Assembly (NCBI GenBank): GCA_028284635.1
Contig: JANQRJ010000053.1
Span: 1 to 45,533, forward strand
Direction: 5' to 3'
Origin: Pelagicoccus sp.
GTDB lineage: Bacteria > Verrucomicrobiota > Verrucomicrobiia > Opitutales > Opitutaceae
DNA length: 45,533 nucleotides
Part shown: positions 1 through 45,533 of the stretch, piece by piece
Layout: every line of letters starts with the position of its first letter
How positions within the stretch are numbered: the first letter of the stretch is position 1
Program-made: the position numbers and the translations under genes
The notes under the pieces: model-generated
Databases searched by the model: none
Seen by the model: only the letters and a program-made list of their open reading frames with translations
Told to the model about the DNA's origin: nothing

Positions 1-48
1 CCCTTGCGCAAACAAAACTTCAACGTTGAAGTTTTGTTTGCGCAAGGG
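1..48. repeat. Perfect 48-bp palindrome at the window edge
   Basis: The first 24 bases (starting cccttgcgcaaac) are exactly the reverse complement of bases 25-48, with no loop. It lies just downstream of the minus-strand CheX-like gene, so it could be part of a terminator, but a stem with no loop and no visible T-run is atypical. Because it sits exactly at the window start, a fold-back assembly artefact at a contig end is an equally good explanation. Confidence 0.75.
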
Positions 49-72
49 GGGCGACGCCGTGCAGCGAAGGGA

Positions 73-594
73 CTACTCGCAGCAGAAGTCGATCATCAAC
101 CTGTTAGCCAGGCCCGAGAATTCATACTGGCGACGAAAGGAAAGGCGGGAGTTGTCAAGTTTCAGCCGCTTGTTCATCGAAACCCGCGGCGTCGTCAGCA
201 TCAGCTTTGGGTACCAGCGGGTCAAAGCCCCCTTGAACAGGCCGGCCAACATGTTCCCAAGCTCGCCCAGCGAGTCGGTCAAAGTCTCCTCGGAGTCTTC
301 TCCCATCCACTCCAAGTCCGGCGTATCGAAAAGCCGCTGGGCAAAGTCGAATGCTGCCGCCACCGGCAGGATCAGCATCACCTTGCCGCTCATGTCTCCA
401 ACGAAGCCAACCGTGATCGCGTAAAAGCCCTTCTGGATAGGCAGCTTGCGGAGCAAGTCGGAACCGTCGTTCGTCAACATGCAAGAGGTGCCAGAACAGG
501 TCATGTCGGCGTCGATCATCGATTTGAAAACCGTCACCACAGCCTTCTGCGAGATGCTGTCTAGGTTCTCGATCGGGATAAGAGAGGGAGCCAT
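73..594 (-). CDS. CheX-like chemotaxis phosphatase domain protein
   Basis: A 173-aa protein that fills the length of a single CheX/CheC-type domain. The motif GELGNMLAG (about residues 114-122) contains the E-x2-N pair that CheX-family phosphatases use to dephosphorylate CheY-P. It is embedded in the usual alternation of beta strands and a long helix. There is no signal peptide or membrane segment, so it is cytoplasmic. It is transcribed away from the HDOD gene, with about 200 bp between the two starts. Such stand-alone CheX-like proteins are common in Verrucomicrobia and may act on response regulators outside chemotaxis; no other chemotaxis gene is present here. The ATG start at 594 is the only good one. 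Family assignment is fairly sure; the in vivo partner is unknown. Confidence 0.7.
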   Translation of the reverse strand: MAPSLIPIENLDSISQKAVVTVFKSMIDADMTCSGTSCMLTNDGSDLLRKLPIQKGFYAITVGFVGDMSGKVMLILPVAAAFDFAQRLFDTPDLEWMGEDSEETLTDSLGELGNMLAGLFKGALTRWYPKLMLTTPRVSMNKRLKLDNSRLSFRRQYEFSGLANRLMIDFCCE

Positions 595-791
595 TGCAAT
601 AGATTGGTTGAACCGAAACCAGGGTAAATGAGTACCTTTCCCATCGGCCTTACGCTCAATAGCTGAAACAAGGCGCGTAAGCTTTTGGCAATAAACGGCC
701 TACCCACACTAGGACTCCAAACGCCTCAGACGAGGATTCTACTTAATCGACCGACAAGTTCGTCGATGGATACAGACGACGAGAACCCACC

Positions 792-1661
792 ATGTCGATC
801 CAAGCACAAGCCAGCCATAGTCAAGGTCCCGCCCAGGAGGTCGCGCAAGCCATCATCAAAGGCATCCGCAGTGGCGAGCTCGAGCTGCCGGTCATTCCCC
901 AAACAGCCAACGCCATCCTACGGCTTACCCAGGACCCGAATGCCGATATGGACGAGCTCTCGAAGCTCATTCACGGAGACCAGTCCATCGCCAGCCACGT
1001 CCTACGCATCGCCAACTCCGCCAGCTACACCAGCGGAGACCCCATCGTTTCCCTCCAACAGGCCGTCACCCGCCTCGGCATGAAGCTGCTCGGCGAGATC
1101 GCTATCGCCGTCTCCATGCAAAGCGACATCTTCAGCGCTCCTGGCTTCGAGGCCCAGATAAAGCCGCTACTCAAGCACGCCCTCGCCTCCGCCGCCTACG
1201 GTCGGGAAATCGCCCGCAAACGCAGGCGGAACATCGAAGGCCAGTTCCTTTGCGGCCTCCTCCACTCGGTCGGAAAGCCAATCTGTCTACAGCTCATCGC
1301 CACAGCGCAGCAAAAGCTCGGCATGAAGCTCAACGCAACCGAGATCGCCCAGATCGTCGCCACCCTGCATCCCAAGATCGCCAACAAGGTCGCCCTAGAC
1401 TGGAAGCTTCCAGAGCAGCTGCAAGTCACCACCGCCTACTTCCACGACTACGACAAGGCTCCCCGCTTCAAAGAGGAATCCGCCGCCACCTATCTCTCCC
1501 AGCTCCTCGCCACCTGGCTGCTCGCCCCCAATTCCAGCCCGCAGACCGCGCCCGCGGACGATCCCGCCATCGAGTTCCTGAACTTCTACGAAGACGATTT
1601 CCAAGAGCTGCTCGACCGCCAGGAAGACGTCAGAGCAGTCGTGTCCGCGATGGAGCTATGA
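792..1661 (+). CDS. HDOD domain signalling protein
   Basis: A 289-aa protein made almost entirely of an HDOD domain (about residues 25-230), the non-catalytic HD-superfamily domain found in regulatory proteins. Diagnostic stretches are LPVIPQTANAILRL near the start, a GDQSIASHVLRIANSA segment, and the LGMKLLGEIAIAVSMQ helix. The later FLCGLLHSVGKP occupies the place of the metal-binding HD of true phosphohydrolases, but the HD dyad is replaced by HS, consistent with a non-enzymatic HDOD protein. There is no receiver or other output domain. The stop codon overlaps the start of sthA in an ATGA, indicating translational coupling. A redox or growth-state link with the transhydrogenase is conceivable but unproven. 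Confidence 0.85.
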   Translation: MSIQAQASHSQGPAQEVAQAIIKGIRSGELELPVIPQTANAILRLTQDPNADMDELSKLIHGDQSIASHVLRIANSASYTSGDPIVSLQQAVTRLGMKLLGEIAIAVSMQSDIFSAPGFEAQIKPLLKHALASAAYGREIARKRRRNIEGQFLCGLLHSVGKPICLQLIATAQQKLGMKLNATEIAQIVATLHPKIANKVALDWKLPEQLQVTTAYFHDYDKAPRFKEESAATYLSQLLATWLLAPNSSPQTAPADDPAIEFLNFYEDDFQELLDRQEDVRAVVSAMEL

Positions 1662-3067
1662 GCGAAGCAGAGAACTACGATCTCATCGTCATCGGCTCCG
1701 GCCCAGGCGGCCAGAAGGCCGCCGACCATGCCGCGAAGTCCGGCCTGAAAGTCGCTATCGTCGACCGCGAGCGCTCCCTCGGCGGCACCTGCGTCCACCT
1801 CGGCACCATCCCCAGCAAGACCCTCCGCGAGGCCGCCCTGACGATCGCCACACTCAAGCGCAACTCCGACGTCTTCGACTTCAAGCTCAAGGACAACATG
1901 GAGGTATCCACTTTGATGAGACGCCTCGACGCGGTGCTTAGCTCCTATTCCAATTTCATCACCAACTACTTCGACCACAACGGCGCCACTCGCTACCACG
2001 GTCGGGCCAGCTTCATCGACGCCCACACCGTGCAGGTCAAAAAAGTGCGGGGCGAGGTCATTACGCTCACCACCAAGAACGTCGTCATCGCCACCGGCTC
2101 TCGACCGCGCACTCCGCCCAACATCCCCGTCGATCACGAGCACATCCTGGATAGCGACTCCATCCTCAGCATGATCTACCTGCCTCGCACGCTGACCGTA
2201 ATCGGAGCCGGAGTCATCGCAGCCGAGTACGCATCCATATTCTCACTACTGGGCGTCAAGGTCACCATGATAGACCGCACCAATCGGCCCCTCACTTTCA
2301 TGGAGAAGGAGCTCACCGACAAGTTCCTCGACAACTTCACGCGCAACGGCGGCACCTTCATCGGAGAGGTCACCTGCGGCGAAGTCAAATGGGACGGCAT
2401 GCAAGTCCGCACCACTCTCAGCAATGGTCAGGAACTCGCCAGCGACAAGATGCTCGTCGCCCAGGGCCGGCTAGCCAACACCGAGGCTCTCAACATCGAA
2501 GCCTTCGGCCTGAAGCTGGGTCGAAACGGCGTCATCGACGTCGATACCGCCTACCGCACCTCCACCAATAACATCTACGCTGTCGGCGACGTCATCGGCC
2601 CTCCCTCTCTCGCTTCCGTATCCATGGAGCAAGGACGGCGAGCTGTCTGCGACATTCTTAGGCAGTCCCCTGGCCACGCCATCTCGCTAGTACCCATAGG
2701 CATCTACTCCGTGCCGGAACTCTCCTCCGTTGGCCTCTCGGAAGAGCAAGCCCGCAGTCTGTTCGGAGACAACATCTTCATCGGCCGAGCCAAATTCGAG
2801 GAAGTCGCTCGCGGCCAGATCGCCGGGATCCAAGACGGCATGCTCAAGATGATCGCCGATCCCGAAGGGAAAAAACTCCTCGGCGTGCACATCGTGGCAG
2901 AAGGCGCCACGGATCTCATCCACGTCGGCGAGATGGCGATCCTCAACGGCAACGAGGTAGACATGTTCCTGGAGAACATCTTCAACTTCCCCACCCTCGG
3001 CGAAGCCTACCGCATTGCTGCTCTCGACATCGCAAACCAGCGAGCCAAAAGAGAGCACGACCTCTAG
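1658..3067 (+). CDS. sthA: Soluble (Si-specific) NAD(P)+ transhydrogenase
   Basis: A 469-aa flavoprotein of the pyridine nucleotide-disulfide oxidoreductase family. The FAD-binding GSGPGG motif is at residues 13-18, and a second dinucleotide-binding motif (VIGAGVIAAEYAS) lies mid-protein. In the active-site region GGTCVHLGTIPSK (residues 42-54) only Cys45 remains: the position of the second redox cysteine of lipoamide dehydrogenase and glutathione reductase is Thr50. That pattern is typical of SthA, which equilibrates NADPH and NADH without a disulfide. The C-terminal dimerisation domain is complete, with GVHIVAEGATDLIHVG. The start at 1658 overlaps the HDOD stop. A mercuric or lipoamide reductase is unlikely given the missing cysteine. 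Confidence 0.82.
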   Translation: MSEAENYDLIVIGSGPGGQKAADHAAKSGLKVAIVDRERSLGGTCVHLGTIPSKTLREAALTIATLKRNSDVFDFKLKDNMEVSTLMRRLDAVLSSYSNFITNYFDHNGATRYHGRASFIDAHTVQVKKVRGEVITLTTKNVVIATGSRPRTPPNIPVDHEHILDSDSILSMIYLPRTLTVIGAGVIAAEYASIFSLLGVKVTMIDRTNRPLTFMEKELTDKFLDNFTRNGGTFIGEVTCGEVKWDGMQVRTTLSNGQELASDKMLVAQGRLANTEALNIEAFGLKLGRNGVIDVDTAYRTSTNNIYAVGDVIGPPSLASVSMEQGRRAVCDILRQSPGHAISLVPIGIYSVPELSSVGLSEEQARSLFGDNIFIGRAKFEEVARGQIAGIQDGMLKMIADPEGKKLLGVHIVAEGATDLIHVGEMAILNGNEVDMFLENIFNFPTLGEAYRIAALDIANQRAKREHDL

Positions 3068-3104
3068 AAGGCAATACCCTATCCATCAATCGCTTAAGCA
3101 AACT

Positions 3105-3124
3105 TTTTGGTAACCTTACCAAAA
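3105..3124. promoter_or_regulatory. Perfect 9-2-9 inverted repeat after sthA
   Basis: The sequence ttttggtaaccttaccaaaa is a perfect inverted repeat with 9-nt arms and a 2-nt centre, 37 bp after the sthA stop and about 85 bp before the SelW-like start. The centre is too tight for a good RNA hairpin, so an operator for a dimeric repressor is more natural than a terminator. No regulator for it is evident in the window. Confidence 0.35.
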
Positions 3125-3208
3125 TGTTTGTCGACCGGTAGGGCAAAGGCGCAAAAGGAAAGCGTTTCGTTTGGCAAAAACGGCGAACGGCGGCTAGAAG
3201 CCTTTGCC

Positions 3209-3481
3209 ATGACCGAGCCAAGCGATTCGAAAAGCCCCCGCGTGTCCATTCTGTACTGCAGCCAATGCAACTGGCTGCTCCGAGCCGCCTGGTACGCCCA
3301 AGAACTGCTCAACACCTTTTCCCGCGAGCTGGGAGAAGTCGCTCTGCAGCCCGGCACCGGCGGCATCCTCGAAATCCGTCTCGATGGCGAACTCGTCTAT
3401 TCCCGCCGGGAAACCGGACGCTTTCCCGAAGCCAAGGAGCTGAAGCAACTGGTGCGCGACCGCATCGCCCCCGAGCTGTGA
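3209..3481 (+). CDS. SelW/Rdx-family thioredoxin-fold protein
   Basis: A 90-aa protein of the SelT/SelW/SelH (Rdx) family. It opens with a beta strand leading into the redox motif CSQC (Cys17, Cys20) followed by NWLLRAAWYAQELL, a typical Rdx helix. It ends with the family's FPEAKELKQLVRDRI helix. The protein uses cysteine, not selenocysteine: the motif has no in-frame TGA. Rdx proteins are cytosolic with a presumed thiol-redox role that is poorly defined in bacteria. The ATG at 3209 gives the expected family length; an upstream TTG extension would add about 34 non-conserved residues and begin inside the 3105-3124 palindrome. It stands alone, converging on the ArsC-like gene. Confidence 0.8.
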   Translation: MTEPSDSKSPRVSILYCSQCNWLLRAAWYAQELLNTFSRELGEVALQPGTGGILEIRLDGELVYSRRETGRFPEAKELKQLVRDRIAPEL

Positions 3482-3565
3482 CCTCGGCCACAGCGAGCGA
3501 AAACCGTAAGGATCCGCGCAGCAAGCGACAAAGCATCGAACCAAGCAAAAACGTAGCTCCTCGCC

Positions 3566-3919
3566 TCAAGCAAGAAGCTGCCGCCAAGCCGTTCCGTCGA
3601 AACCGGGGTAGTTGCCTTTTGGTGACACTAGGAACGGACGTTTCACAAGATTGCCATTATCCGCTAACAGTTCGAAGGCCTCCTCTTCGCTCATCTCAGG
3701 CAGCCGATCCTTCAAGCCCAGCTTTCGATAGTCCTGGCCCGATACGTTAAACAAGCGCCGCATCGCCCCATCCACTCCGGACAAGCCCTCGCCCAACTCC
3801 CTCGCGGTCGGAGGCGTTTCGCGAATCGCCAGTTCCTGGAATTCCACGCCGGCTTCGACCAGCCATTTGCGAGCCTTGCGGCAGGTATCGCAACCCTTGT
3901 ACATGTAGACCTTCACCAT
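3566..3919 (-). CDS. ArsC/Spx-family (thioredoxin-fold) protein
   Basis: A 117-aa protein with the MVKVYMYKGCDTCRKA N-terminus of the ArsC/Spx/YffB family: a CxxC at Cys10 and Cys13 in a glutaredoxin-like fold. It is followed by FNVSGQDYRKLGLKD and the C-terminal LVKRPFLVSP strand typical of the family. Members without an ars operon are usually YffB/Spx-like thiol proteins, not detoxifying arsenate reductases; no arsenic gene is nearby. The ATG at 3919 is preceded by an AGGAAG ribosome-binding site 6 nt upstream, which decides against the longer TTG start at 3955. It follows the RluA-type gene on the same strand with a 32-nt gap and is probably co-transcribed. Confidence 0.75.
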   Translation of the reverse strand: MVKVYMYKGCDTCRKARKWLVEAGVEFQELAIRETPPTARELGEGLSGVDGAMRRLFNVSGQDYRKLGLKDRLPEMSEEEAFELLADNGNLVKRPFLVSPKGNYPGFDGTAWRQLLA

Positions 3920-3951
3920 TCTGGGCTTCCTGCCGCAAAACCGTAGGGAAA

Positions 3952-4602
3952 TCAACAGCCGAACGCTTGCAGCAGCGCCTTCCAGCTATCCGGCGGCTCG
4001 GCCAGGAGGTCCAGATCCTTTCCCGTACCCGGATGTCGGATACAAAGCCGTCGGGCGTGCAAGCCAAACAAGTCGTCCTCCCGCTTCTCCCCATAGAACG
4101 GGTCGCCCAATACCGGACAGCCAGCCTTCAAGGCATGCAGCCTGAGCTGATGAGTCCGGCCCGTTTTCGGCAATCCACGCAGCCAGGAGATTCCGCTCGT
4201 CGAACAGCTTCCCAAAAGCTGAAACGAGCTGACTGCCTCCTTCCCGCCAGACTCCACGTTTTTCCAAAGCCCCCCGCCGACAGGAGCGATTTGGCTTTCT
4301 ACGCGCTGGATCCGTCGATCCCACAGTCCCTTCACCAGCAGCCAATACTCCTTGCGGATCTTCCTCTCCTCGAAAGCCCGAGCCAAACCAGCCCGAAAGC
4401 GCGCGTTCTTGCGCAGCAGCAGGACCCCGCTGGTCAAGCGATCCAAGCGATGGCAGCAAAGCGCTCGCCGACCAACTAAGGCCGTCACCACTCGCTCCAG
4501 ATCCGCTTCTCGATCCCCGCCACCCTCGCTCAGCAAACCCGAAGGCTTGTTCGCCGCTACCAAGTCATCGTCTTCGAACAAAATCTCTACAGTCCAGCTC
4601 AC
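3952..4602 (-). CDS. RluA-family 23S rRNA/tRNA pseudouridine synthase
   Basis: A 216-aa RluA-type pseudouridine synthase, which isomerises uridine to pseudouridine in rRNA or tRNA. The catalytic motif HRLDRLTSGVLLL places the nucleophilic aspartate at Asp54. Downstream are the conserved TGRTHQLRLH and GDPFYG blocks. The N-terminus begins directly with the catalytic fold (VEILFEDDDLVAANKPSG), so there is no S4 RNA-binding domain, as in the short TruC/RluA subgroup. The start is a GTG at 4602. It lies upstream of the ArsC/Spx-like gene on the same strand. The exact uridine target cannot be read from the sequence. Confidence 0.85.
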   Translation of the reverse strand: MSWTVEILFEDDDLVAANKPSGLLSEGGGDREADLERVVTALVGRRALCCHRLDRLTSGVLLLRKNARFRAGLARAFEERKIRKEYWLLVKGLWDRRIQRVESQIAPVGGGLWKNVESGGKEAVSSFQLLGSCSTSGISWLRGLPKTGRTHQLRLHALKAGCPVLGDPFYGEKREDDLFGLHARRLCIRHPGTGKDLDLLAEPPDSWKALLQAFGC

Positions 4603-4855
4603 CGCCTACAAACCTGACTTATAGATAAGGAAAAACAAGCCAGCGGAAAAACGCCGAAAACACCGCCGCCAAACGCGAGGCTGGCGCGTTGAATTAGCTC
4701 GGAAGAGAAAAAACGATTGCCATCCCAATCGAAGCGCAACCTAAACACCGCCCATTCTGATAAGAACCTGTCAATTTTTCGCGCCAAGCAGAAGTAAGTT
4801 ACCCAACCGCTTGCAAGGAACCGAATAAAGGAAGAAGTAATCCATAGAAAACGCC

Positions 4856-5569
4856 ATGAAGCCACTCGCCGAAGACAAGACGCCCGCTTTCCACCCGCTA
4901 CTCGGGGTGGGCGAGCTCGTCGCGTTCGATCTCGAGACGACTGGCCTGCGCTACAAGCAGGAGGAGATCACTCAGATCGCCGGCGTGAGACTCGGTGGCG
5001 TCAGCATGGAGATCGGCGACAGCTTCAGCACCTACGTCAATCCCGGCAAGCCGATCCCTCCAGGAATACAGCAACTCACCAGAGTCCGCGACACAGATGT
5101 CGCAAGCGCGCCAAGTCCTCTCGAAGCGCTCACCCGTTTCTCCGAGTTCGTCGGCGACGCGACCCTCTTCGGGCACGACGTCTACCGCTTCGATTTCAAC
5201 TTCATCCGCAAGCACACCAAAGCAGAGGGACTCGCTACCCGGACCGTACGCTTCATCGACACCATGGACGTTTTTGAGGCGCTCTGGGACGACTTCTTCC
5301 GCCTGCGCAACACGCTTGACGACATCGCCGAGCGACTCTCCGCCGGATTGTCCTCGATGAGGCGCCACGACGCGATGAGCGACGCCATCCTGCTTGCCCA
5401 CATCTTCCAGCGTATCCAGGACAACCCCGATCTGCAGCGCGTCCTGGGCCGCATACCGGTGCACGAAGCCCTCCTCCCCGCAATTCCCAAGGACTCGGAG
5501 AGCCCATCCGCGCCGGGAGCCAAGATTCAGGCAAAGCGACGCTTCAAGTACACCGCCTACTCGTTCTAG
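4856..5569 (+). CDS. DEDDh 3'-5' exonuclease (DnaQ/PolC-epsilon type)
   Basis: A 237-aa exonuclease of the DnaQ-like superfamily. The metal-binding residues are visible as Asp25 and Glu27 in FDLETTG (ExoI), Asp113 in HDVYRFDFNF (ExoII), and His171/Asp176 in RRHDAMSDA (ExoIII), giving a DEDDh enzyme like the epsilon proofreading subunit. It is not fused to a polymerase, UvrC or BRCT domain; the C-terminal 40 residues are basic and not recognised. It precedes the SMUG1-type glycosylase by 50 bp on the same strand, suggesting a small DNA-repair operon. Whether it is the replicative proofreader or a general exonuclease is open. Confidence 0.8.
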   Translation: MKPLAEDKTPAFHPLLGVGELVAFDLETTGLRYKQEEITQIAGVRLGGVSMEIGDSFSTYVNPGKPIPPGIQQLTRVRDTDVASAPSPLEALTRFSEFVGDATLFGHDVYRFDFNFIRKHTKAEGLATRTVRFIDTMDVFEALWDDFFRLRNTLDDIAERLSAGLSSMRRHDAMSDAILLAHIFQRIQDNPDLQRVLGRIPVHEALLPAIPKDSESPSAPGAKIQAKRRFKYTAYSF

Positions 5570-5619
5570 GCCACGGGAAAACCGTTGACCAGGCGCGCTA
5601 CGGCAACTCGTATGCCGCG

Positions 5620-6345
5620 ATGCCAATCGCCTCGGAAATGGTCAACGCCGCAGCCCAGCTGCGCGACGCTGTCGACGCCCTGGAGTTCGCTCCGCCCGTC
5701 GCCTTCGTCTACAATCCTCTGCGCTACGCTTGGCGACCGCACCAAGCCTATCTCGAACGCTACGCCAACAGTCGGAAGAAAGCCGTCCTGCTCGGCATGA
5801 ACCCCGGCCCCTGGGGCATGGCCCAGACCGGCGTGCCGTTCGGCGAAATCGATGTAGTTAAAAACTGGATGCGTATCGAAGAGCCTGTAGACAAGCCCTC
5901 GCCCGAGCACCCGAAACGGCCCATAGTCGGCTTCGCCTGCGAGAAGTCGGAAGTATCGGGCAGACGGCTTTGGGGACTTTTCGCCGAACGCTTCGGCAGC
6001 GCGAAAAGCTTTTTCCAGAACCACTTCACCCTGAACTACTGCCCGCTCGTCTTCATGGAAGACAGCGCCCGCAACCGCACCCCCGACAAGCTGCCCGTCG
6101 CGGAAAGCCAAGCCCTCTTCGAACTTTGCGATGCCCACCTGCGACGCTGCATCGAGCTCCTCGAACCCGAATGGATTGTCGGCGTCGGAGCCTTCGCCCA
6201 AGCCCAAGCCGCCCAAGCGCTGGCAGGTTTGCCGGTCAAACACGCGAAGGTCCTTCACCCCTCTCCCGCCAGTCCAGCCGCCAACCGAGGCTGGGCCGCC
6301 GCAGCGACAAAGCAGCTTCTCGAGCAGGGCGTCTGGGAGAAGTAG
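5620..6345 (+). CDS. SMUG1-type uracil-DNA glycosylase
   Basis: A 241-aa member of UDG family 3 (SMUG1), which removes uracil and oxidised pyrimidines from DNA. Motif 1 is GMNPGPWGMAQTGVPFG (residues 59-75), the SMUG1 form of the UDG water-activating loop. Motif 2 is HPSPASPAANRGW, with the catalytic-loop His213. The uracil-recognition asparagine is likely Asn139 in FTLNYCPL. The full domain is present. It follows the DEDDh exonuclease. The TAG stop codon is supplied by the GTAG end of a palindromic repeat starting at 6342, so the present C-terminus (VWEK) may have been set by the repeat. Confidence 0.88.
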   Translation: MPIASEMVNAAAQLRDAVDALEFAPPVAFVYNPLRYAWRPHQAYLERYANSRKKAVLLGMNPGPWGMAQTGVPFGEIDVVKNWMRIEEPVDKPSPEHPKRPIVGFACEKSEVSGRRLWGLFAERFGSAKSFFQNHFTLNYCPLVFMEDSARNRTPDKLPVAESQALFELCDAHLRRCIELLEPEWIVGVGAFAQAQAAQALAGLPVKHAKVLHPSPASPAANRGWAAAATKQLLEQGVWEK

Positions 6346-6393
6346 CGCGGAGCTTCAGCCCGCGTCCCCGGAGAATCGATGTCGTACCGCTAC
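6342..6393 (+). repeat. Partial REP-type element (GTAGCGCGGAGC family)
   Basis: Bases 6342-6367 match the left arm of the 75-bp palindromes at 22437 and 31149 (gtagcgcggagcttcagccc and the next 6 bases). The conserved loop is absent, and only a short CCGCTAC at 6387-6393 resembles the closing arm. It appears to be a single REP unit or an internally deleted copy. The stop codon of the SMUG1 gene lies inside its first four bases. Confidence 0.75.
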
Positions 6394-6405
6394 TTCTCGA
6401 GCCGC

Positions 6406-6432
6406 AAAAAAACCACCGCTTCACTGCGGTGG
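6406..6432 (-). terminator. Rho-independent terminator of the 53-aa gene
   Basis: Read on the minus strand, a 7-bp stem CCACCGC/GCGGTGG with a 6-nt loop is followed directly by seven Ts. It starts about 30 nt after the stop codon of the small gene at 6461-6622 and supports that gene being real and transcribed. Confidence 0.8.
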
Positions 6433-6460
6433 CTGGTAAAGCGCTCGGGCTACTTTCCGG

Positions 6461-6622
6461 CTATTTGCTCCAGTCGATACCGTCGAAATTCGAGCGATAG
6501 GAGTCGCTGAAGCAGTTGCGCGGGGCATCGCCCTTGCCGTTTTGCGCAACGTCGCTTTTGCCCGACGTCGCCGGGGCGCTCTTTTCCGCTTTAGGTGCGG
6601 GGCTCTTTTTTTCTTCTGCCAT
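6461..6622 (-). CDS. Small hypothetical protein (53 aa), low-complexity linker plus C-terminal motif
   Basis: A 53-aa protein starting MAEEKKSPAPKAEKSAPA: a Lys/Ala/Pro-rich, probably disordered N-terminal half. It is followed by a compact C-terminal segment GDAPRNCFSDSYRSNFDGID ending WSK. The second half looks like a short conserved motif, not random sequence, but I cannot name its family. The ATG at 6622 was chosen because upstream in-frame sequence (to 6670) is not coding-like. A strong T-tailed terminator follows at 6406-6432, and the gene is divergent from the DUF3016 gene. It is charged, has no membrane segment, and is probably cytoplasmic. Confidence 0.6.
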   Translation of the reverse strand: MAEEKKSPAPKAEKSAPATSGKSDVAQNGKGDAPRNCFSDSYRSNFDGIDWSK

Positions 6623-6804
6623 ATTGCTTGTATATCGAGGGTTGGAAATACGCCCAAAAATCGAAGTCATTCAAGCTCTGTCAACTCCATTTTGAGGTCC
6701 AGACAGCGGGTCTACTGAATCCGCTAAACGCCCTATTCCGTAATACTGGGCAAATGATCGATAACGAATCGACCAAACTAAATTCAACTGAAGAGAGGAC
6801 AAAC

Positions 6805-7350
6805 ATGAAACGCAAAAACATACTCATCGCTGCTGCAATCGCAGCCGCAATCTCGTATTCAAGCCATACCTACGCCTTGAAAACCGATGAGAAGACGACA
6901 GGTTCCGTAAGCCTGAGCTTCGTGGAAAGCGAGAATTTCCGCGACATTCAGTACGACTCCGTCGACTCGCTAAAAGGACATAAGATCGTGCTCGCTTCCA
7001 TCGAGAAGGCTTTCGTCAAATACTCTTCCAGAGTCCTGCCCGCAGGCTACGAACTGGAGGTCACGGTCAGCGACGTCGACCTGGCCGGAGATCACTCTCC
7101 GCTCTCTTCCACCTTTGGCGACATCCGCGTCCTGCGTGACATCTTTCCACCCAGGATCGGCTTCGACTATATGCTGAAGGACTCAAACGAGAGAATCATC
7201 GAAAGCGGCACAGCCAAGCTAGTCGATATGAGCTACCTGTATCGCCTCAATCCGATAAGACACTCCAGCACCAACGCCGCTCCCTATATAAGCGAGATGA
7301 TCGAGCGCTGGAGCGCTCGAGACCTGAAAAAACTCGTCGCCACGAGCTAA
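6805..7350 (+). CDS. DUF3016 family exported protein
   Basis: A 181-aa protein with an N-terminal signal peptide (MKRKNILIAAAIAAAISYSS, cleavage probably after HTYA), followed by one DUF3016-like domain. Features of that family are the opening VSLSFVESENFRDIQYD, a central helix around a lone LLPAG-like VLPAGYELEVTVSDVDLAG segment, and the FPPRIGFDYMLKDSNERI strand pair. The family is periplasmic in proteobacteria and of unknown function. The ATG at 6805 has a GAGAGG ribosome-binding site just upstream and yields a proper signal peptide; longer starts do not. It stands 81 bp before msrB, possibly in the same transcript. Confidence 0.75.
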   Translation: MKRKNILIAAAIAAAISYSSHTYALKTDEKTTGSVSLSFVESENFRDIQYDSVDSLKGHKIVLASIEKAFVKYSSRVLPAGYELEVTVSDVDLAGDHSPLSSTFGDIRVLRDIFPPRIGFDYMLKDSNERIIESGTAKLVDMSYLYRLNPIRHSSTNAAPYISEMIERWSARDLKKLVATS

Positions 7351-7431
7351 GAGCTTTCGAGATGGGCAATCGAATCGATGCCCATCTCGTTGACCTTGCT
7401 GGCTCCTCCCCCCAAGAAACGGAAAACGCCC

Positions 7432-7974
7432 ATGAAACGATATACCGTCGTCATTCTCGCCCTGCTCGTCGCAACCTGTATCACCTATATTATGGCAAAA
7501 GATCCAGCATCAACCGAGACCCCTTCAAAGGAAGCCCAAGCGATTTCGATGACGGAGGAACAGTGGAAGGCGAAACTCGGCCCGGAACGCTATCGCGTCA
7601 TGCGGCAACACGGCACCGAGCCCAGCTTTCGCAATGCCTATTGGGACAACAAGGAAAAGGGCCTCTACCTCTGCGCCGGTTGCGAGACTCCACTTTTCTC
7701 AAGTAGCGAGAAGTATAGGTCCGGCACTGGATGGCCCAGCTTCTGGAAGCCCATCGTCGCTGAAAACGTGGGCGAAAAAATCGACCGGAGCTTCGGTATG
7801 ACACGCACCGAAGTGCACTGCAACCGCTGCAAAGGCCACCTAGGTCACGTCTTCGAAGACGGCCCTCCGCCCACCGGGCTTCGCTACTGCATCAACTCCG
7901 CCTCGCTCATCTTCGTCCCGAAAGACGAGATCGAAGCAAAAGGCCTCGCAGAGTACGCTGATCACGTCAAGTAA
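7432..7974 (+). CDS. msrB: Peptide-methionine (R)-S-oxide reductase MsrB, membrane-anchored or exported
   Basis: A 180-aa MsrB, which reduces methionine-R-sulfoxide in proteins. The zinc site is complete with Cys81/Cys84 (LCAGC) and Cys130/Cys133 (CNRC). The substrate loops GTGWPSFWKPI and GHLGHVFEDGP are present, and the catalytic cysteine is Cys153 in RYCINSASL. The first 20 residues (KRYTVVILALLVATCITYI) form a hydrophobic signal or anchor, so this copy acts outside the cytoplasm; LVATC is a weak lipobox candidate. No MsrA is fused or adjacent. The start at 7432 was chosen because it begins the hydrophobic segment. A terminator follows at 8001. Confidence 0.92.
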   Translation: MKRYTVVILALLVATCITYIMAKDPASTETPSKEAQAISMTEEQWKAKLGPERYRVMRQHGTEPSFRNAYWDNKEKGLYLCAGCETPLFSSSEKYRSGTGWPSFWKPIVAENVGEKIDRSFGMTRTEVHCNRCKGHLGHVFEDGPPPTGLRYCINSASLIFVPKDEIEAKGLAEYADHVK

Positions 7975-8000
7975 ACGACTCGCTCGCAAATCGAATTCGC

Positions 8001-8031
8001 AAATCCGTCGCGGGCCCGCGACGGATTTTTC
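8001..8031 (+). terminator. Rho-independent terminator after msrB
   Basis: A GC-rich stem (atccgtcgcg / cgcgacggat) with a 4-nt ggcc loop is followed by a short T-run, 27 nt after the msrB stop codon. Confidence 0.8.
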
Positions 8032-8055
8032 GCGTCCATCCAATCGCTTCTCCGC

Positions 8056-8099
8056 ATTTTCGATCTTCACTTTTCGCTCTTCGCTCTCCACTCCAACTA
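8056..8099 (+). other. Pyrimidine-rich leader with CTTC/CTC repeats
   Basis: Immediately before the ATG at 8101 lies a run of almost only C and T, built of imperfect repeats such as cttcacttttcgctcttcgc. No purine-rich Shine-Dalgarno is present. Similar tracts precede the genes starting at 12506 and 39110, and the minus-strand gene starting at 23794. Confidence 0.55.
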
Positions 8100-8100
8100 A

Positions 8101-8640
8101 ATGCCAGACACCCTGCAGCAGCTCCTAGCGCAACAATCGCCCAGCACGGCCGGCGTGCATGAAGCGGTCGCCCAACACAGCGAAAGCATCTTCGAAGAGT
8201 TTCATGGGATCCTTCCCTTCTTTCTCGGCAAGCGAAGACGCGGCACCTTCATCCAGCTCAGCCTGCCGAAAAACGTTACCGAGGACACCGAGGCCCTCCT
8301 GCAAACCGTCAGCGATCTCATCCTCGTCTACGAGCTCAAGCTAGCCTCCTTCGTATCCGCGGTTCGGATGCGCGACCGCAAAACAGGCCTAGCCAAAATC
8401 GGCGCCATGCTGCTCACTGCGGACAACGCCGGAAACAGCTTCCAACTGCACTGGGAGATGGAGTTCGACGGCAACTCGGACATCAGCTCCGCCCGACGAT
8501 CCGATGGCGAAGCGACAGTCATTCCAACCGAAGTGTGGCAGCAGATCTTTTCCCAGAAGCAAGAAGCCGAAGCCAAGACATTCTGCCACGAACGACTCGT
8601 CAGCCGCTTCGGCGGACCCGACAGCATACCGAAACTCTAG
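8101..8640 (+). CDS. Hypothetical protein upstream of aat
   Basis: A 179-aa protein I do not recognise. It is cytoplasmic (no signal peptide or membrane segment) with a mixed alpha/beta pattern. A helical N-terminus is followed by FLGKRRRGTFIQLSLPKN, a long helix DTEALLQTVSDLILVYELKL, a strand-rich middle (KIGAMLLTADNAGNSFQLHW) and an acidic segment. It is followed by aat after only 2 nt, so the two are surely co-transcribed and possibly coupled. The start follows a pyrimidine-rich leader instead of a Shine-Dalgarno. Nothing in it suggests a catalytic site. Confidence 0.7.
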   Translation: MPDTLQQLLAQQSPSTAGVHEAVAQHSESIFEEFHGILPFFLGKRRRGTFIQLSLPKNVTEDTEALLQTVSDLILVYELKLASFVSAVRMRDRKTGLAKIGAMLLTADNAGNSFQLHWEMEFDGNSDISSARRSDGEATVIPTEVWQQIFSQKQEAEAKTFCHERLVSRFGGPDSIPKL

Positions 8641-8642
8641 AC

Positions 8643-9344
8643 GTGCCCGACTTTCGGATACGAAATAGATTCGTCTTCCCTGACCCGAGACTAGCCGGAG
8701 CGGAGGGCCTTGTCGCTGCAGGTGGCGACCTGCAGCCGGAACGCCTTCTCTCCGCCTACTCTCAAGGCATCTTTCCCTGGTTTTCCGAGGGAGACCCCAT
8801 CATGTGGTTTTCTCCCGATCCACGGATGGTCCTGTATCCGGACGACTTTCGCCTCAGCGAATCGCTGCGCCGCGTCATCGCCTCCCAACGCTTCGAGTCG
8901 CGCATCGATACCGACTTCGAAACCGTCATCGCCGCATGCGCCGAAACGCCTCGACCCGGCCAAGACGGCACCTGGATCACCCGCGACATGCAGCAAGCCT
9001 ATATTGCTTTGCACCAGATCGGCTACGCTCACAGTTTCGAAACCTATCACGGCGGGAAGCTCGTTGGTGGTCTCTACGGCATTTCGCTCGGCAGCGCTTT
9101 CTTCGGGGAGTCGATGTTTCACCACGAAACCGATGCCTCGAAAGTGGCGTTCGCCCGAATGGTGTCCTACGTTCGCAAATACAGTTTCTCGCTCATCGAC
9201 GCCCAGCAGCCAACCGATCACCTACGTCGACTAGGAGCGCAGGAAGTGCCGCGAGATCGCTTTCTCGAGGAATTGGCTGAAGCCCTTGAGAAGCCCACTC
9301 GGCAAGGCAGTTGGTCTGACATTGCATCAATGACACGGCACTAG
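8643..9344 (+). CDS. aat: Leucyl/phenylalanyl-tRNA-protein transferase
   Basis: A 233-aa Aat enzyme, which transfers Leu or Phe from tRNA to N-terminal Arg/Lys residues and so marks proteins for ClpAP through the N-degron pathway. The family signature is intact: FPDPRLAGAEGLVAAGGDL at the N-terminus, AYSQGIFPWF, the WFSPDPRMVL block, GTWITRDMQQAY, and GGLYGISLGSAFFGESMF. The GTG start at 8643 lies 2 nt after the previous stop and gives the usual length. The last 4 bp overlap the convergent MauE-like gene. The C-terminal tail (about 15 residues) is not conserved. Confidence 0.93.
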   Translation: MPDFRIRNRFVFPDPRLAGAEGLVAAGGDLQPERLLSAYSQGIFPWFSEGDPIMWFSPDPRMVLYPDDFRLSESLRRVIASQRFESRIDTDFETVIAACAETPRPGQDGTWITRDMQQAYIALHQIGYAHSFETYHGGKLVGGLYGISLGSAFFGESMFHHETDASKVAFARMVSYVRKYSFSLIDAQQPTDHLRRLGAQEVPRDRFLEELAEALEKPTRQGSWSDIASMTRH

Positions 9345-9772
9345 TGGATATGGGAGCGCGTCTTGCCGAGAATCGATGCCCCGCATAGCACGACGAGCAG
9401 CAATAAGTTCTCCACGGTCTTGCGGACGTATTCCCAACCGCTCTCCACTACTCGAGAACCGAAACACCCGCAATCGAGCGTCAAGCCGCGCATTCCGCCT
9501 TGGATCACCAGAACGATAAATACCAGTAGCATGGCGCCCGTCAGCAAAGTCGCTCCGCGGCGCAGCCAACCAGTCGCCAAGCACACCGCCAGGAGCAGCT
9601 CCAAGATCGGGGCAAACAAGGCCAAGCCGCCAGCCACAACAAACGGAAAGACCTCATAGGTCAGCAGCGAGCTGAGAAACGCCTCGGGATCAAGAAGCTT
9701 CAAAATCGCCGCGTAGCCAAACACGCCCGCTACGATCCAATAGAGAACCCAACTAATCGCTCGCCTGCTCAT
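9341..9772 (-). CDS. MauE/DoxX-type redox-associated membrane protein
   Basis: A 143-aa integral membrane protein with four predicted helices (WVLYWIVAGVFGYAAILKLL, FPFVVAGGLALFAPILELLL, a third around LLTGAMLLVFIVLVIQGGM, and ENLLLLVVLCGASIL). The LTLDCGCFGSRV motif between helices 3 and 4 is characteristic of MauE-like proteins, which are related to DoxX and implicated in envelope disulfide or redox chemistry. The ATG overlaps the stop of the upstream rhodanese gene by 4 bp, so the pair forms a coupled operon. A role moving reducing or sulfur equivalents with the rhodanese is an inference from this linkage. Confidence 0.78.
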   Translation of the reverse strand: MSRRAISWVLYWIVAGVFGYAAILKLLDPEAFLSSLLTYEVFPFVVAGGLALFAPILELLLAVCLATGWLRRGATLLTGAMLLVFIVLVIQGGMRGLTLDCGCFGSRVVESGWEYVRKTVENLLLLVVLCGASILGKTRSHIH

Positions 9773-10194
9773 AGCCGTTTTCCAACCAAGCCAGCATCCT
9801 GCAAAGCCTCCCATCCACCGCTAAGCGAATAGGCCTCCTCCACGCCTAGCTCGTTTCTCAGCCGTTCCGCCACCTGCCGCGAGCGAAGACAAGCCGAGGT
9901 GGAGCAGTAGACCACGATCGGCGAGCCCGGCGTCCAAACGTCCAGCAAGGCTACGAACCCTTCTTCCCAACTGTCTTCGCTGACCAGCAAGGCAGACGGC
10001 AAATGGCTTTCCTCGAATTCCTGCGCGCTGCGAGCGTCGATCCAGATCGCTTCATCCAGGTCCAAAGCCTCCTCAAGCTCGATCTCGAACTCCGATGTAC
10101 TCCAGGGCACCGCATCCGGCCGCAAGAAAAAGCTGCCCGCGCTCAAAAGCAGCGCCGCAAAGACAATCACGCCCGCTTCGACAAGACCCTTCAT
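9769..10194 (-). CDS. Membrane-anchored rhodanese-like protein
   Basis: A 141-aa protein with one N-terminal membrane segment (VEAGVIVFAALLLSAGSFFL) and a single rhodanese domain, probably on the periplasmic side. The domain shows IWIDARSAQEFEESHLPSA (the CH2A region) and an active-site cysteine, Cys97, in VVYCSTSACLRSRQVAERL. The C-terminal LSGGWEALQDAG closes the fold. It is translationally coupled to the MauE-like gene. The ATG at 10194 was taken; a TTG at 10224 with a GAGG 9 nt upstream would add ten residues and cannot be excluded. Rhodaneses transfer sulfane sulfur, but the physiological substrate here is unknown. Confidence 0.75.
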   Translation of the reverse strand: MKGLVEAGVIVFAALLLSAGSFFLRPDAVPWSTSEFEIELEEALDLDEAIWIDARSAQEFEESHLPSALLVSEDSWEEGFVALLDVWTPGSPIVVYCSTSACLRSRQVAERLRNELGVEEAYSLSGGWEALQDAGLVGKRL

Positions 10195-10296
10195 GCGAAG
10201 GAAATCAAGCCAAGGTCCCGACAAGGAGTCCAGCCTCTAAGAACGGCGACCCGCTCCAGAGACGCGATTCTAAGAAAACGAAAAAAAAGCTTGTCA

Positions 10297-10314
10297 TAGA
10301 CGAACAGTCAACTA
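10297..10314. promoter_or_regulatory. Probable TetR operator O1
   Basis: The 18-mer TAGACGAACAGTCAACTA lies 13 bp before the tetR start and is nearly identical (16 of 18) to the 18-mer at 11001-11018 before the efflux operon. Both are imperfect palindromes bounded by TAG and CTA. The pairing of sites at both promoters is the classic layout of an autoregulated TetR-family repressor. Confidence 0.7.
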
Positions 10315-10327
10315 TCAAGTCCAACCC

Positions 10328-10945
10328 ATGGGAAGAACATCCGATGCCAAAGAGCGGCTCATGGCCGCCATAATAGACCTAGTCTCGGAAGGTAGCTACG
10401 GTTCGTTGCGCATCGATGACATCTGCAAGCGGGCCGACGTCAAAAAGGGCAGCTTCTACTATTTCTTCCCATCCAAGGAGGATCTCATCATCGACGCATT
10501 GGAACACATGTGGACCAAGGATTGGAAACCGTTCCTGGACGCAAGCTTCTCACCCTCGCTCCCCCCTCTCGAACGCCTGCGCAACTACTTGAAAAACGGT
10601 GTGGCCAAGCAAGAGGAGCTCGCAGAGAAAAGCGGCAAGGTCCAAGGATGCTCCATCCTCTCCCTCGCTTCCGAGGTAAGCTCGCAGGACGAACGAGTGG
10701 CGGAAAAGGCCCGCGACGTCTTCTCCCGCAAGCGCCGCTATCTGGAGTCCTGTATCAGAGACGCCATCGCCGAAGGCGAAATCCCCGAATGCGACGCCGC
10801 CAAACGAGCCGCCTGCCTATGGTCCTATCTAGAAGGAGCTCTCGTCCAGGCCCGCATCCTGAACAGCCTCGAGCCCATCCGGCAAATGCCGCACATGGCC
10901 ATCGCGCTCATCAAAGCCTCCAACAAAGCCGAGATCGCTAGATAG
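10328..10945 (+). CDS. TetR/AcrR family transcriptional regulator of the efflux operon
   Basis: A 205-aa TetR-family repressor. Residues 5-52 hold the DNA-binding domain with the typical ICKRADVKKGSFYYFFPSKE helix-turn-helix and the following LIIDAL helix. The ligand-binding part (GCSILSLASEVSSQDERV, then CIRDAIAEGEIP) resembles the AcuR/YcdC-like C-terminal domain of one TetR subgroup. It directly precedes the adaptor, RND pump and channel genes on the same strand. Matching operators lie in front of it and in front of the adaptor gene, so it most likely represses both and is released by a pump substrate. The inducer is unknown. Confidence 0.88.
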   Translation: MGRTSDAKERLMAAIIDLVSEGSYGSLRIDDICKRADVKKGSFYYFFPSKEDLIIDALEHMWTKDWKPFLDASFSPSLPPLERLRNYLKNGVAKQEELAEKSGKVQGCSILSLASEVSSQDERVAEKARDVFSRKRRYLESCIRDAIAEGEIPECDAAKRAACLWSYLEGALVQARILNSLEPIRQMPHMAIALIKASNKAEIAR

Positions 10946-11000
10946 CGAAACCCCCTCTTCCGCAAACGCGACTTCCGCGTCTATTTTTTGCCCTCTTTAC

Positions 11001-11018
11001 TAGATAAACAGTCAACTA
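11001..11018. promoter_or_regulatory. Probable TetR operator O2
   Basis: The 18-mer TAGATAAACAGTCAACTA lies 33 bp upstream of the adaptor gene start and matches O1 at 10297-10314 except at two central-left positions. It sits where it would block the operon promoter. Confidence 0.7.
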
Positions 11019-11051
11019 TTTAACGCCAACCAACACTCGAAAAGAACCAAG

Positions 11052-12293
11052 ATGAACACCAACGACCACAACGCATCCGACTCGAAAACCACTGCCGCCC
11101 ATCAACCACGCCACAGATCGAAACGCCGACGCGCCGCGATAGCCACCGCCTCTCTCGCAGCCTTCGCCATCGTCTCCGCCGGCGTCTGGTACAATGCCCA
11201 AGCCGCCAACACCGACACCCCTCCCGTCACGCCAAACGTTCCGGTAGTAACAGTCGCTCCCGCCGAGCAACGCGTGATGGCCGAGCTCGAAGAGTTCACC
11301 GGGCGTGTCGCCGCCACCGAAACCGTCGATCTCAGACCGCAAGTCTCCGGCCGTATCAGCCACATAGGCTTCCAGGCCGGCGAGCTGGTGAAAACGGGGC
11401 AAACACTCTTCCAGATTGAACCCCGAAGCTTCCAAGCTGCCGTAGATGCCGCAAAAGCCACCGTGGCAAACGCCCAAGCCCGCTACGACTCAGCGCAACG
11501 CGAAGCCGATCGAGCCACCGCCCTGCTTGCAGCGAGAGCCATCTCGAACGAGGAAGCCGAGACCCGCCAAAGCGCCGCAGCCCAAGCGAAAGCCCAGCTC
11601 CTGCTCGCCCAGGCCTCCCTCGAAACTGCGAACATCGAACTCGAACGCACGCGAGTCGTCGCTCCTATCTCCGGTCGCATCAGCCGAGCCTATGTGACCA
11701 CCGGCAACCTCGTGTCCGGCAACCCATCAGCCGCCACGCTGCTCACCACCATCGTCGCCACCGGTTCCGCCCACGTCTATATAGATATCGACGAGGCCAC
11801 CCTGCTCGCCTTCCGTCAACAACATGCGCAGAGCGGCAGCGCCACGCGCATCCCGGCCGAACTCAAGCTCGAACATGAAGATACGTACTCGCGTGTTGGA
11901 TACATCGAATCCTTCGACAACCGTATCGATACCACTACCGGCAGTCTCGCCACCCGTCTCTACTTCGACGACCCTGAAGAAACACTCCTGCCCGGCCTCT
12001 ACGCCCAAGTCCGCATCCCTCTCAGCCAACCAGCCGAGAAGATTCTGGTCAGCGAACGCGCCATCGGCACCGACCAAAGCCAGAAGTTCGTGCTCGCCGT
12101 GCAGGAAAACGGCTCCGTCGCCTACCGCGCTGTCGATCTCGGTCCTTCACTCGACGGCAAGCGTATCATCCGAGCCGGGCTCGGCGGCGGCGAACGCGTC
12201 ATTGTGAACGGACTGCAACGCGTCCGCCCAGGCATGACCGTGCAGGCAATCCCAGCGCCGCCCATCGGAGCGACTGCCGTAGCCTCGAAGTAA
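11052..12293 (+). CDS. RND efflux periplasmic adaptor (MexA/AcrA type)
   Basis: A 413-aa membrane fusion protein linking the inner membrane RND pump to the outer membrane channel. After a basic cytoplasmic stretch (HRSKRRRAA) comes a signal or anchor helix (about residues 30-50). The lipoyl half-motif LRPQVSGRISHIGFQAGELV follows, then a long coiled-coil hairpin with Ala/Gln-rich helices (about 130-210), the second lipoyl half ELERTRVVAPISGRI, and beta-barrel and membrane-proximal domains (GLYAQVRIPL, GLQRVRPGMTV). No lipobox cysteine is seen, so it is anchored by the N-terminal helix. It is the first gene after operator O2. Confidence 0.9.
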   Translation: MNTNDHNASDSKTTAAHQPRHRSKRRRAAIATASLAAFAIVSAGVWYNAQAANTDTPPVTPNVPVVTVAPAEQRVMAELEEFTGRVAATETVDLRPQVSGRISHIGFQAGELVKTGQTLFQIEPRSFQAAVDAAKATVANAQARYDSAQREADRATALLAARAISNEEAETRQSAAAQAKAQLLLAQASLETANIELERTRVVAPISGRISRAYVTTGNLVSGNPSAATLLTTIVATGSAHVYIDIDEATLLAFRQQHAQSGSATRIPAELKLEHEDTYSRVGYIESFDNRIDTTTGSLATRLYFDDPEETLLPGLYAQVRIPLSQPAEKILVSERAIGTDQSQKFVLAVQENGSVAYRAVDLGPSLDGKRIIRAGLGGGERVIVNGLQRVRPGMTVQAIPAPPIGATAVASK

Positions 12294-12315
12294 AACCGGA
12301 GCGCGAAATCAAACC

Positions 12316-12372
12316 GTAGCCGAAGTCGAAAGACTTTGGATCCACAACCCAATCTCTTTCGAGATCGGCTAC
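12316..12372. repeat. GTAG/CTAC-bounded palindrome between adaptor and pump genes
   Basis: Arms of 17 nt (gtagccgaagtcgaaag and ctttcgagatcggctac) pair with two mismatches around a 23-nt loop. Starting GTAG and ending CTAC, it matches the general plan of the other REP-type repeats here. It lies in the untranslated gap inside the efflux operon, where a hairpin could influence mRNA stability or relative expression. Confidence 0.65.
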
Positions 12373-12430
12373 GCCCGCTCAAGGCCCAAACCGGCCTGCC
12401 AAAGCGACTGCTTCGCCCAAATCCAAGCCA

Positions 12431-12472
12431 CCAGCTCTCTCCTTTTCACCACTCGCTCTTCACCACTCACAA
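12431..12472 (+). other. Pyrimidine-rich leader before the RND pump gene
   Basis: A C/T-rich stretch with imperfect repeats (cactcgctcttcaccactca) lies about 40 bp before the ATG at 12506. It closely resembles the leader at 8056-8099. No Shine-Dalgarno is obvious between it and the start. Confidence 0.45.
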
Positions 12473-12505
12473 TTCGGCGCGCCTCGCGCCGTGCCGCCAA
12501 CGGTC

Positions 12506-15500
12506 ATGAATATCTCCGACTTTTTCATCAAGCGCCCGATCTTCGCCGGAGTGCTTTCCATCATCATCTTCCTCGTGGGAGCTCTCTCCCTTTGGAAGCT
12601 CCCGGTATCGGAATATCCGGAAGTCGTGCCGCCGACCGTCGTCGTTCGCGCATCCTATCCCGGAGCCAATCCCAAGACCATCGCCGAAACCGTCGCCGCG
12701 CCGCTCGAGCAAGCCATCAACGGGGTGGAAAACTCCCTTTACATGTTCTCCCAAGCGACCAGCGACGGAGCTCTCAGCCTCACTATCACTTTCGCTCTCG
12801 GCACCAACCTCGATACGGCCCAAGTGCAAGTGCAGAATCGAGTCGCTCAAGCCCTGCCAAAGCTGCCTGAAGAAGTGCGTCGTCTTGGCGTGACAACTAC
12901 AAAGACTTCGCCCGACCTGCTCATGGTCGTGCACCTCACCAGCCCAGACGATCGCTACGACGACATCTACGTGCGCAACTACGCGACTCTCCAAGTGCGC
13001 GACGTGCTCGCCCGTCTCAACGGCGTGGGAGAAGTGCGCATCTTCGGCTCTGGCGACTACGCCATGCGTGTCTGGCTCGATCCGAACAAGATGAGCTCCC
13101 TTGGCCTCGTACCAGGAGACGTGGTCGCCGCGATCCGCGAGCAAAACGTGCAGGTCGCCGCCGGCGCTATCGGCCAGCAACCCCTCTCCGCTCCCACGGA
13201 CACGCAACTGCTGATCAACACCCAAGGACGCCTCGCCACGGAGGAAGAGTTCGCCGATATCATCGTGAAAACCGGAGCCGACACCGAAACCGTCCGTCTG
13301 GGCGAAGTCGCTCGCATAGAATTGGGCGCCTCCCAGTACTCGCTGCGCTCCCTGCTGAACAACCAGCCCGCCGTCGCCCTGCCCATCTCTCAGTTGCCCG
13401 GCTCGAACGCGATTGCCGTCTCCGACGCCGTGCGGGCCACCATGGCCGAACTCTCGGAGAACTTTCCCGAAGGCCTCGACTACAAGATCGTCTACGATCC
13501 CACCATCTTCGTGCGCAGCTCCATCAGCGCCGTAGTGCAGACCTTGCTCGAAGCGCTCGCCCTGGTGGTCCTTGTAGTTATATTGTTCCTACAGAACTGG
13601 CGAGCCTCCATCATTCCGCTGGCAGCCGTACCGGTTTCGCTGGTCGGCACGCTAGCCGTCATGCTGGCCCTCGGCTTTTCCATCAACGCGCTATCGCTCT
13701 TCGGACTGGTACTCGCTATCGGCATCGTCGTGGACGACGCCATCGTAGTCGTGGAAAACGTGGAGCGAAACATCGACCTTGGATACAGTCCATTCGAGGC
13801 CACTCGCATCGCCATGAAGGAAGTCACGGGACCGATCATCGCTACCACGCTCGTGCTCGCCGCAGTATTCATCCCAACCGCTTTCATCACCGGCCTAAGC
13901 GGCCAGTTCTACAAGCAATTCGCCATCACCATCGCGATCTCCACCTTCATCTCGACCATCAACTCGCTCACGCTTTCGCCCGCCCTGAGCGCCATCCTGC
14001 TGAAAAACCGGCAAGCTCCCAAGGACGCGCTCACCCGCTTCATCGACGCCGCCTTCGGCTGGTTCTTCCGACCCTTCAACCGCTTCTTCGAGTGGACCGC
14101 CGGTCGTTACGCAAACGGCGTGAAACGCCTCATCCGCTTTTCCGCCCTCACTCTCACGCTCTACGCCGGACTTCTCGTCCTTACAGGCTGGAGCTTCAAG
14201 ACCACGCCCACCGGCTTCATCCCGACCCAGGACAAAGGCTACCTCGTCGCCTTCGCCCAGCTGCCAGACGCCGCCTCTCTCGACCGCACCGACGAAGTTA
14301 TCCGCCGCATGACGGAAATCGCCCTGGCCCACCCAGGCGTGTCAAACGCCGTCGCCTTCCCAGGCCTTTCCATCAACGGCTTCACCAACTCCCCAAACAG
14401 CGGCATCGTCTTCGCCACCCTGGATCCTTTCGAGGATCGCCGCAGCGAAGAGCTATCCGGTCAAGCGATCGCCAATGCTCTGCAACATAAGTTCGGCGAA
14501 ATCCAAGACGCCTTCATAGCCATCTTCCCTCCACCACCCGTGCAAGGGCTCGGCACCACCGCAGGCTTCAAGCTCTACGTCGAAGACCGGGCCGATCTCG
14601 GCCTCGACGCTCTCTACACCGCCACTCAGCAGCTTATAGCCGACGGCTACGCGAGCGGCGAACTCGCCGGGCTGTTCTCCAGCTTCACCATCAATACCCC
14701 GCAGCTCCAAGCCGACGTCGATCGCGAGAAAGCCAAGCAGCAAGGCATCTCCCTCAACACGCTCTACGAAACGATGCAGGTGTATCTAGGATCTCAATAC
14801 GTCAACGATTTCAACCGCTTCGGTCGCACCTACCAAGTCGTCACGCAAGCCGATGCCGAGTTCCGCGACAATGCCCAGGATATCGCCCGCCTGAAGACCC
14901 GCAACGCCAACGGCGAGATGGTACCGCTCGGCGCCGTGCTCAAGGTCAGCGAAACCTACGGCCCAGACCGCGTCATGCGCTACAACGGCTACCCCGCCGC
15001 CGAGATCAACGGAGCGCCCGCTCCCGGCGTCAGCAGCGGTCAAGCCCAAGCCGCCATCGCCAGGCTGGCCGACGAGAAGCTGCCTCAAGGCATGGCCTTC
15101 GATTGGACCGAGCTCACCTACCAGCAAGTCCTCGCAGGCAACGCCGGACTCTTCGTCTACCCGATCTCCATCCTGCTGGTCTTCCTCGTGCTCTCCGCCC
15201 AGTACGAAAGCTTCCGCCTGCCGCTGGCCGTCCTTCTCATCGTGCCCATGGCCCTGCTCGCCGCGCTCACCGGAGTCTGGCTGACCGACGGAGACAACAA
15301 CATCTTCACCCAGATCGCCCTCATCGTGCTCATCGGTCTGGCCGCGAAAAACGCCATCCTCATCGTGGAATTCGCCGCCCAGAAACGCAGCGAAGGCCTT
15401 TCTCCAATCAATGCAGCCATCGAAGCCGCCCGGCTCCGCCTGCGGCCCATCCTTATGACCAGCATCGCCTTCATCGCCGGCGTCTACCCGCTCGTCGCCT

Positions 15501-15673
15501 CCACCGGAGCCGGGGCGGAGATGCGCCAGGCCATCGGCATCGCCGTCTTCTCCGGCATGATCGGAGTCACCCTCTTCGGCATCTTCCTCACGCCCGTCTT
15601 CTACGCCGTCCTGGAAAGAATCGGCTTCAAAAAGCCCGTCGAAGAACCAATCACCTCAATCGCAAATTCGTAG
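12506..15673 (+). CDS. RND multidrug efflux pump, HAE1 family (AcrB/MexF-like)
   Basis: A 1055-aa inner membrane proton/drug antiporter of full family length with twelve membrane helices and two large periplasmic loops. The N-terminus ISDFFIKRPIFAGVLSII is typical of HAE1 pumps. The proton-relay aspartates of TM4 are Asp410 and Asp411 in IVVDDAIVVVENVERN, matching AcrB Asp407/Asp408. The LIGLAAKNAILIVEFA block marks TM10, and the GLSGQFYKQFAITIAIS and AEMRQAIGIAVFSGM segments are conserved. The ATG at 12506 was preferred to a GTG at 12491 because it gives the canonical start. It works with the adaptor and channel encoded on either side. Confidence 0.95.
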   Translation: MNISDFFIKRPIFAGVLSIIIFLVGALSLWKLPVSEYPEVVPPTVVVRASYPGANPKTIAETVAAPLEQAINGVENSLYMFSQATSDGALSLTITFALGTNLDTAQVQVQNRVAQALPKLPEEVRRLGVTTTKTSPDLLMVVHLTSPDDRYDDIYVRNYATLQVRDVLARLNGVGEVRIFGSGDYAMRVWLDPNKMSSLGLVPGDVVAAIREQNVQVAAGAIGQQPLSAPTDTQLLINTQGRLATEEEFADIIVKTGADTETVRLGEVARIELGASQYSLRSLLNNQPAVALPISQLPGSNAIAVSDAVRATMAELSENFPEGLDYKIVYDPTIFVRSSISAVVQTLLEALALVVLVVILFLQNWRASIIPLAAVPVSLVGTLAVMLALGFSINALSLFGLVLAIGIVVDDAIVVVENVERNIDLGYSPFEATRIAMKEVTGPIIATTLVLAAVFIPTAFITGLSGQFYKQFAITIAISTFISTINSLTLSPALSAILLKNRQAPKDALTRFIDAAFGWFFRPFNRFFEWTAGRYANGVKRLIRFSALTLTLYAGLLVLTGWSFKTTPTGFIPTQDKGYLVAFAQLPDAASLDRTDEVIRRMTEIALAHPGVSNAVAFPGLSINGFTNSPNSGIVFATLDPFEDRRSEELSGQAIANALQHKFGEIQDAFIAIFPPPPVQGLGTTAGFKLYVEDRADLGLDALYTATQQLIADGYASGELAGLFSSFTINTPQLQADVDREKAKQQGISLNTLYETMQVYLGSQYVNDFNRFGRTYQVVTQADAEFRDNAQDIARLKTRNANGEMVPLGAVLKVSETYGPDRVMRYNGYPAAEINGAPAPGVSSGQAQAAIARLADEKLPQGMAFDWTELTYQQVLAGNAGLFVYPISILLVFLVLSAQYESFRLPLAVLLIVPMALLAALTGVWLTDGDNNIFTQIALIVLIGLAAKNAILIVEFAAQKRSEGLSPINAAIEAARLRLRPILMTSIAFIAGVYPLVASTGAGAEMRQAIGIAVFSGMIGVTLFGIFLTPVFYAVLERIGFKKPVEEPITSIANS

Positions 15674-15711
15674 TCAAGGAACCACTACACATTTCCCAGG
15701 AGACAATACTC

Positions 15712-17082
15712 ATGCGCCCAAAACAACTCGCGCTCGCTACAATCGCCTTGCTGGTCTCCAGTGTCGCCACGCAAGCCGAACAGATCGACCTGCCCGAGCG
15801 CTACGTCGGCGAATTCGGCAACGAAACGACAAGCATACCCGCCCAATGGTGGCAGCTCTTCGAAGACCGCGAACTCGCGACCCTCATCGAGCAATCGCTC
15901 CAGCGCAACCAGGACCTCGCCGCCGCAAGCAGCCGCGTCGATCAAGCCATGGCAGCCACCGGACAGGCAAGAGCGGATCTCTTCCCCCAGCTCTCCCTAT
16001 CCGGCAATGCCCAACGCCAGAAGAGTTTGAGCAACGCGTATCAGGCCAGCGACTACATCAATCTGCCCGCGCAACTCAGCTTCGAAATCGACCTCTGGGG
16101 CAAAGTCCGCAAGGCCACCCGAGCCGCCAAAGCCGACGCCGACGCGACTGCCAGCCTCTATCAAGCAGCCCAGCTTTCAATCGCAGCCCAGGTCGCCGAA
16201 ACCCTCTTCGCCTGGCGAGCCTCCATGCAGGAGGAACGCATCGTGCAAGCCTCCGTGCTGACTCGGAGCGACGCTCGAGATCTGATCGAGAGCCGCCGAG
16301 ACCTCGGCAACGCAGCCGAAATCGATCTCGCCAGAGCCGAAACCCAACTGGCAAACGCCCAGGCCGATCTCGCCGCCGTGCGCCAACGTTCCGCTAGACT
16401 GAAGAACGCCCTCGCTGTGCTGAGCGGAGCCCACGCCCCCGGATTCGATCTCCTCAAACTCGGCGCCACCCTGCCCGAACCCATCAGCCTGGCTCCCGGC
16501 CTGCCCAGCGCCATGCTCGCTGCCCGTCCGGATGTCGCAGCCGCCGAACAAGCCCTGAGCGCCGCGGCCGAGCGTATCGGCGTAGCCAAGACAGCCTTCT
16601 ATCCAAACATCAGCCTCACCGGTAGCGCCGGCTGGGAGAGCGCCGACTTCGACTCGGCCCTTAGTTCGTCTACCGAGGTCTGGTCGCTCGGGCCGCGACT
16701 CTACCTGCCGATCTTCCAGGGCGGCCGAAACAAAGCCCGACTCGCCAAAGCCAGAGCGGCATTCGACGAACGCCATGCCGTATTCAAACAACGGTTACTC
16801 GTCGCTCTACAGGAAGTGCAAGACGCCCTCACCGTCGGCGCCCTGCTCGAGGACCAGCTGCGCGCCGCCCAACGCGCCGCAAACTCGGCCGCCGCTGCCG
16901 CCCAGCTCAGTCGCGCCCGCTATGACAACGGATTCGTCAGTTATCTCGAAGTCGTGGACAGCGAACGCGTCTCCCTGACCGCTCAACGCCAAGTTGTACG
17001 CCTCCAGGCTCAACGCCTCTCCAACTCCGTCACTCTCATCAGATCCCTCGGCGGCGGTATCCCGCCAACACCGAGAACATAA
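15712..17082 (+). CDS. Outer membrane efflux channel (TolC/OprM-NodT family)
   Basis: A 456-aa outer membrane factor. A signal peptide (MRPKQLALATIALLVSSVAT, cleaved after QAE or nearby) is followed by the two-fold repeated coiled-coil and strand architecture of OprM-like channels. The start is WWQLFEDRELATLIEQSLQRNQDL; the first strand region is FPQLSLSGNAQRQ and its repeat is FYPNISLTGSAGWES. The DLARAETQLANAQADLAAVRQR coiled coil and the GLPSAMLAARPDVAAAEQAL block are family hallmarks. No cysteine follows the signal, so it is not a lipoprotein like OprM itself. An AGGAGA ribosome-binding site precedes the ATG at 15712. Confidence 0.92.
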   Translation: MRPKQLALATIALLVSSVATQAEQIDLPERYVGEFGNETTSIPAQWWQLFEDRELATLIEQSLQRNQDLAAASSRVDQAMAATGQARADLFPQLSLSGNAQRQKSLSNAYQASDYINLPAQLSFEIDLWGKVRKATRAAKADADATASLYQAAQLSIAAQVAETLFAWRASMQEERIVQASVLTRSDARDLIESRRDLGNAAEIDLARAETQLANAQADLAAVRQRSARLKNALAVLSGAHAPGFDLLKLGATLPEPISLAPGLPSAMLAARPDVAAAEQALSAAAERIGVAKTAFYPNISLTGSAGWESADFDSALSSSTEVWSLGPRLYLPIFQGGRNKARLAKARAAFDERHAVFKQRLLVALQEVQDALTVGALLEDQLRAAQRAANSAAAAAQLSRARYDNGFVSYLEVVDSERVSLTAQRQVVRLQAQRLSNSVTLIRSLGGGIPPTPRT

Positions 17083-17116
17083 CGCCAACCATCAACCAAG
17101 AAATCGAGAAACCAAA

Positions 17117-17878
17117 ATGACCACTACATCCAACTTCGCAGACAAAGTAGCCCTCGTCACCGGAGGTACCTCCGGCATCGGCAAGGCAACCGCTATCGCC
17201 CTCGCTCAGGCCGGAGCCAAGGTCGTCCTATCCGGACGCCGGGAATCCCAAGGGAACGAGGTCGTCGCCGAAATCGAAAAGGCCGGAGGCGTCGCCGCCT
17301 TCTTCCGGGCCGACTCCTCCGTCGAGGCCGAAAACAAGGCTCTCGTCGACTTCGTCCTGGAGAAATTCGGCCACCTCGATCTCGCCTTCAACAACGCGGG
17401 CGTCGAGCTGATGGGGCCCCTCGTCGAGGCCACGGAAGCCGACTATCGCCGCATCTTCGACATCAACGTCTGGGGCGTGCTCTCCTCCATGAAATACGAA
17501 ATACCCGCCATGCTCAAAAGCGGCGGCGGATCCATCGTCAACACCTCGTCGATCGCCGGCCACGTCGGCATGGCGGGAGCCGGGGTATACATCGCCAGCA
17601 AGCACGCCGTGGAGGGCCTCACCAAGACCGCCGCCCTCGAAGTCGCCAAGGAGAACATCCGGGTCAATGCCATCGCTCCCGCCGTCATCGAAACGGAGAT
17701 GTTCGACCGATTCGCTCCCGAAGCCGAACAGCGCGAGTACATGGCCAGCCTCCACCCCGTCGGCCACAACGGCCGCCCAGACGACATCGCGCGAGCAGCG
17801 CTCTATCTGCTCGATCCAGCCAATACCTTCGTCACCGGCACCAGCCTCAAGGTAGACGGCGGCTGGCTCGCCCAGTAG
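17117..17878 (+). CDS. Short-chain dehydrogenase/reductase
   Basis: A 253-aa classical SDR. The cofactor motif TGGTSGIG is at residues 15-22, NNAG at 92-95, and the catalytic triad Ser145, Tyr158, Lys162 (YIASK). The C-terminal GTSLKVDGGWLAQ is typical. Arg41-Arg42 after the second strand suggests NADP preference. It sits between the efflux channel and thioredoxin genes on the same strand (34 and 51 bp gaps), so it is probably induced together with the pump under TetR control. It may reduce a reactive carbonyl that is also a pump substrate; this is inference from context. Confidence 0.88.
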   Translation: MTTTSNFADKVALVTGGTSGIGKATAIALAQAGAKVVLSGRRESQGNEVVAEIEKAGGVAAFFRADSSVEAENKALVDFVLEKFGHLDLAFNNAGVELMGPLVEATEADYRRIFDINVWGVLSSMKYEIPAMLKSGGGSIVNTSSIAGHVGMAGAGVYIASKHAVEGLTKTAALEVAKENIRVNAIAPAVIETEMFDRFAPEAEQREYMASLHPVGHNGRPDDIARAALYLLDPANTFVTGTSLKVDGGWLAQ

Positions 17879-17929
17879 GAGCGAATCCAGGCTGGGACTT
17901 TAGACGCTTACAGAAAGGAAAACCAAAAA

Positions 17930-18265
17930 ATGAATACAAATACGCTACAAGTAAACGGACCGACGGAATTCGAAGCCGTCGCCCTCCAGTCCGACCGTCC
18001 CGTGGCGGTCGACTTCTGGGCCGAATGGTGCGGACCCTGTAAAGCCATGGGTCCCGCGCTCGAAGAAGCCGCCGAGCAACTCGAAGGCCAGGCTCATATC
18101 GCCAAGGTCAATATAGACGAAGAAGCCAACCGAGAACTCGCAAGCCGCTACAGTATCCAATCCATCCCTACCGTTCTCTACTTCAAGAATGGAGAGCTAA
18201 AGGATCGAAGCGTAGGTCTGATCGGCAAAGAAGACATCGTCAATCGACTCGTCGCGCTAAACTAA
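17930..18265 (+). CDS. Thioredoxin
   Basis: A 111-aa cytoplasmic thioredoxin with the active site WCGPC at residues 33-37 in VAVDFWAEWCGPCKAMGPALEE. The conserved cis-proline loop is SIPTVLYFKNG, and a C-terminal helix follows. An AGAAAGGAAAA purine tract precedes the ATG. It is the last gene of the TetR-controlled efflux operon and is followed at once by a strong terminator. Placing thioredoxin behind an efflux pump and SDR points to an oxidant or electrophile stress response. It could also be a general housekeeping thioredoxin (trxA); the context does not decide. Confidence 0.92.
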   Translation: MNTNTLQVNGPTEFEAVALQSDRPVAVDFWAEWCGPCKAMGPALEEAAEQLEGQAHIAKVNIDEEANRELASRYSIQSIPTVLYFKNGELKDRSVGLIGKEDIVNRLVALN

Positions 18266-18291
18266 ACCTGCCTAATGCGAGACAGACACGC

Positions 18292-18322
18292 AAAGCCAGC
18301 TCCTAACCGAGCTGGCTTTTTT
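18292..18322 (+). terminator. Rho-independent terminator of the efflux operon
   Basis: A 9-bp stem (aagccagct / agctggctt) with an 8-nt loop runs into a T-tract, 27 nt after the thioredoxin stop. It closes the tetR-controlled operon. Confidence 0.88.
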
Positions 18323-18408
18323 GCGAGAGCGTTTAGACGCAAAAAAAGCAGCAATATACTCATTATTTATTACCAACTCAAACGAGGTCTCTTCCGAGCA
18401 ACTAAGGC

Positions 18409-19437
18409 TTAATTTCGAATTCTTCTCTTCTTTGTCTTAACCTTATATTTTCCACGAACAAAAGAGTCTATCAACTCACCCCCAAACCCTCTGATAACCA
18501 ACTTCATTAAAACGTGTTCGCCACTGGGCATTGGATAAATTTTGATTAAAGTAAATTCAATGGAATCACGAGCGTGCCAAGCAATCGAATACGATATCAA
18601 TGCACCCTCCAAGTCATATAGAAGACCAAATTTGCAATCGAAAAAACAGGTTTCCAAAAAAGAGTCCATAGCTTCATTGAAAATCTCATCAATATCCTTT
18701 CCTGCTTCATACAAAGATACCGAAGCAAACCGAGACCAATCTTCAACACTCTCGTTTCGAGGTAGAAACACTCTCTCCTTTTCTCCTACAGAGCCTGAGC
18801 CTTCCTTGTAAACCAACTCAAAACCCCCAACTACTATTGAACGGATTGTTGTCGGATCGATGTTTTTAAGCTTATTCGAGAATAAAAAGATCGAAGGAAT
18901 AGAGTCATCCCCCCTGGCTATATTCATAGCATTTTCGAAGATCCGATCTTCGTATTTCTTAAAAATTGGCTTTTTTAGCTCTATAAATTCATTAGTGTGG
19001 TCATTTATTTTTCGCTTCAGAACTTCTAATGGCATATCACTTAGATGACCAAAAGAATCCCGATATTTTCTACCAACAGGCGAAGATAAAAATTCAATCA
19101 AATCATTAATCTCATTGGTCGTAAAAAGCTTAGCATACTCCCTTTTCGTCTCATCTAGAGCAAATTTATAATAAACTTCAATATTACTGGATAAGGAATC
19201 TGAATAATCTTTTGAAAGAATCTCTATGTCTTTTTGATCCAAACCCATTTTCATAAGCTGCAAACCAAGCATTGCAACTGAAACCCCATCAGAATTCACA
19301 AAGCTTCTGTCTTCTAACTCTAGAACTGAAAATAATCGATCGATCGCAGCGAATTTTTCGGAATCGTCCGCAGTCAGCCAAGTTGTGAGGCAAACAAGAA
19401 ATATTGCTACGATTTTTTTATAATATTTAACAATCAT
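18409..19437 (-). CDS. Exported hypothetical protein with DUF2059-like N-terminal domain, AT-rich
   Basis: A 342-aa protein with a signal peptide (MIVKYYKKIVAIFLVCLTTW, cleaved near LTA-DD). Residues 70-125 resemble DUF2059: KLFTTNEINDLIEFLSSPVG is close to the family's helical FT-x-E-L-x2-L-x2-F-x-SPVG signature. The C-terminal 200 residues are not recognised. The start at 19437 was chosen because it begins the signal peptide; upstream in-frame sequence is not convincing and no Shine-Dalgarno is visible. The gene is clearly AT-richer than everything before it, with many TTT/ATA codons and Lys/Ile/Phe-rich protein, suggesting horizontal acquisition. It stands alone between two regions of repeats. 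Confidence 0.68.
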   Translation of the reverse strand: MIVKYYKKIVAIFLVCLTTWLTADDSEKFAAIDRLFSVLELEDRSFVNSDGVSVAMLGLQLMKMGLDQKDIEILSKDYSDSLSSNIEVYYKFALDETKREYAKLFTTNEINDLIEFLSSPVGRKYRDSFGHLSDMPLEVLKRKINDHTNEFIELKKPIFKKYEDRIFENAMNIARGDDSIPSIFLFSNKLKNIDPTTIRSIVVGGFELVYKEGSGSVGEKERVFLPRNESVEDWSRFASVSLYEAGKDIDEIFNEAMDSFLETCFFDCKFGLLYDLEGALISYSIAWHARDSIEFTLIKIYPMPSGEHVLMKLVIRGFGGELIDSFVRGKYKVKTKKRRIRN

Positions 19438-20108
19438 TTTGAAAAAGCCAAAGTAAGATTTACAAATTTCGACAAATGAAGAACTCGCTGTCAATCGCTT
19501 TGAAAACGAGTCGTTGTTCGAATACGTCAAACTGGGGACTGGGCGGTAACAGGAGGGATTTCAGCGCATCTCGATGTTAGGAATCGAAAAAACAACGTGA
19601 TGGCAAACCAAGATCGCTCGCTCTAGAGCCTACCATGAACGCCGTTGCATCTGAAATCGCCTGCAGTCCCGCGGTGGCGGGAGCGAGCGAATACGCTGGC
19701 ATGTTGGTGAGGTGTCTGCCTACGACCTCGATAGTCACCAAAGCTAACGCAGCTGCAGGCTATTTCAGACGCAACCCCTCGGGACTGGACTCATTTTCTC
19801 CCAGAGCGACATTGTCCTTAAAACTACCGAGACCAAAGGACGACGCCCTGCAAATACTTCCAGTATTCGCTTCTCAATTACGTCTTGTTCTAAAGTCAAA
19901 AATGATCTCCGCAGCGTCATGATAGGTTTTGGGACAGGTTCTAGCTACATAGTGAAACACTCCAAACCCTTGAGCGATTTCCGCGCTGAACCTTATGAGA
20001 GCATCAGTCGCTTAAATTCGCGAACTACAAGGCGATGCTATCAGTCGCAACCATTCCGATTCGAGGAACTCCCACCTGCAACACTCCCCCCAACTACTCC
20101 AGTTTGAA
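19438..20108. other. 671-bp region without a convincing gene
   Basis: The stretch between the DUF2059-like gene and the gene at 20109 holds two back-to-back plus-strand ORFs (19635-19922 and 19919-20107). Their translations look like random sequence, with no ribosome-binding sites. It also holds the inverted repeat at 19644-19775. Nothing else was recognised. Confidence 0.5.
19644..19775. repeat. Inverted repeat with 23-bp arms
   Basis: Arms at 19644-19666 (gttgcatctgaaatcgcctg and three more bases) and 19753-19775 are complementary with two mismatches, enclosing 86 bp. Next to the left arm is a small hairpin (tcccgc ggt gcggga type, 19667-19682). It could be the remnant of a short mobile element beside the AT-rich gene; no transposase or duplicated target was found. 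Confidence 0.55.
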
Positions 20109-20510
20109 ATGGATCTAGGAAAGATAGTCGAGAGAAGCCTAGCGGCACTGTATCATGAATTGAAGTACACGATAGACATCTCTCTTCACAAGGAGGGAAA
20201 ACTGGAAGTCGCATGCGTAGAAAGAGAACTCGCCTACGTTATCCAGACTCTTATACGAAGGACTTTTAGAAGAATAGAAGGCAAAGGAAGGCTGCACATA
20301 GACCTTCGAGATGAAGGAGACCACTGCATCTTCAACGTTACAGGCTACTCGGCAAGAGAAGGAGACCAAGCTGCAAAAGGAGCTGCCGAACCAGAGGACG
20401 AATTCTCCCTAGCCTTCGATATCGCCGAAAGAAACGGGTGGAATGTCGAAAAGGGCGAAAACAGAAATCGATATAGAATGAGCATCCCGAAAGAATCGAC
20501 TTCTCGATAG
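20109..20510 (+). CDS. Hypothetical protein, possible degenerate histidine-kinase-like ATPase fold
   Basis: A 133-aa protein with no signal peptide. The order of elements recalls a shrunken HATPase domain: a helix RELAYVIQTLIRRTFRRIEG in the place of the N-box helix, then paired strands RLHIDLRDEGDHCIFNVTGY, an acidic/polar loop, and a final LAFDIAERNGWNVEKGENRN followed by RYRMSIP as in the G-box end. The catalytic N-box Asn and the G1 glycines are absent, so it would not bind ATP normally. It could equally be an unrelated small protein. It lies in the atypical-composition island, with no visible Shine-Dalgarno. Reality of the gene is likely but not certain. Confidence 0.45.
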   Translation: MDLGKIVERSLAALYHELKYTIDISLHKEGKLEVACVERELAYVIQTLIRRTFRRIEGKGRLHIDLRDEGDHCIFNVTGYSAREGDQAAKGAAEPEDEFSLAFDIAERNGWNVEKGENRNRYRMSIPKESTSR

Positions 20511-20891
20511 AATGCCCAAAGAACGAGACTCCAGAGTTTGATAAAGCTCCCACAGACGATTGCTATATTGGGCAAGCTGTCGCCTAGAGCATTTTTCGTT
20601 TGTTCAGTCGCCCATAGGTGGGTCGGCTTCTCCGAAGGCGATCGATTTTCGTCCCGCTGCACATGCTTTATGCGTCTTCGGAGAAGCCGCACCACCCTTA
20701 ATAAGCTTCTTGAAACTGCGACTAACCAAACGAAAAGCGCTCTAGAGCGCTTTCGTATGTTCAGCCGTGCATTGGTAATTGAGCCCCGATCTGAATTCAT
20801 AACAACATACGGCGATCGGGCTCTACCTTTTCAAATAGGAGATCCGCGCTCGTATGAACGCGACTACGCCTGAAGAACTTCCGGGAAGACG
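20511..20891. other. Intergenic region with foldback element
   Basis: Between the gene at 20109 and the ACP gene lie the MITE-like element (20584-20745) and, starting from its right end, a second partial left end (20742-20771, ctagagcgctttcgtatgtt). A 10-bp inverted repeat (gagccccgatc at 20779-20789, gatcgggctc at 20814-20823) also lies here. No gene was seen. Confidence 0.55.
20584..20745. mobile_element. MITE-like foldback element, copy A (162 bp)
   Basis: The two ends are 28-bp terminal inverted repeats: ctagagcatttttcgtttgt at the left, and the complement of ctagagcgcttttcgtttgg at the right, both continuing to agtcgc. Inside lies a second palindrome (ggcttctccgaag at 20626 and cttcggagaagcc at 20677), so the whole unit folds on itself. 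It has no coding capacity. The same sequence recurs at 45404-45533 and, shortened and inverted, at 40073-40131. The ends carry CTAG, which may be a duplicated target. Confidence 0.75.
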
Positions 20892-21122
20892 CTATTCGCC
20901 CGCATAGAAGGCGAGCACATCGCCGACAGTCTCCATTTTCGCGGCGGCTTCGTCGCTTATCTCGATGCCGTAGGCGTCTTCGAGAGCGACAAGGAGTTCG
21001 AGCGACTTGGGAGAATCGATGCCTAGATCGGCAACCAGTTCAGCCTCGGGCCGCAATTCTTCTTTCGTTTTTCCGACAAGTTTGCCGATCGTATCAAGGA
21101 TGGAATCGGGGTTGGGTTTCAT
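20892..21122 (-). CDS. Acyl carrier protein
   Basis: A 76-aa acyl carrier protein. The phosphopantetheine attachment serine is Ser37 in ADLGIDSPKSLELLVALED; the residue after it is Pro where most ACPs have Leu, but the surrounding helix II is typical. The protein is acidic and of standard length. It is the third gene of the cassette, 21 bp after the fatty-acyl-AMP ligase, which most likely loads it. It is not next to fab genes, so it is probably a dedicated carrier for a specialised acyl product and not the housekeeping AcpP. Confidence 0.85.
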   Translation of the reverse strand: MKPNPDSILDTIGKLVGKTKEELRPEAELVADLGIDSPKSLELLVALEDAYGIEISDEAAAKMETVGDVLAFYAGE

Positions 21123-21143
21123 GACTTCGTAGTTTGCGTTTGG

Positions 21144-22961
21144 TTAGGATGACAGGTTGGCCGACTCGCCGGGGGCGTGAGCCAGTCTCGACAGCCGGTT
21201 TTCGAGATAGGCTTGCTTGAGCTTGCCGCGCTGCAGCTTGCCGCTAGACGTGCGAGGGATCTGGCCGCGACGCACAAAGACGAGGTCGGAGATCGGCAGC
21301 GAAAGGGCTCGACCAATGCGGCGGCGCATCGCACGTTCGCGTTGTTCAATAGCAGCGGGATCGGAAACCTCCGCCACCAGCACTACTTTTTCGATCCCTT
21401 CGTCTCCGTGTATCGAAAAGGCGGCTACACGTTCGCCAGCCTGGCCAGGAGCAGCCTCCTCGGCCAGCCACTCGATCTCGTGCGGCATAATGTTCTCTCC
21501 ACGCAGTACGATAATCTCCTTGCACCGGCCCGCTATGTAGAGTTCGCCATCGGCTATAAAGCCGAGGTCTCCCGTCTTCAGCCATTCACCTTCCTTGGCC
21601 TCGCCAGTTGCGTATTCGTTCTCGTAATACGCATCGAATACGGCCGGCCCCTTCACCAGGATCTCGCCTAGTTCGCCCTCGTTAAGCGTATCGCCGGAAG
21701 GGCCGACGATTCGGACTTCCGTATCCTCAACGGCCATTCCGCAGCAAGTCACCTCCGCGCTTTCAGTAAAGGCGCTGGAGCTGGCTGGAGTGGCCTGCGT
21801 ACGCACGCCCTTCGCTTGGCAATCGAAAGTCACGGCAAGAGTCGCCTCAGCCATTCCGTAGCAGGGCAGCGTCTTGTCCTTCGTAAAGCCGGTCGGCTCC
21901 ATCAGCTGACAAAAGGCGTGCATGGTTTCAGGACGCACCATCTCCGAACCGGTAACCGCCACCGCCACCTGGGAGAGATCGACGCCCTGCAAGTCATCTG
22001 ACGAAAGCCGATCAACGCAGTACTGGTAGCCGAAATTCGGTCCAGACATGATGGCGCGCTTGCCGCTCAGAGCCTGCAGGTAGCGCAGCGGACGAGCCAG
22101 GAAAGTGGCCGGATTCATCAGGCTGAGTTCCAAGCCATTCACGATCGACATAGTCAGGCAGCCAATCAGGCCCATGTCGTGATGCATCGGCAGCCAGGAG
22201 ACAATCTCGTCAATCCACTGGTTGGCGGGAGCGCCATGGGGGCGGCCAATCGCCTCGTTGATGGCCAGAACGTTGCGGATCGCCATTTGGTGAGTGACGC
22301 GTACCGCCCGCGGCGTACCCGTGGAGCCGCTGGTGAACTGCAAAAAGGCCAGGTCGCTCGGCGAACTTGCAGCGAACGCGTCGTCAAGCGGATCGAGCGC
22401 GGAAAGCTCGCTGGGCGCCACGACAGAGGGGATCTCGTAGCGCGGAGCTTCAGCCCGCGACCGCATTGCATGATCAGACTCGCACGGACGCGGGCTGAAG
22501 CTCCGCGCTACAGAATTCTCACGCAGATCCTCGACCAAACGCTCGGAAGTCAGAATCCGAGTGGCAGAGATAACCTTGCAAAAGGTCCTGAGCCGTTCCG
22601 CAAAGACGCTTGAAGCTCCCAAGCCTCCCACTGCGGGAGCAATGGCCGCCGGGTGAGCGCCAAGACAAACCGCACCGAGCCAGGCATCGAAGAAATCCCA
22701 GGAAGTCGGCAAGCAAAGGAGAATCCGATCGCCTGGCTTGACCCCAAGAGCTCGCCAGCGTCCAACCGCAGCTCGAATGCCGACGAGCAACTCCGGGTAG
22801 CTGCGGCGAGCGGCCCGTCGACCGCTGCGATCGAACACCGAGATACCGCGCTCCGGGTAGATCTCGGCCGCCTGGCACAAGGCGTCCTGAAAGCTTGAAT
22901 ACAGGGAAGAAGCGGAGCTCGACGACCCCGGTCCGCGAATGTGAGCGAGCTTCCGACTCAC
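21144..22961 (-). CDS. Fatty-acyl-AMP ligase (FAAL) carrying an in-frame repeat insertion
   Basis: A 605-aa adenylating enzyme that activates a fatty acid as acyl-AMP for transfer to an acyl carrier protein. The P-loop TSGSTGTPRAVRVTH starts at residue 210. SWLPMHHDMGLIG, YGMAEATLAVTF and WLKTGDLGFIADGELYIAGR are FAAL hallmarks. The C-terminal lysine motif (IPRTSSGKLQRGKL) is present. Residues 151-175 (VARSFSPRPC... to RAEAPRY) are encoded exactly by the 75-bp palindrome at 22437-22511 and are foreign to the family. They lie in the linker before the P-loop, where an insertion may be tolerated. The start is GTG, 2 nt after the diiron gene stop; the ACP gene follows. Activity of this copy is likely but unproven. 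Confidence 0.9.
   Translation of the reverse strand: MSRKLAHIRGPGSSSSASSLYSSFQDALCQAAEIYPERGISVFDRSGRRAARRSYPELLVGIRAAVGRWRALGVKPGDRILLCLPTSWDFFDAWLGAVCLGAHPAAIAPAVGGLGASSVFAERLRTFCKVISATRILTSERLVEDLRENSVARSFSPRPCESDHAMRSRAEAPRYEIPSVVAPSELSALDPLDDAFAASSPSDLAFLQFTSGSTGTPRAVRVTHQMAIRNVLAINEAIGRPHGAPANQWIDEIVSWLPMHHDMGLIGCLTMSIVNGLELSLMNPATFLARPLRYLQALSGKRAIMSGPNFGYQYCVDRLSSDDLQGVDLSQVAVAVTGSEMVRPETMHAFCQLMEPTGFTKDKTLPCYGMAEATLAVTFDCQAKGVRTQATPASSSAFTESAEVTCCGMAVEDTEVRIVGPSGDTLNEGELGEILVKGPAVFDAYYENEYATGEAKEGEWLKTGDLGFIADGELYIAGRCKEIIVLRGENIMPHEIEWLAEEAAPGQAGERVAAFSIHGDEGIEKVVLVAEVSDPAAIEQRERAMRRRIGRALSLPISDLVFVRRGQIPRTSSGKLQRGKLKQAYLENRLSRLAHAPGESANLSS
22437..22511. repeat. 75-bp REPIN-like palindrome inside the FAAL gene
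   Basis: It starts gtagcgcggagcttcagccc and ends with the complementary gctgaagctccgcgctac. The 23-bp outer arms are perfect, and a partly mismatched inner stem follows. The loop contains ttgcatgatcagact (22466-22480). It has the same length and arms as the copy at 31149-31223. On the minus strand it is read as 25 codons without a stop, in phase with the FAAL frame. Confidence 0.92.
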
Positions 22962-22963
22962 GA

Positions 22964-23794
22964 CTAGACAGGCTCCGCTTCCGACTCGCCAGAGGGCGAG
23001 ACTCCGGCGAGGGCTTGCTTGCGACCGCCGCTGATAGCCTTTTCCAGCCGCTCCTTAGCTACGACATCCAGGGTGTGCTGGACCTTTTCCATATCCATTC
23101 CGATAGCGGTCAGCTCCGTACGGATCTCTTTGATAATGGGCGGAACGCCAGCCAGCACATGCTCGATGCGAGCCCGCAGGCCATCGGCCTTGGCATCCGC
23201 CTTTTCCTCGTCCGCCGAGTAGAGGTCGCGAAACTGATCCTCGATGTAAATGTGGTTGAAACCCAGATGACGGGCCTCGTCCTCGATAATGCCGGCGCAA
23301 ACTTCGCTCAGCACTGGATCCAAATCGAGGTCGCGCAGCTCCTGGGCAAGCACCTGCGCCATTGACTCGCTAGCCAACACGCCAGCAAGCCATTCGCTTG
23401 GGTCCTTGGAAACGATACGGCTTTGAAAAAGATAGCCCGAAGGGTGGCGGCGGATCGAGCCAGGCTCCCGGTCCATGCGCTGAAAGAAACGAGCGAACAA
23501 CTCCGTGTGGCGAGCCTCGTCGACCGCCCACGTAGTCAAGTAGAACTGGGCCTCTTGCTGCGACTGGTGCCCCAGCACCGGTATGAGCCCAGAGACGGAA
23601 TAGAGGGCGGACTGCTCGCCGATCAACACCGGGGTCAAAACGCGGGCGAGATCGTCTCTCAGCTTGTCGCTGACGATGCGGCGCGGGGCTTTCCAATCGA
23701 TGTCGGCAGCGGACCACTGCTTTCGGATTCCCTGCTGCCACAAGCGCATCTGGCGCTCGTTGCCCAGGTTCGGCATGACCTTGTAGATGTTCAT
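22964..23794 (-). CDS. Ferritin-like (R2-type) diiron protein of the FAAL-ACP cassette
   Basis: A 276-aa all-helical protein with a four-helix diiron site. Probable iron ligands are Glu60 (LIGEQSALY), Glu93 and His96 (VDEARHTE), Glu143 (ASESMAQ), and Glu173 and His176 (EDEARHLGF). The twin E-x2-H motifs and the order resemble R2-like ligand-binding oxidases and AurF-type N-oxygenases more than acyl-ACP desaturases. The C-terminus is a charged helix. The ATG at 23794 was chosen because upstream sequence is not conserved-looking. It is preceded by a pyrimidine-rich tract. It is first in an operon with FAAL and ACP, so it probably oxidises an ACP-bound acyl chain. The reaction (desaturation, hydroxylation or other) is unknown. 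Confidence 0.8.
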   Translation of the reverse strand: MNIYKVMPNLGNERQMRLWQQGIRKQWSAADIDWKAPRRIVSDKLRDDLARVLTPVLIGEQSALYSVSGLIPVLGHQSQQEAQFYLTTWAVDEARHTELFARFFQRMDREPGSIRRHPSGYLFQSRIVSKDPSEWLAGVLASESMAQVLAQELRDLDLDPVLSEVCAGIIEDEARHLGFNHIYIEDQFRDLYSADEEKADAKADGLRARIEHVLAGVPPIIKEIRTELTAIGMDMEKVQHTLDVVAKERLEKAISGGRKQALAGVSPSGESEAEPV

Positions 23795-23970
23795 GGAAGA
23801 AAAGTAAGATAAGTGGAAGGGACCCTCTCGGTACGAGCAGGCGAGCCATCTGACTTCACTCGAACAAGTTCGCCAGAACAGATCAAACCCGAAATCCAGT
23901 CCCTCCTCTACGCGTTCCATTGACGTGATCACACCCATTGGCCAAGAGTAGCCAGTTCACGTCATTCGCC

Positions 23971-24282
23971 ATGTTCGAAGTATATCGAGATCGGGATTCC
24001 GCGAAAGTTGGCCTCTTCAACGGACTTCTGCAGGAAAACGGCATTCGCACCATGCTGCGAAACTGGCATGCCTCGAATATCATAGAGATCCCAATACCCT
24101 ACCTCTTCCCAAACATCTGCGTCTTCTCGAAAGAAGACTGCATCGCGGCCAAAGAGATTATCGAATCCTATAAAAACGACGATCGCGGTTCCCTCGAGGA
24201 ATGGGTCTGTCAAACCTGCAGCGAGACGAACGAAGGCGGCTTCTCCGAATGCTGGAAGTGCCAAACCCCGATCGAGGAATAG
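23971..24282 (+). CDS. DUF2007-type protein with C-terminal zinc ribbon
   Basis: A 103-aa protein. Residues 1-70 resemble the DUF2007 fold (a proposed prokaryotic signal-transducing domain related to PII-like ferredoxin folds): MFEVYRDRDSAKVGLFNGLL, a helix after NGIRTMLRNW, and a strand followed by AAKEIIESY. Residues 85-100 contain two CxxC pairs (WVCQTCSE and CWKCQTP), a small zinc ribbon like those of RanBP2-type fingers. It is cytoplasmic with no enzymatic motif. It diverges from the diiron-FAAL-ACP operon with about 175 bp between the starts. The start at 23971 is the first ATG; a TTG at 23938 is possible. Confidence 0.7.
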   Translation: MFEVYRDRDSAKVGLFNGLLQENGIRTMLRNWHASNIIEIPIPYLFPNICVFSKEDCIAAKEIIESYKNDDRGSLEEWVCQTCSETNEGGFSECWKCQTPIEE

Positions 24283-24354
24283 CCAAGCCTCTTCTCTCAA
24301 ATCAGTCGGAAGTATATATTCCGCAAAAAGCATATAGAGCTCCTCTCTATATCT

Positions 24355-24429
24355 TCTGGGAACGCGGGCAGCTTGCCCGCAGCTATGCAGGATCAGACTA
24401 GTTGCGGGCGAGCCGCCCGCGTTCCCAGA
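24355..24429. repeat. 75-bp palindromic element, GGGAACGCGGGC family
   Basis: Arms tctgggaacgcgggcagctt and the complementary ccgcccgcgttcccaga pair with few mismatches. Each arm also contains its own small hairpin (gcgggc/gcccgc), i.e. two inverted REP units. The spacer holds atgcaggatcagact (24385-24399), nearly the same as in the GTAG-family elements at 22437 and 31149. Total length is also 75 bp. It lies just upstream of the glycosyltransferase operon. Confidence 0.8.
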
Positions 24430-24545
24430 CCAAAGAAATCCTTAACCCCACCGCAGCTTCCGGAAAAGCAGCGCGGAGCGCCCGGTTCGAGCTCGGCAAA
24501 AAGCTTGCTCGCCTTCCTCCCTCTTATCCGCAGCAAGATGCTCCT

Positions 24546-25667
24546 GTGGCAGAAACATCCTCCAAGCGACCCCGTGTGGTCTTCGACCTTGGCCGCCTCG
24601 CGACAAGTGAACGCGACGCTCCCTTGCACGCCCACCACGGCGAGTACCTGTGGCATCTCGCCAGACACTGGACGGATCGGCTAGAGCTGCTGATCCTAAA
24701 CTCGGGAGAACTCTTCTCGGAGTTCGCTTTTCTCGCAGAGCATCCCGAGATCGAATTCCACCCCTCCGCCGAAAGCATCGGCCCTTTCGACCTGCTCTAC
24801 TCGGCAAACGGTCCCTCCAAACTCGCGGACCCCTCGATTCCGCAGATCAGCTACCTGCCCGACACTCTGCACCTCGAGCACCCCGATTCCATCTCCCACG
24901 AGGAAATCGCCGAACGCGAGCGTCTCAGCCGCGAGACCGTCGCCCAATCATCTCTTATCCACACCAGCTCCAAACACGCGTCGCAAATCCTCGCGACGCA
25001 CTACGGCATCCAACCCGAGACGCTGTTTCACACCTACTTCATCTGCCACAGCCGCTTCCCTTCAGAGGACATCCAGCTCCAGTTCGACGCCTCGCCCACT
25101 TCTTCGTTCTTCGTTCCTACTTCTACCTTCAGAAAGGGCCGTCCCTATTTTCTCACCCCCGCCAATGGCGAACGACGCGACAACCACAAGGCTCTCCTCG
25201 TCGCCTACCGTCAGTACCGGGCCAATGCCGGCCCGGATGCCCTGGCCCTGGTTTTCGCCAACCTCGATCCCGAGCTTGCCAAGCCTATTCGCCAAGCTCG
25301 CAACGCCCTGAAGCTGCAGGACCACGTGCTGCTGCTCGATCCCCTTTCCCCAGCCGAGCAAAAGGCTCTCTGGCAGAGCAGCTCCGCCATCCTCCTGCCC
25401 AGCGTGCAACACAATTCCCTGCTGCCCTTCTTCGATGCCATGCATTTCGAAAAGCCCATCATCGCCAGCCAGCTAGCGCCCATCGACGAAATCCTCGCGG
25501 ACCAATACATTCCCTGCGACCCGCGCCAGCCGCAGGACATCGCGCGAGCCATGGCCGAGCCGGGCAAGACGCCGCCCACTGCCAAACTCCTCGCGTCCTT
25601 CGACCTCGCCGACGAAGCCAACGAACTCGCCAAGCGCATCCTGAAGCTGGCAAAGCCAGCAGGCTAA
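24546..25667 (+). CDS. Glycosyltransferase (GT4-like), first gene of the polysaccharide export operon
   Basis: A 373-aa protein with the two-domain GT-B plan. The N-terminal half starts RPRVVFDLGRLATSE and contains DLLYSANGPSK. The C-terminal half has PYFLTPANGERRDNHKALL, the GT4 strand and helix DHVLLLDPLSPAEQKALWQS, and SSAILLPSVQHNSLLPFFDA where the family's donor-binding E-x7-E region lies; the first glutamate is not obvious. It is cytoplasmic. The open frame runs back to 24402 inside the upstream repeat without an ATG, so the start is uncertain; the GTG at 24546 is the best choice near the first conserved strand. It lies 34 bp before the next glycosyltransferase. Confidence 0.7.
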   Translation: MAETSSKRPRVVFDLGRLATSERDAPLHAHHGEYLWHLARHWTDRLELLILNSGELFSEFAFLAEHPEIEFHPSAESIGPFDLLYSANGPSKLADPSIPQISYLPDTLHLEHPDSISHEEIAERERLSRETVAQSSLIHTSSKHASQILATHYGIQPETLFHTYFICHSRFPSEDIQLQFDASPTSSFFVPTSTFRKGRPYFLTPANGERRDNHKALLVAYRQYRANAGPDALALVFANLDPELAKPIRQARNALKLQDHVLLLDPLSPAEQKALWQSSSAILLPSVQHNSLLPFFDAMHFEKPIIASQLAPIDEILADQYIPCDPRQPQDIARAMAEPGKTPPTAKLLASFDLADEANELAKRILKLAKPAG

Positions 25668-25701
25668 ACAAGCAAGCTTCCACCTCTAAAAAAAGCCACC
25701 C

Positions 25702-26826
25702 GTGAAGATCGCCATCGACGTCGCTCAAACCTGTCGCGCCCGAGCCGGCTGCGCCTGGCACGCCGATTCCCTAGCCCAAGCCATGGCCCGAGTCGCCGAT
25801 CCCGCGTCGCTGCTGCTCTACCACCAGTTCGGCCTCTGGCTGAACCCCGACCCCAGTCCCGGCACCCACATCGATTCCGTCGCCGCCCCCTTCCTAAAAA
25901 TGGACTACCGCCAAGCCGAGGCACTCTGGCAAGCGGTCGATTCCGGGAAAGCCCAGCTTCCCGGCCAGCCCGACATCGTGCACTCCAACTCCTTCCTCAG
26001 CCCCGCAGTCGGAACCGCCAAACTCGTCTACACCGTACACGATCTCTGCTTCTGGACCCACCCCGAGCACGGCACCGAACGCAACCGCTACCTCTGCCAA
26101 TCCCAGCTCCTGCTCGCCCTCGAGCGAGCTGCCGGCTTCCACTTCATCTCCCAAGCCAGCCGCGACGACTTCGAGGCCATGCTGCCCGGCTGGCTCGAAG
26201 AAACGGGACGGCCCTTTCTTATCGCCCGCTCCGGCCTGCGCCTCCACCCAAGCGCTGTGCCAGACCCAGCCCAACGCTTCGCCGATCCCAACTCGCCCTG
26301 GCTATTCGTAGGCACCATAGAACCCCGCAAGAACCTCTCCGCCTTGCTCGACGCATACCAACGCTACTACGAACTCAGCGCCGTGAAGCGCCCCCTGGAA
26401 CTCATCGGAGCCGAAGGCTGGCGCTCCCAACCCATCCACCAAAAGATCGACCAGCTCGCCACCCGACTCCCCATCCGCTACCTCGGCCGCGTCGACGACG
26501 ACACCCTGAAAGCCAGCTACGCCCGCGCCTTCGCCCACCTCAGTCCCAGCCACCACGAAGGCTTCGGCCTCACTATCCTCGAAGCCCTCGCCTACTCGTT
26601 GCCAACCCTCGCCAGCCCAAACGCCGCCGCCCGCGAATTTGGCGCCCGGGCCCTGAGTTTCACCGAGTTCGAGCATCCCCAAATGGCAGCCGACGCCATG
26701 CTCGCCCAGGAATCAGACCTCGCCGCCTACACCCGCCAAGCTGCTCAAGCCCGCGAAAGCGCCGCGCCCTACTCATGGGAAAACACCGCCCGCGCCCTGC
26801 TCGCTTTTTACGAAACCTTGTTGTAA
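25702..26826 (+). CDS. Glycosyltransferase family 4 protein
   Basis: A 374-aa GT-B retaining glycosyltransferase. N-terminal domain: MKIAIDVAQTCRARAG and a mid-domain VYTVHDLCFWTHPE acceptor-side motif. C-terminal domain: PWLFVGTIEPRKNLSALLDA, the typical start of the donor domain; then LPIRYLGRVDDDTLKASYA, and AHLSPSHHEGFGLTILEALA containing the E-x7-E nucleotide-sugar motif. The start is GTG at 25702. It resembles mannosyltransferases of O-antigen clusters, but the sugar cannot be named from sequence. It is part of the operon leading to Wzm/Wzt. Confidence 0.88.
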   Translation: MKIAIDVAQTCRARAGCAWHADSLAQAMARVADPASLLLYHQFGLWLNPDPSPGTHIDSVAAPFLKMDYRQAEALWQAVDSGKAQLPGQPDIVHSNSFLSPAVGTAKLVYTVHDLCFWTHPEHGTERNRYLCQSQLLLALERAAGFHFISQASRDDFEAMLPGWLEETGRPFLIARSGLRLHPSAVPDPAQRFADPNSPWLFVGTIEPRKNLSALLDAYQRYYELSAVKRPLELIGAEGWRSQPIHQKIDQLATRLPIRYLGRVDDDTLKASYARAFAHLSPSHHEGFGLTILEALAYSLPTLASPNAAAREFGARALSFTEFEHPQMAADAMLAQESDLAAYTRQAAQARESAAPYSWENTARALLAFYETLL

Positions 26827-26862
26827 TCGAACCGTCGATGAGGCGAAGTAACCGCTTCCATC

Positions 26863-27690
26863 ATGAGCGCGCCCTCCCAAAAACGCGACCCATTCGGCAT
26901 CGTCACCCTGCTGCAGAACCGCGAGCTGCTACGCGAGCTATTCAAGCGTCGGCTCAGCCAGGAACACAAGGGCACCTTCGTCGGAGCAGCCTGGCTCGTC
27001 GTCAGGCCGCTCACCCTGCTAGCCCTCTACGTCTTCGTCTTCGGCTACGTATTCCAGGGCAGATTCGAAAACAAAGGCGATGCCGGACCCGCCACCTACG
27101 CTCTCGGCGTTTTCCTCGGGCTCACCATCATCCACTTCTTTACAGACATCATCGCCGCCAGCCCACGCTGCATCGCCGACAACCCGCGTCTCGTCAAGCG
27201 GGTGAAAATGCCCGTCGAGATCATTCCCATCTCGGTCGCAGCCACCGCTTCGGTTCACTTTTTCATCAGCCTCGGGCTCGCTCTGCTCGGGCTCCTCATC
27301 TTCGGTCACCCGCCAGGCTGGCAAGCCCTCTGGCTCGTCCCGCTTTTCGCCTTCCTCGCCATCGGCGGCGCCGGACTCGCCTACCTCTTCGCCGTCATCG
27401 GAGTCTACTCCCGAGACGTCACCCAGATCACCCCCGTGCTCAACATGGGACTGCTCTTCGCCAGCGCCGTCTTCTACCCCATCGAGAAAATCCCGCCCGG
27501 CGCCTGGGCTATCCTGAAGTACAACCCCGCCCTGCTCGCCGTGGAAGCCACCCGCGAGACCGCTCTCTGGGGGATCGCCCCCCCTCTCGGCATAGCCGCG
27601 CTGTATTTCTGCTCGATCTGTCTCGCCCTTTACTTCATCGGCTACTTGTTCTTCCGGAAAACCAAGCCACACTTCGCAGATCTGATCTAG
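26863..27690 (+). CDS. wzm: Polysaccharide ABC transporter permease (Wzm/TagG family)
   Basis: A 275-aa ABC-2 type permease with six membrane helices. The cytoplasmic N-terminal helix FGIVTLLQNRELLRELFKRR and the RRLSQEHKGTFVGAAWLVV segment are typical of the Wzm/KpsM/TagG permeases that move lipid-linked polysaccharide across the inner membrane. The ADNPRLVKRVKMPVEIIPIS motif and the C-terminal FRKTKPHFADLI are also characteristic. It precedes the ATPase gene by 4 bp. Together they form the exporter for the glycan built by the adjacent glycosyltransferases. Confidence 0.88.
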   Translation: MSAPSQKRDPFGIVTLLQNRELLRELFKRRLSQEHKGTFVGAAWLVVRPLTLLALYVFVFGYVFQGRFENKGDAGPATYALGVFLGLTIIHFFTDIIAASPRCIADNPRLVKRVKMPVEIIPISVAATASVHFFISLGLALLGLLIFGHPPGWQALWLVPLFAFLAIGGAGLAYLFAVIGVYSRDVTQITPVLNMGLLFASAVFYPIEKIPPGAWAILKYNPALLAVEATRETALWGIAPPLGIAALYFCSICLALYFIGYLFFRKTKPHFADLI

Positions 27691-27694
27691 CTCC

Positions 27695-29338
27695 ATGCTT
27701 CTCGACCCAAAACAACAGACCGCCATCGAAATAGAGCTGCCCGAGGACGTCGCCATCCGCGTGCAGAACGTCAGCAAGCGCTTCAAGGACTTCTGGGCCT
27801 TGCGCGAAGTCTCCTTCGACGTGCGCCAAGGCGAATGCGTCGGCATCGTTGGCTTCAACGGCGCCGGCAAGTCCACCCTCCTGCAGATCATTGCCGACAC
27901 CCTCCAGCCCACCAGCGGAGACGTGCAGACCAACGGCCAAGTCGTCGCCATGCTCGAACTCGGCTCAGGCTTCGACCCCGAATACACCGGCGTCGAAAAC
28001 CTCTACATGAACGCCGCCCTGCTCGGCGTGCCCAGCAAGACCATCGACGAGCAGCTCGACGAGATCGCCGCCTTCGCCGAGATCGGCGAGCACCTCCACA
28101 AGCCCGTCAAGACCTACTCCTCCGGCTTGGTCGTGCGGCTCGCCTTCTCCCTCTACACCCAGATCGGCCCCGACATCATGATCATCGACGAGGCCCTCTC
28201 CGTCGGCGACTCCTACTTCGCCCACAAATGCGCCCGCCTCATCAAAAAATACCGCCAGGCCGGCAAGACCTTCCTCTTCGTCTCCCACAACGACTCCGCC
28301 GTCAAAAGCCTCTGCGATCGCGCCATCCTCCTCGACCAAGGCTGCCTCTTGCGCGACGGCAAGCCGGCCGACGTGCTCGACTACTACGACGCCATGGTCG
28401 CCACCCGCGAACGCGAGCAGGAGATCCGCCAGATCGAAAAGGAAAAAGGCCGCGTCATCACCCGCTCCGGCAACGGCCTCGCCCGCATCGAGCGCTTCGA
28501 GCTCATGAACGCCGACAACGAGCCCCGTCGCCGCTTCGACGTCGGCGCCCAAGCCCGCATCTCCTGCGTCATCGAAGCCCAGCACAAAGTAACCGCTCCC
28601 ACCATTGGCTTCATGATCCGAGACCGTCTCGGCAACGATATCCACGGAACCAATACCTTCCACCTCAAGACGCCCACCCAGAACCTCGAGGCCGGCCAAC
28701 AGGTCGAAGCCATCTTCGAAACCCAGCTCGATCTCGGCCCCGGCGAGTACTCCCTCACCCTCGCCGTACACCAAGGCCCCGAGCATCTCGAAGACAACCA
28801 CGACTGGTTCGACCGACTCATCGTCTTCCAAGTCCTGCCCGAAAAGGAACGCTTCTTCACCGGAGTCGCCTCCCTGCCCAGCGCCGTGACTATCTCCGAC
28901 CAGATCAGTACGATCAACCGCTCCTACCAGCTCGGCGACAGTATCGACTTCTCCGATACAGGCAACTCCCACCGCTACCGCGTCTCCGGCTGGCACAAGC
29001 CCGAACACGAACACACCTGGAGCGCCGGCCAGAAGGCGACCCTTCAGCTCAACATCAAGGAACCCGCCCGCGATGCCACCTTGCGAGCCGACCTGACCCC
29101 CTTCGTCTGCCCCGCTCTGCCAAACCAGCAAGTCGAGATCCAGGTCAACGACCAGACCGTGGAAAGCGTCTCCCTCTCCAACAACGCCAAACTCGAGATA
29201 GCCGTACCGAAAGAACTGATACAACGCGAGACGACCGTAACGTTCCGCCTGCCTAACGCCGCAAGCCCTGCCGAAATGCAAGTCAGCACAGACGACCGAG
29301 TCATAGCCCTAGCCCTACGCTCGCTGTCCTTGACGTAG
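27695..29338 (+). CDS. wzt: Polysaccharide ABC transporter ATPase (Wzt) with extended C-terminus
   Basis: A 547-aa protein. Residues 20-250 are the ABC ATPase: Walker A GFNGAGKST (53-61), a YSSGLVVRL signature, Walker B IMIIDEALSVGD, and the H-loop FLFVSHND. Residues about 270-395 are a Wzt-C-type beta-sandwich (RISCVIEAQHKVTAPTIGFM, IHGTNTFHLK, EYSLTLAVH), which in E. coli O9a recognises the terminal modification of the glycan. Residues about 405-547 are an additional domain (SIDFSDTGNSHRYRVSGWH, NQQVEIQVNDQTVE, AEMQVSTDDRVIALALRSL), which resembles beta-rich modules attached to sugar-handling membrane proteins. Usual Wzt length is about 400-430 aa. The TAG stop lies in a GTAG palindrome. 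Confidence 0.88.
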   Translation: MLLDPKQQTAIEIELPEDVAIRVQNVSKRFKDFWALREVSFDVRQGECVGIVGFNGAGKSTLLQIIADTLQPTSGDVQTNGQVVAMLELGSGFDPEYTGVENLYMNAALLGVPSKTIDEQLDEIAAFAEIGEHLHKPVKTYSSGLVVRLAFSLYTQIGPDIMIIDEALSVGDSYFAHKCARLIKKYRQAGKTFLFVSHNDSAVKSLCDRAILLDQGCLLRDGKPADVLDYYDAMVATREREQEIRQIEKEKGRVITRSGNGLARIERFELMNADNEPRRRFDVGAQARISCVIEAQHKVTAPTIGFMIRDRLGNDIHGTNTFHLKTPTQNLEAGQQVEAIFETQLDLGPGEYSLTLAVHQGPEHLEDNHDWFDRLIVFQVLPEKERFFTGVASLPSAVTISDQISTINRSYQLGDSIDFSDTGNSHRYRVSGWHKPEHEHTWSAGQKATLQLNIKEPARDATLRADLTPFVCPALPNQQVEIQVNDQTVESVSLSNNAKLEIAVPKELIQRETTVTFRLPNAASPAEMQVSTDDRVIALALRSLSLT

Positions 29339-29357
29339 GGCTGGCGCTTGCGCCACG
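29311..29357. repeat. Inverted repeats across the wzt stop codon
   Basis: Perfect 9-nt arms agccctacg (29311-29319) and cgtagggct (29334-29342) span the last codons of wzt. Directly after comes a hairpin TGGCGC-TT-GCGCCA (29342-29355). GTAG followed by a hairpin is the layout of a REP unit, and the wzt stop codon is the TAG in it. Confidence 0.55.
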
Positions 29358-29369
29358 CCGCAGAGGACA

Positions 29370-30221
29370 ATGAACTCCCCCCTTCAGACCGCCCTGCAAA
29401 AGCTCAAGCGGAGCCTCCCGAAATTGCTCGGCCTGGGCAGACGCGGCAATGAAGCCCTTCTCGAAACCCTCGACGTATTCGCGGCGGAAATACAAGCCCT
29501 ACGCCAGGAGAACGCCGAACTAAGCAAGCAGCTTCCCCCGGAAGACAGCGACGACCTCGACGCCTTCTACCTCCATTTCGAAAACCGCTATCGAGGCTCC
29601 CTCGAAAGCGTCCAGGAAAAGCAGCTCCCTTATCTCGACGATCTCGCTTTCCTTGCAGGCCGCGAAGCGGAAGCCACCATTCTAGACCTCGGCTGCGGAC
29701 GCGGCGAATGGCTCAGCCTCCTGCGCGACAACGGCTACCAGAGGGCTTCCGGCGTCGATGCCAACGGCAGCATGATCGCCGCCTGCCGCGAACAGGATCT
29801 CGATGTCACCCAAGACGACGTATTCGGTTTCCTAGAGCAAGCGAAGCCGCAAAGCTACGACCTCATCACCGGCTTCCACATCGTCGAGCATTTCCCCTTC
29901 GCCCAGATCCTCCGCCTGCTACGACTCTGCCATCAGACTCTCAAACCCGGCGGCATCGCCCTCTTCGAAACGCCCAACCCCCGAAACCTCATCGTCGGCG
30001 GCAACACCTTCTACTTCGATCCGACGCATGTGCGACCCGTGCCCATCGAGCTGTTGACCAGCGCCGCCGAGCACGCCGGATTCCAAGTTGATCGCATCCA
30101 TCAACGCAACGTGTATCCAGATCTTCTGACAGCCGCCGAATCCCTGCCGCCCGAGTCCAAGCTCCTGCGCAACACCCTCACCTGCGGCCTAGACTACGGA
30201 GTCGTCCTGGCAAAGAAGTAG
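29370..30221 (+). CDS. SAM-dependent methyltransferase, WbdD-like chain-capping candidate
   Basis: A 283-aa class I methyltransferase. Residues 25-60 form a short helical or coiled-coil leader. FYLHFENRYRGSLESVQEKQ is the block that precedes the catalytic fold in WbdD-like enzymes. Motif I is ILDLGCGRGEW (104-114), followed by GVDANGSMI, DLITGFHIVEHFPF and LKPGGIALFETPNPRN. In E. coli O8/O9a such enzymes cap the O-antigen and the cap is read by Wzt. Placement directly after wzt fits that model. No kinase domain follows, so capping would be by methyl groups only. A GAGG precedes the ATG at 29370. The stop TAG again lies in a GTAG followed by a hairpin. Confidence 0.82.
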   Translation: MNSPLQTALQKLKRSLPKLLGLGRRGNEALLETLDVFAAEIQALRQENAELSKQLPPEDSDDLDAFYLHFENRYRGSLESVQEKQLPYLDDLAFLAGREAEATILDLGCGRGEWLSLLRDNGYQRASGVDANGSMIAACREQDLDVTQDDVFGFLEQAKPQSYDLITGFHIVEHFPFAQILRLLRLCHQTLKPGGIALFETPNPRNLIVGGNTFYFDPTHVRPVPIELLTSAAEHAGFQVDRIHQRNVYPDLLTAAESLPPESKLLRNTLTCGLDYGVVLAKK

Positions 30222-30240
30222 CCCAATCTGGCAAAGCCAG
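30218..30240. repeat. GTAG plus hairpin at the methyltransferase stop codon
   Basis: GTAG (30218-30221) contains the stop codon and is followed by the hairpin CTGGC-AAA-GCCAG (30228-30240). It is short and could be a small REP unit or chance; it is listed because the same arrangement recurs at other stop codons in the window. Confidence 0.4.
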
Positions 30241-30249
30241 AGCCAAATA

Positions 30250-30301
30250 GACTGAGGACTGAAGGCCGAAGGCCGCTAAATGCTACCTTCAGTCCTCAGT
30301 C
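30250..30301. repeat. Perfect 16-bp hairpin between convergent genes
   Basis: gactgaggactgaagg (30250-30265) and its exact complement ccttcagtcctcagtc (30286-30301) enclose a 20-nt loop that itself contains two GGCC. There is no T-run, but its place between converging genes suits a bidirectional transcription or RNA-stability hairpin. The direct repeat tcagtcc/tcagtcc in the right arm region suggests slippage growth. Confidence 0.7.
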
Positions 30302-30329
30302 CTCAGCCTAAATCCCTGGCGCCTAGCTC

Positions 30330-31139
30330 CTAGTGAATGCCTGCCACGACCTTGAAGTTGTCGAACCAAGCGCGCTCGATGGTGAAGGCCCCCTCGCTAT
30401 CAACTGGAGCGAACCTAGGATCGCTGCCGCCGTGGAAAGTGCTGAAAAGGAAATTCTGGATACGGGTCGCTTCTCCTCCAACGCCGCGGAAAGTCACGCC
30501 CTTCGTCCTAACGGCTTCACGTCCGTCGATAAGTATCTGGGCATAGCCGTCGGGCTGCTCTGGCGTGTTGAGCTTCACCCGCAAAACCACGTGATGCCAC
30601 TGCCCGGCCTTGAGGAAAGGATCCTCGGAAGTATCGCCGACGCCATACCTTACAACAGGGTCTTGGTCGTAGAGATAGGTGGAAATCCTGCCGCCGCTTC
30701 TGAACATCATACGAGAGCTCCATCCGTCAGGCTGACGGGGGCGGCCTCCGGTGACGCGACGCTCAGGGCCTAGTCCATGAAGCTTGCCGCCCCGCACCCA
30801 TTTGAAATCCTCCGCAAAGCGCACATCGAAAGACAGCGTGGCTTCATCCACAATCCCATCTAGGGGCAATACAACCACGGCCCGCTTACTGCCTCTATCG
30901 AAACCGACATAATCGACGCGAATAGCGCCCGTGCCATCCACCCCCGAGTCCGTTTCCAGGTGAATAAGAGGATCCTCGAGCAGCAGCGCGGTCGATGCAT
31001 CGTCAGTCTCGCCGTCAAACGTCAAGTCGAGCAAAACCTGCGCGGGCACAGCCGAGCCGAACGCCAAAAGCGCGACGAAGAAAACCAGCCTCCGAAAGCC
31101 GCTCTTCGCAGATCCGGCAAGCAAGCCAAGCCTTCTCAA
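30330..31139 (-). CDS. Secreted polysaccharide lyase 14-like protein
   Basis: A protein of about 269 aa with a signal peptide (FRRLVFFVALLAFGSAVPAQ) and one beta-jelly-roll domain like that of family PL14 lyases (alginate/glucuronate lyases). Signature parts are LSFDVRFAEDFKWVRGGKLH, the following GGRPRQPDGWSSRMMFRSGG, and WHHVVLRVKLNTP. It is likely exported or on the cell surface. There is no ATG in the right place: TTG at 31139 or 31124 gives a normal signal peptide. The open frame continues upstream through the 75-bp repeat to an ATG at 31265, which would add a 25-residue repeat peptide before the signal. The repeat may have separated the gene from its original start. Confidence 0.65.
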   Translation of the reverse strand: MRRLGLLAGSAKSGFRRLVFFVALLAFGSAVPAQVLLDLTFDGETDDASTALLLEDPLIHLETDSGVDGTGAIRVDYVGFDRGSKRAVVVLPLDGIVDEATLSFDVRFAEDFKWVRGGKLHGLGPERRVTGGRPRQPDGWSSRMMFRSGGRISTYLYDQDPVVRYGVGDTSEDPFLKAGQWHHVVLRVKLNTPEQPDGYAQILIDGREAVRTKGVTFRGVGGEATRIQNFLFSTFHGGSDPRFAPVDSEGAFTIERAWFDNFKVVAGIH

Positions 31140-31148
31140 GAGCTTTTC

Positions 31149-31223
31149 GTAGCGCGGAGCTTCAGCCCGCGTCCGCGATGCAGGATCGAACTTGCGCGGA
31201 CGCGGGCTGAAGCTCCGCGCTAC
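31149..31223. repeat. 75-bp REPIN-like palindrome upstream of the PL14-like gene
   Basis: A perfect 29-bp stem starting gtagcgcggagcttcagccc and ending gctgaagctccgcgctac, with a 17-nt loop containing atgcaggatcgaact (31178-31192). It is the best-preserved copy in the window and has the same length and arms as the one in the FAAL gene. Confidence 0.93.
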
Positions 31224-31306
31224 GGATGAGACACAGCGAAGGACACGCGCCCTAAAGCGCTGCATCAATAGCAGCGAGCCAGAGCGTCCGCCTTCGAAAA
31301 CCGAGT

Positions 31307-33079
31307 TCACTGGTTGTTTGCCTCGGCCATCGCCCGCTCCGCCCTGCGGCGCTCGCGAATGGCGGCAAAGCGCAGCAAGGCCCCAGCGGCAATCACGAAA
31401 CCGCCGATGAATAGGATGATGAAACGTCCAGCCCAATCCTCGGGAAAGAAGATCAGCAGCAGCATCGCCCCACCCATCACGAACGCCGCCCGGCTCACCA
31501 GCATGCCTTGTCTCGCATCCTTGGATACACCCACTTCATCCTTGAAATCGACAGGCGTATGCATGCGCTCGAAGAACGCCTTGAGCCGATCCTTGTACTC
31601 CTGAGAGGCATTCTTGAAAAACGGTATCGTAGCCAGAGTAGCCGCAAGAGAGAAGATGAACACCCACGCCGCTCGTTGCTGTATCGACCAGGGGTTGTCG
31701 AAAAGCCTCGCGTCGATCACCGAGTAGATCGAGGGCATGAGGCCCGCTGCGAAGATCACGAAAAAGGACCACCGAGGAATTCTGCGAAGGTAGAGCGAGA
31801 TCATCATCGGAAAGGCCAGCGGAATGCCGATGACCGAATTGATGAGCAGATAGGCGTCGAAAAGCTTGATCTTGCCCATCTGACTCAGAACCAGGCTCTG
31901 CGAAATGATAAGGGCTCCCAGGATGAAGGTGGCCCAGCGACCGGCTCTCACTCCCTGCTCACTCGTCAGTTCCGGCATGCGGAAACGGCGGCGCAGCGGC
32001 GGCAGCATGTTACGCACCACCTGGCCCGCCACGCCGTTGATGCCGCTGTCCATGCTGCTCATCGTCGCCGCGAACATCGCCGCGATCAGGATGCCCAAAG
32101 CTCCCTGCGGCAGCAGCTCTCGGGCGATGACCGCATAGGAAGCGGTCGCCGGATCGTCCAGACTAGCCGCCACGCCCGCAGCGGCCACCTGATCCGAGTA
32201 CATGAAGCGAGCCACCATCGGCGGGATGAACCAGACTGCCGTCCCGACGAACATCAAGACCATGGCCAGCCAACTCGCCCGGCTCGCCTCGCGGCCGTCC
32301 TTGCAGGTCAGATAGCGGCCCGCCTGGTTGAAGCTGATCTGCTGGTAGACCTGCATGATGAAGATCACGATGATCCACTTCCAAGAAAACTTGTCGTCCG
32401 GAAACTCGCCCGGCTCCTTCACGAACTTGAAATCGTCCGCGAAACGGGGATCGCTGAAATAATCGAAAAACGCCCCGAAACCGCCGATCTCCCGCAGACT
32501 CAGAAACGCCACGACCAGCGTGATGGCGAAGACGATCAAGCCCTGCACGAAGTCCGTCGCCATGACCGCCCATTTTCCCCCGCTAGCCGAGTAGAAGACC
32601 ACGATCGCCCCGATCACTATAATCGTGCCCACCAAGGGAAAGCCGAAAAGCGAGCTCACGAAAACCGCCAGGGCCCACAACTGAATGGCCGAAGCGAAGG
32701 GGTACAGAAACACGCCCAGGTAGACCTGGAACTGCTCCACCTCGGGACCGAAGCGCTCCCTCAGGATGTCCGCCAAGGTGAACGCCCGCGTCTGCCGCAT
32801 CCAGCGCCCCAGAAACAAGGCCCCCGCCAGGTAGCCAACCACGTTCGCCGCGTAGATCACCAGAAAGGTCGGCCCCGCATCGTAGGCCGCCGAGGCGTTG
32901 CCCGTGAAGGTGAAGGCGCTGATCCCCGCGATCAGGATACTCGAGCCAACCAGCCACCAAGTGCCTTGGGCGCCGCCGCGAACGAAGTCGCTGACATTGC
33001 GATTGTCCTTGGAAAAGGAGAAGCCCAAAACGAGCAGCAGCACCAGGTAGATGCCGAGAGTCACATATTCGATCGTCAT
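31307..33079 (-). CDS. Sodium:solute symporter (SSS family)
   Basis: A 590-aa integral membrane transporter of the SSS family (TC 2.A.21), using the sodium gradient to import a solute, often a sugar. Typical stretches are MTIEYVTLGIYLVLLLVLGF, WWLVGSSILIAGISAFTFTG (TM2 region), FTLADILRERFGPEVEQF, and AAMFAATMSSMDSGINGVAG (the conserved sodium-site helix with paired serines). There are about 12-14 hydrophobic segments. The ATG at 33079 begins the first helix; a longer frame to 33286 is not hydrophobic or conserved-looking. It lies upstream of the PL14-like gene on the same strand, so it may import the sugars released, but the repeat lies between them and co-transcription is uncertain. Confidence 0.9.
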   Translation of the reverse strand: MTIEYVTLGIYLVLLLVLGFSFSKDNRNVSDFVRGGAQGTWWLVGSSILIAGISAFTFTGNASAAYDAGPTFLVIYAANVVGYLAGALFLGRWMRQTRAFTLADILRERFGPEVEQFQVYLGVFLYPFASAIQLWALAVFVSSLFGFPLVGTIIVIGAIVVFYSASGGKWAVMATDFVQGLIVFAITLVVAFLSLREIGGFGAFFDYFSDPRFADDFKFVKEPGEFPDDKFSWKWIIVIFIMQVYQQISFNQAGRYLTCKDGREASRASWLAMVLMFVGTAVWFIPPMVARFMYSDQVAAAGVAASLDDPATASYAVIARELLPQGALGILIAAMFAATMSSMDSGINGVAGQVVRNMLPPLRRRFRMPELTSEQGVRAGRWATFILGALIISQSLVLSQMGKIKLFDAYLLINSVIGIPLAFPMMISLYLRRIPRWSFFVIFAAGLMPSIYSVIDARLFDNPWSIQQRAAWVFIFSLAATLATIPFFKNASQEYKDRLKAFFERMHTPVDFKDEVGVSKDARQGMLVSRAAFVMGGAMLLLIFFPEDWAGRFIILFIGGFVIAAGALLRFAAIRERRRAERAMAEANNQ

Positions 33080-33505
33080 AGAAAGCGGGGTTGAGAGGTC
33101 GTAAAAGCCGACATGCTGGCAGCCCGCCACGCGCAGGAGAAGCAGTTTTTCAGCATTTTTTCCAACCCTGGAAAGAAGAGCCCTACGCCAAGCTCGCTCC
33201 CCGCTAGCCAACGATGTGAAAACCAGCATATCCCGACATGTATTCGCCGATCTAATACGCTCGCTAAGCATTCTCGATAGCCACAACCCCCAAGGAGCTC
33301 AGCGAAAGACAATGGAAGCGAACGCCGCGTAACGCTTTCCGTCAGTGTCTGGAAAACCTTACGATTGTCTGAAAGCAAATGAACTGATTCGCAAATGTTT
33401 AAATTCGTATCTTTCTGATTTTCAACAAGAAGCAGATCCCTCTCTTCAAGAAGACACCTTTGGCAACAGAACTGCTGAAGCAGGGCACTCCCAAACACCT
33501 ATACT
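33080..33505. other. 426-bp divergent intergenic region
   Basis: Region between the symporter and the VPDSG-protein gene. It should hold both promoters, but no convincing -35/-10 pair, operator or RNA was recognised. The minus-strand open frames in it do not look like proteins. Confidence 0.4.
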
Positions 33506-34018
33506 ATGAAAAAGAAAATACTCTCTATCCTTTCCTTGGCGCTCGTCGCCGCAACCACGTCGAACGCCGTGAGCTTCGTCTATAACTTCTCCCAAGGCGG
33601 TTACTCCGAAGGAGCCACCATTACCGGCAAGTTCTCCGTGGAGGACACCGCAGTCCTAGACGGCATCATCGACAGCAGCGAGATCATCGACTTCATGGTC
33701 AGCTTCAGCGGAAACAGCCTGGTGCCTGCCTTCTCCATCGCTGCCGACGCGCTGGCCACCTCCGTGTTCTACGATCTCGATGGCACGATCGGCAACGACC
33801 TTGGCGAAAATGTCGGAGCCATAGGTCTGGGTAAGATCTACGACGCCTTCAATATCAGTCCATTTTCAAGCACAGTGAGCACCGGCGTCAGTGCGGACCT
33901 ATCCTTCCAGCAAGTCGCTGTCGCCGACCCCGTAAAAGTGCCGGACACCGGTTCGACCTCCATCCTCCTCATCGGCAGCGTCCTGGCAATCGCAGCGATC
34001 CGCAGACGCCTCCGCTAG
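33506..34018 (+). CDS. VPDSG-CTERM (PEP-CTERM-like) sorted exported protein
   Basis: A 170-aa exported protein. It has an N-terminal signal peptide (MKKKILSILSLALVAATTSN, cleaved near NAV), a beta-rich central part of unknown function, and the C-terminal sorting signal KVPDTGSTSILLIGSVLAIA followed by AIRRRLR. The signal is a VPD(S/T)G motif, one hydrophobic helix and a basic end. This is the verrucomicrobial counterpart of PEP-CTERM, expected to be processed by an exosortase-type enzyme encoded elsewhere. The body (YNFSQGGYSEGATITGKFSV, YDLDGTIGNDLGENVGAIGL) resembles other small surface or matrix proteins of this type. A strong terminator follows. Confidence 0.85.
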   Translation: MKKKILSILSLALVAATTSNAVSFVYNFSQGGYSEGATITGKFSVEDTAVLDGIIDSSEIIDFMVSFSGNSLVPAFSIAADALATSVFYDLDGTIGNDLGENVGAIGLGKIYDAFNISPFSSTVSTGVSADLSFQQVAVADPVKVPDTGSTSILLIGSVLAIAAIRRRLR

Positions 34019-34048
34019 ACGACCCTCGAAGAGCTATTACTTTCAACC

Positions 34049-34085
34049 AAAGCTCCCGACAGCGAAAGCCGTCGGGAGCTTTTTC
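34049..34085 (+). terminator. Rho-independent terminator after the VPDSG-CTERM gene
   Basis: A 12-bp stem (aaagctcccgac / gtcgggagcttt) with a 10-nt loop followed by a T-run, 30 nt after the stop codon. It could also serve the converging transaldolase transcript. Confidence 0.9.
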
Positions 34086-34396
34086 GTGCCCACATGACAC
34101 GCTGCTGATAGCCGAGATCAGTTAACACTATTCTCTTGATTAATGGCGGTGATTTCTCCTCGGTTTGCGTCCTGACGATTTTCCTGGCTAGAGCGATTGC
34201 CAACCGAATTGCTGGTGGCGAAAAGCGTGCCGGGACGGCCCGTGCCACCTTTTCTGTTCGTGAATCGGAAGTGATCCAACTCGGATAAAGGCAGAGCCCG
34301 ATCCTGCATTGCTTTCGCGAGCAACCCTCTACGCTCTTCGAGTTACGCCGGTCGAGAGTTCGCTCCCACCTGTCCGATCTCTTTTCAAACCCTCCC
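34086..34396. other. 311-bp gap downstream of transaldolase
   Basis: No gene was recognised; minus-strand open frames here look random. At 34295-34309 the minus strand reads ATGCAGGATCGGGCT, matching the conserved loop of the 75-bp elements at 13 of 15 positions, but without recognisable arms. It may be a decayed copy. Confidence 0.35.
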
Positions 34397-35353
34397 TTAC
34401 TCGATCTTCGATTTGACCAAGGCTTCCAGTTTGTCGATGTCGGCGGCGAAGTTGCGGATGCCTTCGGCGGTCTTTTCGGTGGCCATGGCATCTTGGTTGA
34501 ACATCCAGCGGAAGGCTTTCTCGTTCATCTCGATGCGGGCGATGTCCTTGGCTTTGGACTTCTCGGCGTCGAGCTTGCGCTCGACCGGGTCGCTGGAGTT
34601 GCTGAGCTCGTCGAGCAGGCCGGGGGAGATGGTAAGCAGGTCGCAGCCGGCGAGCTCAAGGATCTCGCCGACGTTGCGGAAGCTGGCGCCCATGACTTCG
34701 GTCTGGTAGCCGAACTTCTTATAATAGTCGTAGATGGCCTGCACGGAGTGGACTCCGGGGTCCTCGGCGGGAGCGTAGGTCTTGCCGGTCTTGGCTTTGT
34801 GCCAGTCCATAATGCGACCGACGAAGGGGGAGATGAGCGTGACTTTCGATTCGGCGCAGTGCACGGCTTGAGCCATGGAGAAGAGCAGCGTAAGGTTGCA
34901 GTGGATACCATCCTGCTCGAGCTGGGCGGCGGCGTTGATGCCTTCCCAGGTGGAGGCTATCTTGATGAGGACGCGGTCGCGGGAGATGCCGTTCTTTTCG
35001 TAGAGGGCGATGATGTCGCGGGCCTTGGCAGCAGTGCTTTCGGTGTCGAAGGAGAGGCGGGCGTCCACTTCGGTGGAAACGCGACCGGGCACGATATCCA
35101 GAATCTCGATACCGAAGAGCACCAGCAGCTCGTCGATGACTTTTTCGACAAGGGCGGGACCTGAGAGACCAGAGTCCTTGGAGGCGACAACGGCTTTGTC
35201 GAGGATGGCGGCGTACTCTTCCTTTTCGACGGCCTTGAGGATGAGAGTCGGGTTCGTAGTGGCGTCGCGCGGGGCGAACTCCTTCATGGTTTGGAAGTCG
35301 CCGGTGTCGGCCACGACGGTGGTGAATTGCTTGAGCTGGTCGAGCTGGGTCAT
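34397..35353 (-). CDS. tal: Transaldolase
   Basis: A 318-aa class I transaldolase of the pentose phosphate pathway (TalB type), interconverting sedoheptulose-7-phosphate + glyceraldehyde-3-phosphate and erythrose-4-phosphate + fructose-6-phosphate. The Schiff-base lysine is Lys131 in [13 protein letters not shown], and Asp16 in VVADTGDF corresponds to the catalytic Asp17 of E. coli TalB. The [12 protein letters not shown] and [15 protein letters not shown] blocks are intact, and the length is standard. A G/T-rich tract (C/A-rich in sense) lies before the ATG. It is monocistronic, diverging from the SIS-domain gene. Confidence 0.97.
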
Positions 35354-35507
35354 GGTTTAGGTTCTGGGTGTTGGGTTGTTGGTACTGGGTTGCGGCTATT
35401 AGGTTCGCGGTTTGGGAGTTGAGCGACAGTAGCTCGAAAGGTCGAACGCAAATGACCTTGTTTCCGTTTCATTTCGGAACAGTTTTGGGCAATTAGAAAT
35501 CGGGATC

Positions 35508-36230
35508 ATGCTAAAGGAGAACTATTTTAAGACCGCGCAAGTCCTGTTGGATCGCGTGTATTTGCAGAATCAGGCGGAGATCGAGCGACTAGGACCGTTG
35601 ATGGCGGAGTCGGTGGCGGCGGGTGGAGTCATCCACACTTTTGGCAGCGGGCATTCGGAGATCGTCGGACGCGAGATGGTGGGCCGGGCTGGGGGCCTGG
35701 TTTGCGTGAGCGCCATTCTGGATACGACAGGCGGCTTCATTGAAAACCTGGCGGGCTACGGGAGAGAACTGGCAGCTCGCTACGACCGCAACCACGGGCT
35801 GCGCGAGGGGGAATTCATCATCGTCATTTCGAACTCGGGAAAGAATTGCTCGCCGATCGAGGTGGCGGAGTACGCCAAGGAAAAGGGCTTGAAGGTGATC
35901 GCCTTGACGTCGGTGGGCATGGCTCAGCAAGTGAAGACGACTCACCCAAGCGGCAGGAAGCTGCACGAGATCGCCGACTACGTCTTGGACAACTGCGGCT
36001 CGATGGGCGACGCGATCGTGGAACTCCCGGAAAAGGGCAAGTTTGCCGGCCCGACCTCGACCTTGGCGGGAGGATTGCTGATCAATCTCCTGCAAATGGA
36101 GATCCTGGATTGCTTGGCCGCGAAGGATCGCGACGCTCCCCTGCTGCGCAGCCAGAATACCGAAGGGGCGATGGAGGCGAACCGGGAGCTGGCCCGAAGC
36201 TACCAGGGGCGGTTGAGCAAGCCGCTGTAG
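35508..36230 (+). CDS. SIS-domain phosphosugar-binding protein
   Basis: A 240-aa cytoplasmic protein with a single SIS (sugar isomerase) domain in the UPF0309-like subgroup. It has a helical N-terminus, then GGVIHTFGSGHSEIVGREMV with the phosphate-binding GSGHS. IIVISNSGKNCSPIEVAEYA and KVIALTSVGMAQQVKTTHPS follow, and the GPTSTLAGGLLINLLQMEIL helix ends the fold. Such proteins bind or isomerise phosphosugars, but the substrate is unknown. AAAGGAGA precedes the region of the ATG at 35508. The stop TAG is part of a GTAG that begins a palindromic repeat (36227-36296). Confidence 0.85.
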   Translation: MLKENYFKTAQVLLDRVYLQNQAEIERLGPLMAESVAAGGVIHTFGSGHSEIVGREMVGRAGGLVCVSAILDTTGGFIENLAGYGRELAARYDRNHGLREGEFIIVISNSGKNCSPIEVAEYAKEKGLKVIALTSVGMAQQVKTTHPSGRKLHEIADYVLDNCGSMGDAIVELPEKGKFAGPTSTLAGGLLINLLQMEILDCLAAKDRDAPLLRSQNTEGAMEANRELARSYQGRLSKPL

Positions 36231-36296
36231 CTGAAAGGCCTGCGTTCTCGTAGTCGCGTTCGTGAGAACGCGGCTACGCGGAAAGACTTTGGCTAC
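36227..36296. repeat. GTAG/CTAC-bounded repeat at the SIS gene stop codon
   Basis: The unit starts GTAG at 36227 (containing the TAG stop) and ends GGCTAC at 36296. Inside, gtagtcgcgttc (36250-36261) and gaacgcggctac (36266-36277) form a 12-bp stem with one mismatch. It is related in plan to the repeat at 12316, which shares the aaagactttgg segment. Confidence 0.65.
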
Positions 36297-36352
36297 AGCT
36301 CACACTCCCGCGCTTGCGCTGGATCGTTTTCGGGCCTAGGGGTTTCTCTCCG

Positions 36353-36703
36353 ATGTATCAGGTCACATTCAGCGAACAGTCTCTCAAGGAGCTCGAAAAG
36401 CTTCCCAAGCTCCAGCAACTCGCTGTGATCGAGCCGCTTAGCAACTTGACGGAGCGACAGCTCAACCACCCGGAGGAACCGCTGGGCGCTTTTCGTCGCA
36501 GCGGCAAGTCAGTCTACCGCTTACGCTCGGGCGAGCATCGAATCTACTTCGAGCGAAAGGGCGGCACTTTGAACACCCTTTGCATTCTGCACAAAAACAC
36601 TCTCACCGACTTCATATTTCGCACCAAGCTGCCTATCAGCGAGGAACAGCTCGTCGAGCAACACTCCTCCTTCTGGAAGTATCTGGAAACCCTGAAGCAC
36701 TAG
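36353..36703 (+). CDS. RelE/ParE-fold protein without partner antitoxin
   Basis: A 116-aa protein with the RelE/ParE toxin-like fold. It opens MYQVTFSEQSLKELEKLPKL, the strand-helix start of the family. The central GAFRRSGKSVYRLRSGEHRI and YFERKGGTLNTLCILHKNTL sheets correspond to the family's GxYRlRvGdyRv-type core and final strand. A long C-terminal extension (FIFRTKLPISEEQLVEQHSS) is unusual for RelE toxins. No antitoxin gene flanks it: the next gene, 19 bp downstream, is a phospholipid synthase. It may be a domesticated RNase-fold or regulatory protein and not a toxin. Start ATG at 36353. Confidence 0.68.
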   Translation: MYQVTFSEQSLKELEKLPKLQQLAVIEPLSNLTERQLNHPEEPLGAFRRSGKSVYRLRSGEHRIYFERKGGTLNTLCILHKNTLTDFIFRTKLPISEEQLVEQHSSFWKYLETLKH

Positions 36704-36722
36704 GCGACGACCCCAATCCATT

Positions 36723-37580
36723 TTGCAGCAAGAAGATCCCGAACTCGAAGAAAAGGAGATCGCCAAAATCGACGGCAGCCGGGCAAGCCGAATCTATCTG
36801 CTGCCCAATCTCTTCACCGCCGGCAATCTGTTCTTCGGCTTCCTGGCAATCAGGAACTGCATCCTAGCCCGCTTCAATGTGATGATCGGAGGCGAGCTGG
36901 TCGACGCCACCGCCCTCTACCGACAAGCGGTGCTCTTCATTCTCGGCGGCATGCTCTGCGATTCGCTGGACGGTCGCGTGGCTCGGCTGGGCGGCCGCGA
37001 ATCGTTGTTCGGCAAGGAATTCGACTCGATCGCGGACATCGTCACCTTTGGCCTAGCGCCCGCTCTGATGGTCCTCTTCCTCATCCTCAGTCCGGCCAAC
37101 AACGAGGACTACTCCACCAAGATCGGGTTCTTCCTCGCGTTCGTCTACCTGCTTTGCGCCGGGGTACGGCTGGCCCGCTTCAACGTCATCACCCACCCAG
37201 CCGTGCATTCGGAGAAGATATCGCAGGCGAGCAACGACTTCATCGGACTCCCGGTGCCCGCAGCTGCCGGCATGATCGCCACGCTCGTGCTCGTGATGAC
37301 CAAGCACAATCTGGAGGTCAAATTCGCCATCTTGCTGCCCTACCTAATGCTGCTCATCTCCCTCCTCATGATCAGCAACGTCCGCTACCCCAGCTTCAAG
37401 AACATAGGTTGGCAGACCCAGATACGCTTTCGCGCCTTCGTTGTCGCGCTGGCCGTTGTCGGCCTCGTCTACTTCTACCGCGAGTATGCGCTAGCCCTCG
37501 CCTTTCTAATCTACCTCTTCTGGGGAATCGTTCGCCATATCCTCCGAATCAGAAGGCGTAGAGCCAGATTCGCTCGATGA
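36723..37580 (+). CDS. pssA: CDP-diacylglycerol-serine O-phosphatidyltransferase (PssA-like)
   Basis: A 285-aa membrane protein of the CDP-alcohol phosphatidyltransferase family. The catalytic signature is in CDSLDGRVARLGGRESLFGK followed by EFDSIADIVTFGLAP, i.e. D-x2-DG-x2-AR with the spaced G...D-x3-D. About six to seven helices follow. The VYLLCAGVRLARFNVITHPA block and the FIGLPVPAAAGMIATLVL segment are characteristic of the serine enzyme of the second (B. subtilis-like) type, giving phosphatidylserine for phosphatidylethanolamine. The start is TTG at 36723, 19 bp after the RelE-like gene. Phosphatidylglycerophosphate synthase is less likely because of the LPVPAAA block. Confidence 0.82.
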   Translation: MQQEDPELEEKEIAKIDGSRASRIYLLPNLFTAGNLFFGFLAIRNCILARFNVMIGGELVDATALYRQAVLFILGGMLCDSLDGRVARLGGRESLFGKEFDSIADIVTFGLAPALMVLFLILSPANNEDYSTKIGFFLAFVYLLCAGVRLARFNVITHPAVHSEKISQASNDFIGLPVPAAAGMIATLVLVMTKHNLEVKFAILLPYLMLLISLLMISNVRYPSFKNIGWQTQIRFRAFVVALAVVGLVYFYREYALALAFLIYLFWGIVRHILRIRRRRARFAR

Positions 37581-37877
37581 CGCGGGATAGGAAACCCCCA
37601 CTCGCAACGTAGCTCCCTATCGCCTGCTAATAACTTGTTAAATCTCGACCAACAAACAGCCGGACGGCGTCTTTTTGCTCACATGTTCTTTTTTGCCGCT
37701 ATCAATCCCATCAAGCTTGAACAATTCGAAACAGCTCTTACTTCCTGAAACGCAATCTGTTACCCCGCTTGTACCGGATATTCACAGACCATAGTGATAA
37801 GAGTCCTTTTTCTTAAATAATTAACTAATATCCATTGGAATTGTCAGAAACTCCAAAACCCTGCTAACTCCTGCCCA
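37581..37877. other. 297-bp AT-rich region before dnaN
   Basis: An AT-rich non-coding stretch with runs such as tttcttaaataattaactaa shortly before the dnaN start, probably its promoter region. One DnaA-box-like nonamer (atattcaca, 37778-37786) differs by one base from TTATTCACA. A single weak box is not evidence for an origin. No RNA or small gene was recognised. Confidence 0.45.
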
Positions 37878-39020
37878 ATGAAGTTCAAAATCCACCGCGA
37901 CCATTTCAGCAACGGTCTCCAGCAAGTCCTTAACGTCGTCGGTTCGAAAGCCACCATGCCCATTCTCAGCAACGTGCTGATCGAGGCCGAGGGCGAAACG
38001 ATTTCGCTCACCACGACCAACTTGGATCTCGGCATCTGCGCTCGGATCAAGGCCACGGTGGAGGAAGAAGGCTCTGTCACCCTGCCCGTCAAGCGGCTCT
38101 TCTCCATCGTGAAGGAGCTGCCCAACAGCGACGTCAAGGTGGACGCTTCCCCGAACCACCAGGTCAAGATCGCTTCCGGCGGTTCGAACTTCAAGATCAT
38201 GGGCATCAGCCGCGACGAGTTCCCCGCCCTGCCCGAGTTCAGCGACGACCGCTCCTTCACCATCGAGCAGGCCACCCTTTCCAGCATGATCAAGAGCGTT
38301 TCCTACGCTCAGTCCAGCGACGAGACGCGCTACATGCTCAACGGCGTCTACTTCAACTTCATCGAGCCCGAGGAAAACGCTTCCGGCAAGGTCAGTCTAG
38401 TTGCTACCGATGGTCGCCGCCTGGCCAAGATCGACCACGACATGGAAGTCGGCGAAGGCATGTCCGGCAGTCTCATCCTCCCAGCGAAAACCGTGTCCGA
38501 ACTCATGCGCTTGCTCGACAAGGGCGAGACTTTGAAGATCGCTTTCAACGACCGCCGCGTCGCCTTCCAGATTCATACCAAGGATGACTCCGATGGCTTT
38601 GTAGGGGACATCCACCTCGTCTCCAAGGTCGTCGAGGGCAACTACCCGAACTACCAGCAAGTCATCCCCAAGGAGACTCACCAGCGCATCAAGGTCGAGC
38701 GCGAGCTCTTCCTCCAATCCATCCACCGCGCTGCCCTGGTCACCACCGACAAGTCGAACCAGGTCAAAATTCAGATCAGCAACAACCTGATGGAGCTCTC
38801 TGCCTCCAGCCCCGACTTCGGCGAGTCCCACGAATCGCTCGCCATCGACTACAGCGGCCCGGATCTGCAAGTCGCCTTCAATCCCCAGTTTCTCATGGAT
38901 CCGCTCAGAGCCCTCGCCAAGGACGAGATCTTCTTCGAGCTGAAAGACGAGGTCAGCCCCGGCGTCTTCAAGACCCTGGAAAGCTTCCTCTGCGTTATCA
39001 TGCCAGTTAGACTGACTTAA
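37878..39020 (+). CDS. dnaN: DNA polymerase III subunit beta (sliding clamp)
   Basis: A 380-aa sliding clamp with the standard three-domain length. It begins [20 protein letters not shown]. The conserved [20 protein letters not shown] is in domain [17 protein letters not shown] and [14 protein letters not shown] in domain II, and [13 protein letters not shown] near the end. The C-terminus CVIMPVRLT is the signature MPVRL that forms part of the client-binding cleft. It encircles DNA and tethers the polymerase. dnaA, recF and gyrB are not adjacent, so the classical dnaA-dnaN-recF order is broken here. Confidence 0.97.
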
Positions 39021-39054
39021 GAAGTAAAAACGAAGAATTAAGAAGTTTCGAAGA

Positions 39055-39108
39055 GCCTACACCTCTCTCCACTTCTGCATTCTGCCTTCTTACTTCTACC
39101 TTTATCCA
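39055..39108 (+). other. Pyrimidine-rich leader before the gene at 39110
   Basis: A C/T-rich run with tctgccttcttacttctacc directly precedes the ATG at 39110, with no purine-rich Shine-Dalgarno. It is of the same kind as the tracts before 8101, 12506 and the minus-strand start at 23794. Confidence 0.5.
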
Positions 39109-39109
39109 A

Positions 39110-39997
39110 ATGTCTGAGCCTGTTCTGCCTCCTTTCGCCGAGCTGCTGGTTTTCGCCACGGTCGGCTTGTCCTTCATCCTCGGGATCCTCAACGTCCGAA
39201 TTTCCTCTCTAAAGCTGGCTGTATTCAATCGTTGGGCACGCTGGTTCGCGGTTTCCACCGGAGCGGCGTATCTCGCTTTCGAGGCGGGCTGGTTCGACCG
39301 TCCTTTCTGGGCCTTGCTCGTGGTGTTCTTTCTCGGCTGGCTTCTGCTCGAGACGCTCTACACCTGGTTTGCCATTAGCGCTCTCAGCCAGAGCGGTCTT
39401 TCGCTCTTTCCCCGCTTTTCCGAGAACAACACCGGCGAGGAGTGGCCGGCCCAGAAGAAGCTGATCGAGGTCAAGGACTGGTTGTCCCAACAAGGATTCG
39501 CCCGCACTCAAGCCCTTGTCGCGGAAATCGCTCCCGGAGTCAAAGTACGCTCCTCCATCTTCCAAAGCGCGGATTCGACTATGCGGCTGCAGGTCCTCTT
39601 CGTCCCGCAGAACAATGGCGACATCGGATTCTGCTTCTCCTTTTCCTCCGAAACGGAGGAAGGCGAACGCATCGTTACCGACAACCTCTACATGCCGTAC
39701 GGCGGCTTCTATCCCGGCAACTGGAGCGTGGTTCGCAAGCCCTGGTGCCGAAGCGTCAAGCGACTGTTCGGCATGCATAGCAAGCGCGTGGCCAACCAAA
39801 GGCTCGTGCCGTACGATATGGAGCCCATTCACGATCTCAACGAGCAGCAGCGAGCTTTGGAGAAAACCAACATCGAAGAAGGCTTTCTCGTGCCGACCCA
39901 CTTGCAGGAAGAATACGGTCGCATCACCTGGGAAGGCCGCTACCGCGTGTGGAAGGAAGTCTGGCTGCTCAACTATCTCGGCATCTCCAGTCGGTAA
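39110..39997 (+). CDS. Hypothetical membrane protein with cytoplasmic C-terminal domain
   Basis: A 295-aa protein I do not recognise. The first 95 residues carry three hydrophobic segments (ELLVFATVGLSFILGILNV, WFAVSTGAAYLAFEAGWF, FWALLVVFFLGWLLLETLYT). The remaining 200 residues are soluble and mixed alpha/beta, with an acidic start after the third helix and conserved-looking aromatic patches (NLYMPYGGFYPGNWSVVRKP, GRITWEGRYRVWKEVW). It follows dnaN by 89 bp and may be transcribed with it. There is no enzymatic motif. The start is the ATG after the pyrimidine-rich leader. Confidence 0.7.
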   Translation: MSEPVLPPFAELLVFATVGLSFILGILNVRISSLKLAVFNRWARWFAVSTGAAYLAFEAGWFDRPFWALLVVFFLGWLLLETLYTWFAISALSQSGLSLFPRFSENNTGEEWPAQKKLIEVKDWLSQQGFARTQALVAEIAPGVKVRSSIFQSADSTMRLQVLFVPQNNGDIGFCFSFSSETEEGERIVTDNLYMPYGGFYPGNWSVVRKPWCRSVKRLFGMHSKRVANQRLVPYDMEPIHDLNEQQRALEKTNIEEGFLVPTHLQEEYGRITWEGRYRVWKEVWLLNYLGISSR

Positions 39998-40016
39998 CCC
40001 GACTCGCAACCTCTTT

Positions 40017-40131
40017 GTAGCCGTACCGCAAGCGCAGCGACATCTTCCAGTCGAAAGGCTTTGGAGGGTGGTGCCTGCGAGACACAGGCGCTACCGGTCG
40101 AGAATGCGACTAGCTAAACGAAAGATGCTCT
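40017..40131. repeat. REP unit joined to a shortened inverted copy B of the foldback element
   Basis: Bases 40017-40072 begin GTAGCCGTACCGCAAGCGCA, a GTAG-type unit. Bases 40073-40131 (ggagggtggtgc ... gcgactagctaaacgaaaga and tgctct) match, in reverse orientation, both ends of the elements at 20584 and 45404. The middle is replaced by a different hairpin (gcctgcgagacacaggc, 40083-40099 region). It lies in the gap between the hypothetical membrane protein and dabA. Confidence 0.65.
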
Positions 40132-40152
40132 ATGTCGTGTCATGCGTGAAAC

Positions 40153-40343
40153 GTAGCGCGGATCCCGCTCTGCGTATAGGCGTCAACTTAAGCCGAAAGG
40201 CGGTGGGCTGGAGGGCAATGCTCCGTCATTGCCGCAGAGCCTACAGAGGGAATAACCGGTGCGGCAACGACGGAGCGTTGCCCTCCTAAATGAGGTTTCC
40301 TCCGTTAAGTTGACGCATATGCGCTCTGCGGGATCCGCGCTAC
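40153..40343. repeat. Nested palindrome (191 bp)
   Basis: Outer arms starting gtagcgcggatcccgc (40153) and ending gcgggatccgcgctac (40343) extend to about 39 bp with mismatches, up to cgtcaacttaa/ttaagttgacg. Inside sits a second palindrome, ggagggcaatgctccgtcat (from 40210) pairing with acgacggagcgttgccctcc (to 40286). The outer arm shares its first ten bases (GTAGCGCGGA) with the 75-bp elements. This looks like one palindromic element inserted in another. Confidence 0.8.
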
Positions 40344-40373
40344 TCTTTGCGACATTGTATCCGTGACACAATA

Positions 40374-42830
40374 CTAGCTTGACTTCGTCTCGGCGGGAAG
40401 CTCGGTTTCCAGCCAGCCACCTTGCGGCAAACGCTTCAGCCAGGATCTGCCCTCCTTACCAAGGGCAATGAGATGTATCCACTCATTTCTTACGAGGTCT
40501 AAGAGCTGGGAGCTTTCCGCGAGGATGCTATCCAATTCGACTGGCTCGGCGGCGATGCAGGCATGCAAACGACGAGGTTCATGGACCAGATCCTTGCCAT
40601 CGTGCACGGACTGTAGCGGCAGGCCGGGGCGCAGGTCGTTCTCGTTGCCCAGGGCCACGCCGATACCGCCAACCACATTGTGGATGGTCTTGTGTCCGCT
40701 ACCGTAAAGCTCGTTGTTGGAAGCTGAGGCGAAGTACTGCAGGTTGATCCAGCTGCCAACCACGAGCGGGCCTCCCATAATGCTTTTGAGCGTCGACTGA
40801 CTAGGGTCGAGGGCGGGCTCGTAGTCGTGAAGGAAGGCTTGCCCGCTTAGGTTCTCGCCTCGCGTCCAGCTGCGGGGAGCGATGATGAAGGCCGCGTTGC
40901 CAGCGAGGCCCCACTCGGGACGCACTTGCGACCAGTCGCGGCTTCTGCCGCGCGTCGCCTGAATGCTGCCTCCCGATTGAGCGAGCAGGGTCGAGCGCTG
41001 GGCCAGGCAGGTCTCGCCCGCCAGTCTTAGAGCGGCTTGCAGGCGTTCGATGAGCTCCGAGTCGTTCTGTGAATTGATCTTCAGATCGAAGAGCCTCACC
41101 TCGTCTGTAGTGGTATTGTGGAGACCGGCGATGAAATCGGTCGAGTCTGGAATGTCGATACCACGCTCGCGCAGTCCGGCCCGCACTTCCTCCCGATTGA
41201 GGAGGTCGGCTGCGAGTCGAGCGTTGGCATCTCCGGCATGGCCGCCACAGGCTCCGCAATCGAGACTGGAGGCGTAGGGGTTGTTGGCGCTCTCGCCGCC
41301 GTGGCCGCAGAGCAGCACGTAGCGGGCGAAGTTGTCGGTCAAGGCCAGGCTGTTCAGGATGCCCTCGGCCATAGAGACTTGCGTTTCGCTATCGAGCGTT
41401 TCCGCGATGACAGGCTTTCGTTCCGTTCCTTTCTCGGAGTTTTCGGCCAGCCCAAAGGCGTCCCGAAGAATCTTTGCAGCGTAGGCGAGTCCGGCTGTCT
41501 CCACGAAAGTGAAGCAACTTGCTGCCGACTCGCGGAAGGTCTTCCAGCCCCGGAGCTTGGTCCGCTGGCTGACGGTGTCTCGTTCCAGTCGGTCGATCCC
41601 CTCCTTGTCGAGTCCCGAGCAGTTGTGCAGGGTCTTGACTGGAGGGGCGATGATTGCGGGGCAACGCGCTTCGCTGCCTTCATGTCCGACGTGATGATGG
41701 TGGGCAGGCACGCCGAAGAAACCGGCTGCCCCGATCGTCTGGACGCTTGGCATGGCGTTTTCCAGGGCGTCGCGAAAGCGTTCCGAGCGCACGTCGATGC
41801 AGAAGGCGGCTTGCACTTCGGGTATATTGGACTGATTAGATCCGGTTGTCTTGGGCCCGATTTTTTCCTGTATCCGACTTTCGAACACGTTCTCCAGAGC
41901 GCTTTGCCAGAGCAGGCGCTGGGCGAGTTCGATAGGTATGCTGGTCTCGCCGGTGTCGCTGAGGTCTTCCATGAGGCTGCGTCGCCAGCCGAGCAGGCGA
42001 TCATGATCCTCCTGATGGTTTCGGTAGACCACGATTTCGTAGGCGAGCAATATGGCGAGCAGCTGGGCGCAGTGGTCGCCGCTTTGACCCTTCAGCTCGA
42101 GTTCGCGATCGAGGTAGCGAAGGTATCCGGCCCAGCCCGGTAGGATGAGCAGCGTCCGGTCCAGGATATCGCTGACCCGCTCCTCGGGTATGTCGAGGGT
42201 GAAAAGGGCGCTTTCGATCAGCTCGAAGGGGTCGTCTGGAAGGCCTTGCATGATGGATTTCGTATTCGATAATCCGTTACACCTTAAATTGAGATCATGC
42301 GCTGCCGCCTTCTTCCAGGCTTGGTAGAGCGGCAGGTCCTTCCAGGGAGACTGCCAGGCGGCTTGGCCTTGATCGAAATGGGCGGCGCACCATTTGGCGG
42401 CTTCCTCGCGAACGAGGCGATGCCAGTCCGAACTTTCGCGGCGGTCGAGGTAGGCGCTGAAGGTGCCGAGCTGGTATTGGGCTTCCTCGTTGTCCTCGTG
42501 ATCGACGGCGAGAGCGATCAGCGCCTCGGCGCTCAGAGGGATCTCCATGTCGGCGAAGGACTTTGCGATCTCGGCGTTGGCGTTCGCCACAGCCCTCCGG
42601 ATATGAGAGAGCGTAATCCGGCCGGAGCGGTACTTTTCTCCGAACCAGGAGATGGGCATCAATGCGTAGGAGCCATGTATTCGCTCCTGGGATACGGCAA
42701 CGTCTGTGAAAGGCTGATCGGTTTGGCCGAGGAAGGGATTGACTGCCACGAAGTGGCTTAGTGGCCACAGTGGAGCGATCTTGCGGCAGCTCTGCTCGAT
42801 TTTGTCGATCTTGTCGAGTGTCGTGTTCAT
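40374..42830 (-). CDS. dabA: DabA, cytoplasmic zinc subunit of the DAB inorganic carbon transporter (DUF2309)
   Basis: An 818-aa protein of the DUF2309/DabA family. It couples to a membrane partner to hydrate CO2 to bicarbonate directionally, accumulating dissolved inorganic carbon. The beta-carbonic-anhydrase-like zinc site is recognisable: Cys344 and Asp346 in FCIDVRSERFRDALE, His510 in LLCGHGGESANN, and Cys525 in LDCGACGGHAGDANARLAA. The 15-residue H-to-C spacing is as in Halothiobacillus DabA. The N-terminus IAPLWPLSHFVAVNPFLGQT is the family hallmark. The ATG at 42830 gives the usual length. It is downstream of dabB (26-bp gap) and should form a complex with it at the inner membrane. Confidence 0.92.
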   Translation of the reverse strand: MNTTLDKIDKIEQSCRKIAPLWPLSHFVAVNPFLGQTDQPFTDVAVSQERIHGSYALMPISWFGEKYRSGRITLSHIRRAVANANAEIAKSFADMEIPLSAEALIALAVDHEDNEEAQYQLGTFSAYLDRRESSDWHRLVREEAAKWCAAHFDQGQAAWQSPWKDLPLYQAWKKAAAHDLNLRCNGLSNTKSIMQGLPDDPFELIESALFTLDIPEERVSDILDRTLLILPGWAGYLRYLDRELELKGQSGDHCAQLLAILLAYEIVVYRNHQEDHDRLLGWRRSLMEDLSDTGETSIPIELAQRLLWQSALENVFESRIQEKIGPKTTGSNQSNIPEVQAAFCIDVRSERFRDALENAMPSVQTIGAAGFFGVPAHHHHVGHEGSEARCPAIIAPPVKTLHNCSGLDKEGIDRLERDTVSQRTKLRGWKTFRESAASCFTFVETAGLAYAAKILRDAFGLAENSEKGTERKPVIAETLDSETQVSMAEGILNSLALTDNFARYVLLCGHGGESANNPYASSLDCGACGGHAGDANARLAADLLNREEVRAGLRERGIDIPDSTDFIAGLHNTTTDEVRLFDLKINSQNDSELIERLQAALRLAGETCLAQRSTLLAQSGGSIQATRGRSRDWSQVRPEWGLAGNAAFIIAPRSWTRGENLSGQAFLHDYEPALDPSQSTLKSIMGGPLVVGSWINLQYFASASNNELYGSGHKTIHNVVGGIGVALGNENDLRPGLPLQSVHDGKDLVHEPRRLHACIAAEPVELDSILAESSQLLDLVRNEWIHLIALGKEGRSWLKRLPQGGWLETELPAETKSS

Positions 42831-42856
42831 CTTTTGGATACGTCTGAAGGTGTTGG

Positions 42857-44437
42857 CTAGGCAGTCTTGTTCGGATGCAGTTTCAGCGCTCGGAGCGTTC
42901 GGTTGGCGATCGTGTTCATGTAGAAGCCGTTGACGGCGTGCGTGTAGAGGGCCTCTCGCAGGCGCTGGGGAAGCAGAGCGCTGGAGCCGTCTTGCAGACG
43001 GAGCGACGTGGCTAGGGCTAGCAGTAGGCAGATGGCGAGACCGAGCTCGAAGCCGAAGCTGCCGACGTTTTGCCAGGGCAGCGTGCCGCTTAGCCAAGCT
43101 TCGGCCCCTTTTGCCAGCAGAAGATAGGTGGCGGCGAAGGCGATCGCTACCGTTCCAGCCGAGACGATTGCGGTAGCTGAAGCGGAACGGCGTACTTGGT
43201 TCCAGATGATCTGGGTCGCGGCCATCGTCACAGCGACGCTGAAGACGATGAGTCCCGGTTTGGAGCTTGTACCGAGCCCGAAGAGAAAGCTCAGCCCGGA
43301 GACTATAAGTCCGGCGGCTGTGATGGTGGCGAGAAAGCGTCCACGTGGCACGCGAGTGGGGCCGTTTTGGCGGCCGAGCTCGTGAATCGTCTGCACGCTA
43401 GAGCCGGAGGACAGGAAAGAGTGGGCTTTATAGAGGGAGTGGGCGACGATGTGAAGCACAGCCAAGTGGAAGGCGCCAAGCCCGCACTGCAGCAGCATGA
43501 AGCCCATCTGAGCGATGGTGGAGTAGGCTAGCGAACGTTTGATGCTGTTTTGCGAGAGCATGACGAAGGCGGCGAAGATGGCGGTGAATGCTCCGACGAT
43601 CGCGATGGCGTGCAAAGCCGCTGGCGTTTCTACCAGCACGGGACTGAGGCGCACGACGAGGATGCCGCCAGCGTTGATGATGCCGGCATGCATAAGAGCG
43701 GAGACAGGCGTGGGTGTGCCCATGGTGTCAGGCAGCCAAGTGTGGAAAGGGAATTGGGCTGACTTGAGCAGGGCGCCTATCGCGATGAGCCAGCCGATCC
43801 AAGCGTAGTTCAAAGGGTCGCTGCTTTGCGTCGCGAGGCTGGCGAAGATCTGGCTGAAGTTCTCGCTGCCGAACTCGAGGTAAAGCCCTACGAAGGCGGC
43901 GAGCAGGCTGAGGTCGCCTATTCTGCTGAGCAGGAATTTCTTGCGAGCCGAGTAGAGGGTGCCGTGGCGTTGCGGGAAAAAGACGAGCAGCTTGTGGAGA
44001 CCCAGGCTGGTTGCTATCCAGGCGAAGCCAAGCTGCACGAGACCTGGGGCGGTCACCAGCATGGCGACCGAGCCGAGCGTGATGCACATCCACTTGATGA
44101 AGTGACCTTGGCGCGGGTCGCCCTCGAGGTAGTTGCGGGAAAAGCGCAGCACGATTGCTCCGAGAAAAGCCACTAGGAGCAGCAGTGGGCTGGTTAGAGG
44201 ATCGAGCCGTACGCCGAAGAAAGCACCCTCTCCGAGCGTAATGCCAATCGCCTGAGGCGAGCTGCTCAACCACAGGCCGAGGGCCGCCAACACGCTGGCG
44301 AAGCCGCCCCAGGCGATCCGCTCGGCCGCTCGGGCAGCGGAAAAGCCTCTTTGGTTCAGCCACCCCGAGCTGAAGAAGATCCAAGCCAGAAGGGCTGGGC
44401 CCAGCCAGATTGCTAAAGCGCCGATCATCGCGTTCAT
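42857..44437 (-). CDS. dabB: DabB, membrane subunit of the DAB inorganic carbon transporter (NuoL/MrpA-like)
   Basis: A 526-aa membrane protein of the proton-conducting NuoL/MrpA/DabB family with about 13 helices. Recognisable are FIKWMCITLGSVAMLVTAPG, ALLKSAQFPFHTWLPDTMGT followed by PTPVSALMHAGIINAGG (the conserved proton-channel region with a lysine and histidine), and NSIKRSLAYSTIAQMGFMLL. It is shorter than NuoL and stands beside DabA, not complex I genes, which identifies it as DabB. It probably provides the cation gradient that makes DabA hydration one-way. ATG at 44437, divergent from the LysR gene. Confidence 0.9.
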   Translation of the reverse strand: MNAMIGALAIWLGPALLAWIFFSSGWLNQRGFSAARAAERIAWGGFASVLAALGLWLSSSPQAIGITLGEGAFFGVRLDPLTSPLLLLVAFLGAIVLRFSRNYLEGDPRQGHFIKWMCITLGSVAMLVTAPGLVQLGFAWIATSLGLHKLLVFFPQRHGTLYSARKKFLLSRIGDLSLLAAFVGLYLEFGSENFSQIFASLATQSSDPLNYAWIGWLIAIGALLKSAQFPFHTWLPDTMGTPTPVSALMHAGIINAGGILVVRLSPVLVETPAALHAIAIVGAFTAIFAAFVMLSQNSIKRSLAYSTIAQMGFMLLQCGLGAFHLAVLHIVAHSLYKAHSFLSSGSSVQTIHELGRQNGPTRVPRGRFLATITAAGLIVSGLSFLFGLGTSSKPGLIVFSVAVTMAATQIIWNQVRRSASATAIVSAGTVAIAFAATYLLLAKGAEAWLSGTLPWQNVGSFGFELGLAICLLLALATSLRLQDGSSALLPQRLREALYTHAVNGFYMNTIANRTLRALKLHPNKTA

Positions 44438-44470
44438 GGGCCGGATCCTAACACGAGCTTTCAAATCTAT

Positions 44471-44485
44471 CCAATATATGTATGG
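44471..44485. promoter_or_regulatory. Candidate LysR-type binding site in the dab/lysR intergenic region
   Basis: CCAATATATGTATGG is an imperfect inverted repeat (CCA-N9-TGG) in the 75-bp AT-rich gap between dabB and the divergent lysR gene, followed by TATAC. The size and place suit a LysR activator box acting on both promoters. It is only one candidate and not a proven site. Confidence 0.35.
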
Positions 44486-44512
44486 TATACTTTCGTTCTA
44501 TTTTATGAAACG

Positions 44513-45406
44513 ATGAATCAACTCAACTACCATCATCTGCGCTACTTCCATGCTATTGCTCGGGAGGGTTCGCTCACTAAGGCAGCTGGTCGGCTCAACG
44601 TCTCGCAGTCGGCTCTGAGCATTCAGCTCAAGAAGCTCGAAGAGAGCCTGGGCTCCCCTCTTTTCGAGCGAGAGCACAAGTCGCTGGTCCTTACCGAGGA
44701 AGGCCGCATGGTCATGAGCTACGCGGATTCCATTTTTCGGGCCGGCGAAGAGATGCTGGCGACGTTGCAGCATCGAGGCGGTCGCTACAGAAACGTGCTG
44801 CGGGTGGGAGCAGTCGCTACGCTTTCGAAGAACTTCCAGATCAGCTTCTTGCAGGAGGCGCTGGACGATCAGGATCTCGAGGTCGTCATCTACGCGGCGA
44901 GCATGCGGGAGCTGCTGAGCCAGCTGAAGGCCCATACCATCGACCTGGTTCTTTCCAATACTCCAGCCCCGCGTGAGACCGAACCTTCCACCCGCAGCCA
45001 TCTCTTGGCTGAGCAGCCAGTCAGCCTTGTGGCGTCTCAGGGGAGCAAGGTGGACGAAGGCTTTCGTTTTCCCGAAGATCTTCAACAGGTTCCCATCGCC
45101 TTGCCCAGCCTGGAGAGCAATGTCAGGTCCAGCTTTGACATCATGATGGAGAGGGCCGGCGTGTCGCCCTTGATCGCTGCCGAGGCTAACGACATGGCCA
45201 TGCTCCGCCTTATTGCCAAAGAGACCAGCGCGGTTACGCTTGTCCCGCCAATCGTGGTCAAGGAAGAGCTCAAGTCCGGCGAGCTGCGCGAGCTCTGCCA
45301 AGTTCCGTCGCTGCACGAAACCTTCTATGCGATCACGGTGGCTCGCCGCTATCCCAACCCCTACCTGAAGCGGCTGCTAGACGAGCAGGCGACGGGCAAG
45401 CCCTAG
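44513..45406 (+). CDS. LysR-family transcriptional regulator, divergent from dabBA
   Basis: A 297-aa LysR-type regulator. The N-terminal winged helix-turn-helix is at residues 1-62 (YHHLRYFHAIAREGSLTKAA, then GRLNVSQSALSIQLKKLEES), followed by a linker helix and the two-lobed effector domain (VLRVGAVATLSKNFQISFLQ, TSAVTLVPPIVVKEEL). The effector part resembles NhaR-like members. Divergent placement next to dabB strongly suggests it controls CO2 uptake genes, as LysR genes beside dab operons do elsewhere. The effector is unknown. Its TAG stop lies in the CTAG at the start of a foldback repeat. Confidence 0.88.
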   Translation: MNQLNYHHLRYFHAIAREGSLTKAAGRLNVSQSALSIQLKKLEESLGSPLFEREHKSLVLTEEGRMVMSYADSIFRAGEEMLATLQHRGGRYRNVLRVGAVATLSKNFQISFLQEALDDQDLEVVIYAASMRELLSQLKAHTIDLVLSNTPAPRETEPSTRSHLLAEQPVSLVASQGSKVDEGFRFPEDLQQVPIALPSLESNVRSSFDIMMERAGVSPLIAAEANDMAMLRLIAKETSAVTLVPPIVVKEELKSGELRELCQVPSLHETFYAITVARRYPNPYLKRLLDEQATGKP

Positions 45407-45533
45407 AGCATTTTTCGTTTGTCTAGTCGCAAATAGGTGGGTCGGTTTCTCCGAAGACGACCGATTTGCGTCCCAATGTGCACGCGTATGCGTTCCCGAC
45501 TTCGGTCGGGACCGCACCACCCTCCGAAAATGC
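45404..45533. mobile_element. MITE-like foldback element, copy C (cut by window end)
   Basis: It starts ctagagcatttttcgtttgt, identical to copy A at 20584 for the first 20 bases. It keeps ataggtgggtcgg, tctccgaag and cgtccc in order, then has its own central hairpin (gttcccgac ttc ggtcgggac) and the gcaccaccctcc of the right half. The right terminal repeat is beyond the window. The CTAG supplies the lysR stop codon. Confidence 0.72.

Follow-up and report, generated by a model that had tools for sequence, protein, structure and literature searches.

A GTAG-type REPIN lying in frame within a fatty-acyl-AMP ligase gene of Pelagicoccus sp.

The ligase gene and the element within it

The stretch of DNA analyzed here, hereafter called the window (45,533 nucleotides, contig JANQRJ010000053.1 of Pelagicoccus sp.), contains an uninterrupted gene for a fatty-acyl-AMP ligase, hereafter abbreviated as FAAL, the position of which is given in table 1 together with those of the repeats considered below. 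The deduced protein carries the AMP-binding domain PF00501 (E 1.2e-46), and its best solved relative is the Fatty Acyl-Adenylate Ligase 3pbk (E 3.2e-69), to be compared with an E of 2.5e-22 for 4-coumarate-CoA ligase. On sequence grounds, the host enzyme appears to be nearer to FAALs than to CoA ligases and to have the AMP-binding fold. Its nearest named homologues are found in records titled Opitutaceae and Puniceicoccaceae, the alignment rows of which are identical to rows obtained from genomes of the family. An AurF-like gene ends only 2 bp before the FAAL start codon, and because of this short gap the two genes probably form one operon.

Inside the FAAL gene lies a 75-bp REPIN, that is, an inverted doublet of GTAG-type REP sequences, the arms of which are perfectly complementary over their outer 23 bp and complementary at 96% over 27 bp. 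As single-stranded DNA, the element folds into one hairpin of -38.4 kcal/mol (z -11.4, DNA parameters), a stability reached by none of 200 shuffled sequences. A previous sequence-only reading of this DNA had described a 75-bp palindrome with perfect 23-bp arms lying in frame in the FAAL gene and encoding residues 151-175 without a stop; the inverted-repeat search and the translation of the minus strand confirmed both points, with the REPIN read as part of a 605-residue ORF. This genic, in-frame placement differs from the extragenic placement that is typical of GTAG REPs and REPINs, a difference that does not set the element apart from them, since their published description includes genic exceptions (PMC3733652). 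The sequence FTSGSTG, which we take to be the A3/P-loop motif, starts 34 residues past the REPIN; hence, the earlier statement that the insertion lies "just before" the P-loop is right as to the order of the two but loosely worded.

Table 1. Positions of the host gene, its neighbor and the REP elements in the window
Feature	Position	Strand	Basis
Host gene, fatty-acyl-AMP ligase (FAAL), 605 aa, uninterrupted ORF	21144..22961	-	ORF, PF00501, 3pbk match
AurF-like N-oxygenase (PF11583), immediately upstream of FAAL	22964..23938	-	ORF, Pfam
75-bp REPIN, two GTAG REPs in inverted orientation supplying FAAL residues 151-175, VARSFSPRPCESDHAMRSRAEAPRY	22437..22511	-	Sequence, repeat search, DNA fold
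Left REP arm, GTAGCGCGGAGCTTCAGCCCGCG, exact	22437..22459	+	Inverted-repeat and pattern search
Right REP arm, exact reverse complement of left arm	22489..22511	-	Inverted-repeat and pattern search
29-bp spacer separating the arms; diverged form in other copies (..GCATTGCAGGATC..)	22460..22488	.	Element comparison
Second 75-bp REPIN, 89% identical, open frame continuing into a polysaccharide-lyase-14 (PL14) gene	31149..31223	-	Repeat search, Pfam
Single REP, its GTAG supplying the TAG stop of ORF 5620-6345	6342..6364	+	ORF list, pattern search

An AlphaFold2 model of the FAAL, built on the 22-sequence alignment detailed below, has a mean pLDDT of 85.2, with values below 50 for residues 152-171 and neither helix nor strand within 152-179, a region that follows a helix at 140-152 and precedes a strand at 179-181. 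Four further short segments also have pLDDT below 50, including residues 212-214 in the conserved motif. The low value of the REPIN segment is partly expected regardless of its structure, because this segment is without aligned relatives. The earlier suggestion of a tolerant linker at this site fits the low-confidence, structureless segment of the model, which is presumably exposed.

The repeat family and its transposase gene

The REP arm is abundant in this genome of 4.57 Mb, in which the 23-nt pattern with up to three mismatches occurs at 163 + 149 sites (312 together), the reversed control pattern giving none. The whole 75-mer is found at 40 distinct places besides partial arms (81 matches, mostly one per strand), and its identity with the 39 other places is 78-91% on the better strand. 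Strict REP doublets comprise 17 elements measuring 60-90 bp and 19 measuring 91-151 bp, 75 bp being the commonest length (22 of 58 doublets). With at most one mismatch, the arm is present in 15 of the 57 genomes searched, that of the window included, and was not found in the other 42; the highest number of such sites, 39 + 64, is that of another genome of the same genus. Several doublets of about 101 bp contain a palindrome of the CCCTGAGC..GTCGAAGGG type in their spacer, and several of 130-147 bp have a CTCATC-rich spacer, both being nested repeat families.

A transposase gene with a PF01797 match above the cut-off (C65:67631-67921) has a 75-bp doublet on its 3' side and a REP group on its 5' side, the layout of a RAYT gene bordered by REPs. 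We take the NHIHLL stretch of its product to be the HUH motif and the Tyr in TANYIMNNPV to be the catalytic one. The RAYT ORF (L193 1387-2220, minus strand) ends within the adjoining REPIN, which is read as its C-terminus (YRSAELQPA...), whereas the N-terminus as predicted spans the other REP group, so that the true start probably lies further in. A second, shorter PF01797 match is located at C88:182167-182337 (L209).

The ends and reading phases of the elements were analyzed in 52 of the 58 doublets, the six without canonical ends being dropped. A cytosine adjoins GTAG at 79% of the 104 ends; the FAAL REPIN has this flanking C at its left end and is without the matching G at its right end. 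Identical flanks were found in 4 of the 52 elements for a length of 2 (about 3.8 expected), in none for lengths of 3, 4 and 6, and once for a length of 5 (about 0.07 expected), and target duplication is not evident. The combination of a flanking C with no evident target duplication is as for IS200/IS605-like transposition. Flanks shown for 14 of the 52 elements are all different.

The length of the elements bears on the position of the insertion relative to codons. Among the 52 canonical doublets, 28 have lengths that are multiples of three. In these, phase 0 contains no stop in 48 of 56 strand readings, and neither phase 1 nor phase 2 is open in any of the 56; by inspection, phase 1 opens with TAG, and in phase 2 a TGA is encountered within the second arm. 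Doublets of length 3n+1 are open in phase 0 in 1 of 20 readings and in phase 2 in 9 of 20. For those of length 3n+2, the open readings number 16 of 28 in phase 0 and likewise 16 of 28 in phase 2. Doublets of these two lengths would, however, shift the downstream frame. A random insertion in coding DNA lands on a codon boundary about one-third of the times, and the codon-boundary start of an in-frame survivor of length 3n is forced, because phases 1 and 2 carry stops. Targeted insertion at a codon boundary was therefore rejected: for elements of this kind, such a start is no sign of targeting. The emphasis previously placed on a start "exactly" at a codon boundary is correct as to the position, but the coincidence is imposed by stops in the other phases and is not remarkable.

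Homologues of the ligase and copies in other genes

A search of 252 family genomes at E<=1e-80 gave FAAL matches in nine, the window's own included; one of these matches (L157) is a fragment that stops short of the REPIN site and is not among the seven compared. The peptide of residues 151-175, the presence of which in homologues was to be verified according to the sequence-only reading, is absent from all seven family FAALs covering the site, and likewise from the more distant homologues in the alignment. The nearest homologues are 48-61% identical and the empty site is thus not resolved to the single base. Compared with close homologues, the net gain of the FAAL amounts to 22 residues (a 22-column gap) rather than 25, and therefore about three native residues would have been changed or lost at the entry point; the earlier claim of 25 added residues holds for what the REPIN encodes and not for the net difference in length.

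Other copies were sought as doublets located within an ORF that extends for 30 codons or more to either side, a criterion that is blind to out-of-frame, gene-breaking copies, so that the finding of all internal copies in frame holds by method. Fifteen of the 58 doublets were retained in this way, and Pfam analysis of 11 (the set left out L011, L159, L183 and L190) gave a domain for four, namely FAAL, a KR-domain protein, PL14 and a kelch-symporter, and none for seven. The frames without Pfam match (L162, L164, L172, L176, L178, L185 and L019) were taken as spurious, and visual inspection led to the same judgment for two long frames, at C54:90053 and C79:25749. Searching the genome with the peptide returned 107 matches and added the copies in ComEC and in a thioredoxin-like gene.

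The copy in the KR-domain synthase (C40:6454-6528) lies in the linker immediately ahead of the ketoreductase domain. A search of 56 other genomes gave a single homologue that passed the cut-off, L201, which is without an equivalent peptide; with respect to L201, the net gain is 18 residues, not 25, the gap being in a variable linker. The ComEC (PF03772) copy is a diverged element of 90 bp that starts from residue 55 (L202:1062-1151, C65) and is absent from 7/7 orthologues of the same genus and 2/2 others, these nine having been aligned out of matches in 26 of 29 genomes, the own genome included. Comparison with homologues supports three internal, in-frame copies, in FAAL, KR synthase and ComEC; further genic copies in the same genome, as the sequence-only reading had proposed to look for, are therefore found in the latter two. 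The peptide search was extended to 10 REP-bearing genomes of the family, and among 14 of the loci, taken from four of these genomes, inspection by eye revealed no clear internal insertion; the matches in the remaining genomes also include long frames, for example G033:C244 and G029:C90.

Two of these genes have additional features. Upstream of the KR-domain ORF (L192, C40, around 2310-2410), an acyl-carrier-like synthase ORF ends with CTA AAA AAC TCC TAA and the KR-domain ORF resumes in the -1 frame; the heptamer A AAA AAC is found immediately ahead of the stop, with a modest stem (z -1.1) past it. The homologue L201 has a single frame. This change of frame may be due to programmed -1 frameshifting or else to an indel in the homopolymer and, given its presence upstream, the KR synthase with the REPIN may or may not be functional. 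In ComEC, the right arm of the element is changed and contains a second small palindromic stretch, TCCCGCAGAGGGCGGGA, with the frame kept at 90 bp.

REPINs also occur at or before the N-terminus of PL14 (at 31149), kelch-symporter (L205, C42:26048-26149), the thioredoxin-like protein (90 bp, L206, C39:25707-25796) and CreD (C26:63137). These copies may be leader sequence and were left out of the internal count, that of PL14 probably corresponding to a leader region. In PL14, kelch-symporter and the thioredoxin-like protein, the REPIN lies in open frame directly ahead of putative signal peptides, recognized by eye, and could represent either leader sequence or an N-terminal extension. The ORF ending in the single REP (table 1) is uracil-DNA-glycosylase-like, the stretch noted together with it being 6342-6370.

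Origin of the insertion

REPs lying wholly within ORFs have been reported for several species in a study of GTAG- and CGTC-tagged repeats (BMC Genomics 2013, PMC3733652), in which over half of the intragenic inserts are dimers or groups that encode 20-30 residues and the GTAG type is most numerous in the verrucomicrobium Opitutus terrae. According to the same study, ORFs next to a repeat often take their TAG stop from GTAG, and the inserts may be neutral where they fall in flexible linkers or loops; the portions available also describe transposase genes bordered by REPs (PMC3733652). The present genome resembles those described there in its intragenic dimer, the use of TAG as stop and the REP-bordered transposase gene, and differs in the genes concerned, going by those named in that text. 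In the available parts of the work on Pseudomonas (PMC3116915), REPINs are similarly presented as pairs of REPs in inverted orientation, separated by a spacer, for which a single hairpin is predicted and which are linked to RAYTs, but are primarily extragenic, 14 of the 1,067 commonest 16-mers overlapping genes, whereas at least three copies lie inside genes here. The earlier view that REPs are normally excluded from genes is to be qualified, as genic REPs have been published (PMC3733652).

The palindromic elements of Rickettsia (RPE) are, in the passages accessible to us, about 150 bp long and divided into ten families, with 44 genic insertions in R. conorii (PMC10969869). As described there, they are fused in frame to many unrelated proteins, as here, a likeness in behavior on which we do not class the present element as an RPE; only RPE-4 and RPE-6 are equated with the R. 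conorii repeats of PMC3733652. These elements had been proposed as the nearest precedent, a place that belongs instead to the intragenic GTAG REPs of O. terrae. Intragenic REPs did not turn up in the accessible text of PMC12306157 and PMC8266576 with the words searched, and in a literature search naming the enzyme, the enzyme name was absent among the matches listed. We regard the FAAL case as a new and well-supported instance of a phenomenon that has already been described.

The insertion is very probably that of a RAYT-mobilized REPIN that entered the FAAL gene by chance and survived in frame in a tolerant loop. In the proposed sequence of events, a GTAG-type REPIN, a non-autonomous miniature element mobilized in trans by a RAYT/TnpA-REP transposase, would have entered the FAAL gene of an Opitutaceae-related bacterium, landing ahead of the A3/P-loop motif, in the loop between helix 140-152 and strand 179-181, with the frame preserved. 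The REPIN would then be translated as 25 additional residues of an enzyme that remains functional, and selection would not have removed the allele because the frame was kept and the enzyme still worked. The REPIN and its family, the homologues without it, the open frame with its invariant residues, the RAYT gene among REPs and the other in-frame genic copies are observed; we infer mobilization by the C65 RAYT, translation and retention of the peptide, exposure of the loop and near-neutrality. The comparison underlying this proposal is between sites occupied here and sites without REPIN in homologues of FAAL, ComEC and KR synthase, from which the history would be reconstructed, in the case of FAAL with relatives of 48-61% identity.

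Alternatively, the insertion could have damaged the FAAL and left a young pseudogene that drifts and is still open by chance, as the sequence-only reading had envisaged. The ORF, however, runs over 605 codons with neither stop nor frameshift, and residues that are invariant in the 22-sequence alignment are retained, for instance G212, D465, R479 and K575, some of which are presumably catalytic. This alignment contains 21 homologues and the window protein; from 27 candidates checked for stops, L095 was left out for a stop and L094, L104, L119, L125 and L151 by choice. Against these signs of integrity, the FAAL with the REPIN differs at 24 of the 208 columns (11.5%) that are invariant in six orthologues, compared with 2.1-6.1% for each of the six treated alike, and five of the 24 departures fall at residues 174-179, within or beside the REPIN. 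About half of the departures are conservative, though, and this FAAL ranks among the most divergent sequences of the set that it forms with the six orthologues. The count excludes L154, which has two stops in its matched stretch and was used as one open piece; with L154 included, the values become 11/152 (7.2%) for the FAAL with REPIN, 0-5.4% for the six orthologues and 23.4% for L154 itself. (The two stops of the L154 match, G191:C189, are TGA and TAG; the other FAAL matches listed are without such stops.) The departures suggest mildly faster change in a gene that does not look decayed. The FAAL also appears to be dispensable in the genus, because no match at E<=1e-80 was found in the seven other genus genomes searched. 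Some relaxation is compatible with the data, and we regard a pseudogene as unlikely.

Co-option, in which selection maintains the insertion for an effect of the peptide or of the mRNA hairpin (on activity, as a surface for interactions, a pause in translation or an RNase site), would agree with the occurrence of nearly identical peptides in several unrelated proteins of one genome and with the strong hairpin, albeit computed as DNA; altered activity of REP-tagged repair proteins is also the subject of speculation in the available part of PMC3733652. We consider it very improbable, for FAAL, KR synthase and ComEC have no evident common function, the right arm of the ComEC copy is changed and the FAAL segment is modeled without regular structure. 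It is scarcely credible that the palindrome arose in assembly, or that it is a native and non-mobile part of the gene: even if the assembly is a draft of 104 contigs and a perfect palindrome without spacer at the contig end (window 1-48) is itself probably an assembly artefact, the FAAL copy is mid-contig, homologues are without the palindrome, there are 39 other, non-identical places, and the flanks of elements differ wherever shown.

Besides the chance insertion favored here, the REPIN/RAYT system might act as a recurrent donor of one stop-free, unstructured peptide of about 25 residues (VARSFSPRP...RAEAPRY) to loops and linkers of FAAL, KR synthase and ComEC, perhaps also to the secretion leaders of the thioredoxin-like protein and kelch-symporter, with at least one copy having gained a function, an idea to which we assign a distinctly low probability. 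The FAAL offers a case, accessible to alignment, in which a mobile palindrome of a bacterium has become protein-coding sequence; sibling copies lie in other genes of this genome, the insert is absent from relatives, and the effect of a REPIN peptide on proteins is testable here in a free-standing enzyme with simple assays.

The window contains other repeats as well. A different family with inverted ends (CTAGAGCATTTTTCGTTTG...), MITE-like in aspect, is present at 20583-20748 and 45402-45485, and palindromic repeats with other arms (GGGAACGCGGGCAGC..., GTAGCGCGGATCCCGC...) are found at 24355-24429 and 40153-40343.
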